Below are positions 1 through 64,000 of a stretch of 64,000 bases of DNA, piece by piece; within the stretch, counting starts at the first letter, position 1, and each line of letters starts with the position of its first letter. The notes beneath the pieces were generated by a model. It ran no database searches. It worked only from the letters and a program-made list of their open reading frames with translations, and was not told the origin of the DNA. The position numbers and the translations under genes were made by a program. Source of the DNA: Acidimicrobiaceae bacterium (GTDB lineage: Bacteria; Actinomycetota; Acidimicrobiia; Acidimicrobiales; Ilumatobacteraceae); contig CANFGT010000002.1 in the NCBI GenBank assembly GCA_947446815.1, positions 62,001 through 126,000 on the forward strand. The letters are read 5' to 3'.

Positions 1-2193
1 AATTTCGTCGATGCGATTCACAAACTCTGGTCGGAAATAATCAATGGGTTCACCCGGCAAGTTGCTCGTCATGATGAGCACCACGTTCGTGAAATCCACT
101 GTGCGTCCTTGGCCGTCAGTGAGACGCCCATCGTCAAGTACTTGCAATAAGATGTTGAAAACATCAGGGTGCGCCTTTTCCACTTCATCCAGCAGTACAA
201 CGCTGTACGGACGACGACGAACAAGTTCTGTTAACTGACCACCTTCGTCGTATCCGACGTATCCCGGAGGAGCGCCAATCAGGCGACTGACGGAATATTT
301 TTCCATGTACTCAGCCATGTCAATTCGCACCATGGCCTTCTCGTCATCAAAGAGATACTCAGCCAATGCGCGAGCCAGTTCTGTTTTGCCAACACCAGTT
401 GGTCCGAGGAACATGAAGGATCCGATGGGGCGATTCGGGTCAGATAGCCCAGCGCGGCTACGGCGAATGGCGTTAGCAACCGCCGTCACTGCTGCGTCTT
501 GTCCAATGACACGCTTGTGTAAGAGGGCTTCAAGATGAACAAGTTTCTGCATCTCGCCTTCCAGCAAGCGACTGACAGGGACACCTGTCCACTTTGCAAC
601 AACCTCTGCAATATCTTCTGCGTCTACTTCTTCTTTCAACATGCGATTGTCTTTTTGCAAGACATCAAGATGTTGCGTGGCTTCATCAATGCGTCGTTCC
701 AACTCGGGGATGCGTCCGTAACGGATCTCTGCAGCCTTCTCTAGATCCGTTTCACGATCTACATGCGAGCGAAGAGTTTCAAGTTCTTCTTTCAGAGTAC
801 GAATAGCAGAAATTGCTTCTCGTTCTGCCTCCCAATGGAACTTCATTTCATCCACTTGCACTTGCAACACATCAAGCTCGTCTTGCAAAGACCCAAGTCG
901 CTCAACAGAAGCCGTGTCGGTTTCCTTTTCAAGCGCAACTTTCTCGATTTCTAATTGGAAGATTCGACGTTGCACAACATCAATTTCTGTTGGAAGTGAA
1001 TCAATCTCGATGCGGAGCTTGCTCGCTGCTTCATCCATAAGGTCAATGGCCTTGTCGGGCAAGAAACGATTCGTGAGGTACCGATTAGACAACACGGCTG
1101 CACTGACCAACGCAGAGTCTTGAATGCGCACACCATGATGCACCTCATAACGTTCCTTCAAGCCACGAAGAATTGCGATGGTGTCTGGCACTGTCGGTTC
1201 ACCGACGTACACCTGTTGGAATCTGCGTTCCAGTGCAGGGTCTTTCTCGACGTACTTACGAAACTCATCGAGTGTTGTGGCACCCACCATGCGCAATTCA
1301 CCGCGTGCAAGCATGGGTTTGATCATGTTGCCCGCATCCATGGCGCCTTCGGAACCTCCGCCAGCACCCACCAACGTATGCATCTCGTCAACAAACGTGA
1401 TTACTTCGCCATTGGAGTCGGTGATCTCTTTCAGCACTGCCTTGAGGCGCTCTTCAAATTCTCCGCGATACTTTGCGCCCGCAAGCATTGATGCCAAGTC
1501 CAACGCAACAAGACGTTTGTTCTTCAACCCCTCTGGAACATCGCCGTCAGCAATGCGCTGTGCGAGACCTTCCACGATTGCTGTTTTGCCCACTCCGGGT
1601 TCGCCAATTAAGACCGGGTTGTTCTTTGTTCGACGCGAGAGCACCTGGATAACGCGTCGAATCTCTTCGTCACGACCAATGACCGGGTCAATTTTTCCGG
1701 CGCGCGCGCGTTCAGTGAGGTCTTGTCCATATTTCTCTAATGCGGCGAATTGTGATTCCGGGTCTTGTGACGTCACTCGATGAGAACCTCGAACTTCACG
1801 AAGCGCCTGCAGCATCTCTTCGCTGCCAATGCCAACACGCTGATTCAGAGCGAGCATCAAATGTTCCACTGACAAGAAATCGTCATGGAGGTCTTTGCGA
1901 GCAGAGTCGGCATTTTCCAATGCATTACTGAGCTCGCGATTCATCCGTGGTTCGGCGCCAGCATCTACGCGCGCTAGTCGACCAATGTTCTCTTCGGCCT
2001 TCGCACGCAACATGCCTGGAGCTACACCGAGCTTCTGCAGCAACGCGGGAACAATTGTGTCTGGCTGACTAACAAGCGCAGCCAAGACGTGGTCGACAGT
2101 GAGCTCAGGGTTACCGTTACTGCGGGCAATATCACTTGCAGCAGCGAAAGCTTCTTGGGTCTTTGTTGTCCACTTTTTCGGATCGATTGCCAT
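1..2193 (-). CDS. clpB: ATP-dependent disaggregase ClpB (3' part outside window)
   Basis: Hexameric cytoplasmic AAA+ chaperone that works with DnaK, DnaJ and GrpE to pull proteins out of aggregates. The 731 visible codons start at an ATG preceded by an AGGAGG ribosome binding site. They show the N-terminal Clp repeat domain (about 1-145), the first Walker A (GEPGVGKT, about 198-205) with a DEMHT Walker B, the coiled-coil M domain, and the second Walker A (GPTGVGKT) with a DEVEKA Walker B. Full-length ClpB is about 860 residues, so roughly the last 130 lie outside the window. It starts 20 bp after hspR and is probably the last gene of the dnaK operon; many actinobacteria instead keep clpB as a separate HspR-controlled gene. 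Confidence 0.97.
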
Positions 2194-2213
2194 ATGAGTG
2201 GCCTCCTGTGGGT

Positions 2214-2609
2214 TTATCGGTTGGGATCAAAAATGCTGGGGCGTTCGTTGTAAAGCGTGATGGCACGTCGTAGTGGCACCAATGCTCCCGATGATCGCTG
2301 TTCTAGTGCGTTGACTGCATCGATAAGTCCCTGGCGCAGTTCTGCCACTTCTGTTCGAAGTCGTATGACTTCTTCTTCTAAAGACATCACGTGTCGGATG
2401 CCTTCAAGATTCATTCCCGTCGTTGCGAGTTCAGCAATACGACGCAGTCGCATGATGTCTGCATCGCTGTATCGACGATTTCCGCCAGTCGTGCGCGCTG
2501 GAGTGAGCAACCCACGGCGCTCATAAATACGCAATGTCTGCGGATGCATGCCGGCGAGTTCTGCCGCGACAGAAATCACGTACACCGCTTGATGATGAGG
2601 GCGCATCAT
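2214..2609 (-). CDS. hspR: HspR, MerR-family heat-shock repressor
   Basis: Transcriptional repressor of the dnaK operon in actinobacteria; DnaK normally acts as its co-repressor. The 131 residues carry a MerR-type winged helix-turn-helix at about 9-58, with the recognition segment [14 protein letters not shown] and the wing motif GGNRRYS. A heptad-rich coiled coil follows at about 77-105. The start ATG overlaps the dnaJ stop (ATGA), so the two are translationally coupled. Its position directly after dnaJ is the classic actinobacterial arrangement. A HAIR-like inverted repeat, the known HspR target type, lies upstream of dnaK at 6119-6139. Confidence 0.93.
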
Positions 2610-3706
2610 GACTTGGCCTTGTCTCGTGGATTACGCAAGATTTCACTCAGTGCTTCGACTGCCGCTTGTTCTTCTTCGTTCAAGCTCGAGGGCACTGCAA
2701 CTTCCACCGTCACGATGAGATCGCCCGTGGTTTTCGCGTTTGAGATTCCTTTGCTCTTCACCCGATGACGTGAACCAGATTGTGTGCCGGGCTTTAGACG
2801 CAGAGTTACTTCGCCATCGCTGAGCGTCGGCACAGTGATCGTTGCACCCAAGACGGCTTCGGTGAATGAAACAGGAACCCGTACAAGCAACGTGAGTCCT
2901 TCTCGCGTGAAGAATGCATGCGGCGACACACGGCATTCGACGAGCAAGTCGCCTGCTGGACCACCGTTACGCCCGGGAGTGCCTCGCCCCTTGAGACGAA
3001 TACGTTGGCCATCGTCGACTCCCGCAGGAATACGAACATTGACATCGCGTGGGCGCCGTTCAATTCCGTTACCGCGACACGTACCGCATGGGTATTCAAT
3101 GATGTTTCCCTTGCCGCCACATGAGCGACATGGCGAAGACATTGCGAAGGGCCCTTGATTACTGGCAACTGATCCTCGGCCACCACATGCGCTGCACATC
3201 TTGGGTGATGTCCCTGGTTTTGCACCAGAACCTGTACACGTGGAACAGACTGCATCAGCAGTGAGATGCAACGACGTAGTGAGGCCATGCGCTGCCTCCT
3301 CAAACGACAACGTCAAGGTGGATTCAATATCTGCACCGCGTTGTGGTCCAACGCCGCTTGCGCCACCACGGCGACCACGACCGCCAAACATTTGTCCGAG
3401 GATGTCGCCGAGATCGCCACCGCCCATGTCGAAGCCCATGTTCTGACCGCCACCGAACCCAGCAGATGGGCCCATGCGGCGCACTTCGTCATACTCAGTG
3501 CGTTTAGAAGCATCGCCGACGACGTCATATGCGGCAGAGATGTCTTTGAATTTCTCTTCTGCTTCTTTGTTCCCAGGATTTGTATCCGGGTGATATTGAC
3601 GCGCCAAGCGCCTGTAGGCCTTCGTGATGTCCTTCTCTGTTGCGTCTTTCGACACTCCGAGGACGGCGTAGTAGTCCTTTTCAAACCACTCGCGTTGGGC
3701 AGCCAA
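2606..3706 (-). CDS. dnaJ: Chaperone protein DnaJ
   Basis: Type I Hsp40 co-chaperone that delivers clients to DnaK and stimulates its ATPase. The J domain at about 9-75 has the essential HPD at 39-41. A Gly/Phe-rich linker follows (about 81-120). Four CxxCxGxG zinc repeats have cysteine pairs at 154/157, 171/174, 193/196 and 207/210, followed by the C-terminal substrate-binding domains. At 366 residues it is a normal full-length DnaJ. It starts 3 bp after the grpE stop and overlaps hspR by 4 bp. Confidence 0.98.
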   Translation of the reverse strand: MAAQREWFEKDYYAVLGVSKDATEKDITKAYRRLARQYHPDTNPGNKEAEEKFKDISAAYDVVGDASKRTEYDEVRRMGPSAGFGGGQNMGFDMGGGDLGDILGQMFGGRGRRGGASGVGPQRGADIESTLTLSFEEAAHGLTTSLHLTADAVCSTCTGSGAKPGTSPKMCSACGGRGSVASNQGPFAMSSPCRSCGGKGNIIEYPCGTCRGNGIERRPRDVNVRIPAGVDDGQRIRLKGRGTPGRNGGPAGDLLVECRVSPHAFFTREGLTLLVRVPVSFTEAVLGATITVPTLSDGEVTLRLKPGTQSGSRHRVKSKGISNAKTTGDLIVTVEVAVPSSLNEEEQAAVEALSEILRNPRDKAKS

Positions 3707-3709
3707 GAC

Positions 3710-4195
3710 TTATCCCTTTACCTTCACCATGGCAGCGCGCAAGACGCGACCCTTCCATTCGTAACCAGTGCGCAGAACTTCGCTGACAATTGGTTCACCG
3801 CCGTCGCCAGGTTCATGCATCACTGCTTCCGCTAACTCCGGATTGAATGGCTGATTCAAAAGATCAAGCGCAATGAGGCCTTGGCTCTTCAGCGCGCCCA
3901 TGAGTGAAGACCAAATAGGTTCCACACCTTCGGCGCCGTGAGCAAAAGCTGCTTCGCACGCATCTAAAACGGGAAGAAGAGATTCAGCCATGCGACCAGT
4001 TGCACGTGCAATCTCATCAGACTGCATCTGCGTCATGCGCTTTTTGTAATTCTCAAAGTCTGCTTGCAAACGCAAAGCGATGTCTTTGAACTCATTACGT
4101 TCAGCGAGCAGAGCGTCAATGTCATGTTCGACAGCAACTTCTTCAACAACCTCGGTCGGCGCCTCTTCAAGCTGTTCGACAGTTTCGTCAGTCAT
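3710..4195 (-). CDS. grpE: Nucleotide exchange factor GrpE
   Basis: Dimeric exchange factor that releases ADP from DnaK. The 161 residues begin with an acidic low-complexity tail (about 1-25), then the long coiled-coil helix and the C-terminal beta domain. The C-terminal signature is recognisable around AEAVMHEPG and EVLRTGYEWKGRVLRAAMV. It lies 3 bp after dnaK and just before dnaJ in the standard operon order. Confidence 0.96.
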   Translation of the reverse strand: MTDETVEQLEEAPTEVVEEVAVEHDIDALLAERNEFKDIALRLQADFENYKKRMTQMQSDEIARATGRMAESLLPVLDACEAAFAHGAEGVEPIWSSLMGALKSQGLIALDLLNQPFNPELAEAVMHEPGDGGEPIVSEVLRTGYEWKGRVLRAAMVKVKG

Positions 4196-4198
4196 TGC

Positions 4199-6031
4199 TT
4201 ACTGCTCATCAACAATCTCGGCATCAACAATGTCGTCATCAGAGGGTGCAGATGCACCCGAGGCTGACGTACCGGCTGCACCACTGTCACGCGCTGCTGC
4301 CTCATACAACTTCTGGCTGAAAGCTTGGCTTGCACCCATGAGTGTTTCAGTTGTGGACTTGATCTGGTCAAGATCGTTTGCCGCAATGGCTGCCTTCAAC
4401 GCAGAAAGTGGGCCTTCAACTGCGTCTTTCTCCTCGGCAGGAACATTCTCGCCCTGTTCGCGCAAGACCTTTTCAGTTTGGTAGACGAGCGAGTCAGCAT
4501 TGTTACGAATCTCTGCTTCATCACGACGGCGACGGTCATCTTCTGCATGTGCTTCGGCATCACGAATCATCTCTTCGATCTTGTCCTTGCTCAACGAAGA
4601 AGCATTCTGCACTTGCATCTTGTTTTCTTTGTTTGTTGCACGGTCCTTTGCCGACACAACGACAATGCCGTTCGCATCGATGTCAAAGGTGACTTCAATC
4701 TGTGGAACACCGCGGGGTGCTGGCGGTAATTCAGAGAGTGTGAAAGTTCCAAGCTCTGAGTTGTACGCAGCCATTTCGCGCTCACCTTGCAACACTTTGA
4801 TTTCGACTGACGGCTGATTGTCATCTGCCGTCGTGAACACTTCGGTGCGGCGAGTAGGAATGGTGGTGTTGCGCTCAATGAGCTTTGTCATCACGCCACC
4901 CTTTGTCTCGATTCCCAATGACAACGGAGTCACGTCGAGAAGAAGAACGTCTTTCACTTCGCCCTTCAACACGCCAGCCTGCACAGCTGCTCCATCAGCA
5001 ACAACTTCATCAGGGTTCACAGTTTTGTTGGGCTCTTTGCCGGTGAGACTGAACACGAGGTCCTGTACTGCTGGCATACGAGTAGAACCGCCCACAAGAA
5101 TCACGTGATTCACTTGGTCCTTCTTGAGACCTGCATCGGACAATGCCTTCTCGAAGGAAACGCGACAACGCTCAACAAGGTCGGCGGTCATTTCTTGGAA
5201 CTTGGAACGTGACAACTGTTCATCAAGGTGCAATGGACCTTCGGCTGTTGCTGTGATGAACGGAAGATTGATCTGAGTCTGTTGTGTCTGGCTCAGTTCA
5301 ATCTTTGCTTTTTCGGCAGCTTCTTTCAATCGTTGCAATGCCATACGGTCTTGTGCAAGGTCCACATTGTGTGCGGCCTTGAACTGTTGCACCAACCAAT
5401 CGATGATGCGCTGGTCCCAGTCATCTCCGCCAAGGTGAGTGTCACCGTGTGTGCTCTTTACTTCGAAAACTCCGTCGCCAATTTCAAGAACTGACACGTC
5501 GAATGTTCCACCACCAAGGTCGAACACCAAAATGGTTTCATCTTGTGAAGATTTGTCGAGACCATAAGCAAGCGCTGCAGCAGTTGGTTCGTTGATGATG
5601 CGCAGCACATTGAGCCCAGCAATTGCACCTGCTTCTTTTGTTGCAGTGCGCTCTGCGTCGTTGAAGTACGCCGGAACGGTGATCACAGCGTCGGTCACGG
5701 TGGTGCCCAAGTACGCCTCGGCATCACGCTTCAACTTCATGAGAATGCGCGCACTGATTTCCTGTGGGGAATACTTCTTGCCGTCGATGTCTTCTGACAT
5801 CCAGGACTTGCCCATTTCGCGCTTGATGCTGCGGAAGGTGCGATCCGGGTTGGTGATGGCCTGACGCTTCGCGACTTCGCCCACCAGGACTTCACCGGTC
5901 TTCGAGAACGCAACGATGGACGGCGTTGTGCGCGCGCCTTCTGCGTTTGGGATAACAACTCGCTCGCCCGCTTCGAGAACTGCAACAACTGAGTTCGTAG
6001 TTCCGAGGTCGATTCCGACTGCTTTTGCCAT
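4199..6031 (-). CDS. dnaK: Molecular chaperone DnaK (Hsp70)
   Basis: ATP-driven cytoplasmic chaperone. The 610 residues begin with the Hsp70 phosphate-binding signature GIDLGTTNS (about 6-14). The second signature [10 protein letters not shown] and the third ([11 protein letters not shown]) are present, followed by the substrate-binding domain and a lid ending in an acidic tail ([13 protein letters not shown]). It is the first gene of dnaK-grpE-dnaJ-hspR-clpB. The start ATG has an AGGAG site about 9 bases upstream. A candidate promoter, a CIRCE-like element and a HAIR-like element lie in the 143-bp region shared with divergent gpmI. Confidence 0.99.
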
Positions 6032-6063
6032 TGGGGGTCTCCTTCAATAGAAGATGGTTTGGA

Positions 6064-6090
6064 TTAGCAGTCATGATAGGGGACTGCTAA
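6064..6090 (-). promoter_or_regulatory. CIRCE-like operator (HrcA-type) upstream of dnaK
   Basis: Perfect inverted repeat TTAGCAGTC-N9-GACTGCTAA. The family consensus is TTAGCACTC-N9-GAGTGCTAA, so there is one substitution, made symmetrically in both arms, and the spacer is the canonical 9 bases. It covers the putative dnaK -10 box and most of the spacer. Binding by HrcA is inferred; hrcA is not in this window. Confidence 0.75.
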
Positions 6091-6102
6091 TTCCGCTTGC
6101 AA
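6073..6102 (-). promoter_or_regulatory. Candidate dnaK promoter
   Basis: On the minus strand a TTGCAA -35 box (6097-6102) and a TATCAT -10 box (6073-6078) are separated by 18 bases, about 40 bp before the dnaK start. The CIRCE-like repeat overlaps the -10 box and spacer, which fits a repressor site. No transcript data are available. Confidence 0.45.
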
Positions 6103-6118
6103 CCATCATGGCAGGAAA

Positions 6119-6139
6119 CTTGATACAGGTACACTCAAC
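6119..6139 (-). promoter_or_regulatory. HAIR-like HspR operator upstream of dnaK
   Basis: The sequence CTTGATA-N7-ACTCAAC matches the HspR-associated inverted repeat CTTGAGT-N7-ACTCAAG at 11 of 14 arm positions, with the correct 7-base spacer. It lies just upstream of the candidate dnaK -35 box and 36 bp before the gpmI start. The hspR gene in the same operon makes feedback control the natural reading. Confidence 0.6.
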
Positions 6140-6174
6140 TTTGCAGAGGCCACTTCTCCATTTAGTCTGACGGG

Positions 6175-7824
6175 ATGGCATCCCCCGCTACCAACTCCGC
6201 CGCCGCCCCGCTTGTTCTCGCAATCCTCGATGGTGTTGGCCTTGAAGCTGATACCCCCGACAATGCCGTGAGCGGTGCATGTGCCCCATTCCTCCACGGC
6301 GCAATCAATGGCCAAGTTGATGGCATGGCTGTTGTTTCCCTTCCGATCCGAGCTCACGGAGTTGCTGTGGGACTCCCGACCGACGCCGACATGGGCAACT
6401 CTGAGGTTGGTCACAACATCATGGGGGCTGGTCGTATTTTCGACCAAGGGGCAAAGCAAGTAGAAGAAGCTTTCCGCACTGGAACTATTTGGGGCGAAGC
6501 ATGGGACATGGTGATGTCTCACAAGGACCATCAGATTCATTTTGTGGGCTTGCTCTCGGATGGCAATGTGCACTCCCACATTCGCCATCTCAAGGCCCTT
6601 GTCACTGCTGCTGCCACAGTCGGAGCGCAAAAGATCGTCATCCACCCTTTGTTCGATGGGCGCGACGTCAGAGATGGAACCGCAGAGGCTTACCTCGCTG
6701 ACCTTGAGGCCTTCCTTGCCGACATCGCAGCAACCCACCGTTGCTCCGCGCTTGTTGGTTCTGGTGGCGGTCGCATGATCGTCACCATGGACCGATACGA
6801 GGCCGACTGGACCATTGTTGAAAATGGCTGGAAGGCCCACGCCGAGGGATCTGCTCGACCATTTCGTTCTGCAGCCGAAGCATTAGCAACTTTGCGTGCC
6901 GAGGACACGGGCGTCAGCGACCAGTACCTGCCACCGTTCACCATCGTTGACAACACCGGGTCACCCGTTGGCGCAATGCACGATGACGATGCCGTTGTCA
7001 TCTTTAACTTCCGCGGCGACCGCGTCGTCGAGATTTACCGCGCACTCACAGAAGAACCCTTTAGCCAGTTTGTCCGTGGCCCATTACCCAACAATCTTCT
7101 CGTTGTCGGCATGACGTTGTACGACGGCGACATGGGAATCCCTGCGCATTTTCTCGTGTCTCCCACACGCGTCACGGGCACTGTGTCAGAACTTCTTGCA
7201 ACAGCCGGCATCGCACAATATGCAGTTGCTGAAACACAAAAATTTGGGCATGTCACATATTTTTGGAATGGCAATCGATCGGAAAAGTTCAACGATCAAC
7301 TTGAAACATGGGTTGAAATTCCTTCCGACAAAGTGTCGTTTGACAAGTTGCCAAAGATGAAAGCGAAAGAGACGGGTGACGCAGTTGTCGCAGCCGTCGA
7401 AAGTGGTAAATACCCCTTTATTCGTTGCAATTTTGCAGGTGGCGACATGGTGGGCCATACCGGTGATATTCCTGCGTCGATCATCGCTGTTGAAGCAATT
7501 GACCAAGCACTTGTGCGCGTGAACGATGCCGTGCGTGCAGCTGGTGGAACACTTCTCATCACTGCTGACCATGGCAACTGTGAAGTGTTAGTCGAACGCG
7601 ACAAGAACGGTGCTCCACTCATGGATGCACACGGTGTAGCCGTTCCAAAGAAGTCGCACACGTTGTCACCGGTTCCATTTATCGCCATTGATTATGCGAA
7701 TCGGACCGTCACATCTGCCGGCGTCAGCGATGCAGGTATTTCCAACATTGCAGCAACGATCCTCACATTGCTCGCTCAGCCGGTACCTAGCGACTACCGC
7801 TCTGCACTCATCGCCGTTTCATAA
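6175..7824 (+). CDS. gpmI: 2,3-bisphosphoglycerate-independent phosphoglycerate mutase
   Basis: Cytoplasmic glycolytic enzyme converting 3-phosphoglycerate to 2-phosphoglycerate with two manganese ions. The 549 residues start with the metal-binding LDGVG segment (Asp about 19). The motif MGNSEVGHN holds the phosphoserine nucleophile at about Ser76. The C-terminal metal ligands are visible in GGDMVGHTGD and LLITADHGNCE, near the end. Length is at the upper end of the family (about 510-550). It is divergent from dnaK and shares its upstream region, so heat-shock repressors could influence it too. Confidence 0.96.
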   Translation: MASPATNSAAAPLVLAILDGVGLEADTPDNAVSGACAPFLHGAINGQVDGMAVVSLPIRAHGVAVGLPTDADMGNSEVGHNIMGAGRIFDQGAKQVEEAFRTGTIWGEAWDMVMSHKDHQIHFVGLLSDGNVHSHIRHLKALVTAAATVGAQKIVIHPLFDGRDVRDGTAEAYLADLEAFLADIAATHRCSALVGSGGGRMIVTMDRYEADWTIVENGWKAHAEGSARPFRSAAEALATLRAEDTGVSDQYLPPFTIVDNTGSPVGAMHDDDAVVIFNFRGDRVVEIYRALTEEPFSQFVRGPLPNNLLVVGMTLYDGDMGIPAHFLVSPTRVTGTVSELLATAGIAQYAVAETQKFGHVTYFWNGNRSEKFNDQLETWVEIPSDKVSFDKLPKMKAKETGDAVVAAVESGKYPFIRCNFAGGDMVGHTGDIPASIIAVEAIDQALVRVNDAVRAAGGTLLITADHGNCEVLVERDKNGAPLMDAHGVAVPKKSHTLSPVPFIAIDYANRTVTSAGVSDAGISNIAATILTLLAQPVPSDYRSALIAVS

Positions 7825-7939
7825 CGATTGTCCCCAATCTGTAGGTGCTTGGGGTCGCGCGTCACATGTGACCACTCAGACAGAAACGATCTCTCTCCAG
7901 TGGAAAAGTGACCCATGACAAGTGATTACACTTGTGCAC

Positions 7940-8365
7940 ATGGCAAGCACCAAGTCCACCGTTGACCACCTTCGCAACATTGCACTCTTTTCTGAGTGCT
8001 CCTCCAAGGAACTCTCCCTTGTTGTGAAGAACTCCACCGAGCGAGTGCTCAAGGCCGGAACGGTCATCATGGATCAAGGTCAGACAGGTCGCGAGGCATA
8101 CGTCATCCTCGAAGGATCTGCCACGGTCAAGCGCAATGGCAAAAAGGTCGCCACTGTCAAGTCCGGCGCCGTTATTGGTGAGTTGTCACTGCTTGACCAC
8201 GGTCCTCGTACCGCAGCTGTCATCGCCGACACCGACGTCCGCTTGCTCGTGATTTCTGAGCGGGCACTCAAGGGCGCCGTTGACAACATTCCCGCCATCT
8301 CGCGCAAGTTGCTCAAAGCACTCGCTACTCGCGTTCGCGAACTCGACCGCGCGCACTTCGGCTGA
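7940..8365 (+). CDS. Stand-alone cyclic-nucleotide-binding-domain protein
   Basis: The 141 residues form a single Crp-like cNMP-binding beta-roll (about 18-115). The phosphate-binding-cassette-like stretch GELSLLDHGPRTAAVIAD is the strongest signature. There is no helix-turn-helix after the dimer helix, so it is probably not a DNA-binding Crp. The ATG at 7940 is chosen because it begins the conserved fold; an in-frame GTG at 7922 is less likely. No convincing ribosome binding site precedes it. Small proteins of this kind may act as regulatory subunits; the ligand and partner are unknown. Confidence 0.85.
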   Translation: MASTKSTVDHLRNIALFSECSSKELSLVVKNSTERVLKAGTVIMDQGQTGREAYVILEGSATVKRNGKKVATVKSGAVIGELSLLDHGPRTAAVIADTDVRLLVISERALKGAVDNIPAISRKLLKALATRVRELDRAHFG

Positions 8366-8401
8366 TTTTTACGCCTGATTTTTTCGGGGTCTAAGACCTC
8401 A

Positions 8402-8410
8402 TTATCCACA
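8402..8410 (+). promoter_or_regulatory. Perfect DnaA box before the EtfD-like gene
   Basis: Exact match to TTATCCACA in the 92-bp gap before the EtfD-like gene, about 48 bp from its start. It is one of six perfect boxes found only in intergenic DNA of this window. DnaA binding is inferred. Confidence 0.5.
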
Positions 8411-8457
8411 ACAGGGGTCGGCTCTGAGACCCTTATGCCACTAGCGTTGTCTTCGTT

Positions 8458-10731
8458 ATGAGCACGAACGCAGCACCCGCCGCCGAGAAGACGCCAAAGC
8501 GCCTTCGCCCGTACCAATTGTCGATCGCCCTTGGCCTCGGCATGGGTACGTTCACCTTGGTGTCGGGAATCATCCCCCAATTCACCCATTGGCACGACGA
8601 GTCGTCAAAAAGCCGTGAGGTCTTCGAAGGAATCCCCGGACCATTGCAGGCCGCCTTCTACACAATCCTTCCTGTGATGCTCATCTGGGGCGCCTTCCGC
8701 TTTGCCGATCGCGTGCGCAACTGGGAACGTGGTGCACCAGATCGTCGCAAGACAACAACAAAGAATGCCAAGCGTCGTCTCGCTGACTACCGCGCTGGTG
8801 TGTACATGCGCACCTTGCTTCGCGATAGCGCAGCTGGCCTCATGCACTCGCTCATCTACTTCGGTTTCCTCATCTTGTTAGGTGTCACCACTGCGCTCGA
8901 GCTCGATCACCAATTGCCAGAGTCGTTGAAGTTCCTTCACGGCACCGTGTACCAGGGATACGTCTTCGTCGGTGATACCGCAGGCCTCATGTTCACACTC
9001 GGAGTTGTATGGGCAATTGTTCGTCGCTACATCCAACAGCCATATCGCATCCGCATTAAGACAAAGGCAGAACACGGCATCATCCTTGGCGTCCTGTTGC
9101 TGATTGGCCTTTCCGGTTTTGCTGCGGAAATGTTCCGTATGGCTGCAGGCCCTGTTGGTGGAGTTGGATCCAACTTCGAAGCATGGTCGTACATCGGATT
9201 CCCATTGTCAAAACTCGTCGATGGTCTCGCCCATGGCACCCTTGAGAACTGGCACCAGGCAATGTGGATCACGCACGTTGTTGCATTCATCGCGTTCCTC
9301 GCGTTGTTGCCCATCACGATGTTGCGCCACATGTTCACATCGCCGCTCAACATGTACCTCAAGGACAGAGATCGTCCGAAGGGCGCAATGCGCGCAATGC
9401 CAAACCTCACCGAGACATCGCTTGAGACATTTGGTGCTGCAGTGATCGAAGATTTCACATGGAAGCAACTGCTCGATACCGATGCATGCACCATGTGTGG
9501 TCGTTGCACCAGCGTGTGCCCAGCACATGCAACAGGCAAGCCGCTCGACCCACGAGAAATCGTGTTGAAGACTGGTGAAGTCATGGCAGCAACCGCTGCA
9601 CACGCACCAGGCGGAATGGTGTCGCCACCATTGTCCGTTGATTCTGAAATCAAGATTGGTGCTAACTCACTCTTCGAGCGCATCAGTGCTGAAGAAGTCT
9701 GGTCATGCACAACGTGTAAGGCCTGTGACGAAATCTGTCCGGTCAACATCGAGATTCTCGACAAGATCCTCGACATGCGTCGTTACTTGTCGCTCATGGA
9801 AAGCAACTTCCCTGCAGAGTTGGGCAACGCCTACCGCGCAATGGAAAACCAGGGCAACCCATGGGGCATGAACCAGGACGACCGCGCCGATTGGGCCAAG
9901 GACCTCAACGTAGAAGTTGTTGATCCGGGTGCAGCGTTCAACCACGAGTACCTCTACTGGGTTGGTTGCGCCGGTTCCTTCGATGACAAGAACAAGAAAG
10001 TGACACAAGCAATGGCCAAGCTCCTCGAGCGTGCCAATGTTGACGTTGCAATTCTCGGACCAAGCGAAATGTGCACAGGTGACTCTGCACGTCGTTCTGG
10101 TAACGAGTACTTGTTCCAGATGCTCGCATTGCCCAACATTGAAATGATGAACGGCATGGGTGTGAAGAAGATCATCACGCAGTGCCCACACTGTTTCAAC
10201 ACATTGAAGAACGAGTACCCACAATTGGGTGGCAACTACGAAGTTGTTCACCACAGTGAGTTCCTTGAGTTCCTCATTGATTCAGGCAAGTTAGACATGC
10301 GTAACGCTTCTCTTGAAGACCGCATCGTGTACCACGACTCGTGTTACCTCGGCCGTCACAACGACGTCTATATGGCACCACGCAAGGTCGTTGGTTCCAT
10401 CAAGGGCTTGCAGATTGTTGAAATGCCACGCAACGGCACCAAGGGAATGTGCTGCGGCGCAGGTGGTGCTCGCATGTGGATGGAAGAGTCCATCGGTGTC
10501 AAGGTCAACGATGAGCGCGCGCAAGAAGCAATCAGCACTGGTGCTGGTCGCGTCGCCACCGCTTGTCCGTTCTGCTACATCATGTTGGACGACGGCGTAA
10601 AGGCTGCCGGTGCTGAAGAGGATCAAGTGAAGGTTGCAGACATTGCAATTCACGTCCTCGAAGCATTGGAGAACGGCGAGAAAGAAATGGCCGTGCTCGA
10701 CGCACCACTTGCTGGTTCTGTCGGCGAATAA
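8458..10731 (+). CDS. etfD: EtfD-like membrane iron-sulfur oxidoreductase
   Basis: Probable membrane dehydrogenase passing electrons from electron-transfer flavoprotein (fatty-acid beta-oxidation) to menaquinone, as proposed for mycobacterial EtfD (Rv0338c). The 757 residues hold about six membrane helices in the first 300, resembling a nitrate-reductase gamma/cytochrome b subunit. Two 4Fe-4S motifs follow: CTMCGRCTSVCP (about 344-355) and CTTCKACDEICP (about 417-428). Two HdrB-type cysteine-rich modules complete it, ending with the CCGAGGARMW motif near 665. As in mycobacteria it lies beside the aspC/alaA-type gene. The substrate assignment comes from family and context. Confidence 0.85.
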   Translation: MSTNAAPAAEKTPKRLRPYQLSIALGLGMGTFTLVSGIIPQFTHWHDESSKSREVFEGIPGPLQAAFYTILPVMLIWGAFRFADRVRNWERGAPDRRKTTTKNAKRRLADYRAGVYMRTLLRDSAAGLMHSLIYFGFLILLGVTTALELDHQLPESLKFLHGTVYQGYVFVGDTAGLMFTLGVVWAIVRRYIQQPYRIRIKTKAEHGIILGVLLLIGLSGFAAEMFRMAAGPVGGVGSNFEAWSYIGFPLSKLVDGLAHGTLENWHQAMWITHVVAFIAFLALLPITMLRHMFTSPLNMYLKDRDRPKGAMRAMPNLTETSLETFGAAVIEDFTWKQLLDTDACTMCGRCTSVCPAHATGKPLDPREIVLKTGEVMAATAAHAPGGMVSPPLSVDSEIKIGANSLFERISAEEVWSCTTCKACDEICPVNIEILDKILDMRRYLSLMESNFPAELGNAYRAMENQGNPWGMNQDDRADWAKDLNVEVVDPGAAFNHEYLYWVGCAGSFDDKNKKVTQAMAKLLERANVDVAILGPSEMCTGDSARRSGNEYLFQMLALPNIEMMNGMGVKKIITQCPHCFNTLKNEYPQLGGNYEVVHHSEFLEFLIDSGKLDMRNASLEDRIVYHDSCYLGRHNDVYMAPRKVVGSIKGLQIVEMPRNGTKGMCCGAGGARMWMEESIGVKVNDERAQEAISTGAGRVATACPFCYIMLDDGVKAAGAEEDQVKVADIAIHVLEALENGEKEMAVLDAPLAGSVGE

Positions 10732-10742
10732 CTAATTCATAC

Positions 10743-10778
10743 AAAAGGGCGTCGGTGCTTCGGCACCGGCGCCCTTTT
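10743..10778. terminator. Bidirectional intrinsic terminator
   Basis: A 16-bp stem (one G-T pair) with a TTCG tetraloop. The stem ends in AAAA on the left and TTTT on the right, so it can terminate both converging transcripts: the EtfD-like gene and the aminotransferase. Confidence 0.9.
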
Positions 10779-10809
10779 GTGTTTCTCAATTCAGAATGAA
10801 TGAGTGGAT

Positions 10810-12036
10810 TCAGTTTTTGGGCGGCACCCATGTCGACAAGAAGTTACCCAGGCGATGAATCGCCTCAGTGAGATCTTTCGCCCATGGCAATGTCACGAGG
10901 CGCAAGTGGTCGGGGCTTGGCCAGTTAAAGCCCGTGCCCTGCACCAACAACACGTGTTCTGCGCGCAAGAAATCGAGAACGAAGCGGCGGTCATCCTTGA
11001 TGGGATACATCTCGGGGTCAAGCTTGGGGAACACATACAGCGCACCCTTTGGTTCGACGCATGTAACACCTGGAATCTCACGTAGAGCCTTCACTGCGGC
11101 ATCGCGCTGAGCCAACAAACGACCACCGGGCAAGATGAGATCTTGAATGCTTTGGCGGCCACCCAATGCAGTTTGAATTGCGTGTTGTGCTGGAACATTT
11201 GGGCACAAGCGCATGTTCGTGAGCATGTTGATGCCTTCGATGTAACTAGCAGCGTGCTCACGCGGCCCTGTCACCATCATCCAACCAGAACGGAAACCGG
11301 CAAGGCGGTAGGCCTTTGATAATCCGTTGAATGTGAACGTCAAAACATCAGGTGCAACTTCAGCGAAGTTGTGATGGATTGCGTCGTCGTACAAAATCTT
11401 GTCGTAGATCTCATCGGCGAACACAATGAGGTTGCGCTCTGCTGCAATGTCTGCAATCTCGCGCAACACTTTGCGGCTGTACACAGCACCTGTTGGGTTG
11501 TTCGGGTTGATGACGACAATGGCGCGCGTGCGATCCGTGATCTTCGAACGAATATCTTCGAGGTCGGGATTCCAGTCGTTGTCTTCGTCGCACAAGTAAT
11601 GCACTGGCTTGCCGCCGGCAAGGCTGGTGCTTGCGGTCCACAACGGATAATCCGGTGCAGGAATTAAAACTTCATCACCCGAATCAAGCAATGCATTCAG
11701 GGCTAATTGAATGAGTTCGCTTGCGCCGTTACCCAACCAGATATCGTCGGGGTCGGTGATTTCAATGCCGCGAGTTTGATAACTCTGCACAACAGCAGTG
11801 CGTGCGGAACGAATTCCTTGCGAGTCGGAATAGCCCTGAGATTCCTGCAAGTGACGAATCACATCCACCAAAATTTCTGGTGGAGCTTCAAAACCAAATG
11901 GAGCAGGGTTACCAATGTTGAGTTTGGTGATGCGATGCCCTTGTTCTTCCAGACGTTTTGCTTCAATCAACACTGGTCCACGAATGTCGTAGAGCACGTC
12001 TTCTAGTTTGTGCGACTGGTGAATCTCGCCAGGCAT
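10810..12036 (-). CDS. Class I aminotransferase, AlaA/AspC type
   Basis: PLP-dependent cytoplasmic aminotransferase, probably glutamate-pyruvate (alanine) or aspartate type. The 408 residues align well by eye with E. coli AlaA and mycobacterial AspC (Rv0337c), for example at LNIGNPAPFGFEAP (about 39-52). The PLP lysine is about Lys241 in FNGLSKAYRLAGFRSGW, and the INPNNPTGAVYS motif (about 176-187) is intact. The stop of upstream dcd lies 2 bp before this start, so the two genes are co-transcribed. Confidence 0.93.
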   Translation of the reverse strand: MPGEIHQSHKLEDVLYDIRGPVLIEAKRLEEQGHRITKLNIGNPAPFGFEAPPEILVDVIRHLQESQGYSDSQGIRSARTAVVQSYQTRGIEITDPDDIWLGNGASELIQLALNALLDSGDEVLIPAPDYPLWTASTSLAGGKPVHYLCDEDNDWNPDLEDIRSKITDRTRAIVVINPNNPTGAVYSRKVLREIADIAAERNLIVFADEIYDKILYDDAIHHNFAEVAPDVLTFTFNGLSKAYRLAGFRSGWMMVTGPREHAASYIEGINMLTNMRLCPNVPAQHAIQTALGGRQSIQDLILPGGRLLAQRDAAVKALREIPGVTCVEPKGALYVFPKLDPEMYPIKDDRRFVLDFLRAEHVLLVQGTGFNWPSPDHLRLVTLPWAKDLTEAIHRLGNFLSTWVPPKN

Positions 12037-12038
12037 GA

Positions 12039-12602
12039 TTACTGGAAGTTCTCGAAATAGCGACTTGGTGTTGGCCCGCGCTGACCCTGATACTTCGAAC
12101 CTTTTGCGCCAGAGCCGTATGGCTTCTCTGCCGGCGATGTCATCTTGATGAAGCTGATCTGACCGATCTTCATTCCGGGATACAACGTGATGGGAAGGTT
12201 CGCAAGATTCGCAAGTTCCAAAGTGACGTGGCCATCAAAACCAGCATCAATGAAGCCAGCAGTGGAGTGAATGACAAGACCCAGGCGGCCCAAGGAACTC
12301 TTGCCTTCCACACGTGCGACTAAATCATTAGGAACACCGACGCGCTCCAGCGTCGACCCGAGGACGAATTCACCAGGGTGAAGCATGAAGGCATCGCCAT
12401 CTTTGACTTCCACCAATTCTGTGAGATCGGTGAGGTCTTTCTTGACATCGAGGACCGCGGCCGAGTGGTTACGGAAGACGCGGAACAGGTTCGACACCTT
12501 GACATCGATGCTGCTGGGTTGCACACAGGTCTCATCAAAAGGCTCGATGATGATGCGGTCAGCCGCAATCTCGGCACGAAGGTCACGGTCAGAAAGAATC
12601 AC
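12039..12602 (-). CDS. dcd: dCTP deaminase, probably bifunctional dCTP deaminase/dUTPase
   Basis: Converts dCTP to dUTP; the mycobacterial type goes directly to dUMP. The 187-residue form starts at GTG 12602, which gives the usual N-terminus ILSDRDLR and has an AGGG site about 9 bases upstream. A TTG at 12629 would add nine residues and is less likely. The family core [10 protein letters not shown] with [14 protein letters not shown] is intact and resembles the mycobacterial bifunctional enzyme. It is followed by the aminotransferase gene after 2 bp. Confidence 0.94.
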
Positions 12603-12650
12603 GCCTGAAACCCTACCCAATAGGGCCAAAGGGAATCCTTTGAATATCGC

Positions 12651-13007
12651 TTATGGCTCGAGAACAACCCAGCCACGGCTCTGTAATTCAGCCGCCAGCA
12701 CTTCTGAAGGTACAGATTTCAAAGACTTTTCTGCTGCCGTCACTTTGGGCTTCAGTGCTTGGGGCGACGGAGTAACCGGAGTGGGAACTGCATCGGCAGA
12801 TTCGGCAATTTCAGCCCACTCTTGCAATTGGGCAATGAAGTTGTCGGCCTCGTCGCGAGTGAATCTTCCGCCAGCTTGACGCTGATTGAAACCCATGGGG
12901 CCTCTTGCGTCACGAAAATCGGAATGCCCTGCCGCATTCAAGAGAGCGAGTAGTTCTTTCACTTGCTTCGCATTGGCCGGTGGGCCTGAGGGTTGTCCGA
13001 ATGCCAT
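12651..13007 (-). CDS. Conserved hypothetical protein
   Basis: 118 residues, no signal peptide or membrane segment. The N-terminal half (about 10-70) is predicted helical with a conserved-looking GFNQRQAGGRFTRDEADNFI segment. A Pro/Thr linker follows (about 75-85), and the last 35 residues form another helical unit ending GWVVLEP. I do not recognise the family. It lies between dcd and a small membrane-protein gene, downstream of dnaB. Confidence 0.7.
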   Translation of the reverse strand: MAFGQPSGPPANAKQVKELLALLNAAGHSDFRDARGPMGFNQRQAGGRFTRDEADNFIAQLQEWAEIAESADAVPTPVTPSPQALKPKVTAAEKSLKSVPSEVLAAELQSRGWVVLEP

Positions 13008-13032
13008 GTGTTGACCGTAGCGGTGGGGTGGC

Positions 13033-13242
13033 TCAGCCCTTGATCAGGCTGACGAGTGACCATAATGCAGCCACAACGCCCACCATGGCCATCATGACGC
13101 TGCGGCCCTTGGGAGCGATCTGTAGGTCGCCGTCGTCACGTGGCTTTTCCGGGGGTTTGACCAGAGCCATGACGTTGCCCACGGCAAGGGCGCCACCTAA
13201 AGCAAGAACGAGATAGACAATGAGATTGTCGCCGAGAAGCAT
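13033..13242 (-). CDS. Small two-helix membrane protein
   Basis: 69 residues with two hydrophobic segments (about 7-28 and 49-67). They are separated by a charged loop (PPEKPRDDGDLQIAPKGR) that would lie in the cytoplasm. It is 18 bp downstream of dnaB and on the same strand. Function unknown; the compact two-helix hairpin plan is common among small actinobacterial membrane proteins. Confidence 0.7.
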   Translation of the reverse strand: MLLGDNLIVYLVLALGGALAVGNVMALVKPPEKPRDDGDLQIAPKGRSVMMAMVGVVAALWSLVSLIKG

Positions 13243-13260
13243 GATTTCAGATTACGCGCG

Positions 13261-14637
13261 TCACTCAGGTTCGTCGACGAACTGCGTATAAGCCTTGTTG
13301 AACAACAAGCGAATGTCTCCCGTTGGTCCCGAACGGTGCTTGCTAACGATGACATCGGCAAAGCCGCGGTCGTTGGCGTTTGCTTCTGGGTTTGAAGCTT
13401 CCTCGCGATACAAGAACATGATGACGTCAGCGTCCTGCTCCAGTGCACCGGATTCACGAAGGTCGGACAACACGGGGCGACGATCTTGTCGCTGTTCAAT
13501 GCCACGGCTCAACTGGCTCAAAGCAACAACAGGAATGCCAAACTCACGCGACAACAACTTGAGGCCACGGCTGATTTCTGCAACTTCCAACTGGCGGCTC
13601 TCTTGAGTTCCGCCACCCATCAGTTGCAAATAGTCGACAACAACCATCGCTGGTTGCGCATCAGCCACAGCGACACGACGCAACTTCTGGCGAATCTGCA
13701 TCACAGAAATTTGTGGAGTGTCATCGATATACAACGGAATCTCAAGGCGATTCATTGCATGTGTAATTTTTGTCCAGTCGGCTTCTTGCAAACGACCACT
13801 GCGCATTCGGTCGGAGTCCACTTGCGCTTCTGCCGACAAAATTCTTTGAGTGAGTTCTGTTGCAGACATTTCAAGCGAGAAAAAAAGCACGGGGCGATTC
13901 GTTGCGCGCGCCGCACTCACAGCCATACCGAGAGCAAACGCTGACTTACCCATTGCAGGACGTGCACCAACGATGTTGAGTGTTCCAGGTTGCATACCCG
14001 AAAGAAGCTTGTCCAGCTTTGTGTAGCCAGTCTTCACACCGGTGATTTCGTTGCCGGCATCGAATCGATCTTCGAGAATCTTTGTAACTGCACCCGTGAG
14101 CTCATGCAGTTTTTGCAACGAGTCTGTGAGTTGTTCATCACCGATGTCGAAAACAATTTGTTCTGCTTTGTCAATCGCAATGCGAATGTCGGCTGGTGAT
14201 GAATAACCAAGATCGGCAATGTCGCTTGCGCCCTTGATTAGTCGTCGCAATGTTGCAGTGTCGCGAACAATCTTGATGTAGCGGCCAGCGCTACTGACAG
14301 ATGGCGTGGCGTTCAGCAGGTCGTTGAGGAAATTCAGACCACCGAGATCGTCAAGCAAATTGCTGCGACGCAATTCTTCGGACACAGTGACAGCGTCAAT
14401 CGCTTCGCCAATACCCGACAACGATTTGATTGCGGCATACACATGACCATGAGCCGGCTTGTAGAAGTCGCTTGCATCCAGTTGTTGCTCAATCGCAAGC
14501 CCCACTGGATTTTCATCCAACAACATTGCGCCCAACAGCGACGCTTCTGCATCGAGGTTGTGCGGAGGCGTGCGACTATCAGTGCGAGGTGCTGGCCGAT
14601 TGTTGGACCGCTCGGGGCGGTCGGAATAGTCCGTCAT
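13261..14637 (-). CDS. dnaB: Replicative DNA helicase DnaB
   Basis: Hexameric 5'-3' helicase that unwinds the replication fork. The 458 residues have the N-terminal primase-interacting domain (about 25-130) and the RecA-like domain with Walker A GARPAMGKS (about 224-232). The Walker B lies in MVVVDYLQLM and the DnaB motif 4 in SDLRESGALEQDADVI. There is no sign of an intein, which some actinobacterial DnaB proteins carry. It lies downstream of rplI as in mycobacteria, with DnaA-box-like sequences in the gap. Confidence 0.98.
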   Translation of the reverse strand: MTDYSDRPERSNNRPAPRTDSRTPPHNLDAEASLLGAMLLDENPVGLAIEQQLDASDFYKPAHGHVYAAIKSLSGIGEAIDAVTVSEELRRSNLLDDLGGLNFLNDLLNATPSVSSAGRYIKIVRDTATLRRLIKGASDIADLGYSSPADIRIAIDKAEQIVFDIGDEQLTDSLQKLHELTGAVTKILEDRFDAGNEITGVKTGYTKLDKLLSGMQPGTLNIVGARPAMGKSAFALGMAVSAARATNRPVLFFSLEMSATELTQRILSAEAQVDSDRMRSGRLQEADWTKITHAMNRLEIPLYIDDTPQISVMQIRQKLRRVAVADAQPAMVVVDYLQLMGGGTQESRQLEVAEISRGLKLLSREFGIPVVALSQLSRGIEQRQDRRPVLSDLRESGALEQDADVIMFLYREEASNPEANANDRGFADVIVSKHRSGPTGDIRLLFNKAYTQFVDEPE

Positions 14638-14666
14638 AGAAGTCCCCTACCTTGCCAGCGATTCCT

Positions 14667-14741
14667 TGTGGATTGCTAGTGGATAACCCTGCGAAATCCC
14701 TGTGGATAGGGCTGGGGAAAAAGTTCGGAATATGTGGATAA
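14667..14741 (-). promoter_or_regulatory. DnaA-box cluster upstream of dnaB
   Basis: The rplI-dnaB gap holds one perfect box (TGTGGATAA, 14733-14741), two single-mismatch boxes (14678-14686 and 14701-14709) and a weaker one (14667-14675), all in the same orientation within 75 bp. A repeated same-strand arrangement upstream of the helicase gene suggests DnaA control of dnaB or DnaA titration; this is inferred. Confidence 0.5.
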
Positions 14742-14762
14742 CGGTGTGCATCGCACGGCTGA

Positions 14763-15206
14763 TCAGCCGGCGACCACCGAAATCTTGATGTTGCATTCGA
14801 CGTCTGCGTGCAGACGAACAAGCGCACTGTGCGAGCCAGTGGTGCGAATCGGCTGAGCCACAATCTTCTTGCGATCAAGCGAGACGCCAGCTTGTGCTGC
14901 CAATGCCGCTGCGATGTCAGCCGTTGTGACGGAACCGAACAAACGACCCTCGTTGCCCGACTTTGCCTTCACAGTGAATGCGCGGGCGGTGAGTGCTTCT
15001 GCCACGGTGCGAGCTGCCTCGCGGTCGTTGGCTTCACGAAGGTCACGTGCGCGACGCATTGCATTTGCCTGGTTGATTGCTCCGTCGGTTGCAACAAGTG
15101 CAAGTCCACGTGGCAAGAGGTAGTTGCGAGCATGGCCATCGGCCACGGTCACGATGTCACCGCGACGGCCAACGCCGGCGATGTCTTCACGAAGAATTAC
15201 GTTCAT
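14763..15206 (-). CDS. rplI: 50S ribosomal protein L9
   Basis: Binds 23S rRNA near the L1 stalk. The 147 residues show the N-terminal rRNA-binding domain with its signature (GRRGDIVTVADGHARNYLLP, about 13-32), the long connecting helix, and the C-terminal domain. The gene starts 1 bp after rpsR and belongs to the rpsF-ssb-rpsR-rplI set. Confidence 0.98.
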   Translation of the reverse strand: MNVILREDIAGVGRRGDIVTVADGHARNYLLPRGLALVATDGAINQANAMRRARDLREANDREAARTVAEALTARAFTVKAKSGNEGRLFGSVTTADIAAALAAQAGVSLDRKKIVAQPIRTTGSHSALVRLHADVECNIKISVVAG

Positions 15207-15207
15207 A

Positions 15208-15636
15208 TCAGGCCTCTACTTCGGTCTCTACTGCCTCAGCAGCGGTGGTCTCGGTTGACTCTTCTGCAACTTCTTCATTCACGTTTGCGAACTCAGAAGT
15301 AATCGGCTGCTCTGGCATTTCCAAAGTGCCCTCTTCCTCACGGCCTTCCTTGCCTGGGCGAGGAGCGCGGGTGGAAACGGTGCGCTTGGTGTACGGCAAC
15401 AGTGCCATTTCGCGAGCGTTCTTGATTGCTGTCGCGAGCTCACGCTGCTGCTGCACGTTTGTGCCGCTCATGCGCTGTCCGCGAATCTTTGAGCGGTCGG
15501 TCATGAAGCGCTGAAGCAGGCTCACGTCCTTGTAGTCAATGAAGTAAACCTTCTCGGCTGCGAGAGGGTTTGCCTTCTTCTTGAACTTGCGGTTCGCCTC
15601 GCGGGCGTTGCGAATTTTGTTCGTCTTGCTAGTCAT
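15208..15636 (-). CDS. rpsR: 30S ribosomal protein S18 with long acidic C-terminal tail
   Basis: Binds S6 and 16S rRNA in the platform. The S18 core is complete within about residues 1-88, with the signature VYFIDYKDVSLLQRFMTDRS. No zinc-binding cysteines are present (a C-minus type). Residues 89-142 are extra: a basic Arg/Pro stretch, then an acidic Ala/Glu/Thr-rich tail. Typical bacterial S18 is 75-95 residues. The reading frame closes 1 bp before rplI, so the tail is not an artefact of a missed stop. Confidence 0.96.
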   Translation of the reverse strand: MTSKTNKIRNAREANRKFKKKANPLAAEKVYFIDYKDVSLLQRFMTDRSKIRGQRMSGTNVQQQRELATAIKNAREMALLPYTKRTVSTRAPRPGKEGREEEGTLEMPEQPITSEFANVNEEVAEESTETTAAEAVETEVEA

Positions 15637-15686
15637 TTTGAGGTCCTTGTGTCAGGGAAGAGTAAGAGGGAAGGGATAGGAATAGA

Positions 15687-16166
15687 TCAGAAGGGTTCTT
15701 CGTCAGCTGGGAAGTAATCGCCACCACCGGCGTTGCCGCCAGAGTTGCCACCACTGAATCCGCCGCGATTTCCGCCGCCGCCGTTGCCGTTGCCGCCGTT
15801 GCCACCTTCGGTACGTGGGTTGCGCTCAATAGAAGCGGTGGCCCAACGAAGGCTTGGCCCGATTTCATCGGCGTTGATTTCGATAGCTGTGCGCTTCTCG
15901 CCTTCACGGTTTTGGTATTCGCGCTGCTCAAGGCGACCCGAAACGACAACGCGCATGCCCTTGGTGAGGGTTGATGCAGCGTTCTCGCCGAGTTGACCCC
16001 AAGCGACGATGTTGAAGTAGGAGGTTTGCTCCTGCCATTCACCATTGACCTGGTATCGGCGGCTGACCGCGATACCGAAGGATGCAACGCCGCGTCCACC
16101 GGTGGTGAAACGGAGTTCTGGATCGCGGGTCAAGTTGCCCACGAGAGTGATTGAGTTATCGGCCAT
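15687..16166 (-). CDS. ssb: Single-stranded DNA-binding protein
   Basis: Binds single-stranded DNA during replication and repair. The 159 residues have an OB fold (about 1-110) beginning NSITLVGNLTRDPELRFT. A Gly/Asn-rich low-complexity linker follows (about 118-148). The acidic tip ends DEEPF and recruits replication and repair partners. It is the house-keeping copy between rpsF and rpsR. Confidence 0.98.
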   Translation of the reverse strand: MADNSITLVGNLTRDPELRFTTGGRGVASFGIAVSRRYQVNGEWQEQTSYFNIVAWGQLGENAASTLTKGMRVVVSGRLEQREYQNREGEKRTAIEINADEIGPSLRWATASIERNPRTEGGNGGNGNGGGGNRGGFSGGNSGGNAGGGDYFPADEEPF

Positions 16167-16225
16167 TGGATGGAACCTTTCCGAAAAAGTGACGTTTAGG
16201 GAGCAGAGGGCTCGAAAGGGACGGA

Positions 16226-16552
16226 CTAAACCGCCGAGACCATTCCACGACGTGCTGCCTCATCGTCAGGAAGACGGAGGAGCTTGTGGCGAAGTACATC
16301 GTCAGAGAGACGGAAGTTGCGCTCAACTTCGTCCATGGCGCCAGCTGGTGCAAGGAGGTTGAACACTGCGTAGTACCCGTCATCCTGCTTCTGGATTGGG
16401 TATGCCAAGCGACGCTTGCCCCACCAGTCAGGGTTTCCGTGAACCTGTCCACCAACATTGGTGATGCCAGTGCTGATTGTCTTCAACCAACTGTGGGCGT
16501 TGCTCTCTTCGAGCTTGCCGCTGATTATGACCATTAGTTCGTAAGCACGCAT
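16226..16552 (-). CDS. rpsF: 30S ribosomal protein S6
   Basis: Partner of S18 on the small-subunit platform. The 108-residue form starts at ATG 16552 (MRAYELMVII), with a GGGAGG site about 8 bases upstream. A longer in-frame extension to 16654 has no S6 similarity and is rejected. Signature segments WGKRRLAYPIQKQDDGYYAVF and VLRHKLLR are present. It heads the rpsF-ssb-rpsR-rplI set, and its leader contains two abutting hairpins. Confidence 0.96.
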   Translation of the reverse strand: MRAYELMVIISGKLEESNAHSWLKTISTGITNVGGQVHGNPDWWGKRRLAYPIQKQDDGYYAVFNLLAPAGAMDEVERNFRLSDDVLRHKLLRLPDDEAARRGMVSAV

Positions 16553-16573
16553 AGCGTGTGACCTCCCTTCGGA

Positions 16574-16604
16574 CCCGATTACGACTCGGGGCCCCTTGCG
16601 GGGC
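16574..16604 (-). promoter_or_regulatory. Paired hairpins in the rpsF leader
   Basis: Read on the minus strand, a 5-bp stem GCCCC/GGGGC with a GCAA loop (16591-16604) is followed directly by a CCCGA/TCGGG stem with a 7-base loop (16574-16590). This ends about 22 bases before the rpsF start. Many bacteria autoregulate rpsF through an S6:S18-binding leader RNA; whether this is that motif cannot be settled by eye. Confidence 0.35.
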
Positions 16605-16743
16605 AGGGTGAATATGTGCCCCGAAAGCGTATCTGCTCCGATGCACCATCCCACGGGGGTGGGTCACGGAGGCAAAACCCTTATCTGACAAGGCCATGTG
16701 CACGCAGGCTCAATGGTGACGGCAGGCAATTGTGGGGTTTTGG

Positions 16744-17154
16744 TTAGCGGACGGCCTTTGCGCGGCCAGGGCCGTTCCCTGAAATAGGGAGCACCCGGAG
16801 CAAATGGTGCCACCGACAGCCGGGGCACGCTTCCACCACATAGGCCGCGTATTCGTGACCCGTGCGCTTCAATTTGTCGATATCGCTGGCCTCAGTCACG
16901 CATTTGCCATGTTTGGGCAGACCATGGCCAAAGACATAGGTCACTAACACAACGTTCACTTCTTCGCAGATGGGGCACACCGTCTTTGAGGGTTCGCCAA
17001 TATTGCGAGCAGCCCGAATGAGCTCGGGATGCGCATCACAGACAGAGTCTTTGCTGATGCGGCGTTTCTTCACTTCGTTGATCAGAGAGCGTCGCGCAAG
17101 TTGATGATCGACAACGCCGACATCACCTCTCAACATGTCAACGGAGAAACCCAT
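16744..17154 (-). CDS. DUF5318-like zinc-ribbon protein
   Basis: 136 residues, no membrane segment. Paired cysteines at CPICEE (about 60-63) and CPGC (about 110-113) with nearby histidines suggest a zinc ribbon. It resembles the actinobacterial DUF5318 family, found near rpsF in mycobacteria as here, but that assignment is from memory. Function unknown. It is divergent from a methyltransferase gene with a 30-bp gap. Confidence 0.7.
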   Translation of the reverse strand: MGFSVDMLRGDVGVVDHQLARRSLINEVKKRRISKDSVCDAHPELIRAARNIGEPSKTVCPICEEVNVVLVTYVFGHGLPKHGKCVTEASDIDKLKRTGHEYAAYVVEACPGCRWHHLLRVLPISGNGPGRAKAVR

Positions 17155-17184
17155 AGAGCCACAAGATAGCCATAAGATTCGAAG

Positions 17185-17805
17185 ATGTCAGACGCACGCT
17201 GGGCCGTCACCGATGGACGCGCTATTTCATTCGGTTCTTCCGTCAGCAACGACGACGATCTCCGGGTGTGTGGAGACGTCCGCAACAAGCGGGTGCTCGA
17301 GTTGGGCCTTTTCGGCACAGTTCCCAACTGCGTTGCCATGGCACAGCGTGGCGCCCGAAGTATTGCTATTGATCCCTCACGTGAGGCTGTACAGCGCGCA
17401 CGTCAAGCGGCAACAAATGCCGATGTCACGGTCGAATTCCACGAAGACGAAATGGCCGATCTTGGATTCCTGATGAACGCTGTGATTGACCTCGCTGTCT
17501 GTGTGCATCAAATCACTCTTGAAACAGATATTGCTCGCCTCTTCCGCCAAGTACATCGAGTGTTACGACCAGAAGCAGGTTTTGTTTTCGCCGTGGCTCA
17601 CCCAATGTCAGCAGTGTTTGACGGCAATGACGCCACTGCACGTCGTCGATATGGAGACACCACTCCCACAATTGGTGAATTGGCGATGGCATTGCAACGC
17701 GCAAACTTCTCCATCGATGTGATGCATGAACTCAAACCGTTGCATCAACCGAATGCGGTTGCCCCCAGCACGCTTGTTGTGCGGGCACGCAAACTTGGTT
17801 CGTAA
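17185..17805 (+). CDS. Class I SAM-dependent methyltransferase
   Basis: 206 residues with a Rossmann methyltransferase fold. Motif I is VLELGLFGTVPNCVAMA (about 38-54), with the acidic end of strand 2 in IAIDPS. Motif IV-like DLAVCVHQITL and post-motif FRQVHRVLRPEAGFVFAVAHP follow. The glycine-rich loop is atypical (GLFGT rather than GxGxG). Substrate unknown. It converges on cca with a 5-bp gap and is unlikely to be functionally linked. Confidence 0.8.
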   Translation: MSDARWAVTDGRAISFGSSVSNDDDLRVCGDVRNKRVLELGLFGTVPNCVAMAQRGARSIAIDPSREAVQRARQAATNADVTVEFHEDEMADLGFLMNAVIDLAVCVHQITLETDIARLFRQVHRVLRPEAGFVFAVAHPMSAVFDGNDATARRRYGDTTPTIGELAMALQRANFSIDVMHELKPLHQPNAVAPSTLVVRARKLGS

Positions 17806-17810
17806 AGTTC

Positions 17811-19274
17811 TTAGCCGCGGTTAATGCGGCGCGTGGGGCGAAGCTTTGAAGCATTCGCCTCGTTCTCTTTCCACCACTGCATGAGACGAGCTGTCGCCAT
17901 CTCGTCGCCAAGCAAGCCTTCTTCGAGACGAATGTCCATGAGGAATTCAAGAGCAGCGCCCACAATGGGACCAGCCGGAACACCCAATAAATCCATCACT
18001 TTTTGACCATCTATTTCAGGTCTCAGGCTTGCAAGTTCTTCGCTTGCCATTAACTCGGAAATGCGTTCTTCCATTTCGTCCATACGACGAGAAAGAATGC
18101 GGGCCTTCTTTTCATTACGCGTCGTACAGTCGCACCGCGTTAACACGTTGAGCTCGGGCAAGTAATCACCAGCGTCACGCACATAACGGCGCACTGCACT
18201 GTCGGTCCAACCCATCTGATACGTATGGAATCGACCACTAATCGCAACGAGTTCCGACACGGCCGCAATGTCATCGTTCGGATATTTCATTGCCTTCATG
18301 CGCTCACGTGTCATGCGTGCACCAACAACTTCGTGATGGTGGAAGGTCACACCTTTGCCTTCTTTAAACCCACGTGTGCGTGGCTTACCGATGTCGTGAT
18401 ACAACGCTGCGAGTCGAGTGATGCGGAAATCAAAATCATCACGTGCCTCACGTTGCACATTTTCAACAACAGCGAGAGTGTGCGTGAGCACATCCTTATG
18501 GCGATGAATCGGGTCCTGCTCAAGACGCATCAATCGCAGTTCCGGCAAGAAATGATCAACAAGACCAGTATCAACCATGAACCACAGGCCAAACGTTGGC
18601 TTCTTTGTCACCATCAATTTGTCGAACTCAACACGCACACGTTCCGCAGAAACAATGGTGAGTCGATCAGCCATTGCAGTCACTGCAGCTGTGATCGATG
18701 GGTCTGGGGTTACTTCCAATTGAGAAATGAATCTCGCAGCGCGCAACATACGCAGAGGGTCATCATTGAAAGACTCCTCAGCAGATAGCGGCGTGCGTAA
18801 ATTGCGCGTCATTAGATCGGCGGCGCCACCGAATGGGTCAACCAACGTGGGAGTGTCGCTCGTTAACTCCAACGCCATTGCGTTAATCGTGAAGTCGCGT
18901 CGAGAAAGATCAACTTCAATCTCGTCGGCGTACACCACTTCTGGCTTACGCGAATCCGGTGAGTAGGCCTCTGCGCGATGAGTCGTGATCTCGTACGTGC
19001 GCTCACCAATTTTTAAACCGATGGTTCCGAAACGCTCCCCCTGGGTCCACAATGCGTCGGCAATATCGCCGACGATCTTCTTGATCTCTTCGGGGCGTGC
19101 TGTGGTCGTCGCGTCAAAGTCCATTTCGGAGGGGTGGAGAGTTCCCTCAGAATCACCCATCAGAAGATCGCGCACCGTGCCCCCGACGAGGTACAGCCGA
19201 TGACCGGCTTCGCGGAAACGCAAAGCCAGTGGGGCCATCTCTTCAAGAATTGGGGCAAAACGCGGCGGAATCAT
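17811..19274 (-). CDS. cca: CCA-adding tRNA nucleotidyltransferase
   Basis: Adds or repairs the 3' CCA of tRNAs. The 487-residue form starts at ATG 19274 (MIPPRFAPI). The nucleotidyltransferase head has the GGTVRDLLMG signature (about 31-40) and the DFDATT metal-binding acid pair. The neck domain DFTINAMAL and a C-terminal HD region (ALYHDIGKP) follow. This head plus HD architecture matches the actinobacterial PcnA/Cca family at the same place near the origin. It is divergent from the GNAT-kinase-sigM operon. Confidence 0.94.
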   Translation of the reverse strand: MIPPRFAPILEEMAPLALRFREAGHRLYLVGGTVRDLLMGDSEGTLHPSEMDFDATTTARPEEIKKIVGDIADALWTQGERFGTIGLKIGERTYEITTHRAEAYSPDSRKPEVVYADEIEVDLSRRDFTINAMALELTSDTPTLVDPFGGAADLMTRNLRTPLSAEESFNDDPLRMLRAARFISQLEVTPDPSITAAVTAMADRLTIVSAERVRVEFDKLMVTKKPTFGLWFMVDTGLVDHFLPELRLMRLEQDPIHRHKDVLTHTLAVVENVQREARDDFDFRITRLAALYHDIGKPRTRGFKEGKGVTFHHHEVVGARMTRERMKAMKYPNDDIAAVSELVAISGRFHTYQMGWTDSAVRRYVRDAGDYLPELNVLTRCDCTTRNEKKARILSRRMDEMEERISELMASEELASLRPEIDGQKVMDLLGVPAGPIVGAALEFLMDIRLEEGLLGDEMATARLMQWWKENEANASKLRPTRRINRG

Positions 19275-19401
19275 GATGTTCTGTATGACGCCATATACAT
19301 AGGTATGAGGCGACCGCCCAAGGCTAGGCACTGGCAGACCCGAACAGGTGTCCTTCCCCAGTCCAAAGCCTGTGCCGCAAGGGGGGACTACCGTCTGAGG
19401 G

Positions 19402-20166
19402 GTGAATGTGGTGGAACAAATCCCTCAGCGCGGTGTCATTTGGTCGGGCTCTGCCCAGGCCTCGGTGCGCCCCTGGGCCGGAAGACCCTCCCGAGCATTT
19501 CTCATCATCACGGGCTCCCATAGTCCCGATACTGAATTACCTGGTCCAGAGATTCTGGGGCAGTGGTTGGCCACATTGTCTCGCTGGGGGTATGGCAGCG
19601 TTCGAACCTCCGCCATGAGCCCCCAATCTGCGCTTTCTCTTGAAGAGGTCGGGTTCTCCCCTGCTCAGCAACTTCAACTATTGCGGGTGAAACATCTCAC
19701 TCGGCCGCAGTTCGATATTCCACGCGATATTGCCCCACAGCGAATCCGCCGTGCGCGCGCTCGGATTCGCTCGTCGGTGATGACTGAGATTCTTGAAATT
19801 GACCGCCTTGCCTTTGGCGATGAATGGCACCTTGACCGAGAGACGTTGCACGAGGCACTGAAAGCCACTCGACATGTGCGGCTCCTCGTCTCTCGTCGTC
19901 ATGGCGAGTTGGAAGGCTTCGTTCTCGTCGGCACCACAGGCACCACCGGATTCATTCAGCGGCTCGCCGTCCACCCGGATGCTCGTCGATCAGGAGTCGC
20001 ATCACGACTAATCGCATCAGCAGTCGAGTGGTCCTTTCGTCGTGGCTGCACCAACACAGTTGTCAATACAGAAACAAATAATCTCGCTGCACTCAGTTTG
20101 TATCGAAGTATCGGATTCACCGAAATGAAACAGGGTCTCACTGTGTTGGAAAAAACTCTGTCATGA
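19402..20166 (+). CDS. GNAT-family N-acetyltransferase
   Basis: 254 residues. The C-terminal half (about 115-250) is a GNAT domain with the acetyl-CoA loop RLAVHPDARRSGVASRLI and the RimI-like ending TNNLAALSLYRSIGF. The N-terminal 110 residues are a second unit without clear catalytic motifs. GTG at 19402 is chosen after a GAGGG site. The stop overlaps the start of the next gene (ATGA). In mycobacteria this slot holds a NUDIX gene (mutT4), so the acetyltransferase is a replacement at the head of the operon. Substrate unknown. Confidence 0.85.
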   Translation: MNVVEQIPQRGVIWSGSAQASVRPWAGRPSRAFLIITGSHSPDTELPGPEILGQWLATLSRWGYGSVRTSAMSPQSALSLEEVGFSPAQQLQLLRVKHLTRPQFDIPRDIAPQRIRRARARIRSSVMTEILEIDRLAFGDEWHLDRETLHEALKATRHVRLLVSRRHGELEGFVLVGTTGTTGFIQRLAVHPDARRSGVASRLIASAVEWSFRRGCTNTVVNTETNNLAALSLYRSIGFTEMKQGLTVLEKTLS

Positions 20167-22133
20167 AAAAAATTGTTCGTCTTCTTCTTGCCCTCACGTC
20201 ATTCGTGCTCGGAACATTGAACTTTGGCAATGGCGGGCCCTTGATGGCTCAGGCCGTTCCCTCTCTTCCATTGCTGAGTCAAACTTTTAATATCACCACA
20301 GGAAAACAATTGCGTTTTGTCTTGCGAGACGATCCAGCGTTCCTTCATGCTTCTGTAGAAATTCAAATTCATCGGCGCATCGCATCTCGTCGATCTTTCC
20401 AGTCAATTGCGCTTGGTGAGGTTCAATCGGGAGTGCTTGACACGGTGACTTTGTCTGGTCTTCAAATTCAACACACCACAAACAACACAGTTCTTATTCA
20501 AGTACCCATCGCAGAAAAAATTGATTCGACAAAACTTTTGTCTGTCCCCTTTGATGGCGTCTATCCAATTTCAATTCGTCTCCGTGACGTCGCCACATCA
20601 AAGCCAACTGCAGAAGTGTTGACCTTCATCAATGTTCGTCGCCAACTCGAGACAATGCCGGATGTACAGGCCAGCACTCTCGTACGTCTAAAGGCCGCCC
20701 CATCCCTTCAGCCGAATGGTGATGTTGTCATCTCGGATGAAACTCGTGCGCGCGTCACGCGATTCATTGCCTTCCTAACAAAACATGAATCGCCATTGAC
20801 GGTCTCGGTTCAGCCTGAAATCATTGCCTCTTTAGCTGTTTCAAATCTTGCATCAGATAAAGAATTATTGGTCTCGCTCAGGGAACAACTTCGTCTGCGA
20901 TCCATCACAACTGCGGCCTATGTACCGACAGACCCATCAATGTTTGTTGCAATGAATATGCGCGAAGAATTTATTAACCAATTGCGTGTTGGTGAGGACA
21001 CCCTGAATAAGTGGTTGCCTGGAGTGGCTATTCAGCGTGGAACATACATCGCTGATCACTTACTCACATCTGATGGACTTCAATTGCTTCGTACTGCAGG
21101 CGTGGTTTCAATCATCTTGATGCCTCGCGCACAGCAAGGCATTACGGTTTCACGAACAGCCAATGTTGTACTTCGTCCGAATGGAATAACAAGTAGCAAC
21201 ATTTCCATTGTTGCAAGCGACGTAAACGTTGCTACATCGGTCTCAAACAACGGTGAAGAGTCCTCTCCTGCGATTGCTGCATACCGAAGTGCTGCAGAGC
21301 TGCTAGTGGCACGCGATGATCTTCTTGCTGGTGGTCACTCGCCAACTTCGATTCGCTTGATGTTGTCCACCACTTCCGGAGACCTCAATTCAGATTCTGC
21401 GCTATCCATCGCTACCTCCACTCTTGATAATGCGCCCGGAATCAGCATGGTGGACATGGCAGAACCGCAAATCGTTTCTTCTGATACAGCCGCCATCAAA
21501 TTTGCAAACAAGACACCTAACACCGGGGCCGCTCGAGTCGCTGGCATTGTTGTCGCACGGAAAGAACTTGACGCCACGACATCAATGGTTGACGAAGCCG
21601 ATATTCGTCGTGAGATTTGGTCTCATCTCTTTGCGCTCGGAGTGTCCAACACAGTGGTCAACGGGGACACGTACATCGCTGGTGTTCGCGACCTTCTGTC
21701 GACTGTTCGTGGCGCCGTCACGGTGACCACGCCCGGCACAATCACGTTGTCGGGCCGCAATGGCGCCATACGTATCCAGATCCGAAATAATTCCGATGTG
21801 CCGCTCACCGTCCGTGTGCGGATGGCAAGCGCAAAACTCACATTGCAAAACCCCGTGAGGCTGGTTGATCTGGCCGCAGGCAGCACCACAGAAGTCAAAG
21901 TGGAGGCAGGGACTCGAGCAAATGGGCGATTCCCCCTTTCGATTCGCGTCACCACCCCCGAAGGCAACCTCGAAGTCGCGCCCTACATCCGAGTCACGGC
22001 ACGAATGAATGCCATCGCTGGATTTGGACAGTATGTAAGCCTGACGCTTCTCATCCTTGTCTTGCTCTGGTGGGGGACTCACTGGCGCCGCACCCGTCAT
22101 GAAGGCACTGCGGGTACTACGGTTTCGGACTAA
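20163..22133 (+). CDS. Large secreted, membrane-anchored protein (Rv3909-like)
   Basis: 656 residues: a signal peptide (positive MKK, hydrophobic 5-25, AQA cleavage site near 31), a long extracellular region, and one C-terminal membrane helix (about 620-640) with a basic cytoplasmic tail. The layout and position match the poorly characterised Rv3909-type proteins encoded next to mviN and sigM in mycobacteria. A beta-sandwich-like segment (about 520-615) precedes the anchor. It overlaps both neighbours (ATGA upstream, TAATG downstream). Function unknown; an envelope role is inferred from topology and operon. Confidence 0.75.
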   Translation: MKKIVRLLLALTSFVLGTLNFGNGGPLMAQAVPSLPLLSQTFNITTGKQLRFVLRDDPAFLHASVEIQIHRRIASRRSFQSIALGEVQSGVLDTVTLSGLQIQHTTNNTVLIQVPIAEKIDSTKLLSVPFDGVYPISIRLRDVATSKPTAEVLTFINVRRQLETMPDVQASTLVRLKAAPSLQPNGDVVISDETRARVTRFIAFLTKHESPLTVSVQPEIIASLAVSNLASDKELLVSLREQLRLRSITTAAYVPTDPSMFVAMNMREEFINQLRVGEDTLNKWLPGVAIQRGTYIADHLLTSDGLQLLRTAGVVSIILMPRAQQGITVSRTANVVLRPNGITSSNISIVASDVNVATSVSNNGEESSPAIAAYRSAAELLVARDDLLAGGHSPTSIRLMLSTTSGDLNSDSALSIATSTLDNAPGISMVDMAEPQIVSSDTAAIKFANKTPNTGAARVAGIVVARKELDATTSMVDEADIRREIWSHLFALGVSNTVVNGDTYIAGVRDLLSTVRGAVTVTTPGTITLSGRNGAIRIQIRNNSDVPLTVRVRMASAKLTLQNPVRLVDLAAGSTTEVKVEAGTRANGRFPLSIRVTTPEGNLEVAPYIRVTARMNAIAGFGQYVSLTLLILVLLWWGTHWRRTRHEGTAGTTVSD

Positions 22134-22972
22134 TGACAGTTCGAATTGTTACCGACTCATCGTGCGACCTCCCTCAGGAACTCGCCGACTCCCTAGGCAT
22201 CACCATCGTTCCACTCAAGGTTCGTTTTGGTGACGATGAATACGTCGACCGTGAAACGATCACCACGGACGAGTTCTGGAAAAAGTGTGCCGCCTCCCCT
22301 GTTTTGCCTGAAACAGCCGCCCCATCCCCGGGCGACTTTGATCTTCGCTTCCAACAATTGGTGGCTGCCGGCGCCACCGGCATTGTTGTTCTGAATCTTT
22401 CTTCCGACCTCTCGGGCACCATGCAAAGTGCACAAATCGCAGCGCGCGACTTCGCTGGTGGTGTGCCCGTCCATATCGTTGATAGCCGCACAGCAACGAT
22501 GGGTCTTGGTCTTATTGCCGTCGAATGTGCCAAAAAGGCCAATGCGGGTGCCTCGATAGAAGAAATTTTGGCCCTTGCGAACAGTCTTGTTCCTCGCATG
22601 CGCGTCGTCGGTGCGCTTGACACTCTCGACAACCTGAAAAAAGGTGGGCGTATCGGTGGCGCAAAGGCGATGCTTGCAAGTGCGCTATCCATTAAGCCTC
22701 TCATCGAGATCACAAATGGCCTCGTTGAAGAAGCTGGTAAGCAGCGCACGCGTTCCAAAGCTCTCGCACACCTCATCACCGTCCTCAAAGAAAATGCCAA
22801 CAGCATTGAACAGCTCGGCGTTCTCCATGCACAGTGCGCTGACATCGATGCGTTTGTCGCAATGGTCAAAGAGGTCTATTCCGGTGAAATCATTGTTGGC
22901 GACATTGGTGCTGTCATCGGAACTCATGCAGGACAAGGCACCATCGGAATCGCATTTCGTTTGAAGGCGTAG
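22133..22972 (+). CDS. DegV-family fatty-acid-binding protein
   Basis: 279 residues. DegV-family proteins (FakB) bind a fatty acid and present it to the kinase FakA. The start VRIVTDSSCDLPQEL (about 3-17) is the family signature. The ligand-site segment NLSSDLSGTMQSAQIAA and the DSRTATMGLG loop are intact. No fakA is in the window, so coupling to fatty-acid phosphorylation is only a possibility. Its start overlaps the preceding stop (TAATG). It lies between the secreted protein and the kinase, where murJ/mviN occurs in mycobacteria. Confidence 0.92.
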   Translation: MTVRIVTDSSCDLPQELADSLGITIVPLKVRFGDDEYVDRETITTDEFWKKCAASPVLPETAAPSPGDFDLRFQQLVAAGATGIVVLNLSSDLSGTMQSAQIAARDFAGGVPVHIVDSRTATMGLGLIAVECAKKANAGASIEEILALANSLVPRMRVVGALDTLDNLKKGGRIGGAKAMLASALSIKPLIEITNGLVEEAGKQRTRSKALAHLITVLKENANSIEQLGVLHAQCADIDAFVAMVKEVYSGEIIVGDIGAVIGTHAGQGTIGIAFRLKA

Positions 22973-22993
22973 GGGTATCGCTCCGCTAAGGGG

Positions 22994-23002
22994 TTATCCA
23001 CA
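22994..23002 (+). promoter_or_regulatory. Perfect DnaA box before the kinase gene
   Basis: Exact TTATCCACA in the 50-bp gap between the DegV gene and the kinase gene, 21 bp before the kinase start. It could set a DnaA-responsive internal promoter, or only serve DnaA titration. Confidence 0.5.
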
Positions 23003-23022
23003 ACTAGCGTAAACAGCCAGTC

Positions 23023-24711
23023 ATGGCTGCTTCACGTTCTTCAGACGACTACATCGGTGGTCGATACCGACTTGAAGGTCGTATTGCATCTGGCGGCATG
23101 GCTGACGTTTGGCGCGCTACTGATTTACAGCTTGGTCGTGAAGTTGCCGTCAAGCTCTTGCGTACCAGTGTTGCTGATGATCCTGTTGTTGCAGAACGCT
23201 TCCGTCGCGAAGCACGCTCGCTTGCAAAGTTGACGCATCCCAACATTGTTCCGGTGTATGACTGCATCGACGAAGCAGACGGACAAGTTGCGCTTGTCAT
23301 GCGCCTGATCCGTGGACAATCTCTACGCGAACTTCTTGATGATGCCGGGGATAACTACGGACCTGGACAAATCAGTGCATACCTCACAGTCCACATCGGT
23401 AAGTCAATTGCTGCTGCTTTAGCAAAAGCACATAGCGAAAATATTCTTCACCGCGACATCAAGCCCGGAAACATCCTCGTCATGAAGAACGGCGAAGTTC
23501 TTCTAACTGACTTTGGAATTGCAAAACCTTTGAAGGCAAGCGAAGACGACGGTACGGACCTCACGCGTGTTGACATCATGATGGGTACTGCAAAGTATTT
23601 ATCTCCCGAGCAAGTGCAAGGTCGCAATCTTGATGCTCGTGCAGATATTTATTCTCTCGGGCTCGTTCTCTATGAATGCTTGGCCGGCAACGTTCCGTTC
23701 AAAGGCGACAATGATCAAGCAACTGCTGTTGCACGTCTCGAGCGCGACCCAACACCACTTGGCGGTTTGCGTGCAGATGTGCCAAGCACCGTTATCAATG
23801 TCATTCACAAGATGTTGCGTCGTCGTCCAGAACACCGCTACGAAAATTGTGCAGAGGTTGTACAAGCGCTTGATGATGCAATGCGTAATCTTCACGACGC
23901 ATTAACTCCTGCTGATGGAATGTCGCCATCGCTTGGTGCGCCAGCTCCGCGTCCGCGTCCTGCGCCGCTCGACCCGTTGATGACACCCAAGCCACCGCGC
24001 GATTTCACTGTTGTTCCGAATGACAACACGCCACAACGTGCGCCATTGCCGCAACGCGACCGAACTCCACGTGGTGCCCCGCGAGCAAAAGAAGCTCTTC
24101 CGGCTCATCGAAAGACCAATACAAAGCGCAATTATGTGCCAATTGCACTGCTCTTGACTGCAGCGCTCGTCATGTCCTTCATGCTGTGGAAGGGTTTGAA
24201 AGACACCAAATCATCGAGCGTTCCTTCTGTCGTCGACAACGTGCAAGTCGTGCATGTCGATATTGCAAAGGTTAAAAGCTACGACCCCAATGGCGATGAC
24301 AACCAAGAGAACGAAGCAATGGTTCCGATGTTGCTCGACAACAATCCCGCAACACAATGGACGACGGTTTGTTATGGCAATCAATACTTTGGTTCTAAAG
24401 AAGGCGTAGGCCTTGTTGTACAACTGACCGGGATTGGCATCGGTCAGTTGAAGGCCAACTTCCAAAATGGTCCTTACAACGCAGATGTGTATGTGACAAC
24501 CGGAGATGCAATTCCAACTTCCCTCAGTGATTGGGGATTGCGAGTTGCAAATGTGTACAGCGGAAATTCCGGTCTTGCGACATTCAATGTTCACCAACCC
24601 GCGCATAACGTTTTATTGTTCTTGCGCGAAGTTGGACGTAGTTCAACATGTAGTGATACGAATCCGTTCAAGGGCGTCATCAGCGACCTTTCATTCACAT
24701 CGGCGAAGTGA
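23023..24711 (+). CDS. Transmembrane Ser/Thr protein kinase with extracellular discoidin-like domain
   Basis: 562 residues. The kinase domain (about 14-275) looks active: VAVK lysine at 44, HRD at 143-145, DFG at 163-165, and GTAKYLSPEQ in the activation segment. A Pro/Arg-rich juxtamembrane stretch (about 290-365) leads to a membrane helix (about 368-390). The outer region (about 405-562) resembles a carbohydrate-binding F5/8-type beta-sandwich (LLDNNPATQWTT). This domain order after the helix matches the C-terminal part of mycobacterial MviN (Rv3910), whose kinase-like domain is inactive. Here it stands alone without MurJ. Its stop overlaps sigM (GTGA), suggesting a link to envelope-stress signalling. 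Confidence 0.9.
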   Translation: MAASRSSDDYIGGRYRLEGRIASGGMADVWRATDLQLGREVAVKLLRTSVADDPVVAERFRREARSLAKLTHPNIVPVYDCIDEADGQVALVMRLIRGQSLRELLDDAGDNYGPGQISAYLTVHIGKSIAAALAKAHSENILHRDIKPGNILVMKNGEVLLTDFGIAKPLKASEDDGTDLTRVDIMMGTAKYLSPEQVQGRNLDARADIYSLGLVLYECLAGNVPFKGDNDQATAVARLERDPTPLGGLRADVPSTVINVIHKMLRRRPEHRYENCAEVVQALDDAMRNLHDALTPADGMSPSLGAPAPRPRPAPLDPLMTPKPPRDFTVVPNDNTPQRAPLPQRDRTPRGAPRAKEALPAHRKTNTKRNYVPIALLLTAALVMSFMLWKGLKDTKSSSVPSVVDNVQVVHVDIAKVKSYDPNGDDNQENEAMVPMLLDNNPATQWTTVCYGNQYFGSKEGVGLVVQLTGIGIGQLKANFQNGPYNADVYVTTGDAIPTSLSDWGLRVANVYSGNSGLATFNVHQPAHNVLLFLREVGRSSTCSDTNPFKGVISDLSFTSAK

Positions 24712-25277
24712 CGAGCGACGCCCTACTCCTCAAACGGGCACAGCGCGGTGACCGCAATGCAGTCGATGCGCTCCTGCGCGAAAATTATGAAGTGGTGCGC
24801 GCAGTGTGTCATCGCATCATCATCAATTCATCTGATGCAGATGATGCGACACAGAATGCGCTCATTGCCATCGTCCGGGCGTTGCCATCTTTCGATGGCC
24901 GATCAAAATTTTCAACTTGGGTGTACCGCATTGCAACAAATGCAGCATTAGATGAACTGCGCCGCATTCGTCGCCGCGATGTTCCAAACGATGAAGAGAA
25001 GTTTGTGAATATTTCAGTCACCGATGCAACTGGAGCGGTTGATGCACAGATGGATATTTCTGCAGCGCTGGCAGAAATTCCTGAGGAGTTTCGAGTTGCA
25101 TTGGTCTTGCGCCACATTGCAGATCTTGATTACGAAGAGATTGCTGTCATTCTTGATGTTCCCGTCGGCACAGTGCGGTCCCGTTTGTCACGAGGTCGAG
25201 CACAATTAACAACACTCCTCGGGAACCAACCCGACAGCAGCGGCCGTCAGAACAACAGCACCGGAGGTCAGCCATGA
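24708..25277 (+). CDS. sigM: ECF RNA polymerase sigma factor, SigM type
   Basis: 189 residues. Region 2 (about 25-90) has the ECF pattern DADDATQNALIAIVRALPSFDGRSKFSTWVYRIATNAALDE, cited here by its ends. Region 4 (about 125-175) has the helix-turn-helix YEEIAVILDVPVGTVRSRLSRGRAQL. It starts at GTG overlapping the kinase stop and overlaps the next gene (ATGA). Position among the secreted-protein, kinase, trxB, trxA and cwlM genes matches mycobacterial sigM. The likely role is redox or envelope stress response under the anti-sigma protein downstream. Confidence 0.92.
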   Translation: MTSDALLLKRAQRGDRNAVDALLRENYEVVRAVCHRIIINSSDADDATQNALIAIVRALPSFDGRSKFSTWVYRIATNAALDELRRIRRRDVPNDEEKFVNISVTDATGAVDAQMDISAALAEIPEEFRVALVLRHIADLDYEEIAVILDVPVGTVRSRLSRGRAQLTTLLGNQPDSSGRQNNSTGGQP

Positions 25278-25906
25278 GCGATGACAATGAACTTGACCCA
25301 CGTTTAGAGGCATCGCTTCGCAATATTTCCGCCCCCGACCCGTCCGTTATGGAAACTCATATTGCCGCCGCACTTGGTGAGGTCGCCGCCGCCACTTCTC
25401 GGGGGCGCCTTCGGTTTCTGGCTATCGCAGCAGCAGTGCTTGTTCTTGTTAGCGGCGGCATCGCTGTCGCGAAGAACTCTCGCGATGCTCCCCCAGCCAT
25501 TGCTGCAGATACCACCGTCACCACGGTGCCGAAAGCCTCTGGAGCGTGTACTCACTCGGGAGGGTTTTGGGGTGACGTTGGGGGTATTGACTACTTCACC
25601 CTTCGAGGTACGGCGTTTGAACTAGTCCATCGTGACGACTTAGTCGACCTGTATTTCGGTTCAAAGCCCTGCACCATGGTGGGCACCATTGCCTACTACG
25701 AAGCAATGCTGCGTCGCGACAAACAAGAAGAGTCACCATCGGAGACCACCTGCGAACAAAAACCCCTCATTCAGTTCACGGATAACGCAGGTGGTTCGGA
25801 ATACAGACTTGCACTCCTTGAAACCCCTGCTGGCGTGAGTCTGTTCTTCGAGGACAGATGTAACGAGCCGCTCGGCTCCATCGCTTTGCCCACATCGGGC
25901 GACTAA
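25274..25906 (+). CDS. Probable membrane anti-sigma factor
   Basis: 210 residues: a cytoplasmic N-terminus (about 1-45), one membrane helix (about 46-66), then an extracellular domain with several cysteines (about 93, 135, 162, 196) that could form disulfides. It overlaps sigM by 4 bp, the usual place for the cognate anti-sigma (RsmA in mycobacteria). No zinc HxxxCxxC anti-sigma motif is present. The assignment therefore rests on position and topology. Confidence 0.75.
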   Translation: MSDDNELDPRLEASLRNISAPDPSVMETHIAAALGEVAAATSRGRLRFLAIAAAVLVLVSGGIAVAKNSRDAPPAIAADTTVTTVPKASGACTHSGGFWGDVGGIDYFTLRGTAFELVHRDDLVDLYFGSKPCTMVGTIAYYEAMLRRDKQEESPSETTCEQKPLIQFTDNAGGSEYRLALLETPAGVSLFFEDRCNEPLGSIALPTSGD

Positions 25907-25949
25907 CACTCACTCAGTGCAATGGGCTCTCGCCGTTAGGCTGAACCCC

Positions 25950-26279
25950 ATGGTGTCTAATCCACTCACCGATCCCGAATGGGCGGACCGTTCCGTCGCT
26001 TTCATCGACCGCGTGGTGGCCACTGTCCGCAAGTACACCACCCAACCTCTCGTCACCACCGCTCGTGGCATTGTCTTCGGACTCCTTGCATCGTTTGGCG
26101 TGTTGACGGGCACAGTTCTGTTGGTCGTGGGTCTTGTTCGCGGTCTCCAAGCCGCACTTGATGCTGTGGTGAATCACCAAGCAGCCGTCTGGATTTCGTA
26201 TTTCATCCTTGCCGCGCTCTTTCTCATCATCGGAATCCTCCTGATGCGTAAGCGCTACACCCCAGAAGAAGAGAAGTAA
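25950..26279 (+). CDS. Two-helix membrane protein
   Basis: 109 residues from ATG 25950; a longer in-frame start at 25917 adds only an unlikely leader. A short amphipathic N-terminus is followed by two membrane helices (about 38-60 and 78-98) and a basic, acidic tail (KRYTPEEEK). The stop overlaps trxB (TAATG), so it is co-translated with the thioredoxin system. Function unknown; the hairpin plan resembles holin-like or phage-holin-III-type proteins, but no family is certain. Confidence 0.75.
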   Translation: MVSNPLTDPEWADRSVAFIDRVVATVRKYTTQPLVTTARGIVFGLLASFGVLTGTVLLVVGLVRGLQAALDAVVNHQAAVWISYFILAALFLIIGILLMRKRYTPEEEK

Positions 26280-27223
26280 TGAGCAACGCTCGCAAAATCA
26301 TCATCATTGGTTCAGGCCCTGCCGGTCTTACCGCTGCCATCTACACCGCCCGCGCTGCCCTCTCGCCGCTCGTTATTGAAGGTGAGCCCAGTAGTACGAC
26401 TGACCAGCCCGGCGGTCAACTCATGCTCACCACCGAGATTGAAAATTTCCCTGGTTTTCCTGAAGGAATCATGGGTCCAGAGCTCATGGGCAATTTCCGT
26501 GCTCAAGCAGAGCGTTTCGGTGCAGACATCATCACTGAAAAGGTCACCAAGGTCGACTTCAACAGCACGCCTTTCAAAGTGTGGGTGCGCGACACCGAAT
26601 ACACAGCGGAATCCGTCATTGTTGCTACCGGTGCGCAGTCGCTCATGCTCGACCTTCCACGTGAGGGTGAACTGATTGGTCACGGTGTTTCTACTTGTGC
26701 GACGTGTGACGGTTTCTTCTTTCGCGGCCACGAAATCGCTGTTGTCGGTGGCGGAGATAGCGCCATTGAAGAAGCAGGCTTCCTCACCAAGTTTGCATCG
26801 AAGGTGTACCTCGTCGTACGTCGTGATTCATTGCGCGCATCGCGCATCATGCAACAACGTGCACTGGATAACCCAAAGATTGAAATCCTCTGGAACTCAC
26901 GTGTCAGCGAATTGCACGGTGAAGGAACTCTCACGGGTGTCACCATCGCTGACACCGTCACAAATGAAACTCGTCCGCTCAATGTGACCGGTTTATTCAT
27001 CGCTATCGGACACAAGCCAAACACAGGCTTGTTCACGAACATTCTTGACATGGAAGAGTCTGGCTACTTGCTTACTCGCGAAGGCTCCACATACACCAAT
27101 GTTCCTGGGGTTTTTGCGGCAGGTGACGTGCAAGATCACATCTATCGCCAAGCAATTACTGCCGCAGGTTCTGGTTGTATGGCCGCAATCGACGCCGAGC
27201 GCTGGTTGGAACACGGGCGCTAA
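26279..27223 (+). CDS. trxB: Thioredoxin reductase
   Basis: FAD enzyme that reduces thioredoxin with NADPH. The 314 residues have the FAD-binding GSGPAGLTAA (about 11-20), the redox-active CATC (about 140-143) and the NADPH-binding GGGDSAIEEA (about 158-167). The closing FAD motif GVFAAGDVQDHIYRQA lies near 275. Full-length. It is encoded with trxA two genes downstream, as in the actinobacterial sigM-trxB-trxA cluster. Confidence 0.98.
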   Translation: MSNARKIIIIGSGPAGLTAAIYTARAALSPLVIEGEPSSTTDQPGGQLMLTTEIENFPGFPEGIMGPELMGNFRAQAERFGADIITEKVTKVDFNSTPFKVWVRDTEYTAESVIVATGAQSLMLDLPREGELIGHGVSTCATCDGFFFRGHEIAVVGGGDSAIEEAGFLTKFASKVYLVVRRDSLRASRIMQQRALDNPKIEILWNSRVSELHGEGTLTGVTIADTVTNETRPLNVTGLFIAIGHKPNTGLFTNILDMEESGYLLTREGSTYTNVPGVFAAGDVQDHIYRQAITAAGSGCMAAIDAERWLEHGR

Positions 27224-27228
27224 AAAAC

Positions 27229-27756
27229 ATGACGGTTCGGTGTGGGCTCATTGCGGTTTCCGACCGAGCGACTGCAGGTGTGTACGAAGACCGTGGCACT
27301 CCTGCCATGCGCGAGTACCTTGCCCGCGTAATCACCACACCGTTTGAAGTTGTTGAACGACTCATCCCTGATGAAGCTTCAGCGATCTCTGCTGCAATTG
27401 TTGAACTCGCCGACGTGGATGGCTGTTGTCTCATTCTCACCACAGGAGGAACAGGTCCTGCACCTCGAGATGTCACCCCCGAAGCCACCGAGGCTGTTCT
27501 TGACCGTGTGATCCCTGGGTTTGGTGAATTAATGCGCCGCATCTCTCACGCCATTATCCCCACAGCAATTCTCAGCCGTCAGATTGCCGGCACACGGGGC
27601 GCTTCGCTCGTCATCAACCTGCCGGGAAACCCCAAAGCCATTGCCGAGTGCCTTGATGCCGTCATGCCCGCGGTTCCCGACTGTATAGATCTGATTAATG
27701 GTCCGCGTATGAACCTCATTGATTCAGTTGGAGCATGGCGACCTCCCACATCCTGA
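27229..27756 (+). CDS. MogA/MoaB-like molybdopterin-binding protein
   Basis: 175 residues from ATG 27229, 5 bp after trxB; a longer frame runs back into trxB and is rejected. The signature TTGGTGPAPRDVTPEAT (about 80-96) of the MoCF-biosynthesis fold is intact, with the downstream LVINLPGNPKAIAECL loop. Enzymes of this type adenylate molybdopterin. No other molybdenum-cofactor gene is in the window, so its place inside the thioredoxin operon is unusual. The biochemical step is inferred from family. Confidence 0.9.
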   Translation: MTVRCGLIAVSDRATAGVYEDRGTPAMREYLARVITTPFEVVERLIPDEASAISAAIVELADVDGCCLILTTGGTGPAPRDVTPEATEAVLDRVIPGFGELMRRISHAIIPTAILSRQIAGTRGASLVINLPGNPKAIAECLDAVMPAVPDCIDLINGPRMNLIDSVGAWRPPTS

Positions 27757-27798
27757 GGGCGGCGGCAGTAAAGTGTGCTTCGACGAAAGGACACCACA

Positions 27799-28134
27799 AT
27801 GGCTGCCGGAATCATCACACTTACGAGTTCAACTTTTGACGAAGCCGTCAATGGCTCGTCTACACCCATCCTCGTCGACTTCTGGGCCGAGTGGTGCGGA
27901 CCTTGCAAGCAGATCGCACCCATCCTCGAGCAGATTGCTGCAGAGAAGACTGGCTCTATCACCATCGCGAAATTGAACATCGACGAATACGGTGACATCG
28001 CAAGTCGCTTCAACGTGATGAGCATTCCTACGTTGTTGTTGTTTGACAAAGGCGAGCTGAAGCACACGATGGTTGGCGCAAAGCCAAAGGGTCGCATGCT
28101 CGAGGAGCTCACACCATTTCTTCCGATTTCTTAA
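27799..28134 (+). CDS. trxA: Thioredoxin
   Basis: 111 residues from ATG 27799, with a GAAAGGA site upstream. The active-site motif WAEWCGPCKQIAP (about 28-40) and the cis-proline in SIPTLLLF (about 73-80) are intact. Reduced by the upstream TrxB. The stop lies within the region where the cwlM-like gene may begin, so the two are probably co-translated. Confidence 0.97.
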   Translation: MAAGIITLTSSTFDEAVNGSSTPILVDFWAEWCGPCKQIAPILEQIAAEKTGSITIAKLNIDEYGDIASRFNVMSIPTLLLFDKGELKHTMVGAKPKGRMLEELTPFLPIS

Positions 28135-28160
28135 TCGGTCCAGGACACCGCGGCCCCGCG

Positions 28161-29099
28161 GTGCATGAACTGCAGCGTCGACTTTCTGCAGCAGGTTTTC
28201 TTGCGCCTGGTTCAGCTGAGGATGCCAATTTTTGCGCGCGTACTCACGCAGCTCTTTTGTCATTCCAAGATTCATATGGTCTACGAGTCACCGGTGAATG
28301 TGATGATCAGTCATGGTCTGCGCTCATCGAAGCGTCGTGGTCACTTGGTGAGCGTCTTTTGTTTCTGCGCTCCCCCAACATTCGCGGCGATGATGTCGCA
28401 GAGCTGCAAACAGCCCTAAATCGCTTGGGTTTTGACTGTGGTCGCGTGGATGGAATCTTTGGTCCAAAAGTCGTCACTGCGATAAGTGATTTTCAAATCA
28501 ACATTGGTGTTGATGGAAATGGCATTTGCACTCCAGAGTTAGTTGATGCATTACAGCGCATGGGATTGCAATCGGGAGATGGTCCCGGTGTTGCAGTCGT
28601 ACGCGAAGCTGCCGAGCTCAGTGATTCCATTTCGCGTGATAGCGCGCGCATCGTCATCGGATTCTTTTCGGGGGCTGCAGGGCTTGCCCATTCATTAACT
28701 CGCCGCGCACGCGAGTCGCATCCACTCACCACAACAGTCGACACAGACGCGTCTTCTCAAGCGCAAGCCGCCAATCGTTTTCTCGCAGATGTGTACGTTG
28801 GTTTTGAAATTGCCGATGATGCAGGTTGCACAATTTATTTTTATGAAGTGCCGACCTTCATCAGTGCGGGTGGACGCAATCTTGCATTGCGAATTGCTGC
28901 CGCTCTGAGAGATCGAGCACCAGAACTTTCAGTTCGAACCCAAGGGCTGCGCCATCCCGTCCTGCGGGAGACACGAATGCCGGCTGTGTTGTGCTCGATG
29001 GCTCCCTCCGAGTTGGTCTCGCTGAAAACAAGCGCCATCTCGGCTGCGGTCAATGACGCAATTGATGCCTGGAAGACAGATCCGAGTATCGAGATCTAG
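28161..29099 (+). CDS. cwlM: CwlM-like regulator with degenerate amidase domain
   Basis: At least 312 residues. Two peptidoglycan-binding repeats (about 1-60 and 70-140) precede an amidase_3-like domain (about 165-310) recognisable by order and by AANRF, IYFYEVPTF and LRETRMPAVL. All zinc-ligand motifs are absent: the DPGHGG-type start reads IVIGFFSGAAG and the SIHxN-type strand reads VYVGFEI. Mycobacterial CwlM, already lacking key histidines, activates MurA rather than cutting peptidoglycan, so a regulatory role is inferred. The GTG start cuts into the first repeat. An upstream ATT at 28116, 8 bases after GAGGAG, would restore GHRGPAVHELQ and overlap trxA. Confidence 0.85.
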   Translation: MHELQRRLSAAGFLAPGSAEDANFCARTHAALLSFQDSYGLRVTGECDDQSWSALIEASWSLGERLLFLRSPNIRGDDVAELQTALNRLGFDCGRVDGIFGPKVVTAISDFQINIGVDGNGICTPELVDALQRMGLQSGDGPGVAVVREAAELSDSISRDSARIVIGFFSGAAGLAHSLTRRARESHPLTTTVDTDASSQAQAANRFLADVYVGFEIADDAGCTIYFYEVPTFISAGGRNLALRIAAALRDRAPELSVRTQGLRHPVLRETRMPAVLCSMAPSELVSLKTSAISAAVNDAIDAWKTDPSIEI

Positions 29100-29108
29100 T
29101 TATCCACA
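29100..29108 (+). promoter_or_regulatory. Perfect DnaA box between cwlM and parB
   Basis: Exact TTATCCACA beginning on the last base of the cwlM stop codon, followed within 25 bp by a two-mismatch box and a single-mismatch box in the opposite orientation. It lies in the 115-bp convergent gap before parB. Confidence 0.5.
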
Positions 29109-29129
29109 GGCAATCCACAGTTGTGGGTA

Positions 29130-29159
29130 AACCTCCAGTTTGAACCCCAACTAGAGGTT
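29130..29159. other. Inverted repeat between convergent cwlM and parB
   Basis: An 11-position stem (AACCTC-x-AGTT against AACT-x-GAGGTT, one mismatch) with an 8-base loop. It lies where a bidirectional terminator would be expected but has no clear T-run, so termination is only possible. Confidence 0.4.
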
Positions 29160-29214
29160 GAAGGTTGTGGAGAAAGTTACGCCGTTGAAATTTAAGCCAC
29201 TTGGGGCCGAAAAA

Positions 29215-30150
29215 TTACTGCTGCTCGGTCATGCGGCGATAAATCCGCTCAAGGTCAATGAGGTCTGCGAACTCAATGGAGACCTTGCCTCGCTTGCCCG
29301 ACATCGAGACTCCCACTTTGGTGTCAAGAAACTCAGCCAAGAGATTTTCTAATTCCAACAGACCTGCTGGTTTCAAAGCTGGCGGCTGTGTTTGGCCACC
29401 GGTTTTACCGGCTGGCTTGTCTTCGCCCTTTATAGGCATTCCGTCGCGCACGGCGTCTTCGGTGGCTCGTACCGACCATCCGTCGCGCACAGCGGCAGCT
29501 GCCAACATTTCCATCTCGCTAGGAGACTTGGCGCCCAACAATGCTCGTGCATGGCTTCCGGAGAGACGTCCGTCTGCCAAATAACCCTGAATTGGCGCTG
29601 GCAAAGTGAGAAGGCGGAGAGCGTTCGTGATTGCCGCACGGCTCTTGCCGACTCGCTTTGCCACTTGCTCGTGAGTCAAAGAGAAGTCATCGGCAAGCTG
29701 CTGATAGGCAGAGGCCTCTTCGAGCGCAGTGAGATCTTGGCGGTGAAGATTTTCCACCAGCGCTTGTTCAACAGATTCCAGTTGATTGATTTCGCGAACA
29801 ACCACAGGCACTTCCGTCAGCTTTGCCCGCTGCGCTGCACGCCAACGACGCTCTCCCGCAATCAGTTGATACTTGCCAGGGGACATTTCGCGAACCAAAA
29901 GCGGTTGCAAAATTCCTATCTGCTTGATGGACTTCGCCAGATCAGAAAGTGAGTCCTCGTCAAAATGAACTCGCGGCTGATTGGGGTTCGGCTCAATGGA
30001 ATCAGTGGGCACATCACGAAGTGCTGACGCCGGTAATTCTTGAATCGCAGCTGTCCCTGTTGTTGCAGTCGTTGCCGGGGCTGCTGTCTCCACACGCTCC
30101 GTGGGGATCAGGGTCGAAAGGCCCTTACCTAGCTTTCGGCGTTCTGCCAT
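29215..30150 (-). CDS. parB: Chromosome partitioning protein ParB
   Basis: CTP-dependent clamp that loads at parS and spreads to organise the origin. The 311 residues show the N-terminal ParA-interaction start (RKLGKGLSTLIP), the CTP-binding box with GERRWRAAQ (about 99-107), and the helix-turn-helix (LTHEQVAKRVGKSRAAITN). The C-terminal dimerisation segment is present. It overlaps parA by 26 bp. Three perfect parS sites lie just upstream of parA. Confidence 0.97.
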   Translation of the reverse strand: MAERRKLGKGLSTLIPTERVETAAPATTATTGTAAIQELPASALRDVPTDSIEPNPNQPRVHFDEDSLSDLAKSIKQIGILQPLLVREMSPGKYQLIAGERRWRAAQRAKLTEVPVVVREINQLESVEQALVENLHRQDLTALEEASAYQQLADDFSLTHEQVAKRVGKSRAAITNALRLLTLPAPIQGYLADGRLSGSHARALLGAKSPSEMEMLAAAAVRDGWSVRATEDAVRDGMPIKGEDKPAGKTGGQTQPPALKPAGLLELENLLAEFLDTKVGVSMSGKRGKVSIEFADLIDLERIYRRMTEQQ

Positions 30151-30919
30151 GGCTCAACTCCTTTGCTACGGACCGATAGGCCTTTGCCCCCTTGGAGGTT
30201 GACGCGTGCTTTAGCACGGACATTTCCATAGAGGGCGCCTCCGCCAACTTCACGTTGTACGGAATGACGTTCTTAAACACCTTGTCGCCGAAAGCTTCAC
30301 GTAATTCATTCTCCACGTCTTGGGACAAATTCTCGGCGGCCTTCGCCATCGTCAATAGATAGTGAGCGATTTCAAGGTTTGGGTTCAATGCTTGACGCAC
30401 TTGCTTGACAACATCGCTGAGGTCTCGAAGTCCCTCAAGCGCAAAGTATTGGCACTGGACAGGCGCAAAAATTGCATCTGCCGCCATAAATGCGTTCACG
30501 GTCAGGCGTCCAAGTGTTGGTGGGCAATCCAGCAAGATGTAGTCCCAGTCCTCGCGACATGCATCAATGGCGTCCTTCAGGCGCGGCTGGGGGAACATTT
30601 CTGCTACCAGCTGGGCTTCGACTTCGGCCAGCTGCTGGCCTTTGGGGGCCGGAGCGACAAAAAGGTTCTTCTCTGCGGTTGGCTCCACGATGGCTTCAAG
30701 CGTCTCTTCACGACGAAGCACCTCAGCAATTGTGGGGGCGTCTTCAGGAATATTGACGCCTAGACCAGAAGAAGCGTTGCCCTGCGGGTCAAGGTCGATG
30801 ATCAGGGTTCGAAAGCCCAGTTCAGCCAAAGCTGCGCCCAGGTTGATTGCTGTCGTTGTTTTGCCAACGCCACCCTTTTGCAAAGAAATAGCGAGGACAG
30901 TTGTGTCGGAACCGCTCAT
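30125..30919 (-). CDS. parA: Chromosome partitioning ATPase ParA (Soj)
   Basis: 264 residues from ATG 30919, with AGGAG 9-10 bases upstream; a TTG at 30940 would overlap that site and is rejected. The deviant Walker A KGGVGKTTTA (about 12-21) and the Walker B DYILLDCPPTLG are intact. It drives origin movement together with ParB. The operon parA-parB is transcribed away from the parS cluster. Confidence 0.97.
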   Translation of the reverse strand: MSGSDTTVLAISLQKGGVGKTTTAINLGAALAELGFRTLIIDLDPQGNASSGLGVNIPEDAPTIAEVLRREETLEAIVEPTAEKNLFVAPAPKGQQLAEVEAQLVAEMFPQPRLKDAIDACREDWDYILLDCPPTLGRLTVNAFMAADAIFAPVQCQYFALEGLRDLSDVVKQVRQALNPNLEIAHYLLTMAKAAENLSQDVENELREAFGDKVFKNVIPYNVKLAEAPSMEMSVLKHASTSKGAKAYRSVAKELSHGRTPKAR

Positions 30920-31006
30920 GAAATGCTCACTCCTGCTCAATTGCGTGGTGGGTGGACGTAAGCAAGTGTAGAGCCAGCCTGTGGAAAACTGGTGGATGCG
31001 GGGAAG

Positions 31007-31022
31007 TGTTTCACGTGAAACA
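31007..31022. other. parS site 1
   Basis: Exact 16-bp palindrome TGTTTCACGTGAAACA, the universal ParB-binding sequence. First of three in the rsmG-parA gap. Confidence 0.97.
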
Positions 31023-31059
31023 TCTACCTGCCCCTTAGGTTCTCTTCCCGTCCCCTCAA

Positions 31060-31075
31060 TGTTTCACGTGAAACA
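31060..31075. other. parS site 2
   Basis: Second exact TGTTTCACGTGAAACA, 53 bp from the first (start to start). Confidence 0.97.
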
Positions 31076-31099
31076 TCTGGAGCTTTGGGAAACGGCGAA

Positions 31100-31115
31100 T
31101 GTTTCACGTGAAACA
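31100..31115. other. parS site 3
   Basis: Third exact TGTTTCACGTGAAACA, 40 bp from the second (start to start) and 18 bp from the rsmG stop. Confidence 0.97.
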
Positions 31116-31132
31116 TTCCAAACCCCTATAAA

Positions 31133-31726
31133 TCAAGGCTTCGCAATGAGGCGAACCACTCCAGGCAGGTATTCGGGCTCCCCGAAATGGGTCTTTTCCA
31201 GAAGCTCAGCGGTCCACCGCGAAGGCTTCGGAGAGGGTGGTTCCGAGACGATTAATGACCCTCCGTTTTTTAGGAGGGGTCGAGCGAAGGGTGCAGTGAC
31301 CTCAGGGCTGCCGAACCCACGACACACCACGGCGTCATATTGTCCGGCGTGCTCCAAGTCCTTGCCGAGATCATCGACATCCATGGTGAGAACCGAGATA
31401 CGGTCCGTCCACCCAAGACCCGAGACTCCCATCTGCAGCGCGTCCATCCTGGTGGCCCGCCGGTCGGCCAATACCAGTCGTAAGTCGGGGCGGGCTTCGG
31501 CAATGATCAGGCCCGGGACGCCAGCACCAGTGCCGATATCAATCACTGCTCCGGTGATTCCTTCCAGGGCGGAAACGAAAGCCCGAGCGTGTTCGATGAC
31601 CTCGGGAATTGGGCGATTACCAAGTGTGCCAACACGCTGAGCTGCGGCAAGGACGTCGGCAATGGTGCGCTGGTTGGTCACATCACGAATGTAATAGGCG
31701 GGGCTCTGGCCAAGTGGGCAAAGCAA
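31133..31726 (-). CDS. rsmG: 16S rRNA (guanine-N7) methyltransferase RsmG
   Basis: Methylates G527 of 16S rRNA (E. coli numbering). The 197-residue frame has the SAM motif IDIGTGAGVPGLIIA (about 62-76) and the VVCRGFGSPEV segment. The outermost start is TTG 31726, but it abuts the terminator stem after jag and has no ribosome binding site. GTG 31681, giving 182 residues and beginning TNQRTIADVL, is the likelier start. Order jag-rsmG-parA-parB is standard. Confidence 0.93.
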   Translation of the reverse strand: MLCPLGQSPAYYIRDVTNQRTIADVLAAAQRVGTLGNRPIPEVIEHARAFVSALEGITGAVIDIGTGAGVPGLIIAEARPDLRLVLADRRATRMDALQMGVSGLGWTDRISVLTMDVDDLGKDLEHAGQYDAVVCRGFGSPEVTAPFARPLLKNGGSLIVSEPPSPKPSRWTAELLEKTHFGEPEYLPGVVRLIAKP

Positions 31727-31751
31727 AAGGCCCGCCTTGCGGCGGGCCTTT
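31726..31751 (-). terminator. Intrinsic terminator after jag
   Basis: An 11-bp stem AAAGGCCCGCC/GGCGGGCCTTT with a 4-base loop, followed on the minus strand by TTTTG. It ends the yidC-jag transcript; rsmG then needs read-through or its own promoter. Confidence 0.85.
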
Positions 31752-31778
31752 CAACAAGAAGTTGTTGCTGAGTACTGC

Positions 31779-32567
31779 TTATGCAGGCTCCACCACAACG
31801 CGGCGGCGAGGATCTTCGCCTTCCGAGCGAGTGTTCACGCCTTCAAACTCCACGAGTGTGTCGTGCACAATCTTGCGGTCTGCAGAAGACATCGGCTCGA
31901 GCATGCGAGCTGAACCTGTCTCTTTAACCTCGTCTGCCACCTTGGTAGCAAAGCGGCTGAGTGCTTCGCGGCGACGCTCGCGGTAGCCCGCAATGTCAAT
32001 ACGCAAACGGGAATCCTGGTCACCGAGGCGGCGTTGGCTGGCCACGCGAGTGAGGTCTTGAATTGCCAGAAGCGTTGCGCCGCCAGGTCCGACCATGAGG
32101 CCAAGCTCGGTGCCTTCAACACGTACTTCGATCTCACCGTCTTCACGATTCACAATCACGTCGCCGGTTGTACCGAATGCCTTGACCAAGCCGGACAAGA
32201 ATTCGGTCGCTGCCTGACCAACAACTGCTGGGTCAACTTCAACCTTCTCGCGGGGCTCACGTGGTTCACGTGGCTCACGGGCAGGGCGGTCGCTGTTGCG
32301 AGTGTTGTTGCGTGGACGCTGTTCGCGGCGCTCACCACCATTTTCTGCGCCCTTTTCCCGGCGTGGACGGCGCTCCGTCTTGCCGCGTGGGGTGCTTGGT
32401 TTGACGCGCGCACGAACGCGAGCCTCGCCACGAGTGCGACCAAAGAGCCCTTGCTTGGGCTCATCCACTACTTCAAACTCGGCATCGTCTTCTGCGACGC
32501 CCAACTGATCAAGTGCTGCTTCTTTCGCTTCTTCGAGCGAGTTACCTGTTGTCTCTACCCATTCCAT
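31779..32567 (-). CDS. jag: RNA-binding protein Jag/KhpB
   Basis: 262 residues: Jag N-terminal domain (about 1-50, with KQGLFGRTRGEARV), a long low-complexity linker rich in Arg, Pro and Glu (about 57-110), a KH-like domain with VGPGGATLLAIQ, and a C-terminal R3H domain (about 195-262). KhpB-type proteins bind RNA and influence cell elongation and division. The linker includes a triple PRE repeat and is longer than in Firmicutes. It lies directly downstream of yidC. Confidence 0.93.
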   Translation of the reverse strand: MEWVETTGNSLEEAKEAALDQLGVAEDDAEFEVVDEPKQGLFGRTRGEARVRARVKPSTPRGKTERRPRREKGAENGGERREQRPRNNTRNSDRPAREPREPREPREKVEVDPAVVGQAATEFLSGLVKAFGTTGDVIVNREDGEIEVRVEGTELGLMVGPGGATLLAIQDLTRVASQRRLGDQDSRLRIDIAGYRERRREALSRFATKVADEVKETGSARMLEPMSSADRKIVHDTLVEFEGVNTRSEGEDPRRRVVVEPA

Positions 32568-32618
32568 GGGATCCTCTTTTCGGTTTGCTTTTCGGGCTAA
32601 CGCGCGGACGGGCCGCGA

Positions 32619-33551
32619 TTACTTGTTTCGCTTGCTGGGGGGGACAGGGCGTGCTGGTCGGCCACTAGGGGCTGGACGGTTCTTGCCTGGTGTCACCCTC
32701 TTGCTCTGAATTGGAGCAGGTGCTTGCGATTGTTCATCCTTCTGCTTGCTGGGCTTAGCACTGTCGTCCTTGCCCAGGTCGCGGGCTTTGGCGCTGGCTG
32801 CTTGAGCCTGCTTGCCAAGACCATCTTCGCCGTAGAAACGACGTGTGATGTACCCCTGCTGAATGATGCGGAAGATTGCCTGGGTCATGTAATAAATGAC
32901 GAGTGCTGTGGGCAAAAAGACCTGGAAAAGCGCAAAGGCGACGGGCAGGTACTGCATGACCTTGGCCTGGCCAGCGGACATGGTGGGGCTAGCGGTGCGG
33001 CTGGCAACCATGCGCTGCTGCACAAGGAAGAGCGCGCCCAAAAGAACAATCAGAAGTGCATAGGGGAGTCCATGAACGAAGTTCTCCTGCATTGCCTGCT
33101 TGGGGCTGAGGTGAAGGTCGAGCCCGAACGACAACATCTTCTTTGCGCCGTTCAGGGCCTTGAAAAGGTCTGAGTCGTGAGAGATGTATTTCGGTGCGAA
33201 TCCTGCTCCGACGGTCTTTTGGAACGTGAGGCCATGAAGAACACGGAACATGATGATGAACACCGGCATCTGGGCCATCAGCGGCAAACAGGACGCGAGA
33301 GGATTCACCTTGTGCTCGGAGTACAGCTTCATCATTTCCTGATTCAGCATTTGGCGGTCGCCCTTGTACTGATTCTGGAGCTTTTTCATCTCTGGCTGCA
33401 GGCGTTGCATTTCCAGCATGCCCTTGGTGCTCTTCAGGGTGAGGGGGGCAATGATGACCATGATGGCGAAAGCCACCAAGGCAATGGATGTTCCGTAGCT
33501 ATGTGTCCACCCGTAGAAGGTGTCAATCAGCCAGGCAAATGGTTGAAACAT
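32619..33551 (-). CDS. yidC: Membrane protein insertase YidC
   Basis: 310 residues. Inserts membrane proteins alone or with SecYEG. The YidC/Oxa1 core (about 20-235) includes the segment PLTLKSTKGMLEMQRLQPEMKKLQNQYKGD, cited by its ends, and about five hydrophobic helices. The C-terminal tail (about 240-310) is long and highly basic, which may contact the ribosome. No large periplasmic domain, as is normal outside Proteobacteria. Confidence 0.96.
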   Translation of the reverse strand: MFQPFAWLIDTFYGWTHSYGTSIALVAFAIMVIIAPLTLKSTKGMLEMQRLQPEMKKLQNQYKGDRQMLNQEMMKLYSEHKVNPLASCLPLMAQMPVFIIMFRVLHGLTFQKTVGAGFAPKYISHDSDLFKALNGAKKMLSFGLDLHLSPKQAMQENFVHGLPYALLIVLLGALFLVQQRMVASRTASPTMSAGQAKVMQYLPVAFALFQVFLPTALVIYYMTQAIFRIIQQGYITRRFYGEDGLGKQAQAASAKARDLGKDDSAKPSKQKDEQSQAPAPIQSKRVTPGKNRPAPSGRPARPVPPSKRNK

Positions 33552-33563
33552 GTTGGGCCTTTC

Positions 33564-33827
33564 TTAGGCACGCCCGCGGGGCGCTGGTACTGGATCGAAT
33601 CCTGACGGACCGAAAGGACGGCACCGAAGGAGTCGGCGAGTGGTGAGCCAAAGTCCGCGGCCGGAACCGTGAGTTTCAATGGCTTCCACTGCGTAGTGGG
33701 AACAGGATGGATAAAAACGACAAGGAGAGAGATGTCCGCTGCGAGCCACTTGGTAGAACCGGATTGCGCGCAACATCACAGATTGTGTCTTCGTGAAAGT
33801 TTTGGTGAAGGAATTGACTGCTGTCAT
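33564..33827 (-). CDS. yidD: Membrane protein insertion efficiency factor YidD
   Basis: 87 residues from ATG 33827, chosen because it overlaps the rnpA stop (ATGA); an in-frame start at 33848 is possible. Family signature FYQVARSGHLSPCRFYPSCSHYAVEAIETHG is complete, cited by its ends, and the C-terminal CRPFGPSGFDPVP is typical. It lies 12 bp before yidC. Confidence 0.95.
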   Translation of the reverse strand: MTAVNSFTKTFTKTQSVMLRAIRFYQVARSGHLSPCRFYPSCSHYAVEAIETHGSGRGLWLTTRRLLRCRPFGPSGFDPVPAPRGRA

Positions 33828-34159
33828 TTTCCTGCCCTTTCTGCGCACTTGGTTAACAAGCGATCGAGCTGGCGACCCAGATCGGCGAAGTCGGCCCCAT
33901 GAACTCGAGGAGATGCCCCAAAGACATATACCCCGGGCTGCAACCTAGATTCCCTGGCTTTCACAAGCTCACGAAGTTGGCGCCTGACTCGGTTGCGGCG
34001 AACGGCAGAACCGAACGCACGTCCCAAGACATAGCCGACTTTCGGTTGAGAAAGTTCGGGGTCGAGGACCACGGTGCACGACAACAACCCAGAACGGACA
34101 TGTACCCCGTCCTGGCGAACCCGGACGAAATCAGACCTGCTCTGGATGCGGCCGATCAA
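33824..34159 (-). CDS. rnpA: Ribonuclease P protein component
   Basis: 111 residues. Assists the RNase P RNA in 5' tRNA maturation. The RNR signature [17 protein letters not shown] (about 50-66) is intact. The start is TTG 34159, overlapping the rpmH stop as TTGA, which implies translational coupling. Its stop overlaps yidD (ATGA). Confidence 0.95.
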
Positions 34160-34290
34160 TGGCTCAGGCGGATACGGCCCTTGGCCCGACGCGACTTCAG
34201 CACCGCGCGTCCTGCGCGGGTGCTCATGCGTGCGCGAAAGCCGTGCTTACGGGCCTTGCGTCGGTTGTTGGGCTGAAAGGTGCGCTTCAT
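34156..34290 (-). CDS. rpmH: 50S ribosomal protein L34
   Basis: 44-residue basic protein, starting [19 protein letters not shown] and ending RIRLSH. ATG 34290 follows an AGGAGG site. Below the usual ORF length cutoff but unmistakable. It heads rpmH-rnpA-yidD-yidC-jag and is divergent from dnaA. Confidence 0.98.
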
Positions 34291-34368
34291 GGCGCCTCCT
34301 ATGGGACAAGCTCCAGATGGAGCACGCGGTCAAAATGACTTTCCTGTGCCAGCGGCACGAGACGAAAG

Positions 34369-34520
34369 TCATCCACAGGCTAACGGGGACTCGAGCCCCT
34401 CGCTCACTGTCTCGGCACCTCGGCTCAATTTGGAGTATCCACAGGCTCTGACTACGGTCATCTTCCCAGCCAAAACCGCTGGGACAGCTATCCACACCCT
34501 GTGGATTGTGCTGTGGACGA
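34369..34520. other. DnaA-box cluster in the rpmH-dnaA gap
   Basis: Three single-mismatch boxes (TCATCCACA 34369-34377, GTATCCACA 34435-34443, CTATCCACA 34488-34496) and two weaker ones (34500-34508 and 34512-34520) lie in the 248 bp between rpmH and dnaA. No perfect box is present. Probably part of the bipartite origin and the dnaA autoregulatory region. Confidence 0.65.
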
Positions 34521-34538
34521 CATCTTAGGAGGCACAAG

Positions 34539-35900
34539 ATGAGCAACCACGAAGCAGTGTGGAACGCAACCGCGCAACTGCTGAAGGCACAGGTCTCGGA
34601 AGGCGTGTGGTTCTCCACATTCAACGACGTCGTCGCTGTTGCAAGCGCGAACGATGCTTTGCATCTACAAGTACCGAACGCACATGTCCACGATCGCATC
34701 GTGACTCGTTATCGCCCACTCGTTGTCGATGCCCTCGACGAGATTGGTGAAAGCGATCGCGAGCTCATCATCGAGATCACAGATCTTGTCGGCGACACGA
34801 CCACTTCAGCAGTCATCGTTGATGACGCACCTGTCCCTGCAACAGTCGTAAACCCCAATAACGGCAAGGGAAACGCGGTTGGCCTCAACCCGCGTTACAC
34901 CTTTGAAAACTTCGTGAAGGGAGCATCGAATCAATTCGCTCTCGCTGCTGCACTTCGCGTTGCAGAAACACCAGCTCGCTCGTACAACCCGTTGTTCATT
35001 TATGGACAAGCCGGACTTGGCAAGACTCACCTGCTCCAAGCAATTGGTTGGTACGTCCATGCGCACTACGCGCATTACGAAGTTCGCTATGTCTCCACCG
35101 AGACTTTCCTGAACGAATACGTTGACGCAATTCGTACAAACACGACCGCAGCGTTCAAACGTCGCTACCGAGACGTCGACGTTTTGCTCATCGATGACAT
35201 CCAATTCATGGAAGGAAAAGAAGGGCTCCAGGAGGAGTTTTTCCACACCTTCAACAGCCTCCACGGCGCCAATAAACAGATCGTGATTTCCTCCGACCGG
35301 ATGCCAGACGCCATTCCGACCCTCGAAGATCGCCTCCGCGGACGATTCCGCTGGGGTCTTATCACCGATATTCAGCCGCCGGACCTCGAAACCCGCCTAG
35401 CAATCCTTCGAAATAAGGCAGACCGGGACAACACCCCGCTTCCTGCTGACGTCCTGGAATTCATTGCCACGAACATCACCTCGAACATCCGTGAATTGGA
35501 AGGCGCCCTCATCCGAGTCACCGCTTATGCCAACCTCACCCGTGAGCCAGCATCCGTGGCAATGGCCGAGCAGCAGTTGGCTGACCTCCTGACGGCCACA
35601 GCGCCCAAGCACCGCACCGACGAGGAAATGCTGAACGAGATCTCGGGTTATCTCGGGTTCTCCGTTGAGGCCCTGAAGGGTAAGTCCCGCCAACGCCCGC
35701 TGGTTTCTGCTCGCCAGATCGCCATGTATGTCTTCCGAGACATGACCGAGCTCAGCTACCCAGCTATCGCCCGTCTCTTCGGCGGCCGCGACCACACCAC
35801 CGTTATCCACGCCGTGGACAAGACCCAGCGCCTCATGCGCGAGGACAAAGCCACGTTCGATCAGGTCACCGACATCATCGGTCGCATCAAGAACTCGTAA
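34539..35900 (+). CDS. dnaA: Chromosomal replication initiator DnaA
   Basis: 453 residues from ATG 34539, 6 bases after AGGAGG; an upstream in-frame start at 34506 is rejected because it lies within the DnaA-box region. Domain I covers about 1-90. The AAA+ domain III has Walker A GQAGLGKT (about 156-163) and Walker B LLIDDIQF (about 214-221). Domain IV carries the DnaA signature GGRDHTTVIHAV near the C-terminus. The linker domain II is short. Confidence 0.99.
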   Translation: MSNHEAVWNATAQLLKAQVSEGVWFSTFNDVVAVASANDALHLQVPNAHVHDRIVTRYRPLVVDALDEIGESDRELIIEITDLVGDTTTSAVIVDDAPVPATVVNPNNGKGNAVGLNPRYTFENFVKGASNQFALAAALRVAETPARSYNPLFIYGQAGLGKTHLLQAIGWYVHAHYAHYEVRYVSTETFLNEYVDAIRTNTTAAFKRRYRDVDVLLIDDIQFMEGKEGLQEEFFHTFNSLHGANKQIVISSDRMPDAIPTLEDRLRGRFRWGLITDIQPPDLETRLAILRNKADRDNTPLPADVLEFIATNITSNIRELEGALIRVTAYANLTREPASVAMAEQQLADLLTATAPKHRTDEEMLNEISGYLGFSVEALKGKSRQRPLVSARQIAMYVFRDMTELSYPAIARLFGGRDHTTVIHAVDKTQRLMREDKATFDQVTDIIGRIKNS

Positions 35901-35978
35901 TAAGAGGGAATGAAGCCTGTGAATCTCGTGGGGACGACCATGTGGACTGCTTGTGAGGCAACGGGGATAAACCCCCTG

Positions 35979-36125
35979 TCATCCACATGCCCACAAGTTG
36001 CACCGATGAAAGATGTGGTTAAGGGGGGTTCGTCGTACACACCCACTTTTCAACAACTGCATGGCTCAGCGGTCGTGCGTCCACAATCCACAGCACCTAT
36101 TACAACTATTACTTACATACATCAC
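35979..36125. other. Probable oriC core between dnaA and dnaN
   Basis: The 284-bp dnaA-dnaN gap holds DnaA-box-like sites at 35979-35987 (TCATCCACA), 36014-36022 (TGTGGTTAA, reverse) and 36084-36092 (CAATCCACA). An AT-rich stretch of T, A and C (36098-36125) follows and could be the unwinding element. Position is the standard actinobacterial origin; the boxes are imperfect. Confidence 0.65.
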
Positions 36126-36184
36126 TTCACGGCCTCGGTAATCGCATCGTCCTACACTTGGCCAACAACCACGAAGGTCAGCGC

Positions 36185-37273
36185 ATGAAGTTCAGAAGCG
36201 AACAAGGAATCCTCGCCGAAGCATTGGGAGCACTCGCTCGTATTGCTTCGTCACGAAACGCAGGAACACCGGCTCTCGCCGGAGTCAAAATGGTTCTCAC
36301 GGGTGACTCACTCGTCGCGTCAAGTACCGACCAAGACATCTCGTTGCAATTCACGATTCCTGTTGGTGGCGACACCGACGGGCAGGGCCTGGTTAGTGCG
36401 CGAATGCTCAACGACATTGTTCGTGTGATGCCAAGCGGCAAGATTACTGTTGAGTTCGCCGGAGACAACGCAACAATTTCCGCGCAGCGGTCTCAGTTCA
36501 CAGTGCCAACACTGAACGCAGTTGATTTCCCACGGACAACAAATGCCGGCGGCGACCCATTCACAATTTCTTCGAACGAATTCAAAGCTGCGCTGTCACA
36601 AGTTGTTCTTGCGGCAAGCACCGATGGCCAAAAATTGCATTTGTCTGCGGTGTTGATGACATCCACCGACAAAGGAATTCGTCTAGTGGCAACAGACGGC
36701 TATCGCCTTGCAATGCGGGATATCACGGGTACCGCTGGTCTCTCTACTGATTCATTCTTGATTCCTGCTCGCGCACTTGCGGAACTCCAACGCCTGTTAG
36801 ACGCATCAGACGAAATCACAATTCGTTTCAATGATTTTGATGCCACGTTCCAGTCGCCAGCAATGACACTGTCAACACGATTAATCAATGCTGACTATCC
36901 GCCGTATCAAACAATCATTCCGAAAAACAACACAAACTCTGCAATTGTGAACCGCGAGGAATTACTTGACGCATTACGCCGCACCCGTGTTCTTGCGAGC
37001 GATATGGCTCCGGTCCGTTTGCGTATGTCAAGCGAAGGCGCGCGCCTCACTGTTCAACTCACCGACGGATCAACAAGTGTTGAAGATATTGATGCGCGCT
37101 TCACAGGCGAAGACATCACCGTTGCATTTAATTCTGAATACCTGGCGAATGGTGTCGACGCATGCGGCACAGAAGAAGTCACTATTACGACAAGTATTCC
37201 GAGCAAGCCAGCAATCATTAGTCCTGTTGGTGATGACGCTTATCTCTACTTGTTGATGCCGCAACGTCTCTGA
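36185..37273 (+). CDS. dnaN: DNA polymerase III beta sliding clamp
   Basis: 362 residues from ATG 36185 (MKFRSEQGILAEAL); the TTG at 36158 is rejected. The three-fold clamp repeat is discernible, and the C-terminal segment DDAYLYLLMPQRL is typical. It encircles DNA and tethers polymerase III. The recF gene starts 1 bp after its stop. Confidence 0.98.
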   Translation: MKFRSEQGILAEALGALARIASSRNAGTPALAGVKMVLTGDSLVASSTDQDISLQFTIPVGGDTDGQGLVSARMLNDIVRVMPSGKITVEFAGDNATISAQRSQFTVPTLNAVDFPRTTNAGGDPFTISSNEFKAALSQVVLAASTDGQKLHLSAVLMTSTDKGIRLVATDGYRLAMRDITGTAGLSTDSFLIPARALAELQRLLDASDEITIRFNDFDATFQSPAMTLSTRLINADYPPYQTIIPKNNTNSAIVNREELLDALRRTRVLASDMAPVRLRMSSEGARLTVQLTDGSTSVEDIDARFTGEDITVAFNSEYLANGVDACGTEEVTITTSIPSKPAIISPVGDDAYLYLLMPQRL

Positions 37274-37274
37274 C

Positions 37275-38372
37275 GTGATCCGGCGCATCGAACTCACAGA
37301 CTTCCGCGTGTATCAACACGCAGTGATTGAGTTAAACAAAGGCGTCACTGCAGTCATCGGTCGCAACGCACAAGGAAAAACGAGCCTTGCTGAGGCGATG
37401 AGTTATCTCTCAACACTGCAAAGTTTTCGCGGGGTGCCGAACGATGCATTGGTGCGTGAAGGCGCAGACACTGCGTACATTCGCGCAGAGATTGTTCATG
37501 ATGACGGCCGCGAAATTTTGGTGGAAGCGGAAATTAATCGAGCGGGACGCAACCGCGTTCTTGTCAATAAACAAAAACTCGGCCGTGTCCGCGACCTTCT
37601 TGGTGTTGTCCGCTCGACAGTGTTCGCTCCAACAGACCTTCAACTTGTATACGAAGGCCCGTCGGTACGCCGCGACATGCTTGATGATGCACTCGTCGCG
37701 TTGGCACCAAAAAACGATGCGCTTCGCCTCGACGTGGAACGCATCATCAAACAACGAAACACTTTGTTGAAGCAATCGTTCGGCAAGTTGAGCCCCGAGA
37801 TCGAAATGACGCTTGACGTGTGGGACATTCAGTTGACACAAAAGGGAACCCAACTGGGAGAGGCTCGGGCAAAACTGATTGCTCGCCTCACTCCATTTGT
37901 TCGCGAGGCGTATGAATCTCTAGCGGGCGAAGCAACCGCTGTGGACCTTGTGTACGAACCTGAATGGCGCCGTCTTGGCCTTGGGGCATGTCTGGCAGAA
38001 GCGCGCCAAGAAGACGTCCGCCGAGCCATTACGTCCGTAGGGCCGCATCGAGATGATGTGGTCCTGCAAATCAAGGGAATGTCGGCAAAAAACCATGCTT
38101 CGCAAGGGGAGTGCCGCACTCTGGCGCTGGCGCTTCGCTTGGGAATCCATCGCTTAGTCACAGAAGTGGCCGGAACTGCTCCGTTATTAGTTCTTGACGA
38201 CGTACTTTCCGAGCTAGACCCGCACCGATGTGAGGCACTCCTGCGCCACATGCCCGAAGGCCAAGTACTTATTACGACAGCTCAAGTTCTGCCGCCAGCG
38301 GCTCATCCAGACACAATCATTCACATTGCTCACGGCATGGTCGTGCCGTCGCTTGAAGACGAAGGTCAATGA
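37275..38372 (+). CDS. recF: DNA replication and repair protein RecF
   Basis: 365 residues from GTG 37275. SMC-like ATPase that loads RecA at gaps. Walker A GRNAQGKT (about 29-36), signature SQGECRTLALALRLG (about 275-289), and Walker B LLVLDDVLSELD (about 306-317) are all intact. It lies between dnaN and the DUF721 gene, the universal order. Confidence 0.97.
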   Translation: MIRRIELTDFRVYQHAVIELNKGVTAVIGRNAQGKTSLAEAMSYLSTLQSFRGVPNDALVREGADTAYIRAEIVHDDGREILVEAEINRAGRNRVLVNKQKLGRVRDLLGVVRSTVFAPTDLQLVYEGPSVRRDMLDDALVALAPKNDALRLDVERIIKQRNTLLKQSFGKLSPEIEMTLDVWDIQLTQKGTQLGEARAKLIARLTPFVREAYESLAGEATAVDLVYEPEWRRLGLGACLAEARQEDVRRAITSVGPHRDDVVLQIKGMSAKNHASQGECRTLALALRLGIHRLVTEVAGTAPLLVLDDVLSELDPHRCEALLRHMPEGQVLITTAQVLPPAAHPDTIIHIAHGMVVPSLEDEGQ

Positions 38373-38375
38373 GCC

Positions 38376-38699
38376 GTGATGAACGAGGAAGAATTCAACC
38401 CAGGGAAACCGCCCCGCGCGCTGAACGAGGTGTTGGGCAAAGTTCTGCGCCGGATGAAGGTCTCTGATGAGACCACTGCGCTGGGTGTCTTTTCGCATTG
38501 GCGTGAAATTGTCGGCGATTCGATTGCGGACAACGTTGTTCCCAAACGTCTCGAAAAACGTCGACTGACCGTTGAGGTAGAAGATCCTGCGTGGGCGACA
38601 CAATTGAAGTTCCTCGAATCGCAATTGTTGTCCACATTGAAAGCGCACGTTGGTGATGAAGTTGATTCTCTCGACATCAAGGTGCGACGTTCCCGATAA
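38376..38699 (+). CDS. dciA: DUF721/DciA-like helicase-loading protein
   Basis: 107 residues; GTG 38376 is immediately followed by ATG 38379, either of which may be used. DUF721 core includes FSHWREIVGDSIADNVVPKRLEKRRLTVEV, cited by its ends, and AWATQLKFLESQLL (about 65-78). DciA-type proteins load or assist DnaB in bacteria lacking DnaC or DnaI. Actinobacterial DciA is encoded between recF and gyrB as here. Confidence 0.92.
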   Translation: MMNEEEFNPGKPPRALNEVLGKVLRRMKVSDETTALGVFSHWREIVGDSIADNVVPKRLEKRRLTVEVEDPAWATQLKFLESQLLSTLKAHVGDEVDSLDIKVRRSR

Positions 38700-38731
38700 C
38701 GACACCCCCACATTGTTAGGATGTTTGAACA

Positions 38732-40690
38732 ATGTCTGCATCTAAAAAGAACCCGTCGGCTGACTACGGCGCAAAGGACATTCAAGTTCTCGAAGGACTC
38801 GATCCTGTTCGTAAGCGCCCCGGTATGTACATCGGATCAACTGGTCTCGCCGGTCTCCATCACCTCATTTGGGAAGTCGTCGACAACGCAGTCGACGAAG
38901 CAATGGCGGGATTCTGTGACCGCGTTGGCATCACACTTCTCGCCGACGGCGGATGCCGTGTTGACGACAACGGTCGCGGGATTCCGGTCGACCCATATCC
39001 ATCAGGTCCACACAAGGGCAAGAGCGCGGCAGAAGTCGTTCTGACCGTCTTGCACGCTGGCGGTAAGTTCGGCGGCGAGGGCTACAAGGTCTCGGGCGGC
39101 CTCCACGGTGTTGGTGTGTCGGTTGTGAACGCTTTGTCCACCAAGGTCTTATTGGAAATCGACCGTGGCGGTGACCGTTTCACCATGGAATTCGGCGACG
39201 GCGGCAAGCTGAAGCAGAAGTTGGTCAAAGAAGGAAAATCCCCCGCCAAGGGCCGCAAAACTGGCACGTCGGTCACCTTCTATCCAGACCCAACAATTTT
39301 TGCTTCTGAGGGCGTGGAGTTTGTTTCACGCACCGTCTTAGAGCGTTTGCAAACAATGGCCTTCCTTAATAAGAACCTTGAAGTTGTCTTCGAGGATCAA
39401 CGCGAGGGCAAAGAGAAGACAGAAACGTTCCAGTACAAGGGCGGCATTGTCGACTTCGTCAAGCACCTCAACCAGTCGAAGGAATCGCTCTTCAACAAGG
39501 TTGCTTCATTTGAAGACGAAGACGAAGAAGAAGGCATGCAGCTGGACATCGCCATTCAGTGGAACATGGGCTACTACGAAGGCATCCACGGATACGCCAA
39601 CGGTATTTCCACCACAGAAGGCGGCATGCACGTCGAAGGTTTCAAAACTGCACTCACGTCAGTCATGAACAAGTACGCACGCGAGAAGAATCTTCTCAAA
39701 GAAAAAGACGACAACCTTCTCGGCGAAGACATTCGCGAAGGCATCACCGCCATTGTTGCGGTGAAGTTGCGCGAACCACAGTTCGAAGGCCAGACCAAAG
39801 CGAAGCTGGGCAACGTTCCGATGCGCTCGTTCGTGCAGAAGAGCACCAATAAGTACTTGGCGGAATGGTTTGAAGAAAACCCCACCGAAGCAAACAAGGT
39901 GGTCAAGAAAGCAGTTGCTGCAGCGCAAGCTCGTCTTGCTGCAAAGAATGCACGTAACGCAGTTCGTCGCAAGACAGCACTTTCCGGCGCAGGTATGCCT
40001 GACAAGTTGAAAGACTGCGGCAGCAGCAAGCCCGAAGAAAGCGAATTGTTCATCGTGGAAGGTGACTCTGCAGGCGGTACAGCAGTCGACGCACGCGATC
40101 CACGCACACAAGCAATTCTTCCGATTCGCGGAAAGATCCTCAACGTTGAGCGCGCGCGCCTCGACAAGATGTTGAAGAACAATGAAATTCAGGCGCTCAT
40201 CACCGCAATCGGCGGCGGCGTAGGCGAAGAGTTCGATGTTTCAAAAGCTCGTTATCACAAGATCATTGCGTTAGCGGATGCTGACGTCGACGGCAGTCAT
40301 ATTCGTACGTTGCTTCTTACGTTCTTCTATCGACAGATGAAGCCAATGGTTGAAGCCGGGTACATCTACATCGCGCAGCCACCTCTTTTCTCTACAGAAG
40401 TAGGCAAAGAAAAGGTGTATCTCAAGGACGACGCAGCAAAGACTGCTTTCCTTGCGGAACGACCAAATCACAAAAAGGAATTCCAACGCCTGAAGGGTCT
40501 TGGCGAAATGGACTGGGAAGAGCTGAAGAGCACCACCATGGATTCCATGACTCGCACACTGTTGCAAGTCACTGTTGAAGAAGCAGCAATTGCAGACGAT
40601 GTCGTCAGCGTCCTCATGGGCGACGACGTTGAGAGTCGCAAGAAGTTCATCACCACCAACGCACGCGACGTGCGCAACCTCGACTTCTAA
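38732..40690 (+). CDS. gyrB: DNA gyrase subunit B
   Basis: 652 residues. ATPase subunit with the GHKL domain: EVVDNAVDEAMAG (about 46-58), DDNGRGIPV (about 72-80) and GGLHGVGVSVVNALS. The TOPRIM domain has EGDSAGG (about 441-447) and DADVDGSHI. No insertions relative to the actinobacterial form. It starts 32 bp after dciA and is followed by gyrA. Confidence 0.99.
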   Translation: MSASKKNPSADYGAKDIQVLEGLDPVRKRPGMYIGSTGLAGLHHLIWEVVDNAVDEAMAGFCDRVGITLLADGGCRVDDNGRGIPVDPYPSGPHKGKSAAEVVLTVLHAGGKFGGEGYKVSGGLHGVGVSVVNALSTKVLLEIDRGGDRFTMEFGDGGKLKQKLVKEGKSPAKGRKTGTSVTFYPDPTIFASEGVEFVSRTVLERLQTMAFLNKNLEVVFEDQREGKEKTETFQYKGGIVDFVKHLNQSKESLFNKVASFEDEDEEEGMQLDIAIQWNMGYYEGIHGYANGISTTEGGMHVEGFKTALTSVMNKYAREKNLLKEKDDNLLGEDIREGITAIVAVKLREPQFEGQTKAKLGNVPMRSFVQKSTNKYLAEWFEENPTEANKVVKKAVAAAQARLAAKNARNAVRRKTALSGAGMPDKLKDCGSSKPEESELFIVEGDSAGGTAVDARDPRTQAILPIRGKILNVERARLDKMLKNNEIQALITAIGGGVGEEFDVSKARYHKIIALADADVDGSHIRTLLLTFFYRQMKPMVEAGYIYIAQPPLFSTEVGKEKVYLKDDAAKTAFLAERPNHKKEFQRLKGLGEMDWEELKSTTMDSMTRTLLQVTVEEAAIADDVVSVLMGDDVESRKKFITTNARDVRNLDF

Positions 40691-40708
40691 TACGGGCAGG
40701 AACCACAC

Positions 40709-43153
40709 ATGAGTGACAACCCAAATCTGTTTGACCAGATCCAGCCTGTTCCGCTACAGGACGAAATGGAACGTTCGTTCCTTGACTACTCAATGTCCGT
40801 CATCATGTCGCGCGCATTGCCCGACGTACGTGACGGACTGAAGCCAGTGCACCGCCGAATCATTTGGGATATGGAGCAGCAGGGATTCCGACCTGATCGC
40901 CCATTCGTCAAGTGCGCGCGTGTTACAGGCGACACCATGGCGCGTTATCACCCACACGGTGACAGCGCTATTTACGACGCGTTGGTGCGTATGGCACAGC
41001 CATTCTCTTTGCGCCACACGCTCATTGATTTCCACGGCAACTATGGCTCGCCCGACTTTGGTCCTGCCGCTGCTCGTTATACCGAGTCGCGTCTTCATTC
41101 ATTAGCAATGCAGTTGCTCGCCGGCATCGACGAGAACACCGTCGACATGATTCCGAACTATGACGGAACTTCAGAAGAGCCCCAAGTTCTTCCTGCACGC
41201 TTCCCGAACTTGTTGGTCAATGGCAGCCAAGGCATTGCTGTCGGTATGGCAACGAGCATTCCTCCGCACAACTTGGGCGAAGTGATTGATGCAACCTTGC
41301 ATCTCATCGACAATCCAGAGTCAACACCAGAAGACCTCATGAAGTTCGTGATGGGCCCCGACTTCCCAACAGGCGGATTCATCCTTGGTCGCGCGGGTAT
41401 TCAAGATGCATACCGCACAGGCCGCGGCAGTATCAAGACACGCGCAAAAGCAGTCATTGAAGAAAATCGTGCAGGACGCATGGAAATTCTGGTGACGGAG
41501 CTTCCGTATCAAACAAGCTGTTCATCAATCGCTGCACGTATTCAAGAACTCGTCGACAACGGCGACCTTGAAGGAATCGCAGACGTCAACGACGGTTCTG
41601 CCGGCGGCAAGACAAGCCTTTCTATTTTGCTGAAGCGCGATGCAAACGCCAATGTTGTTCTCAACAACTTGTACAAGATGACATCGCTGCAGTCCAGCTT
41701 CCCTGTGAACATGGTCGCTCTTGTTGACGGTGTTCCTCGCACTGTGAACCTGGCTGATGCACTCAACGGCTACGTACGTCACCAACTTGAAGTTGTTACT
41801 CGCCGTACACAGTTCCGTCTCGACAAAGCAAAAGACCGCGGTCACATTCTTGAAGGTCGCATCAAGGCTCTCAACGTCATTGATCAAATCATCAAACTGA
41901 TTCGTGAAAGCGAAGATGCTGGTGCTGCGAAAGATGCGTTGATGACAAAGCCGTTCGAGTTCTCTGAACGCCAGGCCGTCGACATTCTTGATATGCAGCT
42001 GCGTCAGCTCACACGCTTGTCACGCATTGACCTTGAAAAAGAACTCGGCGATGTGCAGGAGCGCATCAAGGAATACGAGTCAATCCTGGCATCCGACGCC
42101 AAACTGCGTACCGTCATTAAAGACGAGATGTCAGAGATTCGCGAAAAGTTCGCGACCGATCGCATCTGCAAGATCATTAATGATTCTGGCGAGATGGCTC
42201 TTGAAGATCTCGTCGACGACAAAGAGTTCGTGATTGTGATGACACAGGCGCAGTACGTCAAGGCAGTTCCTGCAAGTGCGTTCCGTGCACAAGCTCGTGG
42301 TGGTCGTGGCGTCAAGGGCGCAACGCTGAAAGAAGACGACCTTGTGCGCCGCGTGATTTTCACGACAGCGCATGCATATCTCTTGTTCTTCTCAAACCGC
42401 GGACGCGTATACAAGTTGCGAGCAGCCGACATTCCGGAACGCGAACGCACGGCAAAGGGCATTCCTATTGTCAACTTGTTGCCACTGCAAGCCGGTGAAA
42501 CGATTCAGGCAATTATCGACACGCGGGAGTTCCCTGGCGAGCGGTTCTTGTTCTTTGTCACCAAGTCGGGGCAAGTTAAAAAGACAGCATTCGATGCGTA
42601 CAACAACAGCCGCCGCGATGGCCTGATTGCCCTCAATCTCAAGGACAATGATGAGCTTGTTCGCGTGATTGAAACATCAGGCGATGACGACATCTTCATT
42701 GTCAGTCGTTCTGGTCAGGTCATTCGATTCGCCGAAGCAGAAGTGCGCCCGATGGGTCGTACTGCAACAGGTGTTCGTGGCATGAAGTTAAAGCCGGGCG
42801 ACGAAGTGGTGTCAGCGGACCCAGGACGCGGAGATGATGCTTTGCTCATGATTTCTGATGCTGGTTATGCGAAGCGCACGCAGATCGCACAGTTCCCTCG
42901 CAAGGGTCGAGGCACACAGGGCGTCATTGGCGTCAAGTTGTCCGACAAGAAGGGACACGTGGTTGCCGCATTCATGGTGGGTCTCGATGACGAGATTGTT
43001 GCCATTGCATCAAACGGTGTTGCGATGCGTACCGAGGTCAAGCAGATCTCCAGTCAAGGACGCTCCGCTTCTGGCGTGCGTCTGATGAATCTTGACGATG
43101 GAGCAACTGTTGCATCTGTGGCACCAATCCTCGCGGCGGACGACGCCGAATAA
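40709..43153 (+). CDS. gyrA: DNA gyrase subunit A
   Basis: 814 residues. The catalytic tyrosine is about Tyr124 in AARYTESRL. The quinolone-determining region reads HPHGDSAIYD (81-90), with serine and aspartate at the positions equivalent to E. coli Ser83 and Asp87. The C-terminal beta-pinwheel includes a GyrA-box variant ARGGRGVKG. No intein is present. The start follows an AGGAA site. Confidence 0.99.
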   Translation: MSDNPNLFDQIQPVPLQDEMERSFLDYSMSVIMSRALPDVRDGLKPVHRRIIWDMEQQGFRPDRPFVKCARVTGDTMARYHPHGDSAIYDALVRMAQPFSLRHTLIDFHGNYGSPDFGPAAARYTESRLHSLAMQLLAGIDENTVDMIPNYDGTSEEPQVLPARFPNLLVNGSQGIAVGMATSIPPHNLGEVIDATLHLIDNPESTPEDLMKFVMGPDFPTGGFILGRAGIQDAYRTGRGSIKTRAKAVIEENRAGRMEILVTELPYQTSCSSIAARIQELVDNGDLEGIADVNDGSAGGKTSLSILLKRDANANVVLNNLYKMTSLQSSFPVNMVALVDGVPRTVNLADALNGYVRHQLEVVTRRTQFRLDKAKDRGHILEGRIKALNVIDQIIKLIRESEDAGAAKDALMTKPFEFSERQAVDILDMQLRQLTRLSRIDLEKELGDVQERIKEYESILASDAKLRTVIKDEMSEIREKFATDRICKIINDSGEMALEDLVDDKEFVIVMTQAQYVKAVPASAFRAQARGGRGVKGATLKEDDLVRRVIFTTAHAYLLFFSNRGRVYKLRAADIPERERTAKGIPIVNLLPLQAGETIQAIIDTREFPGERFLFFVTKSGQVKKTAFDAYNNSRRDGLIALNLKDNDELVRVIETSGDDDIFIVSRSGQVIRFAEAEVRPMGRTATGVRGMKLKPGDEVVSADPGRGDDALLMISDAGYAKRTQIAQFPRKGRGTQGVIGVKLSDKKGHVVAAFMVGLDDEIVAIASNGVAMRTEVKQISSQGRSASGVRLMNLDDGATVASVAPILAADDAE

Positions 43154-43157
43154 TTCT

Positions 43158-43481
43158 GTGCTGGCGTTATTGCAACGCCCGTATGAACATCATCAACGCG
43201 GGAGCATTTCTGTCCTCAGCCTTGTATGGATTGCTTTCACTCTTCTTGGTGTTGTCACCATTTCTCACGCGACGGAAGTTCTGCAATTACGTGCCCGCGC
43301 GCAAGAATCTGCAGATTCAATTTCTTTGGCAGCAGCCGTGGAGGGCGAAGCAGCAGCACATCGATTAGAGCATTTGCTCGATGCCACGATCACTCATCTG
43401 TCTTTTAACAACGGCGTGGCAACGGTTGACATCATCCAAGGTTCTTATGCAGCAACGTCATCTGCGTCGGCGGGCCCTTGA
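43158..43481 (+). CDS. TadE/secretion-neighbourhood-like small membrane protein
   Basis: 107 residues from GTG 43158, 4 bp after gyrA. After a basic start (QRPYEHHQRGS) comes one membrane helix (about 23-42), then a helix rich in Ala and Glu (LQLRARAQESADSISLAAA). This layout resembles the TadE-like Flp-pilus and secretion proteins whose N-terminus ends in RGS. No Tad genes are present in the window. An in-frame extension back into gyrA is rejected. Family membership is tentative. Confidence 0.7.
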   Translation: MLALLQRPYEHHQRGSISVLSLVWIAFTLLGVVTISHATEVLQLRARAQESADSISLAAAVEGEAAAHRLEHLLDATITHLSFNNGVATVDIIQGSYAATSSASAGP

Positions 43482-43517
43482 CCGGTTCGTACGGCTTCTA
43501 CTCACTACGCTCAGAGC

Positions 43518-43940
43518 ATGTCCTCCACGACCAATACCTCAGGCCCACGTCGTCGCGTTCGTCGCGTCACGCGTGTCATCAGAGATGTTGATGCGTGGAG
43601 CGTCTTTAAGGTTGGTCTCATTTTTCATGCTGCGCTGTACCTCGTTCTCATGATCACTGGTGTGTTGCTGTGGAATGTCGGCAGTGCGACCGGCACCATC
43701 AAGAACGTCGAGCAATTCATGGAATCTTTTGGCTGGGACTCCTTCACCTTTAAGGGCGGGGCCATGTTTCAGGCCTACGCAGTGCTTGGAATCTTCGGAA
43801 TTGCCCTCGGAACGGGCATTTGGGTGCTCGGAGCGGTGGTTTTCAACCTCATCACAGAGCTGGTGGGCGGAATTCGGGTCACTGTGCTGGAAGAAGAAGT
43901 GGTCGTCCGGCCGGTTGAGCCCGGCCAACCTCACAGATAG
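43518..43940 (+). CDS. DUF3566 membrane protein
   Basis: 140 residues. A basic, disordered N-terminus (about 1-22) precedes the DUF3566 domain with two membrane helices (about 34-56 and 88-112) and a cytoplasmic tail. This is the family encoded after gyrA in many actinobacteria (Rv0007 in M. tuberculosis), where it is suspected to act near cell division. tRNA-Ile follows after 17 bp. Confidence 0.9.
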   Translation: MSSTTNTSGPRRRVRRVTRVIRDVDAWSVFKVGLIFHAALYLVLMITGVLLWNVGSATGTIKNVEQFMESFGWDSFTFKGGAMFQAYAVLGIFGIALGTGIWVLGAVVFNLITELVGGIRVTVLEEEVVVRPVEPGQPHR

Positions 43941-43957
43941 AGTTCTAAGTCCCGTGA

Positions 43958-44034
43958 GGGGCTATAGCTCAGTCGGTTAGAGCGCATCCCTGATAAGGAT
44001 GAGGTCGCAAGTTCGATTCTTGCTAGCCCCACCA
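43958..44034 (+). tRNA. tRNA-Ile (GAT)
   Basis: Cloverleaf with acceptor GGGGCTA/TAGCCCC, D arm with GTTAGAGC, anticodon loop CTGATAA giving GAT, T arm with GTTCGATTC, discriminator A and encoded CCA (44032-44034). Location after gyrA is conserved in actinobacteria. Confidence 0.98.
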
Positions 44035-44084
44035 ACAAACCCATCGACTCCCGATGGGTAGGTCCCCACTGCGAGGAGGCTGCC

Positions 44085-44216
44085 GTGAAATTCATCCGCC
44101 AAGCCTTTATCGCTATTTCTTTGGGCTCCATGGTTGCTGCAGTCCTTCGTCGCCGCACCAAAGTCGTTGTCGCTCCCCAGCAGGGTGGGTGGCGCGAGGT
44201 CACACCACAGCGTTGA
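44085..44216 (+). CDS. 43-residue membrane-associated small protein
   Basis: 43 residues from GTG 44085, preceded by a strong GAGGAGG site 5 bases upstream. It begins MKFIRQAFIAISLGSMVAAV, one short hydrophobic helix, then a basic stretch and a hydrophilic tail ending TPQR. The next gene starts 5 bp after its stop. Too short for usual cutoffs. It occupies a place near gyrA and tRNA-Ile where actinobacteria carry other tiny membrane proteins such as DLW-39, but lacks the DLW motif. Confidence 0.6.
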   Translation: MKFIRQAFIAISLGSMVAAVLRRRTKVVVAPQQGGWREVTPQR

Positions 44217-44221
44217 ACACC

Positions 44222-45157
44222 ATGAGCAATCCGACTGCACCTCAGATCGGAATTGTTGGCACCGGTGTCACCAGTTCACGTGCCGCAGCCGTGTTGCACA
44301 CTCTCGGATACGCACCACGCATCGAAAAACTTGCGCACGCGTCTGCATTGTTTGATTGCGATGTGGTGATTCTCACGCATGGTGCACCACATAGCGCGTT
44401 AACCGCTGCGTTTGTAGCTCAAGGTGTCGCAGTTGTATCTGTGAGTGACAATTTGTCTGACGTTCTTGCGCTTCTTGACGGCCAAGACAAAGCAGTGGCG
44501 CGCGGAGTGCCTGTTGTTGTAGGTGCCGCTTGCCTGCCCGGATTGTCAGGGTTGTTGGTGGCTCATGTTTCGCGCGCGTTTGAAAGCATTGATGAAGTTC
44601 ATACAGCAGTACATGGCACAGGCGGACCGATGTGCGCAGTGCAACACCATGATTCGCTTGGCGGAACTTCTATTGGATGGCATGACGGCGAATGGTTACA
44701 ACGTCCCGCGGGGAGCGGACGTGAATTGTGTTGGTTCCCTGATCCAGTTGGAGCGAGGGACTGTTATCGATTCGCCAGCGCCGAACCAGTGTTGATGCAA
44801 CGCGCAACTCCCACTCTGCAACGCATCACTGCACGAGTATCCGCAACGAGACGCGATCGCTTGACAGGGCGATTGCCCATGTTGCGTAAGCCGCATGTGG
44901 AAGGCCTCGATGGCGGACTGCGTGTTGAGGTGCGTGGAGTGCGAGATGGGCGACGCCACGTAGAGATTGTCGGTGTTGCTGAAAAACTTGCAACAGTGAC
45001 AGGAGCAGTTGCTGCTCATACGGCAATTGCGCTGGCGGGTGGTGCGGTCCTTCCCGGAGTGCATAACTTGGGCGAAAGCACAGTTCCGAATGCAGACATT
45101 CTTGATGGTGTGACATCGTCAGGAATCACACTGCATCAATTCATCGGGAAGATGTAG
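44222..45157 (+). CDS. Rossmann-fold oxidoreductase, saccharopine-dehydrogenase-like
   Basis: 311 residues from ATG 44222. The N-terminus has a dinucleotide-binding GIVGTGVTSSRAAAVL (about 10-25). The segment GAACLPGLSGLL (about 103-114) resembles the second half of the saccharopine dehydrogenase N-domain. The C-terminal part has no clear catalytic motif. It overlaps the GH84 gene by one base, so the pair is translationally coupled. Substrate unknown; an amino-sugar or its oxidised product is one possibility from context. Confidence 0.7.
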   Translation: MSNPTAPQIGIVGTGVTSSRAAAVLHTLGYAPRIEKLAHASALFDCDVVILTHGAPHSALTAAFVAQGVAVVSVSDNLSDVLALLDGQDKAVARGVPVVVGAACLPGLSGLLVAHVSRAFESIDEVHTAVHGTGGPMCAVQHHDSLGGTSIGWHDGEWLQRPAGSGRELCWFPDPVGARDCYRFASAEPVLMQRATPTLQRITARVSATRRDRLTGRLPMLRKPHVEGLDGGLRVEVRGVRDGRRHVEIVGVAEKLATVTGAVAAHTAIALAGGAVLPGVHNLGESTVPNADILDGVTSSGITLHQFIGKM

Positions 45158-46383
45158 TGAGCAAAGAAAAGATCCTCGGAATCATTGAGGGCTTTTATGG
45201 CGAGCCATATTCACACGAGATTCGTCTGAAGATCATTGATCACATCGGAGAATGGGGATGGAATTCTTATGTGTGGGCGGCGAAGTTAGAACCACGCCAT
45301 CGCGAATTCTGGGATCAACCATTTACGCCAGAAGAACTCGAACAGTTCGGTGAATTGTCCTCGCGTCATGCTGGTGTCAAATTTGTGATCGGGTTGACTC
45401 CTGGGTCGGGCGCAACGAATGATCAAGTGGTGGACAAGCTACGACCTGCGATTGTTGCAGGCGCCAGCGCTGTTGCTTTGTGCTTCGATGACCTTCCGGT
45501 GTTGAATGCTGCGTCCGACCATCAACGCATTGCACACGCAGTACGTGATGCATTGCAGATACCTGTATGGATTACACCGACGCACTACGCGGGCCTCACG
45601 TCATCGCCATATCTGGACGCGTTATGTGCGGGCCTTGGTGATGACATCGAAGTGATGTGGACAGGAAACTATGTCGTGAACGACACCATCACGGTGAAAG
45701 ATGCTGCCGCGCGAAGCAATGTCACTGGTGGTCGTGCACCACTTGTGTGGGATAACGCGCCCGTTAATGACGCACTGATGCATGCGCATTTGCATCTTGG
45801 ACCATTGCAAGGCAGAGAACAAGGGCTGCAAGAGATATGCAGCGGTTTCTTGTGGAACCCCATGGTGGAACCTCGTGCATCAATGCTGATGCTTGAGTCC
45901 GCTGCAGCATGGTGGCGCGGCGAGGACGCAAAAGCCGCCTGGGATGTAACGGTTGATCGTGATGGTTGGCGATTGCTTGCCGAAGCGACGGCTTATCGAG
46001 GCGATCTTCATTGGCCGGGTGAATCGCCATCACGCGCCTGGTGGGAATCAGTGCAAGATATGCCCGACATGAAAGAAGAAGTCATGCCATGGGTGCACGC
46101 TGCGCGTTCGGGCGCTCGGGTGGCACTTGCTGCACTCGCCGTGATTGAGACAGACGTATCGAGTTTGTCGCAAGAGGAACTCGGCCGATTGATACGACCC
46201 CTCATGGAATGGCAAGAACATCGCGCTGCACCATCGTTGACATTTGGACGTGGTCCGCGCCAACGCCCGCTGGCAACACAGAACAATCAGGGCAAATTTG
46301 TTCTTCGCCCTGGCACGATTGCAGAGTCAGAATCTCTGGTCGACGCCTTGGCACACAAGGCATTGACGGCGATCAACGGCTGA
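45157..46383 (+). CDS. Cytoplasmic GH84 beta-N-acetylhexosaminidase
   Basis: 408 residues from GTG 45157, no signal peptide. The start GIIEGFYGEPYSHEIR (about 8-23) matches the GH84 O-GlcNAcase signature, with NSYVWAAKLEPRHREFW next. The catalytic aspartate pair is D111-D112 in CFDDLP, as expected for substrate-assisted catalysis. The enzyme family removes beta-linked N-acetylglucosamine. Most bacterial GH84 enzymes are secreted; this one should be cytoplasmic, suggesting intracellular amino-sugar recycling or removal of GlcNAc from an internal target. Confidence 0.88.
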   Translation: MSKEKILGIIEGFYGEPYSHEIRLKIIDHIGEWGWNSYVWAAKLEPRHREFWDQPFTPEELEQFGELSSRHAGVKFVIGLTPGSGATNDQVVDKLRPAIVAGASAVALCFDDLPVLNAASDHQRIAHAVRDALQIPVWITPTHYAGLTSSPYLDALCAGLGDDIEVMWTGNYVVNDTITVKDAAARSNVTGGRAPLVWDNAPVNDALMHAHLHLGPLQGREQGLQEICSGFLWNPMVEPRASMLMLESAAAWWRGEDAKAAWDVTVDRDGWRLLAEATAYRGDLHWPGESPSRAWWESVQDMPDMKEEVMPWVHAARSGARVALAALAVIETDVSSLSQEELGRLIRPLMEWQEHRAAPSLTFGRGPRQRPLATQNNQGKFVLRPGTIAESESLVDALAHKALTAING

Positions 46384-46407
46384 TTCTCATTCATTCTCGA
46401 TAGCGTG

Positions 46408-46881
46408 ATGCCAATGGCATCGACAAAGACCACGCATCAACATGTTGAAGCTGCCGATATCGCACACCACGTTGCAACAAAACTGGACGAAATCGGACAA
46501 CGTTTCACATCCGGACGTCGCGCCATTGTTGAATCTCTGACAGGCGCAAAGCGACCATTGTCGATCCCTGAAATTCTTGAAGCAACGACGGGATTAGCGC
46601 AATCATCTGCCTACCGCAGTCTCACTGTGTTGGAGAGCGCGGGTGTCGTTGTGCGTGTTATCACGACTGATGAGTGGGCACGGTTTGAACTCAGTGAGGA
46701 CATCACCGGCCATCACCATCACATGGTGTGCAGCGTGTGTGGAGCTGTTGACGATGTGCGCATCCCTGATTCTGTTGAACATGAGCTTGATGCCGCTCTC
46801 ATGAAGGTCGCAAGTAAGGCTGGATTCGTAATGGCGCACCACCGCCTTGATGTTGTGGGTGTCTGTAAGGAATGCATATGA
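46408..46881 (+). CDS. Fur-family metal-responsive regulator
   Basis: 157 residues from ATG 46408; GTG 46405 and ATG 46414 are alternatives. The winged helix (about 20-85) includes AQSSAYRSLTVLESAGVV. The metal-binding half has HHHH (about 110-113), CSVC (about 116-119) and a C-terminal CKEC, matching Fur/Zur zinc sites. The stop overlaps the following hydrolase gene (ATGA). Which metal it senses cannot be told from sequence; Zur is plausible. Confidence 0.88.
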   Translation: MPMASTKTTHQHVEAADIAHHVATKLDEIGQRFTSGRRAIVESLTGAKRPLSIPEILEATTGLAQSSAYRSLTVLESAGVVVRVITTDEWARFELSEDITGHHHHMVCSVCGAVDDVRIPDSVEHELDAALMKVASKAGFVMAHHRLDVVGVCKECI

Positions 46882-47738
46882 AGAACGCAGTTCTAGAGAT
46901 ACCGCCACTGTTGCCTGGTCGAGTCATTGTTCTCCCCGGTCGCGGTGAGATGTTCATTCGTCATCATCAGCACGACAATGTGGATGCGCCGACGGTTCTT
47001 TTGCTGCACGGCTGGACGGGCTCATCTGATTTGCAGTTCTTCACCGCATACGAAGAGCTGGCGAAGAACAATTCCATTGTTGGTGTTGACCATCGTGGAC
47101 ATGGTCGCGGCTTACGACCAAACTCGCCATTTGCGTTGGAAGATTGTGCAGATGACGCAGCCGACATCGTGCGCGCCTTAGGGCTTGAGCAAGTCACAAC
47201 AGTGGGCTACTCCATGGGCGGGCCGATCAGCCTGTTGTTGTGGCAACGTCACCCTGAATTGGTGAGCAGCATGGTGTTGCAGGCAACAGCACTTGAATGG
47301 AACGGCACGCGTAACGAACGTCTGCGTTGGCGCGCAGGGCATTTTCTTGCTCCCGTTATTCGTCGCCTCAGCACACCACGCATGATCAAACTGGGTTTAC
47401 GCCGTGCAATTCCGCGCGGTCACGAGCTCAGTCGTTACTTGCCGTGGATCATCGGCGAGATTCGCCGTAATGATCAATGGATGATGAGCGAAGCAGGGCG
47501 AGCGCTGTCCAAGTTTGATGCACGAAACTTTGCAGCCACCATCACAGTGCCCACCGCATATGTGTTGACAACAAGAGACCGTTTGGTGTTGCCTCATAAA
47601 CAAGAAGCGTTAGCCAATGCGATAAAGGCAACTGTGGTGCAACTTGATGGTGACCACTTGGCACCAATGCAGGTGCCGCATGAATTCTCAGAAGCTACGA
47701 GTCGTGCCGTGGCTCTTGTGACTCAGTCTCCTGAATAG
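46878..47738 (+). CDS. Alpha/beta hydrolase
   Basis: 286 residues from ATG 46878, overlapping the Fur gene (ATGA). Oxyanion region LLLHGWTGSS (about 40-49), nucleophile elbow GYSMGG, an acid in TTRDRLVLP and the histidine in GDHLAPM complete a catalytic triad. No signal peptide. Substrate unknown; coupling to a Fur-type regulator is unusual. Its 3' end overlaps the convergent DUF1003 gene by 44 bp. Confidence 0.88.
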   Translation: MKNAVLEIPPLLPGRVIVLPGRGEMFIRHHQHDNVDAPTVLLLHGWTGSSDLQFFTAYEELAKNNSIVGVDHRGHGRGLRPNSPFALEDCADDAADIVRALGLEQVTTVGYSMGGPISLLLWQRHPELVSSMVLQATALEWNGTRNERLRWRAGHFLAPVIRRLSTPRMIKLGLRRAIPRGHELSRYLPWIIGEIRRNDQWMMSEAGRALSKFDARNFAATITVPTAYVLTTRDRLVLPHKQEALANAIKATVVQLDGDHLAPMQVPHEFSEATSRAVALVTQSPE

Positions 47739-48198
47739 CCACTAGTTTTTCTAATGCTTCGTTGATCGCTTCTAAGTGATCACGCAAGTCAGCGGTGGTG
47801 ACGATGTCTGCGAGGGCAAGACGAACACCAGCAAGTTCGCGAGCCAAGTACTCAGTATCTGCTTGTGTACGCATTGCCATTTCACGATCGCGTTCTACTT
47901 GTTCACGCTCACGATCTTCTTGACGATTCTGTGCAAGAAGGATCAGCGGTGCAGCGTATGAAGCCTGCAACGACAAGATGAGTGTGAGGAAGATGAACGG
48001 GTATTTGTCAAACGGCGCAATGTTGAACACGTTGACTGCCACCCAGACGATGACAATGATTGACTGAATAACGAGATAGCGCGCGGTTCCGAGGAACCGA
48101 GCGATTGCTTCACTGAACTGGCCGAATGCATCGGGGTCGTAGTGAATACCCACGCGACGACGCTGGCGTGGAGTGGTGAGATCATTGCGGCGCTTCAT
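47695..48198 (-). CDS. DUF1003 membrane protein
   Basis: 167 residues. A basic N-terminus leads to the DUF1003 core (about 25-100) with two membrane helices (about 44-60 and 68-90) and the motif FDKYPFIFLTLILSLQASYAAPLIL, cited by its ends, followed by the typical QNRQEDR. A C-terminal coiled coil runs about 95-160. The start overlaps the MgtE-N/CBS gene stop (ATGA). Function unknown; the pair of genes is also adjacent in mycobacteria. Confidence 0.9.
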   Translation of the reverse strand: MKRRNDLTTPRQRRRVGIHYDPDAFGQFSEAIARFLGTARYLVIQSIIVIVWVAVNVFNIAPFDKYPFIFLTLILSLQASYAAPLILLAQNRQEDREREQVERDREMAMRTQADTEYLARELAGVRLALADIVTTADLRDHLEAINEALEKLVAIQETESQEPRHDS

Positions 48199-49421
48199 GG
48201 TTGAGCCGCCTGACGTCGACGTTGCCTCCAGTCGGCGGGCAACATGCGGTCGAGCACGTCGTCCACAGTGATGGCGCCAAGGAGGTGGCCTGCTGCATCG
48301 CAGACACCAACTGCTAGCAAGTTGTACGAAGCCAGAAATTCAGCAACTTCACGGTCTGACATGGTGGCCGAGACAGTGGGTTCCTTCGTGAGGCAACGCG
48401 AAAGTTCTGTGCTGGGTGGTTCACGAAGCAGACGCTGCACATGGACAACACCGAGGTACGTGCCGGTTGGTGCACGCAACGGCGGTTGCACCACAAACAC
48501 CTGAGCTGCGATGGAGACAAGCCATTCGGGGTCGCGTACTTGCGCCAGAGCTTCGGCCACGGTGGCATTGCTGCTCATGATGATGATCTCGGGTGTCATC
48601 AAGGCACCAGCGGTACCTGGCGCATATGAAAGAAGAGAACGCACCACATCAGCATCTTCGTCGTCCATTGCCTCCAGAACTTCAGCGCGGCGCTGCGCAG
48701 GCATTTCTGCCAGAAGGTCGGCAAGGTCGTCGAATTCCATCTCTTCGAGCACGTCAATGACGCGATCAAGATCAAGGTTTGAGATCAAGGCGAGCTGCTC
48801 TTGCTCTGGCAACTCTTCGAGAAGGTCGGCTAAGCGGTCGTCGTCCATTTCCTTTGCCAGCAATTGACGCTGAGCAAGGGGGAGAGCGCGCACGACACCG
48901 GCTACGTCGCTCGGGTGCATGTCGCGCAGTCGAGCAGCTTCAGCAGCCATTTCTGTGGGGGCGGCAAACAGGCCACCCACTTCGTTCCATTCAACAAGGC
49001 GGTAGGTATTGCGGCGCCCGAAAAGTCCATTACGGGTGAGGCGTACTTTGGCGACTTCCCAGCCAGTCTCACGGGCGTTCACCGTGGGGCGCAGAGCGAC
49101 ATCACTGACGGTCTCGCCGGTGACGCGCTTATCGATGATGTCGGCCTGGAGGAGGTGCTCACCGTCACGAGGCTTAAAGGGGTTGAGATCAACGTCCCAG
49201 CTACGAAGGCGAGCGCCTTCGGTATCGAGAGAAATGACCCGGTTGGCGTTCACGAAGATGCGGCGGCGCTGGCTAGTGGCCACAAAGCCGGTGACGCGGG
49301 GGGCGGTGCCACTGCGACCAGGGACGACCACAATGTCGTCGATTCGACCGATGGCTGCACCACCGGCGTCGAGCAACGGCAAGCGCATGATTCTGAATGC
49401 ATAAATGAGCTCGCCTGCCAT
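48195..49421 (-). CDS. PRC-barrel/MgtE-N/CBS protein without a channel domain
   Basis: 408 residues: a PRC-barrel-like start (about 8-60), a second beta-rich unit (about 75-150), an MgtE N-terminal superhelical domain (about 165-275, with DDRLADLLEELPEQEQL and DDLADLLAEMP) and a pair of CBS domains (about 285-400). The MgtE transmembrane magnesium channel is absent, so this is a sensor-like relative, not a transporter. Co-translated with DUF1003, suggesting a joint membrane role. Confidence 0.85.
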   Translation of the reverse strand: MAGELIYAFRIMRLPLLDAGGAAIGRIDDIVVVPGRSGTAPRVTGFVATSQRRRIFVNANRVISLDTEGARLRSWDVDLNPFKPRDGEHLLQADIIDKRVTGETVSDVALRPTVNARETGWEVAKVRLTRNGLFGRRNTYRLVEWNEVGGLFAAPTEMAAEAARLRDMHPSDVAGVVRALPLAQRQLLAKEMDDDRLADLLEELPEQEQLALISNLDLDRVIDVLEEMEFDDLADLLAEMPAQRRAEVLEAMDDEDADVVRSLLSYAPGTAGALMTPEIIIMSSNATVAEALAQVRDPEWLVSIAAQVFVVQPPLRAPTGTYLGVVHVQRLLREPPSTELSRCLTKEPTVSATMSDREVAEFLASYNLLAVGVCDAAGHLLGAITVDDVLDRMLPADWRQRRRQAAQP

Positions 49422-49444
49422 GCGTCAAGGGTACCCCCGCAGCC

Positions 49445-49453
49445 TGTGGATAA
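49445..49453 (-). promoter_or_regulatory. Perfect DnaA box upstream of the MgtE-N/CBS gene
   Basis: Exact TTATCCACA on the minus strand, 24 bp upstream of the gene start in the 115-bp gap to tRNA-Ala. Confidence 0.5.
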
Positions 49454-49536
49454 CGGGGTGTTTAATTGCTCCCATAGGGGTTTTAGGGCGTCTTGTGGTG
49501 GTCTGCGTGGTCCGCCGATAGTCTTTTCCTTCCTTC

Positions 49537-49612
49537 GGGGACGTAGCTCAATTGGTAGAGCGCCTGCTTTGCAAGCAGGAGGTCGTGGGTTCGATTCCCA
49601 TCGTCTCCACCA
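49537..49612 (+). tRNA. tRNA-Ala (TGC)
   Basis: Cloverleaf with acceptor GGGGACG/CGTCTCC, D arm with TGGTAGAGC, anticodon stem CCTGC/GCAGG with loop TTTGCAA giving TGC, T arm with GTTCGATTC, discriminator A and encoded CCA (49610-49612). The purU start codon begins 2 bases after it. Confidence 0.98.
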
Positions 49613-49614
49613 CT

Positions 49615-50472
49615 GTGAATCCCACCGCCGTCCTGCTCATTTCATGCCCGGATCGTCAGGGCATCGTCGCCGCCGTTGCAACATGGGTCGCCTCTGTTGG
49701 CGGAAACATTGTTCACGCAGAGCAACACACGGACGATTCCGACGCCATGTTTTTTCAGCGCGTTGAATTCACGCACTCCGATTCCGTTTCATTGCAAACT
49801 CTGAACGACGGCTTTGCAGCAGTCGCTGCAAATTGGAACATGCAGTTCACACTGAGCGAATTGCCTCGCAAACCTCGCACCGCCATTTTGTGTTCCAAGC
49901 ATTTGCACTGCGTTGCTGATTTACTTGCGCGCACGACGTATGGCGATTTAGGTCTTGATGTTGTCGCCGTTGTTTCGAATCATGACGATGCATCACCTCT
50001 TGCAACTTCATTTGGTTTGCCGTTTTACCATGTGCCCGTTACTGACGGAACCAATGCACGCGCAGAACAAGAGGAAACATTGGGCAATTTGCTTGATGCA
50101 CTAGATGTTGATCTTGTTGTCCTTGCGCGTTACATGTTGGTGTTGCCACCCGCATTGGTGCAGCCATGGAAGGGCAGGATGATCAACATCCACCACTCCT
50201 TCTTGCCTGCATTCATTGGTGCGAATCCATACCGCCAAGCACACGACCGTGGCGTGAAGGTGATTGGCGCAACGGCGCATTACGTGAGCGACGTGTTGGA
50301 TGAAGGCCCGATCATCGCCCAGGACGTTGCGGCAGTTTCGCACCGTGACAACGTGGCGGACCTCACCCGCAAGGGTCGCGACCTCGAAACAGTTGTCCTT
50401 GCTCGTGCCGTGCGAGCCCATGTGGAACACCGCGTTCTCACCTTCGGCAATCGCACCGTCGTTTTCGGTTAA
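49615..50472 (+). CDS. purU: Formyltetrahydrofolate deformylase
   Basis: Hydrolyses 10-formyl-THF to formate and THF, balancing the one-carbon pool. 285 residues from GTG 49615: an N-terminal ACT domain (about 1-80, LLISCPDRQGIVAAVA) and a formyltransferase-fold catalytic domain with RYMLVLPPAL, the NIHHSFLPAF loop and GATAHYVSDVLDEGPII. The longer frame starting inside tRNA-Ala is rejected. With only 2 bases after the tRNA CCA, no ribosome binding site exists, so translation is probably leaderless after tRNA 3' processing, or from a dicistronic RNA. Confidence 0.95.
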   Translation: MNPTAVLLISCPDRQGIVAAVATWVASVGGNIVHAEQHTDDSDAMFFQRVEFTHSDSVSLQTLNDGFAAVAANWNMQFTLSELPRKPRTAILCSKHLHCVADLLARTTYGDLGLDVVAVVSNHDDASPLATSFGLPFYHVPVTDGTNARAEQEETLGNLLDALDVDLVVLARYMLVLPPALVQPWKGRMINIHHSFLPAFIGANPYRQAHDRGVKVIGATAHYVSDVLDEGPIIAQDVAAVSHRDNVADLTRKGRDLETVVLARAVRAHVEHRVLTFGNRTVVFG

Positions 50473-50536
50473 GTCGTCTTGCCCTGTGAAGGTTGTGCTG
50501 GCCCATCTTGGGCAATAATGTACGCACAACGGTTTA

Positions 50537-50555
50537 GTGTCCGACAGACGGACAC
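50537..50555. promoter_or_regulatory. Inverted-repeat operator before the VOC gene
   Basis: Perfect repeat GTGTCCG-N5-CGGACAC, 29 bp before the VOC gene. A related repeat (CGGACA-N2-TGTCCG) lies at 56610-56623. The IclR (51828-52634) and MarR (57945-58388) regulators are candidate binders; neither is shown. Confidence 0.55.
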
Positions 50556-50583
50556 CTGACCATTTTCCAAGAGGAGAATCGAC

Positions 50584-51111
50584 ATGAGCACCGCACCAAC
50601 CCGGCTTCATCACACCGCCTACTTGTCAAAGGACCTTGAGGCGACTCGCGCCTTTTATGAGGACCTTGTCGGTTTGCCACTCGTCGCAACATGGTCTGAG
50701 ACAGACGAACTGTTTGGGGCCGAGCGCGTGTACTGCCATTGCTTCTTCGGAATGCCAGACGGCAGCGCACTTGCGTTCTTCCAGTTCGCAAACCAGTCCG
50801 ACCAGGACGAGTTTGATCCACCACTTCCACCATCACCATTCCGCCATATCGCATTGAACGTGGCGCCCGAGAACCAAGACAAGATCTTTGCGAACCTGCA
50901 GAAGGCTGGCTGGAAGCCTGAAGGAACATATGTTCTTGAACACGGTTACTGCCGCTCGTTGTACACCGAAGATCCAAACGGAATGCTTCTTGAGTTCACC
51001 GCTGACGCACCTGGTGCAGAAAAAATCAACGCAGATCGCAAGAACGACGCTCATGCAACTTTGAAGCGTTGGCTTGCCGGTGATCACACCAGCAACAACA
51101 ACTACCGCTAG
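50584..51111 (+). CDS. VOC-superfamily (glyoxalase/dioxygenase) protein
   Basis: 175 residues after a GAGGAG site. Paired beta-alpha-beta modules (about 5-65 and 82-140) with possible metal ligands His9 or His10, His about 85 (FRHIALNV) and Glu about 137 (LLEFTAD). Such enzymes include extradiol dioxygenases, lyases and isomerases. It is the first gene after the inverted-repeat operator, followed by a hydrolase gene 15 bp downstream, an order that suggests ring or side-chain catabolism. Substrate unknown. Confidence 0.85.
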   Translation: MSTAPTRLHHTAYLSKDLEATRAFYEDLVGLPLVATWSETDELFGAERVYCHCFFGMPDGSALAFFQFANQSDQDEFDPPLPPSPFRHIALNVAPENQDKIFANLQKAGWKPEGTYVLEHGYCRSLYTEDPNGMLLEFTADAPGAEKINADRKNDAHATLKRWLAGDHTSNNNYR

Positions 51112-51126
51112 TCACTCGAGCATTTC

Positions 51127-51813
51127 ATGAATGACTCGAGCGTTCTCTTCGTTCACGGGTCGTTTCTTCCCAGCTTGACGTGGATACCTGTTATCGAACG
51201 GCTTGCACAGCGCGGCCAAGATGCTCACACAATTGATTTGCCCTTTACGTCGTTAGCCGACGACGTTGCGGCGCTGCAGGCAAAGATTGCTGAACTTCAA
51301 TCAACACACCGTGCCGTAACGGTCGTGGGGCATAGCTATACAGGAATCACCGTTTCGGCAGCATCGCACGCTGCGCAGCATCTGGTGTTTGTTGCAGCAC
51401 GTATGCCAGCTCTTGGTGAATCGCAAGCAGCCATTTCTCCACAGTGGGGAAACCCAGAGTTTCGGTCTTGTTTAAATATCTCTAGCGATGGTGAGTTATC
51501 ACTCACCGACGATGCGGAACGATTCTTGTTTCATCGAAGTCCGAAGCCGTTAGCGCGGCTGGCTATGGAACATCGCCGGCCAATGCGTAGTGAAATACCT
51601 GTGGAACCAATGGAAAACCCTGCATGGTTAACTGTGCCAAGTAGTTACATCGTGTGTACAGATGATCAAGCTGTTCAGTTAGATCAGCAACGTATGCGCG
51701 CGGGCTGGGCAAAAAACTCTGTCGAGATCGATTCGGACCACTCTCCATTTTTCTCCGCGCCTCAAGCAACAGCAGATTTTATTTTCGAAACGCATCGCAT
51801 AGAAACGGCGTAG
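51127..51813 (+). CDS. Alpha/beta hydrolase
   Basis: 228 residues. LFVHGSFLPSLTW (about 7-19) supplies the oxyanion part, GHSYTG the nucleophile serine (the family motif with threonine at the last but one position), and SDHSPFF the histidine. Short for the fold, with a reduced cap. It is 15 bp downstream of the VOC gene and convergent with iclR (14-bp gap). Confidence 0.85.
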   Translation: MNDSSVLFVHGSFLPSLTWIPVIERLAQRGQDAHTIDLPFTSLADDVAALQAKIAELQSTHRAVTVVGHSYTGITVSAASHAAQHLVFVAARMPALGESQAAISPQWGNPEFRSCLNISSDGELSLTDDAERFLFHRSPKPLARLAMEHRRPMRSEIPVEPMENPAWLTVPSSYIVCTDDQAVQLDQQRMRAGWAKNSVEIDSDHSPFFSAPQATADFIFETHRIETA

Positions 51814-51827
51814 CGAATGAAGACGGA

Positions 51828-52634
51828 CTATTTCGGAAGTGGGTCAGTGGTGGGCAACATTGACATGCGCGAAAAGTCTTCGGAAATAGCCTGTGCAGTT
51901 GAGAGCAATAACGGCAAGTGCGTTTTCTTTAGTTCAGCGATGGACGTCTCAGCAGCATTGGTGGTGACGTTCACCGCGGCGATGACAGAACCACTGCCAT
52001 CGGTGACCGGTGCAGCGATGGAACGAATGCCGAACGATAAGCGTTCATCAGACAATGCCCAACCACGACTACGCACTTCTGCCAGTGCGACATCAATCTC
52101 TTTGCGAGTCGGGCGTACACGCGGCACCACCGGTGATTGCGAAGGAATCTTTAAGACAGCATCAAGTTCTTTGGTGGACAGTGCCGACAAGAGCACGTGT
52201 CCCATCGACGTTGCAATGGCAGGGAAGCGCGTGCCAATCTGCACGGACAAGCCGATGATCTTCGGAACAGGAACACGTGCGGTGTACACAATGTCGCTTC
52301 CATCTAATTGCGACATCGAACTTGATTCATGTGTGCGCGCCACTAGTGACACCAAGTGCGGTCGTGCGATATCCCACATTCCTTGTGCGTTGATGTACGA
52401 CATACCTAACTCGAGGACTTTCGGCGTCAACATGAAGACGCCATCATTTGAACGGACGTATCCAAGCTGTTCCAACGTGATCAGCAGGCGGCGCGCGGTT
52501 GGCCGTGCCAAATCAGTGAGCGAGGCAACGTCGCTCACTGTGAGTGCAAGGTGCGACAACGAGAACGCGCGCATGACATTAAGTCCACGCGCTAACGCTT
52601 CAACAAAGTCCGGTTCGTCTCGTTTTGTTGCCAT
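51828..52634 (-). CDS. IclR-family transcriptional regulator
   Basis: 268 residues from ATG 52634 (MATKRDEPDF) after a GGGAGG site; a longer frame to 52673 is less likely. Winged helix (about 12-75, LTVSDVASLTDLARPTARRLLITLEQLGYV cited by its ends) and an effector domain (about 85-250) with SMGHVLLSAL. It is divergent from the CoA-transferase/lyase pair with a 54-bp gap, so it most likely controls that pair. An overlapping plus-strand frame is a shadow. Confidence 0.92.
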   Translation of the reverse strand: MATKRDEPDFVEALARGLNVMRAFSLSHLALTVSDVASLTDLARPTARRLLITLEQLGYVRSNDGVFMLTPKVLELGMSYINAQGMWDIARPHLVSLVARTHESSSMSQLDGSDIVYTARVPVPKIIGLSVQIGTRFPAIATSMGHVLLSALSTKELDAVLKIPSQSPVVPRVRPTRKEIDVALAEVRSRGWALSDERLSFGIRSIAAPVTDGSGSVIAAVNVTTNAAETSIAELKKTHLPLLLSTAQAISEDFSRMSMLPTTDPLPK

Positions 52635-52688
52635 TTTCCGCGCCTCCCAGAACGTATTCAACCCCTCACCCAAGAAAGCAGCGAGAAC

Positions 52689-53849
52689 ATGAACTCCCCA
52701 CAGAATACGGCCAAGCCGCTTGACGGACTAATAGTCGCGGACCTCTCGCGTGTATTGGCAGGTCCGTACTGCTCCATGTTGCTGGCCGATATGGGTGCGA
52801 CAGTGGTGAAAGTGGAAAGCGCTGCAGGCGATGACACTCGTACATGGGTGCCACCAACGAAAGATGGCGTGGCGACTTATTACATGTCCATCAATCGCAA
52901 TAAGAAGTCGATTGTTCTGGATTACGGAAATCCCGATGATCTTGAAATCGTGAAGAAGTTGGTGCGTAATGCCGACATTTGCTTAGAGAACTTCAAAGTC
53001 GGTGGCTTGAAGAAATTCGGTCTCGATTACGAATCGGTGAAAGTAGATAACCCTGGGTTGATCTATCTCTCCATCAGTGGCTTTGGTACGGCCGAGGGTG
53101 CTTGGTTGCCGGGCTATGACCTCATTGTGCAAGCCGTGTCTGGCCTCATGAGTCTCACGGGCGAGCCCGATGGTCAGCCGTATCGCGCAGGCATTTCCGT
53201 GTTCGACGTGATGGCTGGCTTGCATGGAACCATTGGTGTGCTTGCGGCATTAAACCATCGCAATACAACAGGCGAAGGTCAACACATTGAAGTGAACTTA
53301 CTGTCGTCGGCAATGTCTGGCTTGGTGAATCAAACTGCGGCATACACAGCTGCAGGTGTTGTGCCGTTCCGCATGGGTAACGCACACCCCAGCTTGTTTC
53401 CGTATGAGGCGCTGCCTACGAAAGATCGTGATCTCATCATTGCTGCTGGCAACGACAAACAGTTCCGTTCTTTGTGTGGTGTGTTAGGCATTGAACACAT
53501 TGCAGACGATCCACGCTTCAAGATCAATGCAGACCGCACAAAAAACCGCGAAGAATTACGCCCGTTTTTATTGGAGAAATTGGCAGATTGGATGTCGGAC
53601 GACTTGTTTATTGAACTCAATAAGGTCGGCGTTCCGTGCGGACCCATTAACTCCATCGGTGACGGCGTTGAACTTGCAGAAAAACTTGGACTTCGTCCAC
53701 GTGTGAATGTGGGTGAAGGAGATCGCGAAGTGACGTTGGTGCGCAACCCGATCACTTTCAGCGACGGAGAACTTGAGTATCGATTGCCACCACCACAACT
53801 TGGTGAGCACTCGGACGAAATTCGTGACTGGTTGAAAGGACTGGATTAA
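52689..53849 (+). CDS. Class III (CaiB/BaiF) acyl-CoA transferase
   Basis: 386 residues. Moves CoA between carboxylic acids through an aspartyl-CoA intermediate. The N-terminal ADLSRVLAGPYCSMLLADMGA (about 17-37, cited by its ends) and VKVE are typical. The catalytic aspartate is about Asp173 in ISVFDVMAGLHG. It is 2 bp upstream of the citryl-CoA-lyase-like gene and divergent from iclR. Substrates cannot be told from sequence; a di- or tricarboxylic acid is suggested by the neighbour. Confidence 0.92.
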   Translation: MNSPQNTAKPLDGLIVADLSRVLAGPYCSMLLADMGATVVKVESAAGDDTRTWVPPTKDGVATYYMSINRNKKSIVLDYGNPDDLEIVKKLVRNADICLENFKVGGLKKFGLDYESVKVDNPGLIYLSISGFGTAEGAWLPGYDLIVQAVSGLMSLTGEPDGQPYRAGISVFDVMAGLHGTIGVLAALNHRNTTGEGQHIEVNLLSSAMSGLVNQTAAYTAAGVVPFRMGNAHPSLFPYEALPTKDRDLIIAAGNDKQFRSLCGVLGIEHIADDPRFKINADRTKNREELRPFLLEKLADWMSDDLFIELNKVGVPCGPINSIGDGVELAEKLGLRPRVNVGEGDREVTLVRNPITFSDGELEYRLPPPQLGEHSDEIRDWLKGLD

Positions 53850-53851
53850 TC

Positions 53852-54643
53852 ATGGCAACAGAACAACCCACATATCGCACAGGTCTCGGAACATCCGATG
53901 CTGACAGCATCACGTTGTTAGGTCACGACTTAGCATCGGAATTGCTTGGCAAGATTTCCTTTGGCGAACTTGCGTATTACCTCATCGCTAAGCAACGCCC
54001 GTCTAAAGGGCAACTGGTGATGTTCGAAGCAGTGCTTGCAGCATTGGCTGATCATGGCTTCACTCCCACCGCAATCGCTGCACGATTGACATACGCGAGC
54101 GCTCCGGACTCATTGCAAGGAGCGCTTGCTGCGGGCCTTCTTGGTGGTGGCTCACGCTTTCTTGGAGTCACCGAAGACTGCGCATTGTTTTTAAACGCAG
54201 AACTGCAACGTGTTGGAGTTCAAGAGCGTTCTTCAGCGCAATGGGATGACGTGGCGCGCGAAACAGTTCGCCTGCAAAAAGAACAAGGCAAGTTTGTTCC
54301 TGGTCTTGGTCATCCTGTGCATAAGCAGGGCGATCCTCGTACGCCAGTATTGATGTCCTTGGCTCGCGAGAACGGCACCTTCGGTCCGCACCTTGCTCTG
54401 TTCGAAGCCATCGGACGCTCGCACTCCGACGTTCTCGGCAAGCACTTGCCTCTCAATGGCGCCGGTGTTTGTGGTGCTGTGCTGGCAGATCTCGGCTTGC
54501 CTTTGGGCGCAATGCGTGGTGTTGCACTCCTGGCTCGCTGTGCTGGCTTGCTCGGTCACATCGTGGAAGAGCAGACGCATCCCGTCGGTATTGACATCTA
54601 TATGAACGTCGACCGCAACATCGACTATCAGCCCCCCCAATAG
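53852..54643 (+). CDS. Citryl-CoA-lyase-like short citrate synthase homologue
   Basis: 263 residues, about 100-160 shorter than citrate synthase and of the size of citryl-CoA lyase. A histidine in PGLGHPVHKQGDPR (about 150-163) and an aspartate in AVLADLGLP match the citrate-synthase fold catalytic positions. It likely performs Claisen cleavage (or synthesis) of a 3-hydroxy-3-carboxyacyl-CoA such as citryl-CoA. Co-transcribed with the CoA-transferase (2-bp gap), so transferase activation followed by lyase cleavage is the natural model. Confidence 0.85.
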   Translation: MATEQPTYRTGLGTSDADSITLLGHDLASELLGKISFGELAYYLIAKQRPSKGQLVMFEAVLAALADHGFTPTAIAARLTYASAPDSLQGALAAGLLGGGSRFLGVTEDCALFLNAELQRVGVQERSSAQWDDVARETVRLQKEQGKFVPGLGHPVHKQGDPRTPVLMSLARENGTFGPHLALFEAIGRSHSDVLGKHLPLNGAGVCGAVLADLGLPLGAMRGVALLARCAGLLGHIVEEQTHPVGIDIYMNVDRNIDYQPPQ

Positions 54644-54698
54644 GGCAAAACTCGCAATCTCAAGCCCCATAAGGGTTTCATGGAGAAACGCACCGTCA

Positions 54699-54714
54699 TG
54701 TGTCTCGGGACACA
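54699..54714. other. Short inverted repeat before the membrane protein
   Basis: TGTGTC-N4-GACACA, perfect 6-bp arms, in the 159-bp gap between the lyase-like gene and the next gene. Possible operator; not related in sequence to the TGTCCG repeats beyond TGTC. Confidence 0.3.
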
Positions 54715-54802
54715 GGAAATCCACCCTCTGGTGACCGCCTGTTGGTAATTTGTCCGCTAGTCGGGCAAATAGCCCGCACTTCACCTCCTGGGGGAAAACA
54801 AA

Positions 54803-55339
54803 ATGGCAAATTCACTTGCACCGAGCGCTTCTCAGCGTTGGCACAAATGGGTTGAAGAGCATCCAGTGGGCGGCCTCGCCCTCATTGGTGTCATCGCGAC
54901 CCAACTCGGCACCTACTTCGGCTACTGCTTTAACGCAATTGGCCTTCCACAGCTTCCATGGCCTGCCTACAACGGCGCGCTGATTGCTGGAGCTGCTGGT
55001 GACAAGGGTGCATCTTGGGGCAACCCAATCAGCCAGTACTTCACTGGTCAGTCCATGCACTTCGTCAATGGCATTGTGTTCTGCATCTTGTTCGGCGTGA
55101 TCGCACATAAGGCGATCCCCGTGGCAAACCATGTCGTTAAGGGCCTTATCTATGGCGTCATCATGACGATCATCAGCATCGGATTCCTTGTTCCATACGC
55201 ATACGCACCGAAGCAGGGCTACGGCCTCTTCTCCTTCGATACGCCAAACGGCTGGAAGCTTCCAGCAGGCGTCCTCCTCTGGCACCTCATTTACGGTGCA
55301 GTGATTGGTCTTCTGTACCAGCCAAAGGAAAACAACTAG
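54803..55339 (+). CDS. Four-helix membrane protein of unknown function
   Basis: 178 residues with about four membrane helices (about 24-44, 83-102, 107-130, 155-172), no signal peptide. Aromatic and glycine-rich loops (WGNPISQYFTGQSMHF). I do not recognise the family. A ribosome binding site (GGGGGA) precedes the ATG, and a strong terminator follows at 55371-55400. It stands alone after the lyase-like gene. Confidence 0.8.
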   Translation: MANSLAPSASQRWHKWVEEHPVGGLALIGVIATQLGTYFGYCFNAIGLPQLPWPAYNGALIAGAAGDKGASWGNPISQYFTGQSMHFVNGIVFCILFGVIAHKAIPVANHVVKGLIYGVIMTIISIGFLVPYAYAPKQGYGLFSFDTPNGWKLPAGVLLWHLIYGAVIGLLYQPKENN

Positions 55340-55370
55340 TCACATCGCATAAGCGATAAAGAACTAAACG

Positions 55371-55400
55371 AAGAGCCCGGTCCGAAAGGACCGGGCTCTT
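55371..55400. terminator. Bidirectional intrinsic terminator
   Basis: A 13-bp stem AAGAGCCCGGTCC/GGACCGGGCTCTT with a GAAA tetraloop, between the membrane-protein gene and the convergent MetE-like gene. Confidence 0.92.
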
Positions 55401-55422
55401 TGCTGTTCGAGGTGAAATGCAG

Positions 55423-56571
55423 TTAGGCGAAGAGACGCTGTGAAGCAATCTCGCAGCCCTGTGAGAGCGCTGCAAGTTTTGCGAAAACAACATCTGGGTC
55501 AATTGTTGTGGTGCCCACGTGCACGGAGAAACCACAGTCGACGCCTGCCAACAGACGATCTGGTGAAACGACCTCTGCCCACTGTCCCAATCGCTGTGCA
55601 ATTAGTTCTGGATGTTCGATGTAGTTCGACTGGGGTTCAATGACGCCAGGACAAATGAACTTGTCAGCAGGAACGCCGAGTTCCTTCAACACGCTCCACT
55701 CATGTGAGTGACGTGGGTTTGCGCCTTCAAATAACACTGTTTGTGGCTTTGCTGTCCACACGATGTCGATGATGTCCTGGATAGGAACGTCGTGGTGGTG
55801 AGGACCGGGGTAGTTGCCCCAGCACAAATGCATACGAAGTTGCTCTGCAGGAATATTGCGCACTGCATAGTTCAACGCTTCGATATTGGTGCGAATTGTG
55901 CTTCGGAAATCTTCAAGCGACAGTTCTGCATAGGCGGAGTGGCGGCCCATTGCGAGGTCGGGACAATCCACTTGAACAACTGCGCCAGCAGCGGCAATTG
56001 CTTCATATTCAAATCGCATGGCCTCGGCAATGGCAAAGACATATTCCTCGCGTGTCTTGTAGAACTCGTTGCCGAAGAACAGAGAAACGACACCAGGGGA
56101 TGCAGCGCTGGTGAAGATGTCCTTGTGCCCAAGGTTTTTTGCAGCTGCAGACAGCTCCGTCATGTCCTTCACGGCGGCCGTCTTGTCAATCACTTCGATC
56201 GTGCTGGTGCATGCTGGCGCAGAACGCTTACGACGGCCCGGGTTTCCTGCAACTGCTTCGGCACTGCGAGGGAAGTCCACCAAGTCATCAAAGAAATAAT
56301 TTTGAATTGATTCGCCAGCAAAGCCCGACAAGCGATCTTTCACATAGGTGGCGTAAGAAGGCTTCGACATCTCGCCGTCATTAATGATGGTGACGCCGGC
56401 CTTCACTTGCTTCTCGACAATTTCAACAATTGCTTTTGACACACGCTCATCAAGCGCCATCTTGTCGACAGGGATTCCGTCACCCATGGCCCACATCAAC
56501 TGAATGAGGTCATCAGGGCGCGGGAGGCTGCCCGTGTGGGTGCTGGGGATGAGATGCGATGGAGATGCCAT
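55423..56571 (-). CDS. MetE-like cobalamin-independent methyltransferase
   Basis: 382 residues from ATG 56571. It corresponds to the C-terminal catalytic half of MetE (barrel of the UROD/MetE family). Zinc ligands are all visible: His and Cys in MHLCWGNYP, Glu in VLFEGANPR and Cys in GVDCGFSVH. The N-terminal MetE domain is absent, as in short archaeal MetE and epoxyalkane:coenzyme M transferase relatives. Thiol substrate not determinable. It has no methionine operon context, so a special thiol methyl or alkyl transfer is possible. Confidence 0.85.
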   Translation of the reverse strand: MASPSHLIPSTHTGSLPRPDDLIQLMWAMGDGIPVDKMALDERVSKAIVEIVEKQVKAGVTIINDGEMSKPSYATYVKDRLSGFAGESIQNYFFDDLVDFPRSAEAVAGNPGRRKRSAPACTSTIEVIDKTAAVKDMTELSAAAKNLGHKDIFTSAASPGVVSLFFGNEFYKTREEYVFAIAEAMRFEYEAIAAAGAVVQVDCPDLAMGRHSAYAELSLEDFRSTIRTNIEALNYAVRNIPAEQLRMHLCWGNYPGPHHHDVPIQDIIDIVWTAKPQTVLFEGANPRHSHEWSVLKELGVPADKFICPGVIEPQSNYIEHPELIAQRLGQWAEVVSPDRLLAGVDCGFSVHVGTTTIDPDVVFAKLAALSQGCEIASQRLFA

Positions 56572-56609
56572 GGGATTCCTAACAGTGGAGAATGCTGAAA
56601 TCTTATGTG

Positions 56610-56623
56610 CGGACATGTGTCCG
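56610..56623. promoter_or_regulatory. Inverted repeat before the MetE-like and ferredoxin-reductase genes
   Basis: CGGACA-N2-TGTCCG, perfect 6-bp arms with the same half-site as the repeat at 50537-50555 but arranged inside-out. It lies in the 125-bp gap between the divergent MetE-like and reductase genes and could control both. Confidence 0.45.
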
Positions 56624-56696
56624 AATAGCGGTCACGCCGGAAATTTGTGCCGATGAGAAAAGTGTTCGTTCTGGTTCGCAGACCTAATCTGTCTTC

Positions 56697-57938
56697 GTGC
56701 AGAACATCGTCATTGTCGGAGCCTCATTGGCCGGAACTCGTGCAGCAGAGACACTGCGCTCTGGTGGATTCACGGGCACCATCACAATGGTGGGTGCAGA
56801 AACGCACATGCCATATGACCGACCGCCATTGTCGAAGAACTATCTCGCTGGCGATTGGGACGAGGAACGCGTGGCATTGCGCAAGCCCGAAGTGTTGGAA
56901 GAGTTACACCTCACCTGGAAACTGGGTGTTGCTGCAACCTCGTTGGACACCACTGCACAGAGCGTCACATTGGCTGATGGCGCCACTATTGCTTACGACG
57001 GTCTCATCATCGCAACGGGTGGCGACGTACGCCGTCTTCCGAATCAACCCAACATCAAGGGTGTTCATACTTTGCGCACTCTTGATGACGCAACCGCATT
57101 GCGCAATGAGATCACTGAGGGCACTCGCGTGGTCGTCATCGGTGCAGGATTCATCGGTTTAGAAGCAGCAGCAACTGCGAAAAAGCGCGGCGCAGACATC
57201 ACCGTGTTGGAAGGCTTAGAAGCACCGTTGATCCGGGCCATCGGCGCAGAGATGGGTGCTGCCATTGGTGCGGTGCATGAACGCAATGGTGTCAACGTGC
57301 GATGCGGCGTGCAAGTAGCCAGCATTGATGGCGACGCAACAGTCACTGGCGTCACGCTGACGAATGGCGAGACCATTCCGGCTGATGTTGTCATCGTGGG
57401 TATTGGTGTTTCGCCGGCAACAACATGGCTAGAAGGTTCTGGTCTCACCTTGCGCGATGGCGTGGTGTGTAACGCGAATCTGAATGCCGGACCACAGACC
57501 GTGTTTGTCGCGGGAGATGTTTTGCGCTGGCCGAATGGATTGTTCGCCGACGTTGAAGCCGACATGCGAGTCGAGCATTGGACAAACGCAGCAGAACAAG
57601 GTGCAGTGGCAGCGACGAATCTGCTGGCTGCACTCAACGGAACAGAGCAAGCACCGTACGAAGCAGTGCCTTTCTTCTGGAGCGACCAGTTTGATGCGCG
57701 TATCCAGTGCCTAGGTAGGCCAAGCAGCAACGCGCGTGTTGATGTTGTTGCCGGCAACCCCGCTGATGGCAAATGGTGCAGTATCTACAGCGTGAATGAT
57801 CGTTTAACTGCAGTGCTTGGGGTGTCACAACCCAAGTTGGTGATGCCCAGTCGTACATTGTTGTCCACACATACATTGCGCGAAGATGCGCTTGCACATT
57901 TCGCACGGGTCACTGCACCACCACCTCCGGCTGCATAA
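56697..57938 (+). CDS. FAD-dependent ferredoxin/rubredoxin reductase
   Basis: 413 residues from GTG 56697. FAD-binding GASLAGTRAAETLR (about 7-20), NAD-binding GAGFIGLEAA (about 149-158) and the closing FAD motif VFVAGDVLRW. The family (BphA4 type) passes electrons from NADH to the ferredoxin of Rieske oxygenases or P450s. No oxygenase or ferredoxin is nearby. The start has no strong ribosome binding site. MarR follows after 6 bp. Confidence 0.92.
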   Translation: MQNIVIVGASLAGTRAAETLRSGGFTGTITMVGAETHMPYDRPPLSKNYLAGDWDEERVALRKPEVLEELHLTWKLGVAATSLDTTAQSVTLADGATIAYDGLIIATGGDVRRLPNQPNIKGVHTLRTLDDATALRNEITEGTRVVVIGAGFIGLEAAATAKKRGADITVLEGLEAPLIRAIGAEMGAAIGAVHERNGVNVRCGVQVASIDGDATVTGVTLTNGETIPADVVIVGIGVSPATTWLEGSGLTLRDGVVCNANLNAGPQTVFVAGDVLRWPNGLFADVEADMRVEHWTNAAEQGAVAATNLLAALNGTEQAPYEAVPFFWSDQFDARIQCLGRPSSNARVDVVAGNPADGKWCSIYSVNDRLTAVLGVSQPKLVMPSRTLLSTHTLREDALAHFARVTAPPPPAA

Positions 57939-57944
57939 CACGCC

Positions 57945-58388
57945 ATGGCTCTTCCCGATGCAGAACGTTTAGGCGTATGGCGTGCGTTTCTCACTGCGCA
58001 TGCAGCGCTCGACAAAATGCTGTCGCGCGCATTAGAAGAAGAAAATGATCTGCAGCGTCCGTGGTTCGAAATTCTTGATGCACTAGCAACAAGCACCGAC
58101 GATTCGCTTCGCTTCAATGATCTTGCAGAACGTGTGATGGCGAACCCATCAAGCTTGTCACGCCAATTAGACAAGCTGGAAGAGAAGAAGTTCATCGTGC
58201 GCGAAAAGTCCATCCTTGATGATGGTCGCGCCATTCTGATTGTGCTCACGCCGAAAGGACACGACTCTTGGAAAGAGGCGAGCCTTACCTACTACCGAAT
58301 TGTTCGTCGTGTTTTTTCCAACACCCTGACGGATACTGATGTTGTGGCGCTGAACCGTGTGTTTTCAAAGGTTTTGGAAGCGGACTAG
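57945..58388 (+). CDS. MarR-family transcriptional regulator
   Basis: 147 residues. Winged helix (about 38-105) with FNDLAERVMANPSSLSRQLDKLEEK, cited by its ends, and the wing DDGRAILIVLTPKG. It is 6 bp downstream of the reductase and 78 bp upstream of the thiolase, so it probably regulates this local set. Effector unknown. Confidence 0.9.
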   Translation: MALPDAERLGVWRAFLTAHAALDKMLSRALEEENDLQRPWFEILDALATSTDDSLRFNDLAERVMANPSSLSRQLDKLEEKKFIVREKSILDDGRAILIVLTPKGHDSWKEASLTYYRIVRRVFSNTLTDTDVVALNRVFSKVLEAD

Positions 58389-58466
58389 CGCAGATTCCTT
58401 CGACTTTGGTTGGCGGTGCCAAACAAGGCAGACTTTGTGCCAGTCACGGAACCAAAGGGGACCACA

Positions 58467-59636
58467 ATGCAAAACGCAGTCATCGTCGACGCACTTCGCA
58501 CACCACTCGGTAAGCGCAACGGTCGCTTGAAGGATTGGCACCCGGTCGATCTCGCTGGTTACACATTGAAAGCTCTTGTAGAGCGCAATGGCATTGACCC
58601 CACACTGATCGAAGACGTCATTATGGGCTGCGTGATGCAAGTGGGCGAGCAAAGCCTCAACGTTGGTCGCAACGCAGTTCTCGCTGCTGGTCTCCCCGAC
58701 ACCATTCCTGGTACAACCATCGACCGCCAGTGCGGCTCCAGCCAGCAGGCTGCACACTTCGCAGCACAGGGCGTCATGGCCGGTGCATACGACGTCGTCA
58801 TTGCAGCTGGTGTTGAAGTGATGACTCGCGTACCAATGGGTTCAGCTATCGCAGATGGTAAGTACGGCTTCCCGTTCGGACCAGAAGTATCGGCTCGTTA
58901 TGCACCAGAAGGCGGCCTTGTTCCTCAGGGCGTGAGCGCAGAAATGATCGCCGACAAGTGGGGCATTACACGTGAAGACATGGACCGTTTTGGTGCACGC
59001 TCACAGGCTCTTGCAGCACAAGCAACAGCAGAAGGTCGCTTCGAACGCGAAATTCTTGCCGTCAATGATGCTGAAGGAAAGCTCATGACAACTGATGAGG
59101 GAATTCGTGAATCTCCGTTCGAGAAGTTGCAGCAGCTCAAGCCTGCATTCCGCAGCGAAGAAGATGGTGGCCGCGTGACCGCTGGTAACTCCAGTCAAAT
59201 CACCGACGGTGCATCCGCAATGCTCATCATGAGCGAAGAGAAGTGTCGTGCACTTGGTCTGACACCACGTGCACGTTTCGTGAACTTCGGTCTTGCTGGT
59301 GACAACCCTCAACTCATGCTCACCGCACCGATTCCTGCAACACAGAAGGCATTGGCAAAAGCCGGTCTCACGATGGGCGATATGGATATCACAGAGATCA
59401 ACGAAGCATTTGCTTCTGTTGTTCTTGCATGGGAAAAAGAAATGCATCCCGACATGTCAAAGGTGAATCCAAACGGTGGCGCTATTGCATTGGGCCACCC
59501 ACTTGGCGCATCGGGCACACGCTTGATGACAACGTTGTTGCATGAACTTGAGCGCACTGGCGGCCGTTACGGCTTGCAGACAATGTGTGAAGGTGGCGGC
59601 ATGGCCAATGCCACCATCATCGAACGCCTCGGCTGA
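58467..59636 (+). CDS. Acetyl-CoA acetyltransferase/thiolase
   Basis: 389 residues from ATG 58467; a longer frame from 58410 lacks family similarity. Catalytic Cys89 in DRQCGSSQQA, His in GHPLGASG and the second Cys in QTMCEGGGMANA are intact. Thiolysis in beta-oxidation or the biosynthetic condensation of two acyl-CoAs. Its substrate spectrum is unknown. Together with the EtfD-like protein it supports fatty-acid or ring catabolism. Confidence 0.95.
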   Translation: MQNAVIVDALRTPLGKRNGRLKDWHPVDLAGYTLKALVERNGIDPTLIEDVIMGCVMQVGEQSLNVGRNAVLAAGLPDTIPGTTIDRQCGSSQQAAHFAAQGVMAGAYDVVIAAGVEVMTRVPMGSAIADGKYGFPFGPEVSARYAPEGGLVPQGVSAEMIADKWGITREDMDRFGARSQALAAQATAEGRFEREILAVNDAEGKLMTTDEGIRESPFEKLQQLKPAFRSEEDGGRVTAGNSSQITDGASAMLIMSEEKCRALGLTPRARFVNFGLAGDNPQLMLTAPIPATQKALAKAGLTMGDMDITEINEAFASVVLAWEKEMHPDMSKVNPNGGAIALGHPLGASGTRLMTTLLHELERTGGRYGLQTMCEGGGMANATIIERLG

Positions 59637-59654
59637 TTCGTTCAGACTCTGATC

Positions 59655-59936
59655 ATGTTGAGCATCTCTACGCCTGAAGCAAGCACCATTATTTGGGTTG
59701 TCGTCGGGCTGTTGTTGATGCGCCTCGTGTGGAAGTTTGGCTTCGGCATGTTGAAGTCAATGACATCGATGATGCCTGAGCCGCCACCCACGGGAGAGAT
59801 GCGCAAAATCAACGTGCGCTATCGATGCAGTGTGTGTGGTGTGGAACTGCGCATGGTGATGGCTCCGGACGAAGATCCACCACCGCCCAAGCACTGCTTG
59901 GAAGATATGGACCTGGTTGCGCCTGTCTTCGAATAG
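59655..59936 (+). CDS. Membrane-anchored zinc-ribbon small protein
   Basis: 93 residues: one N-terminal membrane helix (about 12-32), a linker with MxEPPPTGE, then a small domain with YRCSVCGVELRM (about 56-67) and a histidine and cysteine in KHCLEDM (about 79-85). The three cysteines and histidine fit a zinc site. Also found, to my knowledge, near crgA in related actinobacteria; function unknown. Confidence 0.8.
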   Translation: MLSISTPEASTIIWVVVGLLLMRLVWKFGFGMLKSMTSMMPEPPPTGEMRKINVRYRCSVCGVELRMVMAPDEDPPPPKHCLEDMDLVAPVFE

Positions 59937-59958
59937 GGCTGTTTTTTCATCCACAGGT

Positions 59959-59967
59959 TGTGGATAA
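59959..59967 (-). promoter_or_regulatory. Perfect DnaA box in the zinc-ribbon/crgA gap
   Basis: Exact TTATCCACA on the minus strand in the 95-bp gap between the zinc-ribbon gene and crgA. A further CATCCACAG lies 10 bp upstream. Confidence 0.5.
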
Positions 59968-60031
59968 GCATGTTGGAAACAACAGGCGTGTAACTCTGCT
60001 AGCGCCCACCTCGCAAGGGGTTGCGAGGCGA

Positions 60032-60340
60032 CTAGTGGTACTTGGTGGCTGTGTACAAGCCACCCAAAAGCGATGTGAGACCCACGGCGAGGTACCAGTT
60101 GCTACGGCCACCGGGAACAAAACCCAAGTAGTAGAAGAAGATGATGAGGAAACCCACGCCAAGAAGAGCGAACATTAGGTAGAGCACCCATTGAGGGCTT
60201 TGCTTCATGTACTCAGGCACTGGCGGGGTGTAGCGGCTGCTGGCGCCGACATTTTCGTTATTGGTTCCGTGCATGTTGGTGGGATTGGTGTGTCCGCCCT
60301 TTGGGGTGACGCGACCGCCCTGCTTCTTCTTTGTAGCCAC
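60032..60340 (-). CDS. crgA: Cell division protein CrgA
   Basis: 102 residues from GTG 60340 (VATKKKQGGRVTP); a longer frame to 60379 is rejected. A basic, disordered N-terminus (about 1-35), then two membrane helices (about 51-72 and 81-98) with a short outer loop (PGGRSNW). CrgA is a divisome membrane protein of actinobacteria that interacts with FtsZ and PBPs. Divergent from trpG, as in mycobacteria. Confidence 0.9.
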   Translation of the reverse strand: MATKKKQGGRVTPKGGHTNPTNMHGTNNENVGASSRYTPPVPEYMKQSPQWVLYLMFALLGVGFLIIFFYYLGFVPGGRSNWYLAVGLTSLLGGLYTATKYH

Positions 60341-60410
60341 GACAACGAGTGTAGAACGCCAGCACCCAATTGGTTTCACGAAATGGTCGCAAACACGGCA
60401 GGCTAGAGAG

Positions 60411-60986
60411 ATGGCCCGGGTACTCGTGATCGATAGCTATGACAGTTTCGTCTACAACATCGTCCAGTATTTGGGTGAACTGGGTGCCGAACCCATCGTG
60501 GTACGTAACGACCAGTTGACCGTGGACGAAGCCATTGCATTGAAGCCTGATGGCGTCTTGTTGTCGCCTGGCCCTGGTCGCCCTGAGGATGCCGGAATCA
60601 TTTGTGATGCGATTCGTGCGTTCGCGGGCAACACGCCGGTGTTCGGTGTGTGCCTCGGGCATCAAGCTATTGGTCACGTGTATGGCGGTGATGTTGTTCG
60701 TGCGCCACAACTGATGCACGGCAAGACCTCATTCATGACCCATAACAACACAGGCGTGTTTGAAGGCTTGCCTTCGCCACTCGAAGCAACCCGCTATCAC
60801 TCACTCGTGATTGAGAAAACAACAATGCCTGCGGAGTTACTAATTACTGCAGAAACAAGCGATGGCATTGTGATGGGTGTTCGTCATCGCGATGTTGATG
60901 TTGAAGGTGTGCAGTTTCACCCCGAGAGCATTCTCACTGCTGCAGGTCACGACTTGTTACGCAACTTCTTGAACCGCTGCGCATAA
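60411..60986 (+). CDS. trpG: Glutamine amidotransferase TrpG/PabA
   Basis: 191 residues from ATG 60411. Class I amidotransferase with the cysteine nucleophile in GVCLGHQ (about 79-85) and the His-Glu of QFHPES (about 168-173). It supplies ammonia for anthranilate or 4-amino-4-deoxychorismate synthase; the two are hard to separate and no trpE or pabB is adjacent. In mycobacteria the trpG gene sits between crgA and pknB, as here. Converges on pknB with a 9-bp gap and no terminator. Confidence 0.93.
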   Translation: MARVLVIDSYDSFVYNIVQYLGELGAEPIVVRNDQLTVDEAIALKPDGVLLSPGPGRPEDAGIICDAIRAFAGNTPVFGVCLGHQAIGHVYGGDVVRAPQLMHGKTSFMTHNNTGVFEGLPSPLEATRYHSLVIEKTTMPAELLITAETSDGIVMGVRHRDVDVEGVQFHPESILTAAGHDLLRNFLNRCA

Positions 60987-60995
60987 CGCGAAAGG

Positions 60996-62960
60996 TCAGC
61001 CGGGCGGGGCTGCACCGCGGCCAACGGTAAGAACAATCTTTGTTCCCGGGGTGACCATGGTGCCAACTGCAGTGCCTTGGCTAATTACTTTGCCAATGCT
61101 TGCATTTCCTGCTGCAAGATCTGCGTAGTCAATGGAAGCGCCAAGACCTAATGCGGTGAGTTTTGCTAGAGCATCCGCCTCGGCGAGACCCTTTACTGAG
61201 GGCATTGCTACTGGCTGCGGACCAGATGACACATACAGCGTGATGGCAGCGCCCTTGTCGAGAAGTTGACCCACAACAGGATCTGCACGAACAACGATTC
61301 CCTTAGCAACCGTTGCGTTTGCTTCTTCAACAATGGTGACGACGAACTTGTACGGGTCTGCTTGCAGGAAGGCTTGTGCTGTTGCAGTTGTTTGACCAAC
61401 AACAACAGTGGGAACTGCAAGTTGACCATTGCCGCCAGAGAGATTCACCGTGATGGTTTCGCCCTTGGCAATTTGTGTGCGACCTGCTGGTGTTTGCATT
61501 GCAACGGTTCCAATGGCGTAGGTCTTGTCGATGACGTCGGGACCCTTGGCAAAAATGAAACCAGCACCTTCAATTGCTGCACGCGCTGCTTCTTCTGAAA
61601 TACCAACGACAGGTGGTACTTCAACAGTGACTGCTGGGAAGACAAGTGTGACAGCCTCGCCCTGCTTTGCAGTATCGCCTGCAGCAGGGGATTGGCTCTG
61701 CACGACACGCGTCGCATCACACACAGTTTCAGCAGGGCTCACCGTGACAGTGAACTTCGCAGCTTCCAACGTTGTCTTCGCGACATCGCACGACTGCCCG
61801 GCCACATTGGGAACCGTGAGGCCGCTACTGCCACCCATGCTGGTGATGAGAAAGATGATGCCACCAATGATTACAAGGCCCGCGGCAACGGCGCCAATGA
61901 TGTAGCCGCGCTTGCTGGGTGCGTCGTCTTCGTAGTCAGGAAGTTCTTCAACAGGCGCCATGGTGGTGGGCATCACTGTTGTCTGTGGCGTGATGGGCAT
62001 TGCTGCGGTGTCGGTCGCATCGTTACCAACAGGCGCCATCATCGTGGTGGCTTGTTCAAGATCGCTTGCAGCAAGTGGTGCTTTGCCCTGACGTGCACGC
62101 ACTTCATCCATTGCCAACGTTGGTTCGCCACTAACAAAACGTCGAAGGTCATCGCGTAGCTGATCTGCACTTGCGTAACGCATCTCGGCATTCTTTGTCA
62201 TGCACTTTGCAACGATGGCTTCCAACGGTGTTGGCACATCGGCAACAAGGGAACGAATGCTTGGCGGCAGTTCATTGACTTGCTTGTATGCGGTAGCAAG
62301 TGCTGATTCACCAATGAATGGTGCGCGACCGGTGAGCAATTCATAGAGCACAACGCCCAATGAATACAGGTCGGATCGAAGGTCGAGGCCTTCGCCCTTT
62401 GCTTGCTCGGGAGAGAAATATGTTGCGGTGCCCATGACGGCGCCGTCTTGTGTGAGGCCTGCGTCATGACCTGCATCAAGTGCGCGCGCGATACCGAAGT
62501 CGGCAACCTTTACATCGCCGTTGTCGCCCATGAGAATATTTGCGGGCTTGATGTCGCGGTGCACCACGTTTTTGCGGTGTGCGTAAGCAAGAGCGCCTGC
62601 GATGTGACCAGCCACCATGGCGGCGTTACGAGAAGAAAAACGAGTCTGCTGGCGCAACACGGCGGCCAAAGTTTTGCCCTTCACGTATTCCATTGCCATG
62701 AAATAGGTATTGCCGGTTTGGCCCCAGTCGTACACCGCCACGATGTTGGGGTGGTTCAGTCCTGCAACTGATTGGGCCTCGCGGCGGAAACGCTCGACGA
62801 AGTTGGGGTCGATGGCGTGCTCGGGGAAGAGAACCTTGAGAGCGACCTCGCGGTCGAGGAGGAGGTCGCGAGCCAGGAAGACATCTGCCATGCCGCCACG
62901 GCCGATGCGGGGACCGAGTTCATAGCGATCGTTAATGACCGTGGGGTTCTGGTTCGACAT
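60996..62960 (-). CDS. pknB: PASTA-domain Ser/Thr protein kinase PknB
   Basis: 654 residues. Active-looking kinase domain (about 13-275): VALK lysine at 42, HRD at 134-136, DFG at 154-156. A juxtamembrane linker (about 280-350), a membrane helix (about 354-378), then four PASTA repeats outside the cell (about 382-650). It senses muropeptides or lipid II and controls cell-wall synthesis; CwlM is a target in mycobacteria. It directly precedes the penicillin-binding protein gene; pknA is not between them. Confidence 0.96.
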   Translation of the reverse strand: MSNQNPTVINDRYELGPRIGRGGMADVFLARDLLLDREVALKVLFPEHAIDPNFVERFRREAQSVAGLNHPNIVAVYDWGQTGNTYFMAMEYVKGKTLAAVLRQQTRFSSRNAAMVAGHIAGALAYAHRKNVVHRDIKPANILMGDNGDVKVADFGIARALDAGHDAGLTQDGAVMGTATYFSPEQAKGEGLDLRSDLYSLGVVLYELLTGRAPFIGESALATAYKQVNELPPSIRSLVADVPTPLEAIVAKCMTKNAEMRYASADQLRDDLRRFVSGEPTLAMDEVRARQGKAPLAASDLEQATTMMAPVGNDATDTAAMPITPQTTVMPTTMAPVEELPDYEDDAPSKRGYIIGAVAAGLVIIGGIIFLITSMGGSSGLTVPNVAGQSCDVAKTTLEAAKFTVTVSPAETVCDATRVVQSQSPAAGDTAKQGEAVTLVFPAVTVEVPPVVGISEEAARAAIEGAGFIFAKGPDVIDKTYAIGTVAMQTPAGRTQIAKGETITVNLSGGNGQLAVPTVVVGQTTATAQAFLQADPYKFVVTIVEEANATVAKGIVVRADPVVGQLLDKGAAITLYVSSGPQPVAMPSVKGLAEADALAKLTALGLGASIDYADLAAGNASIGKVISQGTAVGTMVTPGTKIVLTVGRGAAPPG

Positions 62961-63006
62961 AAGGCTCTTTAGAGGCTACCCCTGACGCCAATAGGACTAG
63001 GGGCAG

Positions 63007-64000
63007 CTATGGCAGCAGTGGAAGGGCGACGTCAAGGATTTGCTTGGCAATGGGACCAGCCAGATGACCACCGGTGCTGGCACTCACATCATCATTCACG
63101 CCCTTGATGAAGACCGAGATCGCCACTTTGGGCGCTTCGGCAGGAGCAAAGCCCATAATCCATGCGTGTGAACGTTGGCGCTGGCCCTCTGGGTTCAACT
63201 GGGCCGTACCCGTCTTCACGGCAACAGAGATTCCGTTCTTTAATGCAATGCAACAAGACGCAGTTCCGTTGGTGGCAACGCCAATCATGAGTTGCGTGAG
63301 GGTGGCAGCCGTTGTCGGCGCCATGGTGGTCTTCCAGAGCTGTGGCGACGTTGTCTTGATGGGTGCGCCGGAATGTGTGCGGGTCTCTTGCACCACGAAC
63401 GGGGCCATCATGCGTCCGCCATTGGCAACGCTGCTGGCAATCAGTGCCATATGAAGAGGAGTGATCTGCACTTGGCCTTGGCCGAAGCCGTGAATGGCGA
63501 GAAGAGCGAGTGAGTCGGCGAAATCTTTTGCGGTGCCACCAAAGGTGCTGGCGGCAGCGCCCGGAAGATCGAAGGGCACACGCTCATCGAACCCGAAACG
63601 GTTCACACCATTCACCATGAGGTCGGGACCAACCTCGACAGCGGTTTGGGCAAAAGGAATATTGCAACTACGGCGGAACACTTCGGCCAAGTCACCACCA
63701 CATACTTTTTTGCCGTAATTACGAATCGGCTTTGTGGTGTTAGGTGGAGTCCACGAGCGCGAATTTTTGAAAATGCGATCGAGGGTGAGGAATCCGGTTT
63801 CAAGACCGATCGTGGTGGTCACAACTTTCATCGTGGAACCGGGCATGTAACGCTCTTGATATGCGTTGGCGAGTAGTGGCTTGCGCGAATCGTTCTGCAA
63901 TGCGGTCGCAGCTTCGCTCACCACATTGCTGTCGTGGCTCACGAGAAGGTTTGGGTCAAACGACGGATTTGAATACATGGCCAACACGGCGCCTGTTGTT
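63007..64000 (-). CDS. pbpA: Penicillin-binding protein, PbpA type (5' part outside window)
   Basis: Truncated at the right edge; 331 codons visible. Transpeptidase motifs: SxxK as PGSTMK, SxN as SCN in RRSCNIPF, and KTG in VAVKTGTAQ. The frame continues upstream of the visible GTG at 63987 as TTGAVLAMYSNPSFDPN, typical of class B PBPs, so that GTG is not the true start. Order pknB-pbpA matches the actinobacterial division and elongation operon (pbpA, rodA, pstP beyond the edge). Confidence 0.94.
   Translation of the reverse strand, partial: TTGAVLAMYSNPSFDPNLLVSHDSNVVSEAATALQNDSRKPLLANAYQERYMPGSTMKVVTTTIGLETGFLTLDRIFKNSRSWTPPNTTKPIRNYGKKVCGGDLAEVFRRSCNIPFAQTAVEVGPDLMVNGVNRFGFDERVPFDLPGAAASTFGGTAKDFADSLALLAIHGFGQGQVQITPLHMALIASSVANGGRMMAPFVVQETRTHSGAPIKTTSPQLWKTTMAPTTAATLTQLMIGVATNGTASCCIALKNGISVAVKTGTAQLNPEGQRQRSHAWIMGFAPAEAPKVAISVFIKGVNDDVSASTGGHLAGPIAKQILDVALPLLP

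Follow-up and report, generated by a model that had tools for sequence, protein, structure and literature searches.

The dnaK promoter in the window (the whole stretch of 64,000 nucleotides analysed here) carries both a HAIR-type and a CIRCE-type operator. This pairing had been proposed in a first-pass annotation of the DNA, and both elements lie where it placed them and read as it gave them. The best explanation is, with high probability, that a single promoter of a dnaK-grpE-dnaJ-hspR-clpB operon is controlled by two repressors, HspR and HrcA. The sites, their positions, their conservation, the genes for both repressors and groE sites of the same type are directly established, and from these we infer binding, repression and feedback from the chaperones.

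Descriptions of chaperone control in actinobacteria generally treat the GroE arm (HrcA) and the DnaK arm (HspR) as two separate loops of feedback. The promoter described here suggests that, in a freshwater-type actinobacterium and a small number of its close relatives, the two circuits are wired together. Each of the parts has been described before; the combination of HAIR and CIRCE at a dnaK promoter in Actinomycetota appears to be new, as a variation on an architecture already established by experiment. No report of a CIRCE at an actinobacterial dnaK promoter was found in the literature searched, outside which most subscription papers lay.

Organization of the dnaK locus

The operon lies on the minus strand, with dnaK at 4199-6031 (TIGR02350, above cut-off), followed by grpE at 3710-4195 (identified through family-model matches), dnaJ at 2606-3706 (TIGR02349, above cut-off) and hspR at 2214-2609. 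The product of the last gene, the repressor expected at HAIR, matches the HspR model NF047375 with 119.2 bits (cut-off 105). These four genes are separated by gaps of a few bases or overlap. The fifth gene of the tight cluster, clpB (1-2193, minus strand), extends beyond the window edge; since its ATG at 2193 is located only 20 bp past hspR, clpB may be transcribed from the dnaK promoter as well. On the other side of dnaK, gpmI (6175-7824, plus strand; TIGR01307, above cut-off) is transcribed divergently, and the 143-bp dnaK-gpmI intergenic region houses both operators.

The CIRCE operator

The candidate HrcA site is a perfect inverted repeat, TTAGCAGTC-N9-GACTGCTAA, at 6064-6090. The arms are exact (6064-6072 and 6082-6090) and flank a 9-bp spacer, so that the element reads TTAGCAGTC-ATGATAGGG-GACTGCTAA in full. 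It matches the CIRCE pattern TTAGCACTC-N9-GAGTGCTAA when one symmetric position is left free: relative to the canonical element, there is a C-to-G change at position 7 of both arms. The first-pass annotation had described it as a CIRCE with one symmetric change; the perfect repeat was confirmed, while the change proved to be a normal variant in this genus. Among CIRCE sites of the genus that correspond in sequence to the groES and groEL sites of this genome, most have G or A at position 7 of one arm. Because such variation is common at the groE sites of the genus, the dnaK repeat is, as far as its sequence can indicate, a lineage-typical CIRCE, and the G in both arms is no argument against HrcA.

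Across the whole window, one CIRCE match with three or fewer mismatches was observed where 0.15 would be expected. In 20,000 shuffles of the 143-bp intergenic region, a perfect 9-N9-9 repeat of any sequence arose 14 times, and no shuffle came within one mismatch of CIRCE. Shuffles took the place of a control with backwards (uncomplemented) CIRCE, which is unusable at dnaK promoters because the backwards HAIR happens to resemble CIRCE. The shuffles and the genome-wide pattern of sites (see below) exclude a chance origin of the repeat. A further perfect 9-N9-9 inverted repeat at 52514-52540 is located inside a gene encoding an IclR-type regulator and has no relation to CIRCE.

The HAIR operator and the dnaK promoter

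The candidate HspR site spans 6119-6139, 28 bp upstream of the CIRCE. It reads CTTGATA-CAGGTAC-ACTCAAC in the orientation of the window and GTTGAGT-N7-TATCAAG on the dnaK strand, where it has mismatches at three of the 14 positions of CTTGAGT-N7-ACTCAAG (two to a relaxed form); one arm departs from the consensus. A match of equal quality was reached in 40 of 5,000 shuffles, which is weak evidence if taken alone; it is conservation across the genus and family that supports the assignment as a likely HAIR. Several relatives have zero to two mismatches to the consensus at the conserved place. The site is also the best match in its genome (no mismatches) to an extended HAIR pattern derived from the genus, a pattern built in part from dnaK sites. 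A second candidate for this pattern, at C1:145264 (two mismatches), is inside a gene unrelated to chaperones and was taken as chance. The repeat precedes an operon that contains hspR, as an operator of the HspR regulon requires.

A promoter scan predicts a sigma-70-type promoter, TTGCAA-18-TATCAT, on the minus strand. The predicted -35 hexamer (6097-6102) corresponds to a TTGnnA motif conserved in the genus 15 bp from HAIR, and the predicted -10 hexamer (6073-6078) falls wholly within the CIRCE spacer; transcription would be expected to start near 6066. The spacing of HAIR-15-(-35)-17/18-(-10) is conserved among dnaK promoters of the genus.

The first-pass annotation had suggested that dual control might extend to the divergent gpmI gene. 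A tentative gpmI promoter, TTGCAG-16-TAGTCT (6141-6168, plus strand), was recognized by eye and was not flagged by the promoter scan; it would make the gpmI mRNA leaderless, and a similar sequence is present in G155, G156, G157 and G160. Since this weak candidate adjoins HAIR, HspR might influence gpmI. The end of the CIRCE is about 85 bp from the gpmI start, however, and gpmI is also divergent from dnaK in relatives that have no CIRCE. The extension is therefore speculative and weakly supported, and we make no claim for gpmI regulation.

HrcA and other CIRCE sites in the genome

The genome, that of a member of the Acidimicrobiales whose closest named records belong to the Ilumatobacteraceae, encodes hrcA, as had been anticipated (TIGR00331, 271.9 bits, cut-off 197.2; PF01628, E = 1.3e-42). 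The gene sits apart from the dnaK operon and is followed by a second dnaJ. Only three CIRCE sites with one mismatch or fewer occur in the 1.96-Mb assembly, and they precede groES, a second groEL and dnaK. The predicted occurrence of TTAGCAnTC-N9-GAnTGCTAA before groES and groEL was thus borne out: the groES site, TTAGCAGTC...GAGTGCTAA, is 61 bp upstream of its gene, and the second groEL gene is preceded by TTAGCAGTC...GAGTGCTAG. A fourth match, with three mismatches (C14:21363), is within an apbE-like gene and was taken as chance.

Many genomes of the family have paired CIRCE sites approximately 48-49 bp apart (for example G013:C70:34654-34729 and G082:C8:34200-34275), in which one arm of one site is GGTTGCTAA. 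The window's genome retains only an arm of such a pair, CGGTTGCTAA, upstream of the groES CIRCE, and for this reason the paired loci are probably groES promoters.

Conservation of the two operators

We compared 28 dnaK promoters of the window's genus, 101 of other genera of the family and 80 of named genomes, the last mostly Acidimicrobiia and other Actinomycetota with species partly overlapping the family set. The operators differ in their conservation in relatives, and the outcome that would have counted against the original proposal, conservation of neither, did not arise. HAIR is found in all 28 genus promoters, and in every one with a parsable spacing it precedes the -35 by 15 bp; HAIR-like elements occur in nearly all promoters of the family and in most of those from named genomes. 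CIRCE is present in seven of the 28 (G000, G155, G156, G160 and G157, and with two to three mismatches G159 and G144), the window's genome included. It is absent from the other 21, from all 101 promoters of other family genera (where the best match has five mismatches) and from all 80 promoters of named genomes. The CIRCE at dnaK is patchy rather than general and, being missing from most genus promoters and all of the others compared, would be dispensable.

The HAIR-to-CIRCE distance is 28 bp in all seven carriers, and the arms, with variants such as TTAGCACTC...GACTGCTAA, TTAGCAGTC...GACTGCTAA and TTGGCACTC...GACTGCCAA, remain largely complementary while arm sequence, spacer and flanks vary; G159 has mirrored changes in its two arms (TTGGCA...TGCCAA). 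Conservation among the four closest genomes partly reflects shared descent. The invariant distance is only suggestive of contact or cooperativity between HspR and HrcA, because the spacing from HAIR to the promoter is fixed in promoters without CIRCE too.

A composite pattern (HAIR, 16 to 46 bp, then the CIRCE core, with no mismatches allowed) was searched in samples of 395 genomes of the class and 396 of the phylum. Besides the window's genome, it matched one genome in each sample, G383 and G604. In both, HAIR is followed by two CIRCE sites before groES-groEL (L310:1501-1640 and L311:1501-1680), and no further dnaK promoter with both operators was found in these samples with this zero-mismatch pattern.

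Model of dual repression and comparison with known systems

The sites, the repressor genes and the conservation pattern support the proposal of dual repression linking the two chaperone regulons, and would fit the following scheme. HspR, encoded in the operon, would occupy HAIR immediately before the -35, the usual arrangement in actinobacteria; HrcA, whose gene lies outside the operon, would bind the CIRCE containing the -10 hexamer and block RNA polymerase. By analogy with other bacteria, HspR would need free DnaK in order to repress, and HrcA would need free GroE in order to be active, so that full induction would come only when unfolded protein titrates both chaperone systems. The DnaK/ClpB arm would become coupled to GroE status, to which a promoter reading both repressors would tie the levels of DnaK, ClpB and HspR.

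HrcA of Bacillus subtilis is not known to operate together with HspR or HAIR. The window's promoter is like its B. subtilis counterpart in having a CIRCE before dnaK, and unlike it in that HspR and HAIR are present. The B. subtilis CIRCE lies before the dnaK operon (cited in PMC7464140). In Campylobacter jejuni, footprints at Pgro and Phrc show HrcA over the core promoter and HspR on its upstream side, with cooperative binding and direct contact between the two proteins (PMC7464140). According to the same review, GroE stimulates HrcA, and in Streptomyces coelicolor DnaK does so for HspR. The groES-groEL and hrcA-grpE-dnaK operons of Helicobacter pylori are co-regulated by HspR and HrcA, with the same layout shown experimentally (PMC6032397). 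The window's promoter matches this dual layout: HAIR upstream and CIRCE over the predicted core promoter, close together, on the one promoter of a chaperone operon. C. jejuni and H. pylori, however, belong to the Campylobacterota and have hrcA inside the dnaK operon, whereas in this actinobacterium the dnaK operon contains hspR and clpB, hrcA is located apart from it alongside a second dnaJ, and the groE sites showed no HAIR. The dnaK-grpE-dnaJ-hspR order with HAIR before dnaK is shared with Streptomyces and Bifidobacterium. In the Bifidobacterium model, HAIR is assigned to dnaK and clpB, and CIRCE to groEL, groES and hrcA (PMC9004370); dnaK has no CIRCE in that model, in contrast to the promoter described here. 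The two other actinobacteria G383 and G604 also have both operators on one chaperone promoter, as a mirror image: there an HspR site is added to groE, and here an HrcA site is added to dnaK.

Alternative explanations

HrcA might have mostly taken over the promoter, leaving CIRCE as the working operator and the imperfect HAIR as a relic. The three HAIR mismatches, set against a perfect palindrome over the -10, would fit such a history, but we consider it unlikely: most CIRCE-free members of the genus, in which HAIR is the sole operator seen, have this TATCAA half-site too, the dnaK HAIR remains the top extended-HAIR match of its genome (with the reservation given above on how that pattern was defined), and hspR is intact within the operon.

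A palindrome formed by chance, or a neutral remnant not bound by HrcA, would account for the patchy distribution of the repeat in the genus. This reading is very improbable given the shuffles and the placement of sites in the genome, and given that in three separate lineages of the dnaK and hrcA trees spacer and flanks have diverged but the two arms still match. Least plausible of all is action at the RNA level, through a stem-loop in the 5' leader of the dnaK mRNA. CIRCE does influence mRNA stability in some bacteria in which it is transcribed; the start predicted here, though, puts almost the whole repeat upstream of the transcript.

Evolution of the dnaK CIRCE

In the dnaK and hrcA trees, some branches of which are weak, the seven carriers fall in three separate places, requiring a minimum of three changes. 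Such counts do not tell gain from loss; CIRCE-free outgroups favour gain. Most probably, the dnaK CIRCE arose within the genus as a derived feature, recent or patchy, added to an older HspR-only promoter. The intergenic region of G157 shares 75-82% with the window's clade and 63-69% with its CIRCE-free relatives G161 and G162, so the CIRCE of G157 and that of the window's clade may have one common origin, through descent or recombination, between which the gpmI tree does not decide. Because matched promoters with and without CIRCE exist within one genus, this patchiness makes the effect of adding one operator directly testable.

A CIRCE-like site, TTGGCACTC-N9-GAGTGCCAA or CTAGCAnTC...GAGTGCTAA, also occurs between galU and a divergent gene for a small serine-rich protein (upstream regions L312-L333; for example L152:1208-1234). 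It is present in many members of the genus, including most of those without a dnaK CIRCE, and may be an additional HrcA target; the window's genome and its closest relatives have it only in decayed form or lack it. A clean swap of HrcA targets, with dnaK gained and galU lost, was rejected: the two sites coexist in G157, and both are missing from G025 and G153. We put forward only tentatively, as somewhat doubtful, that dnaK gained an HrcA operator several times independently, always at the -10, and that the galU operator was lost in the window's lineage. If true, the repeated gain would offer a naturally occurring series of steps, readable species by species, in which the chaperone regulons were rewired from HspR-only to HspR plus HrcA.
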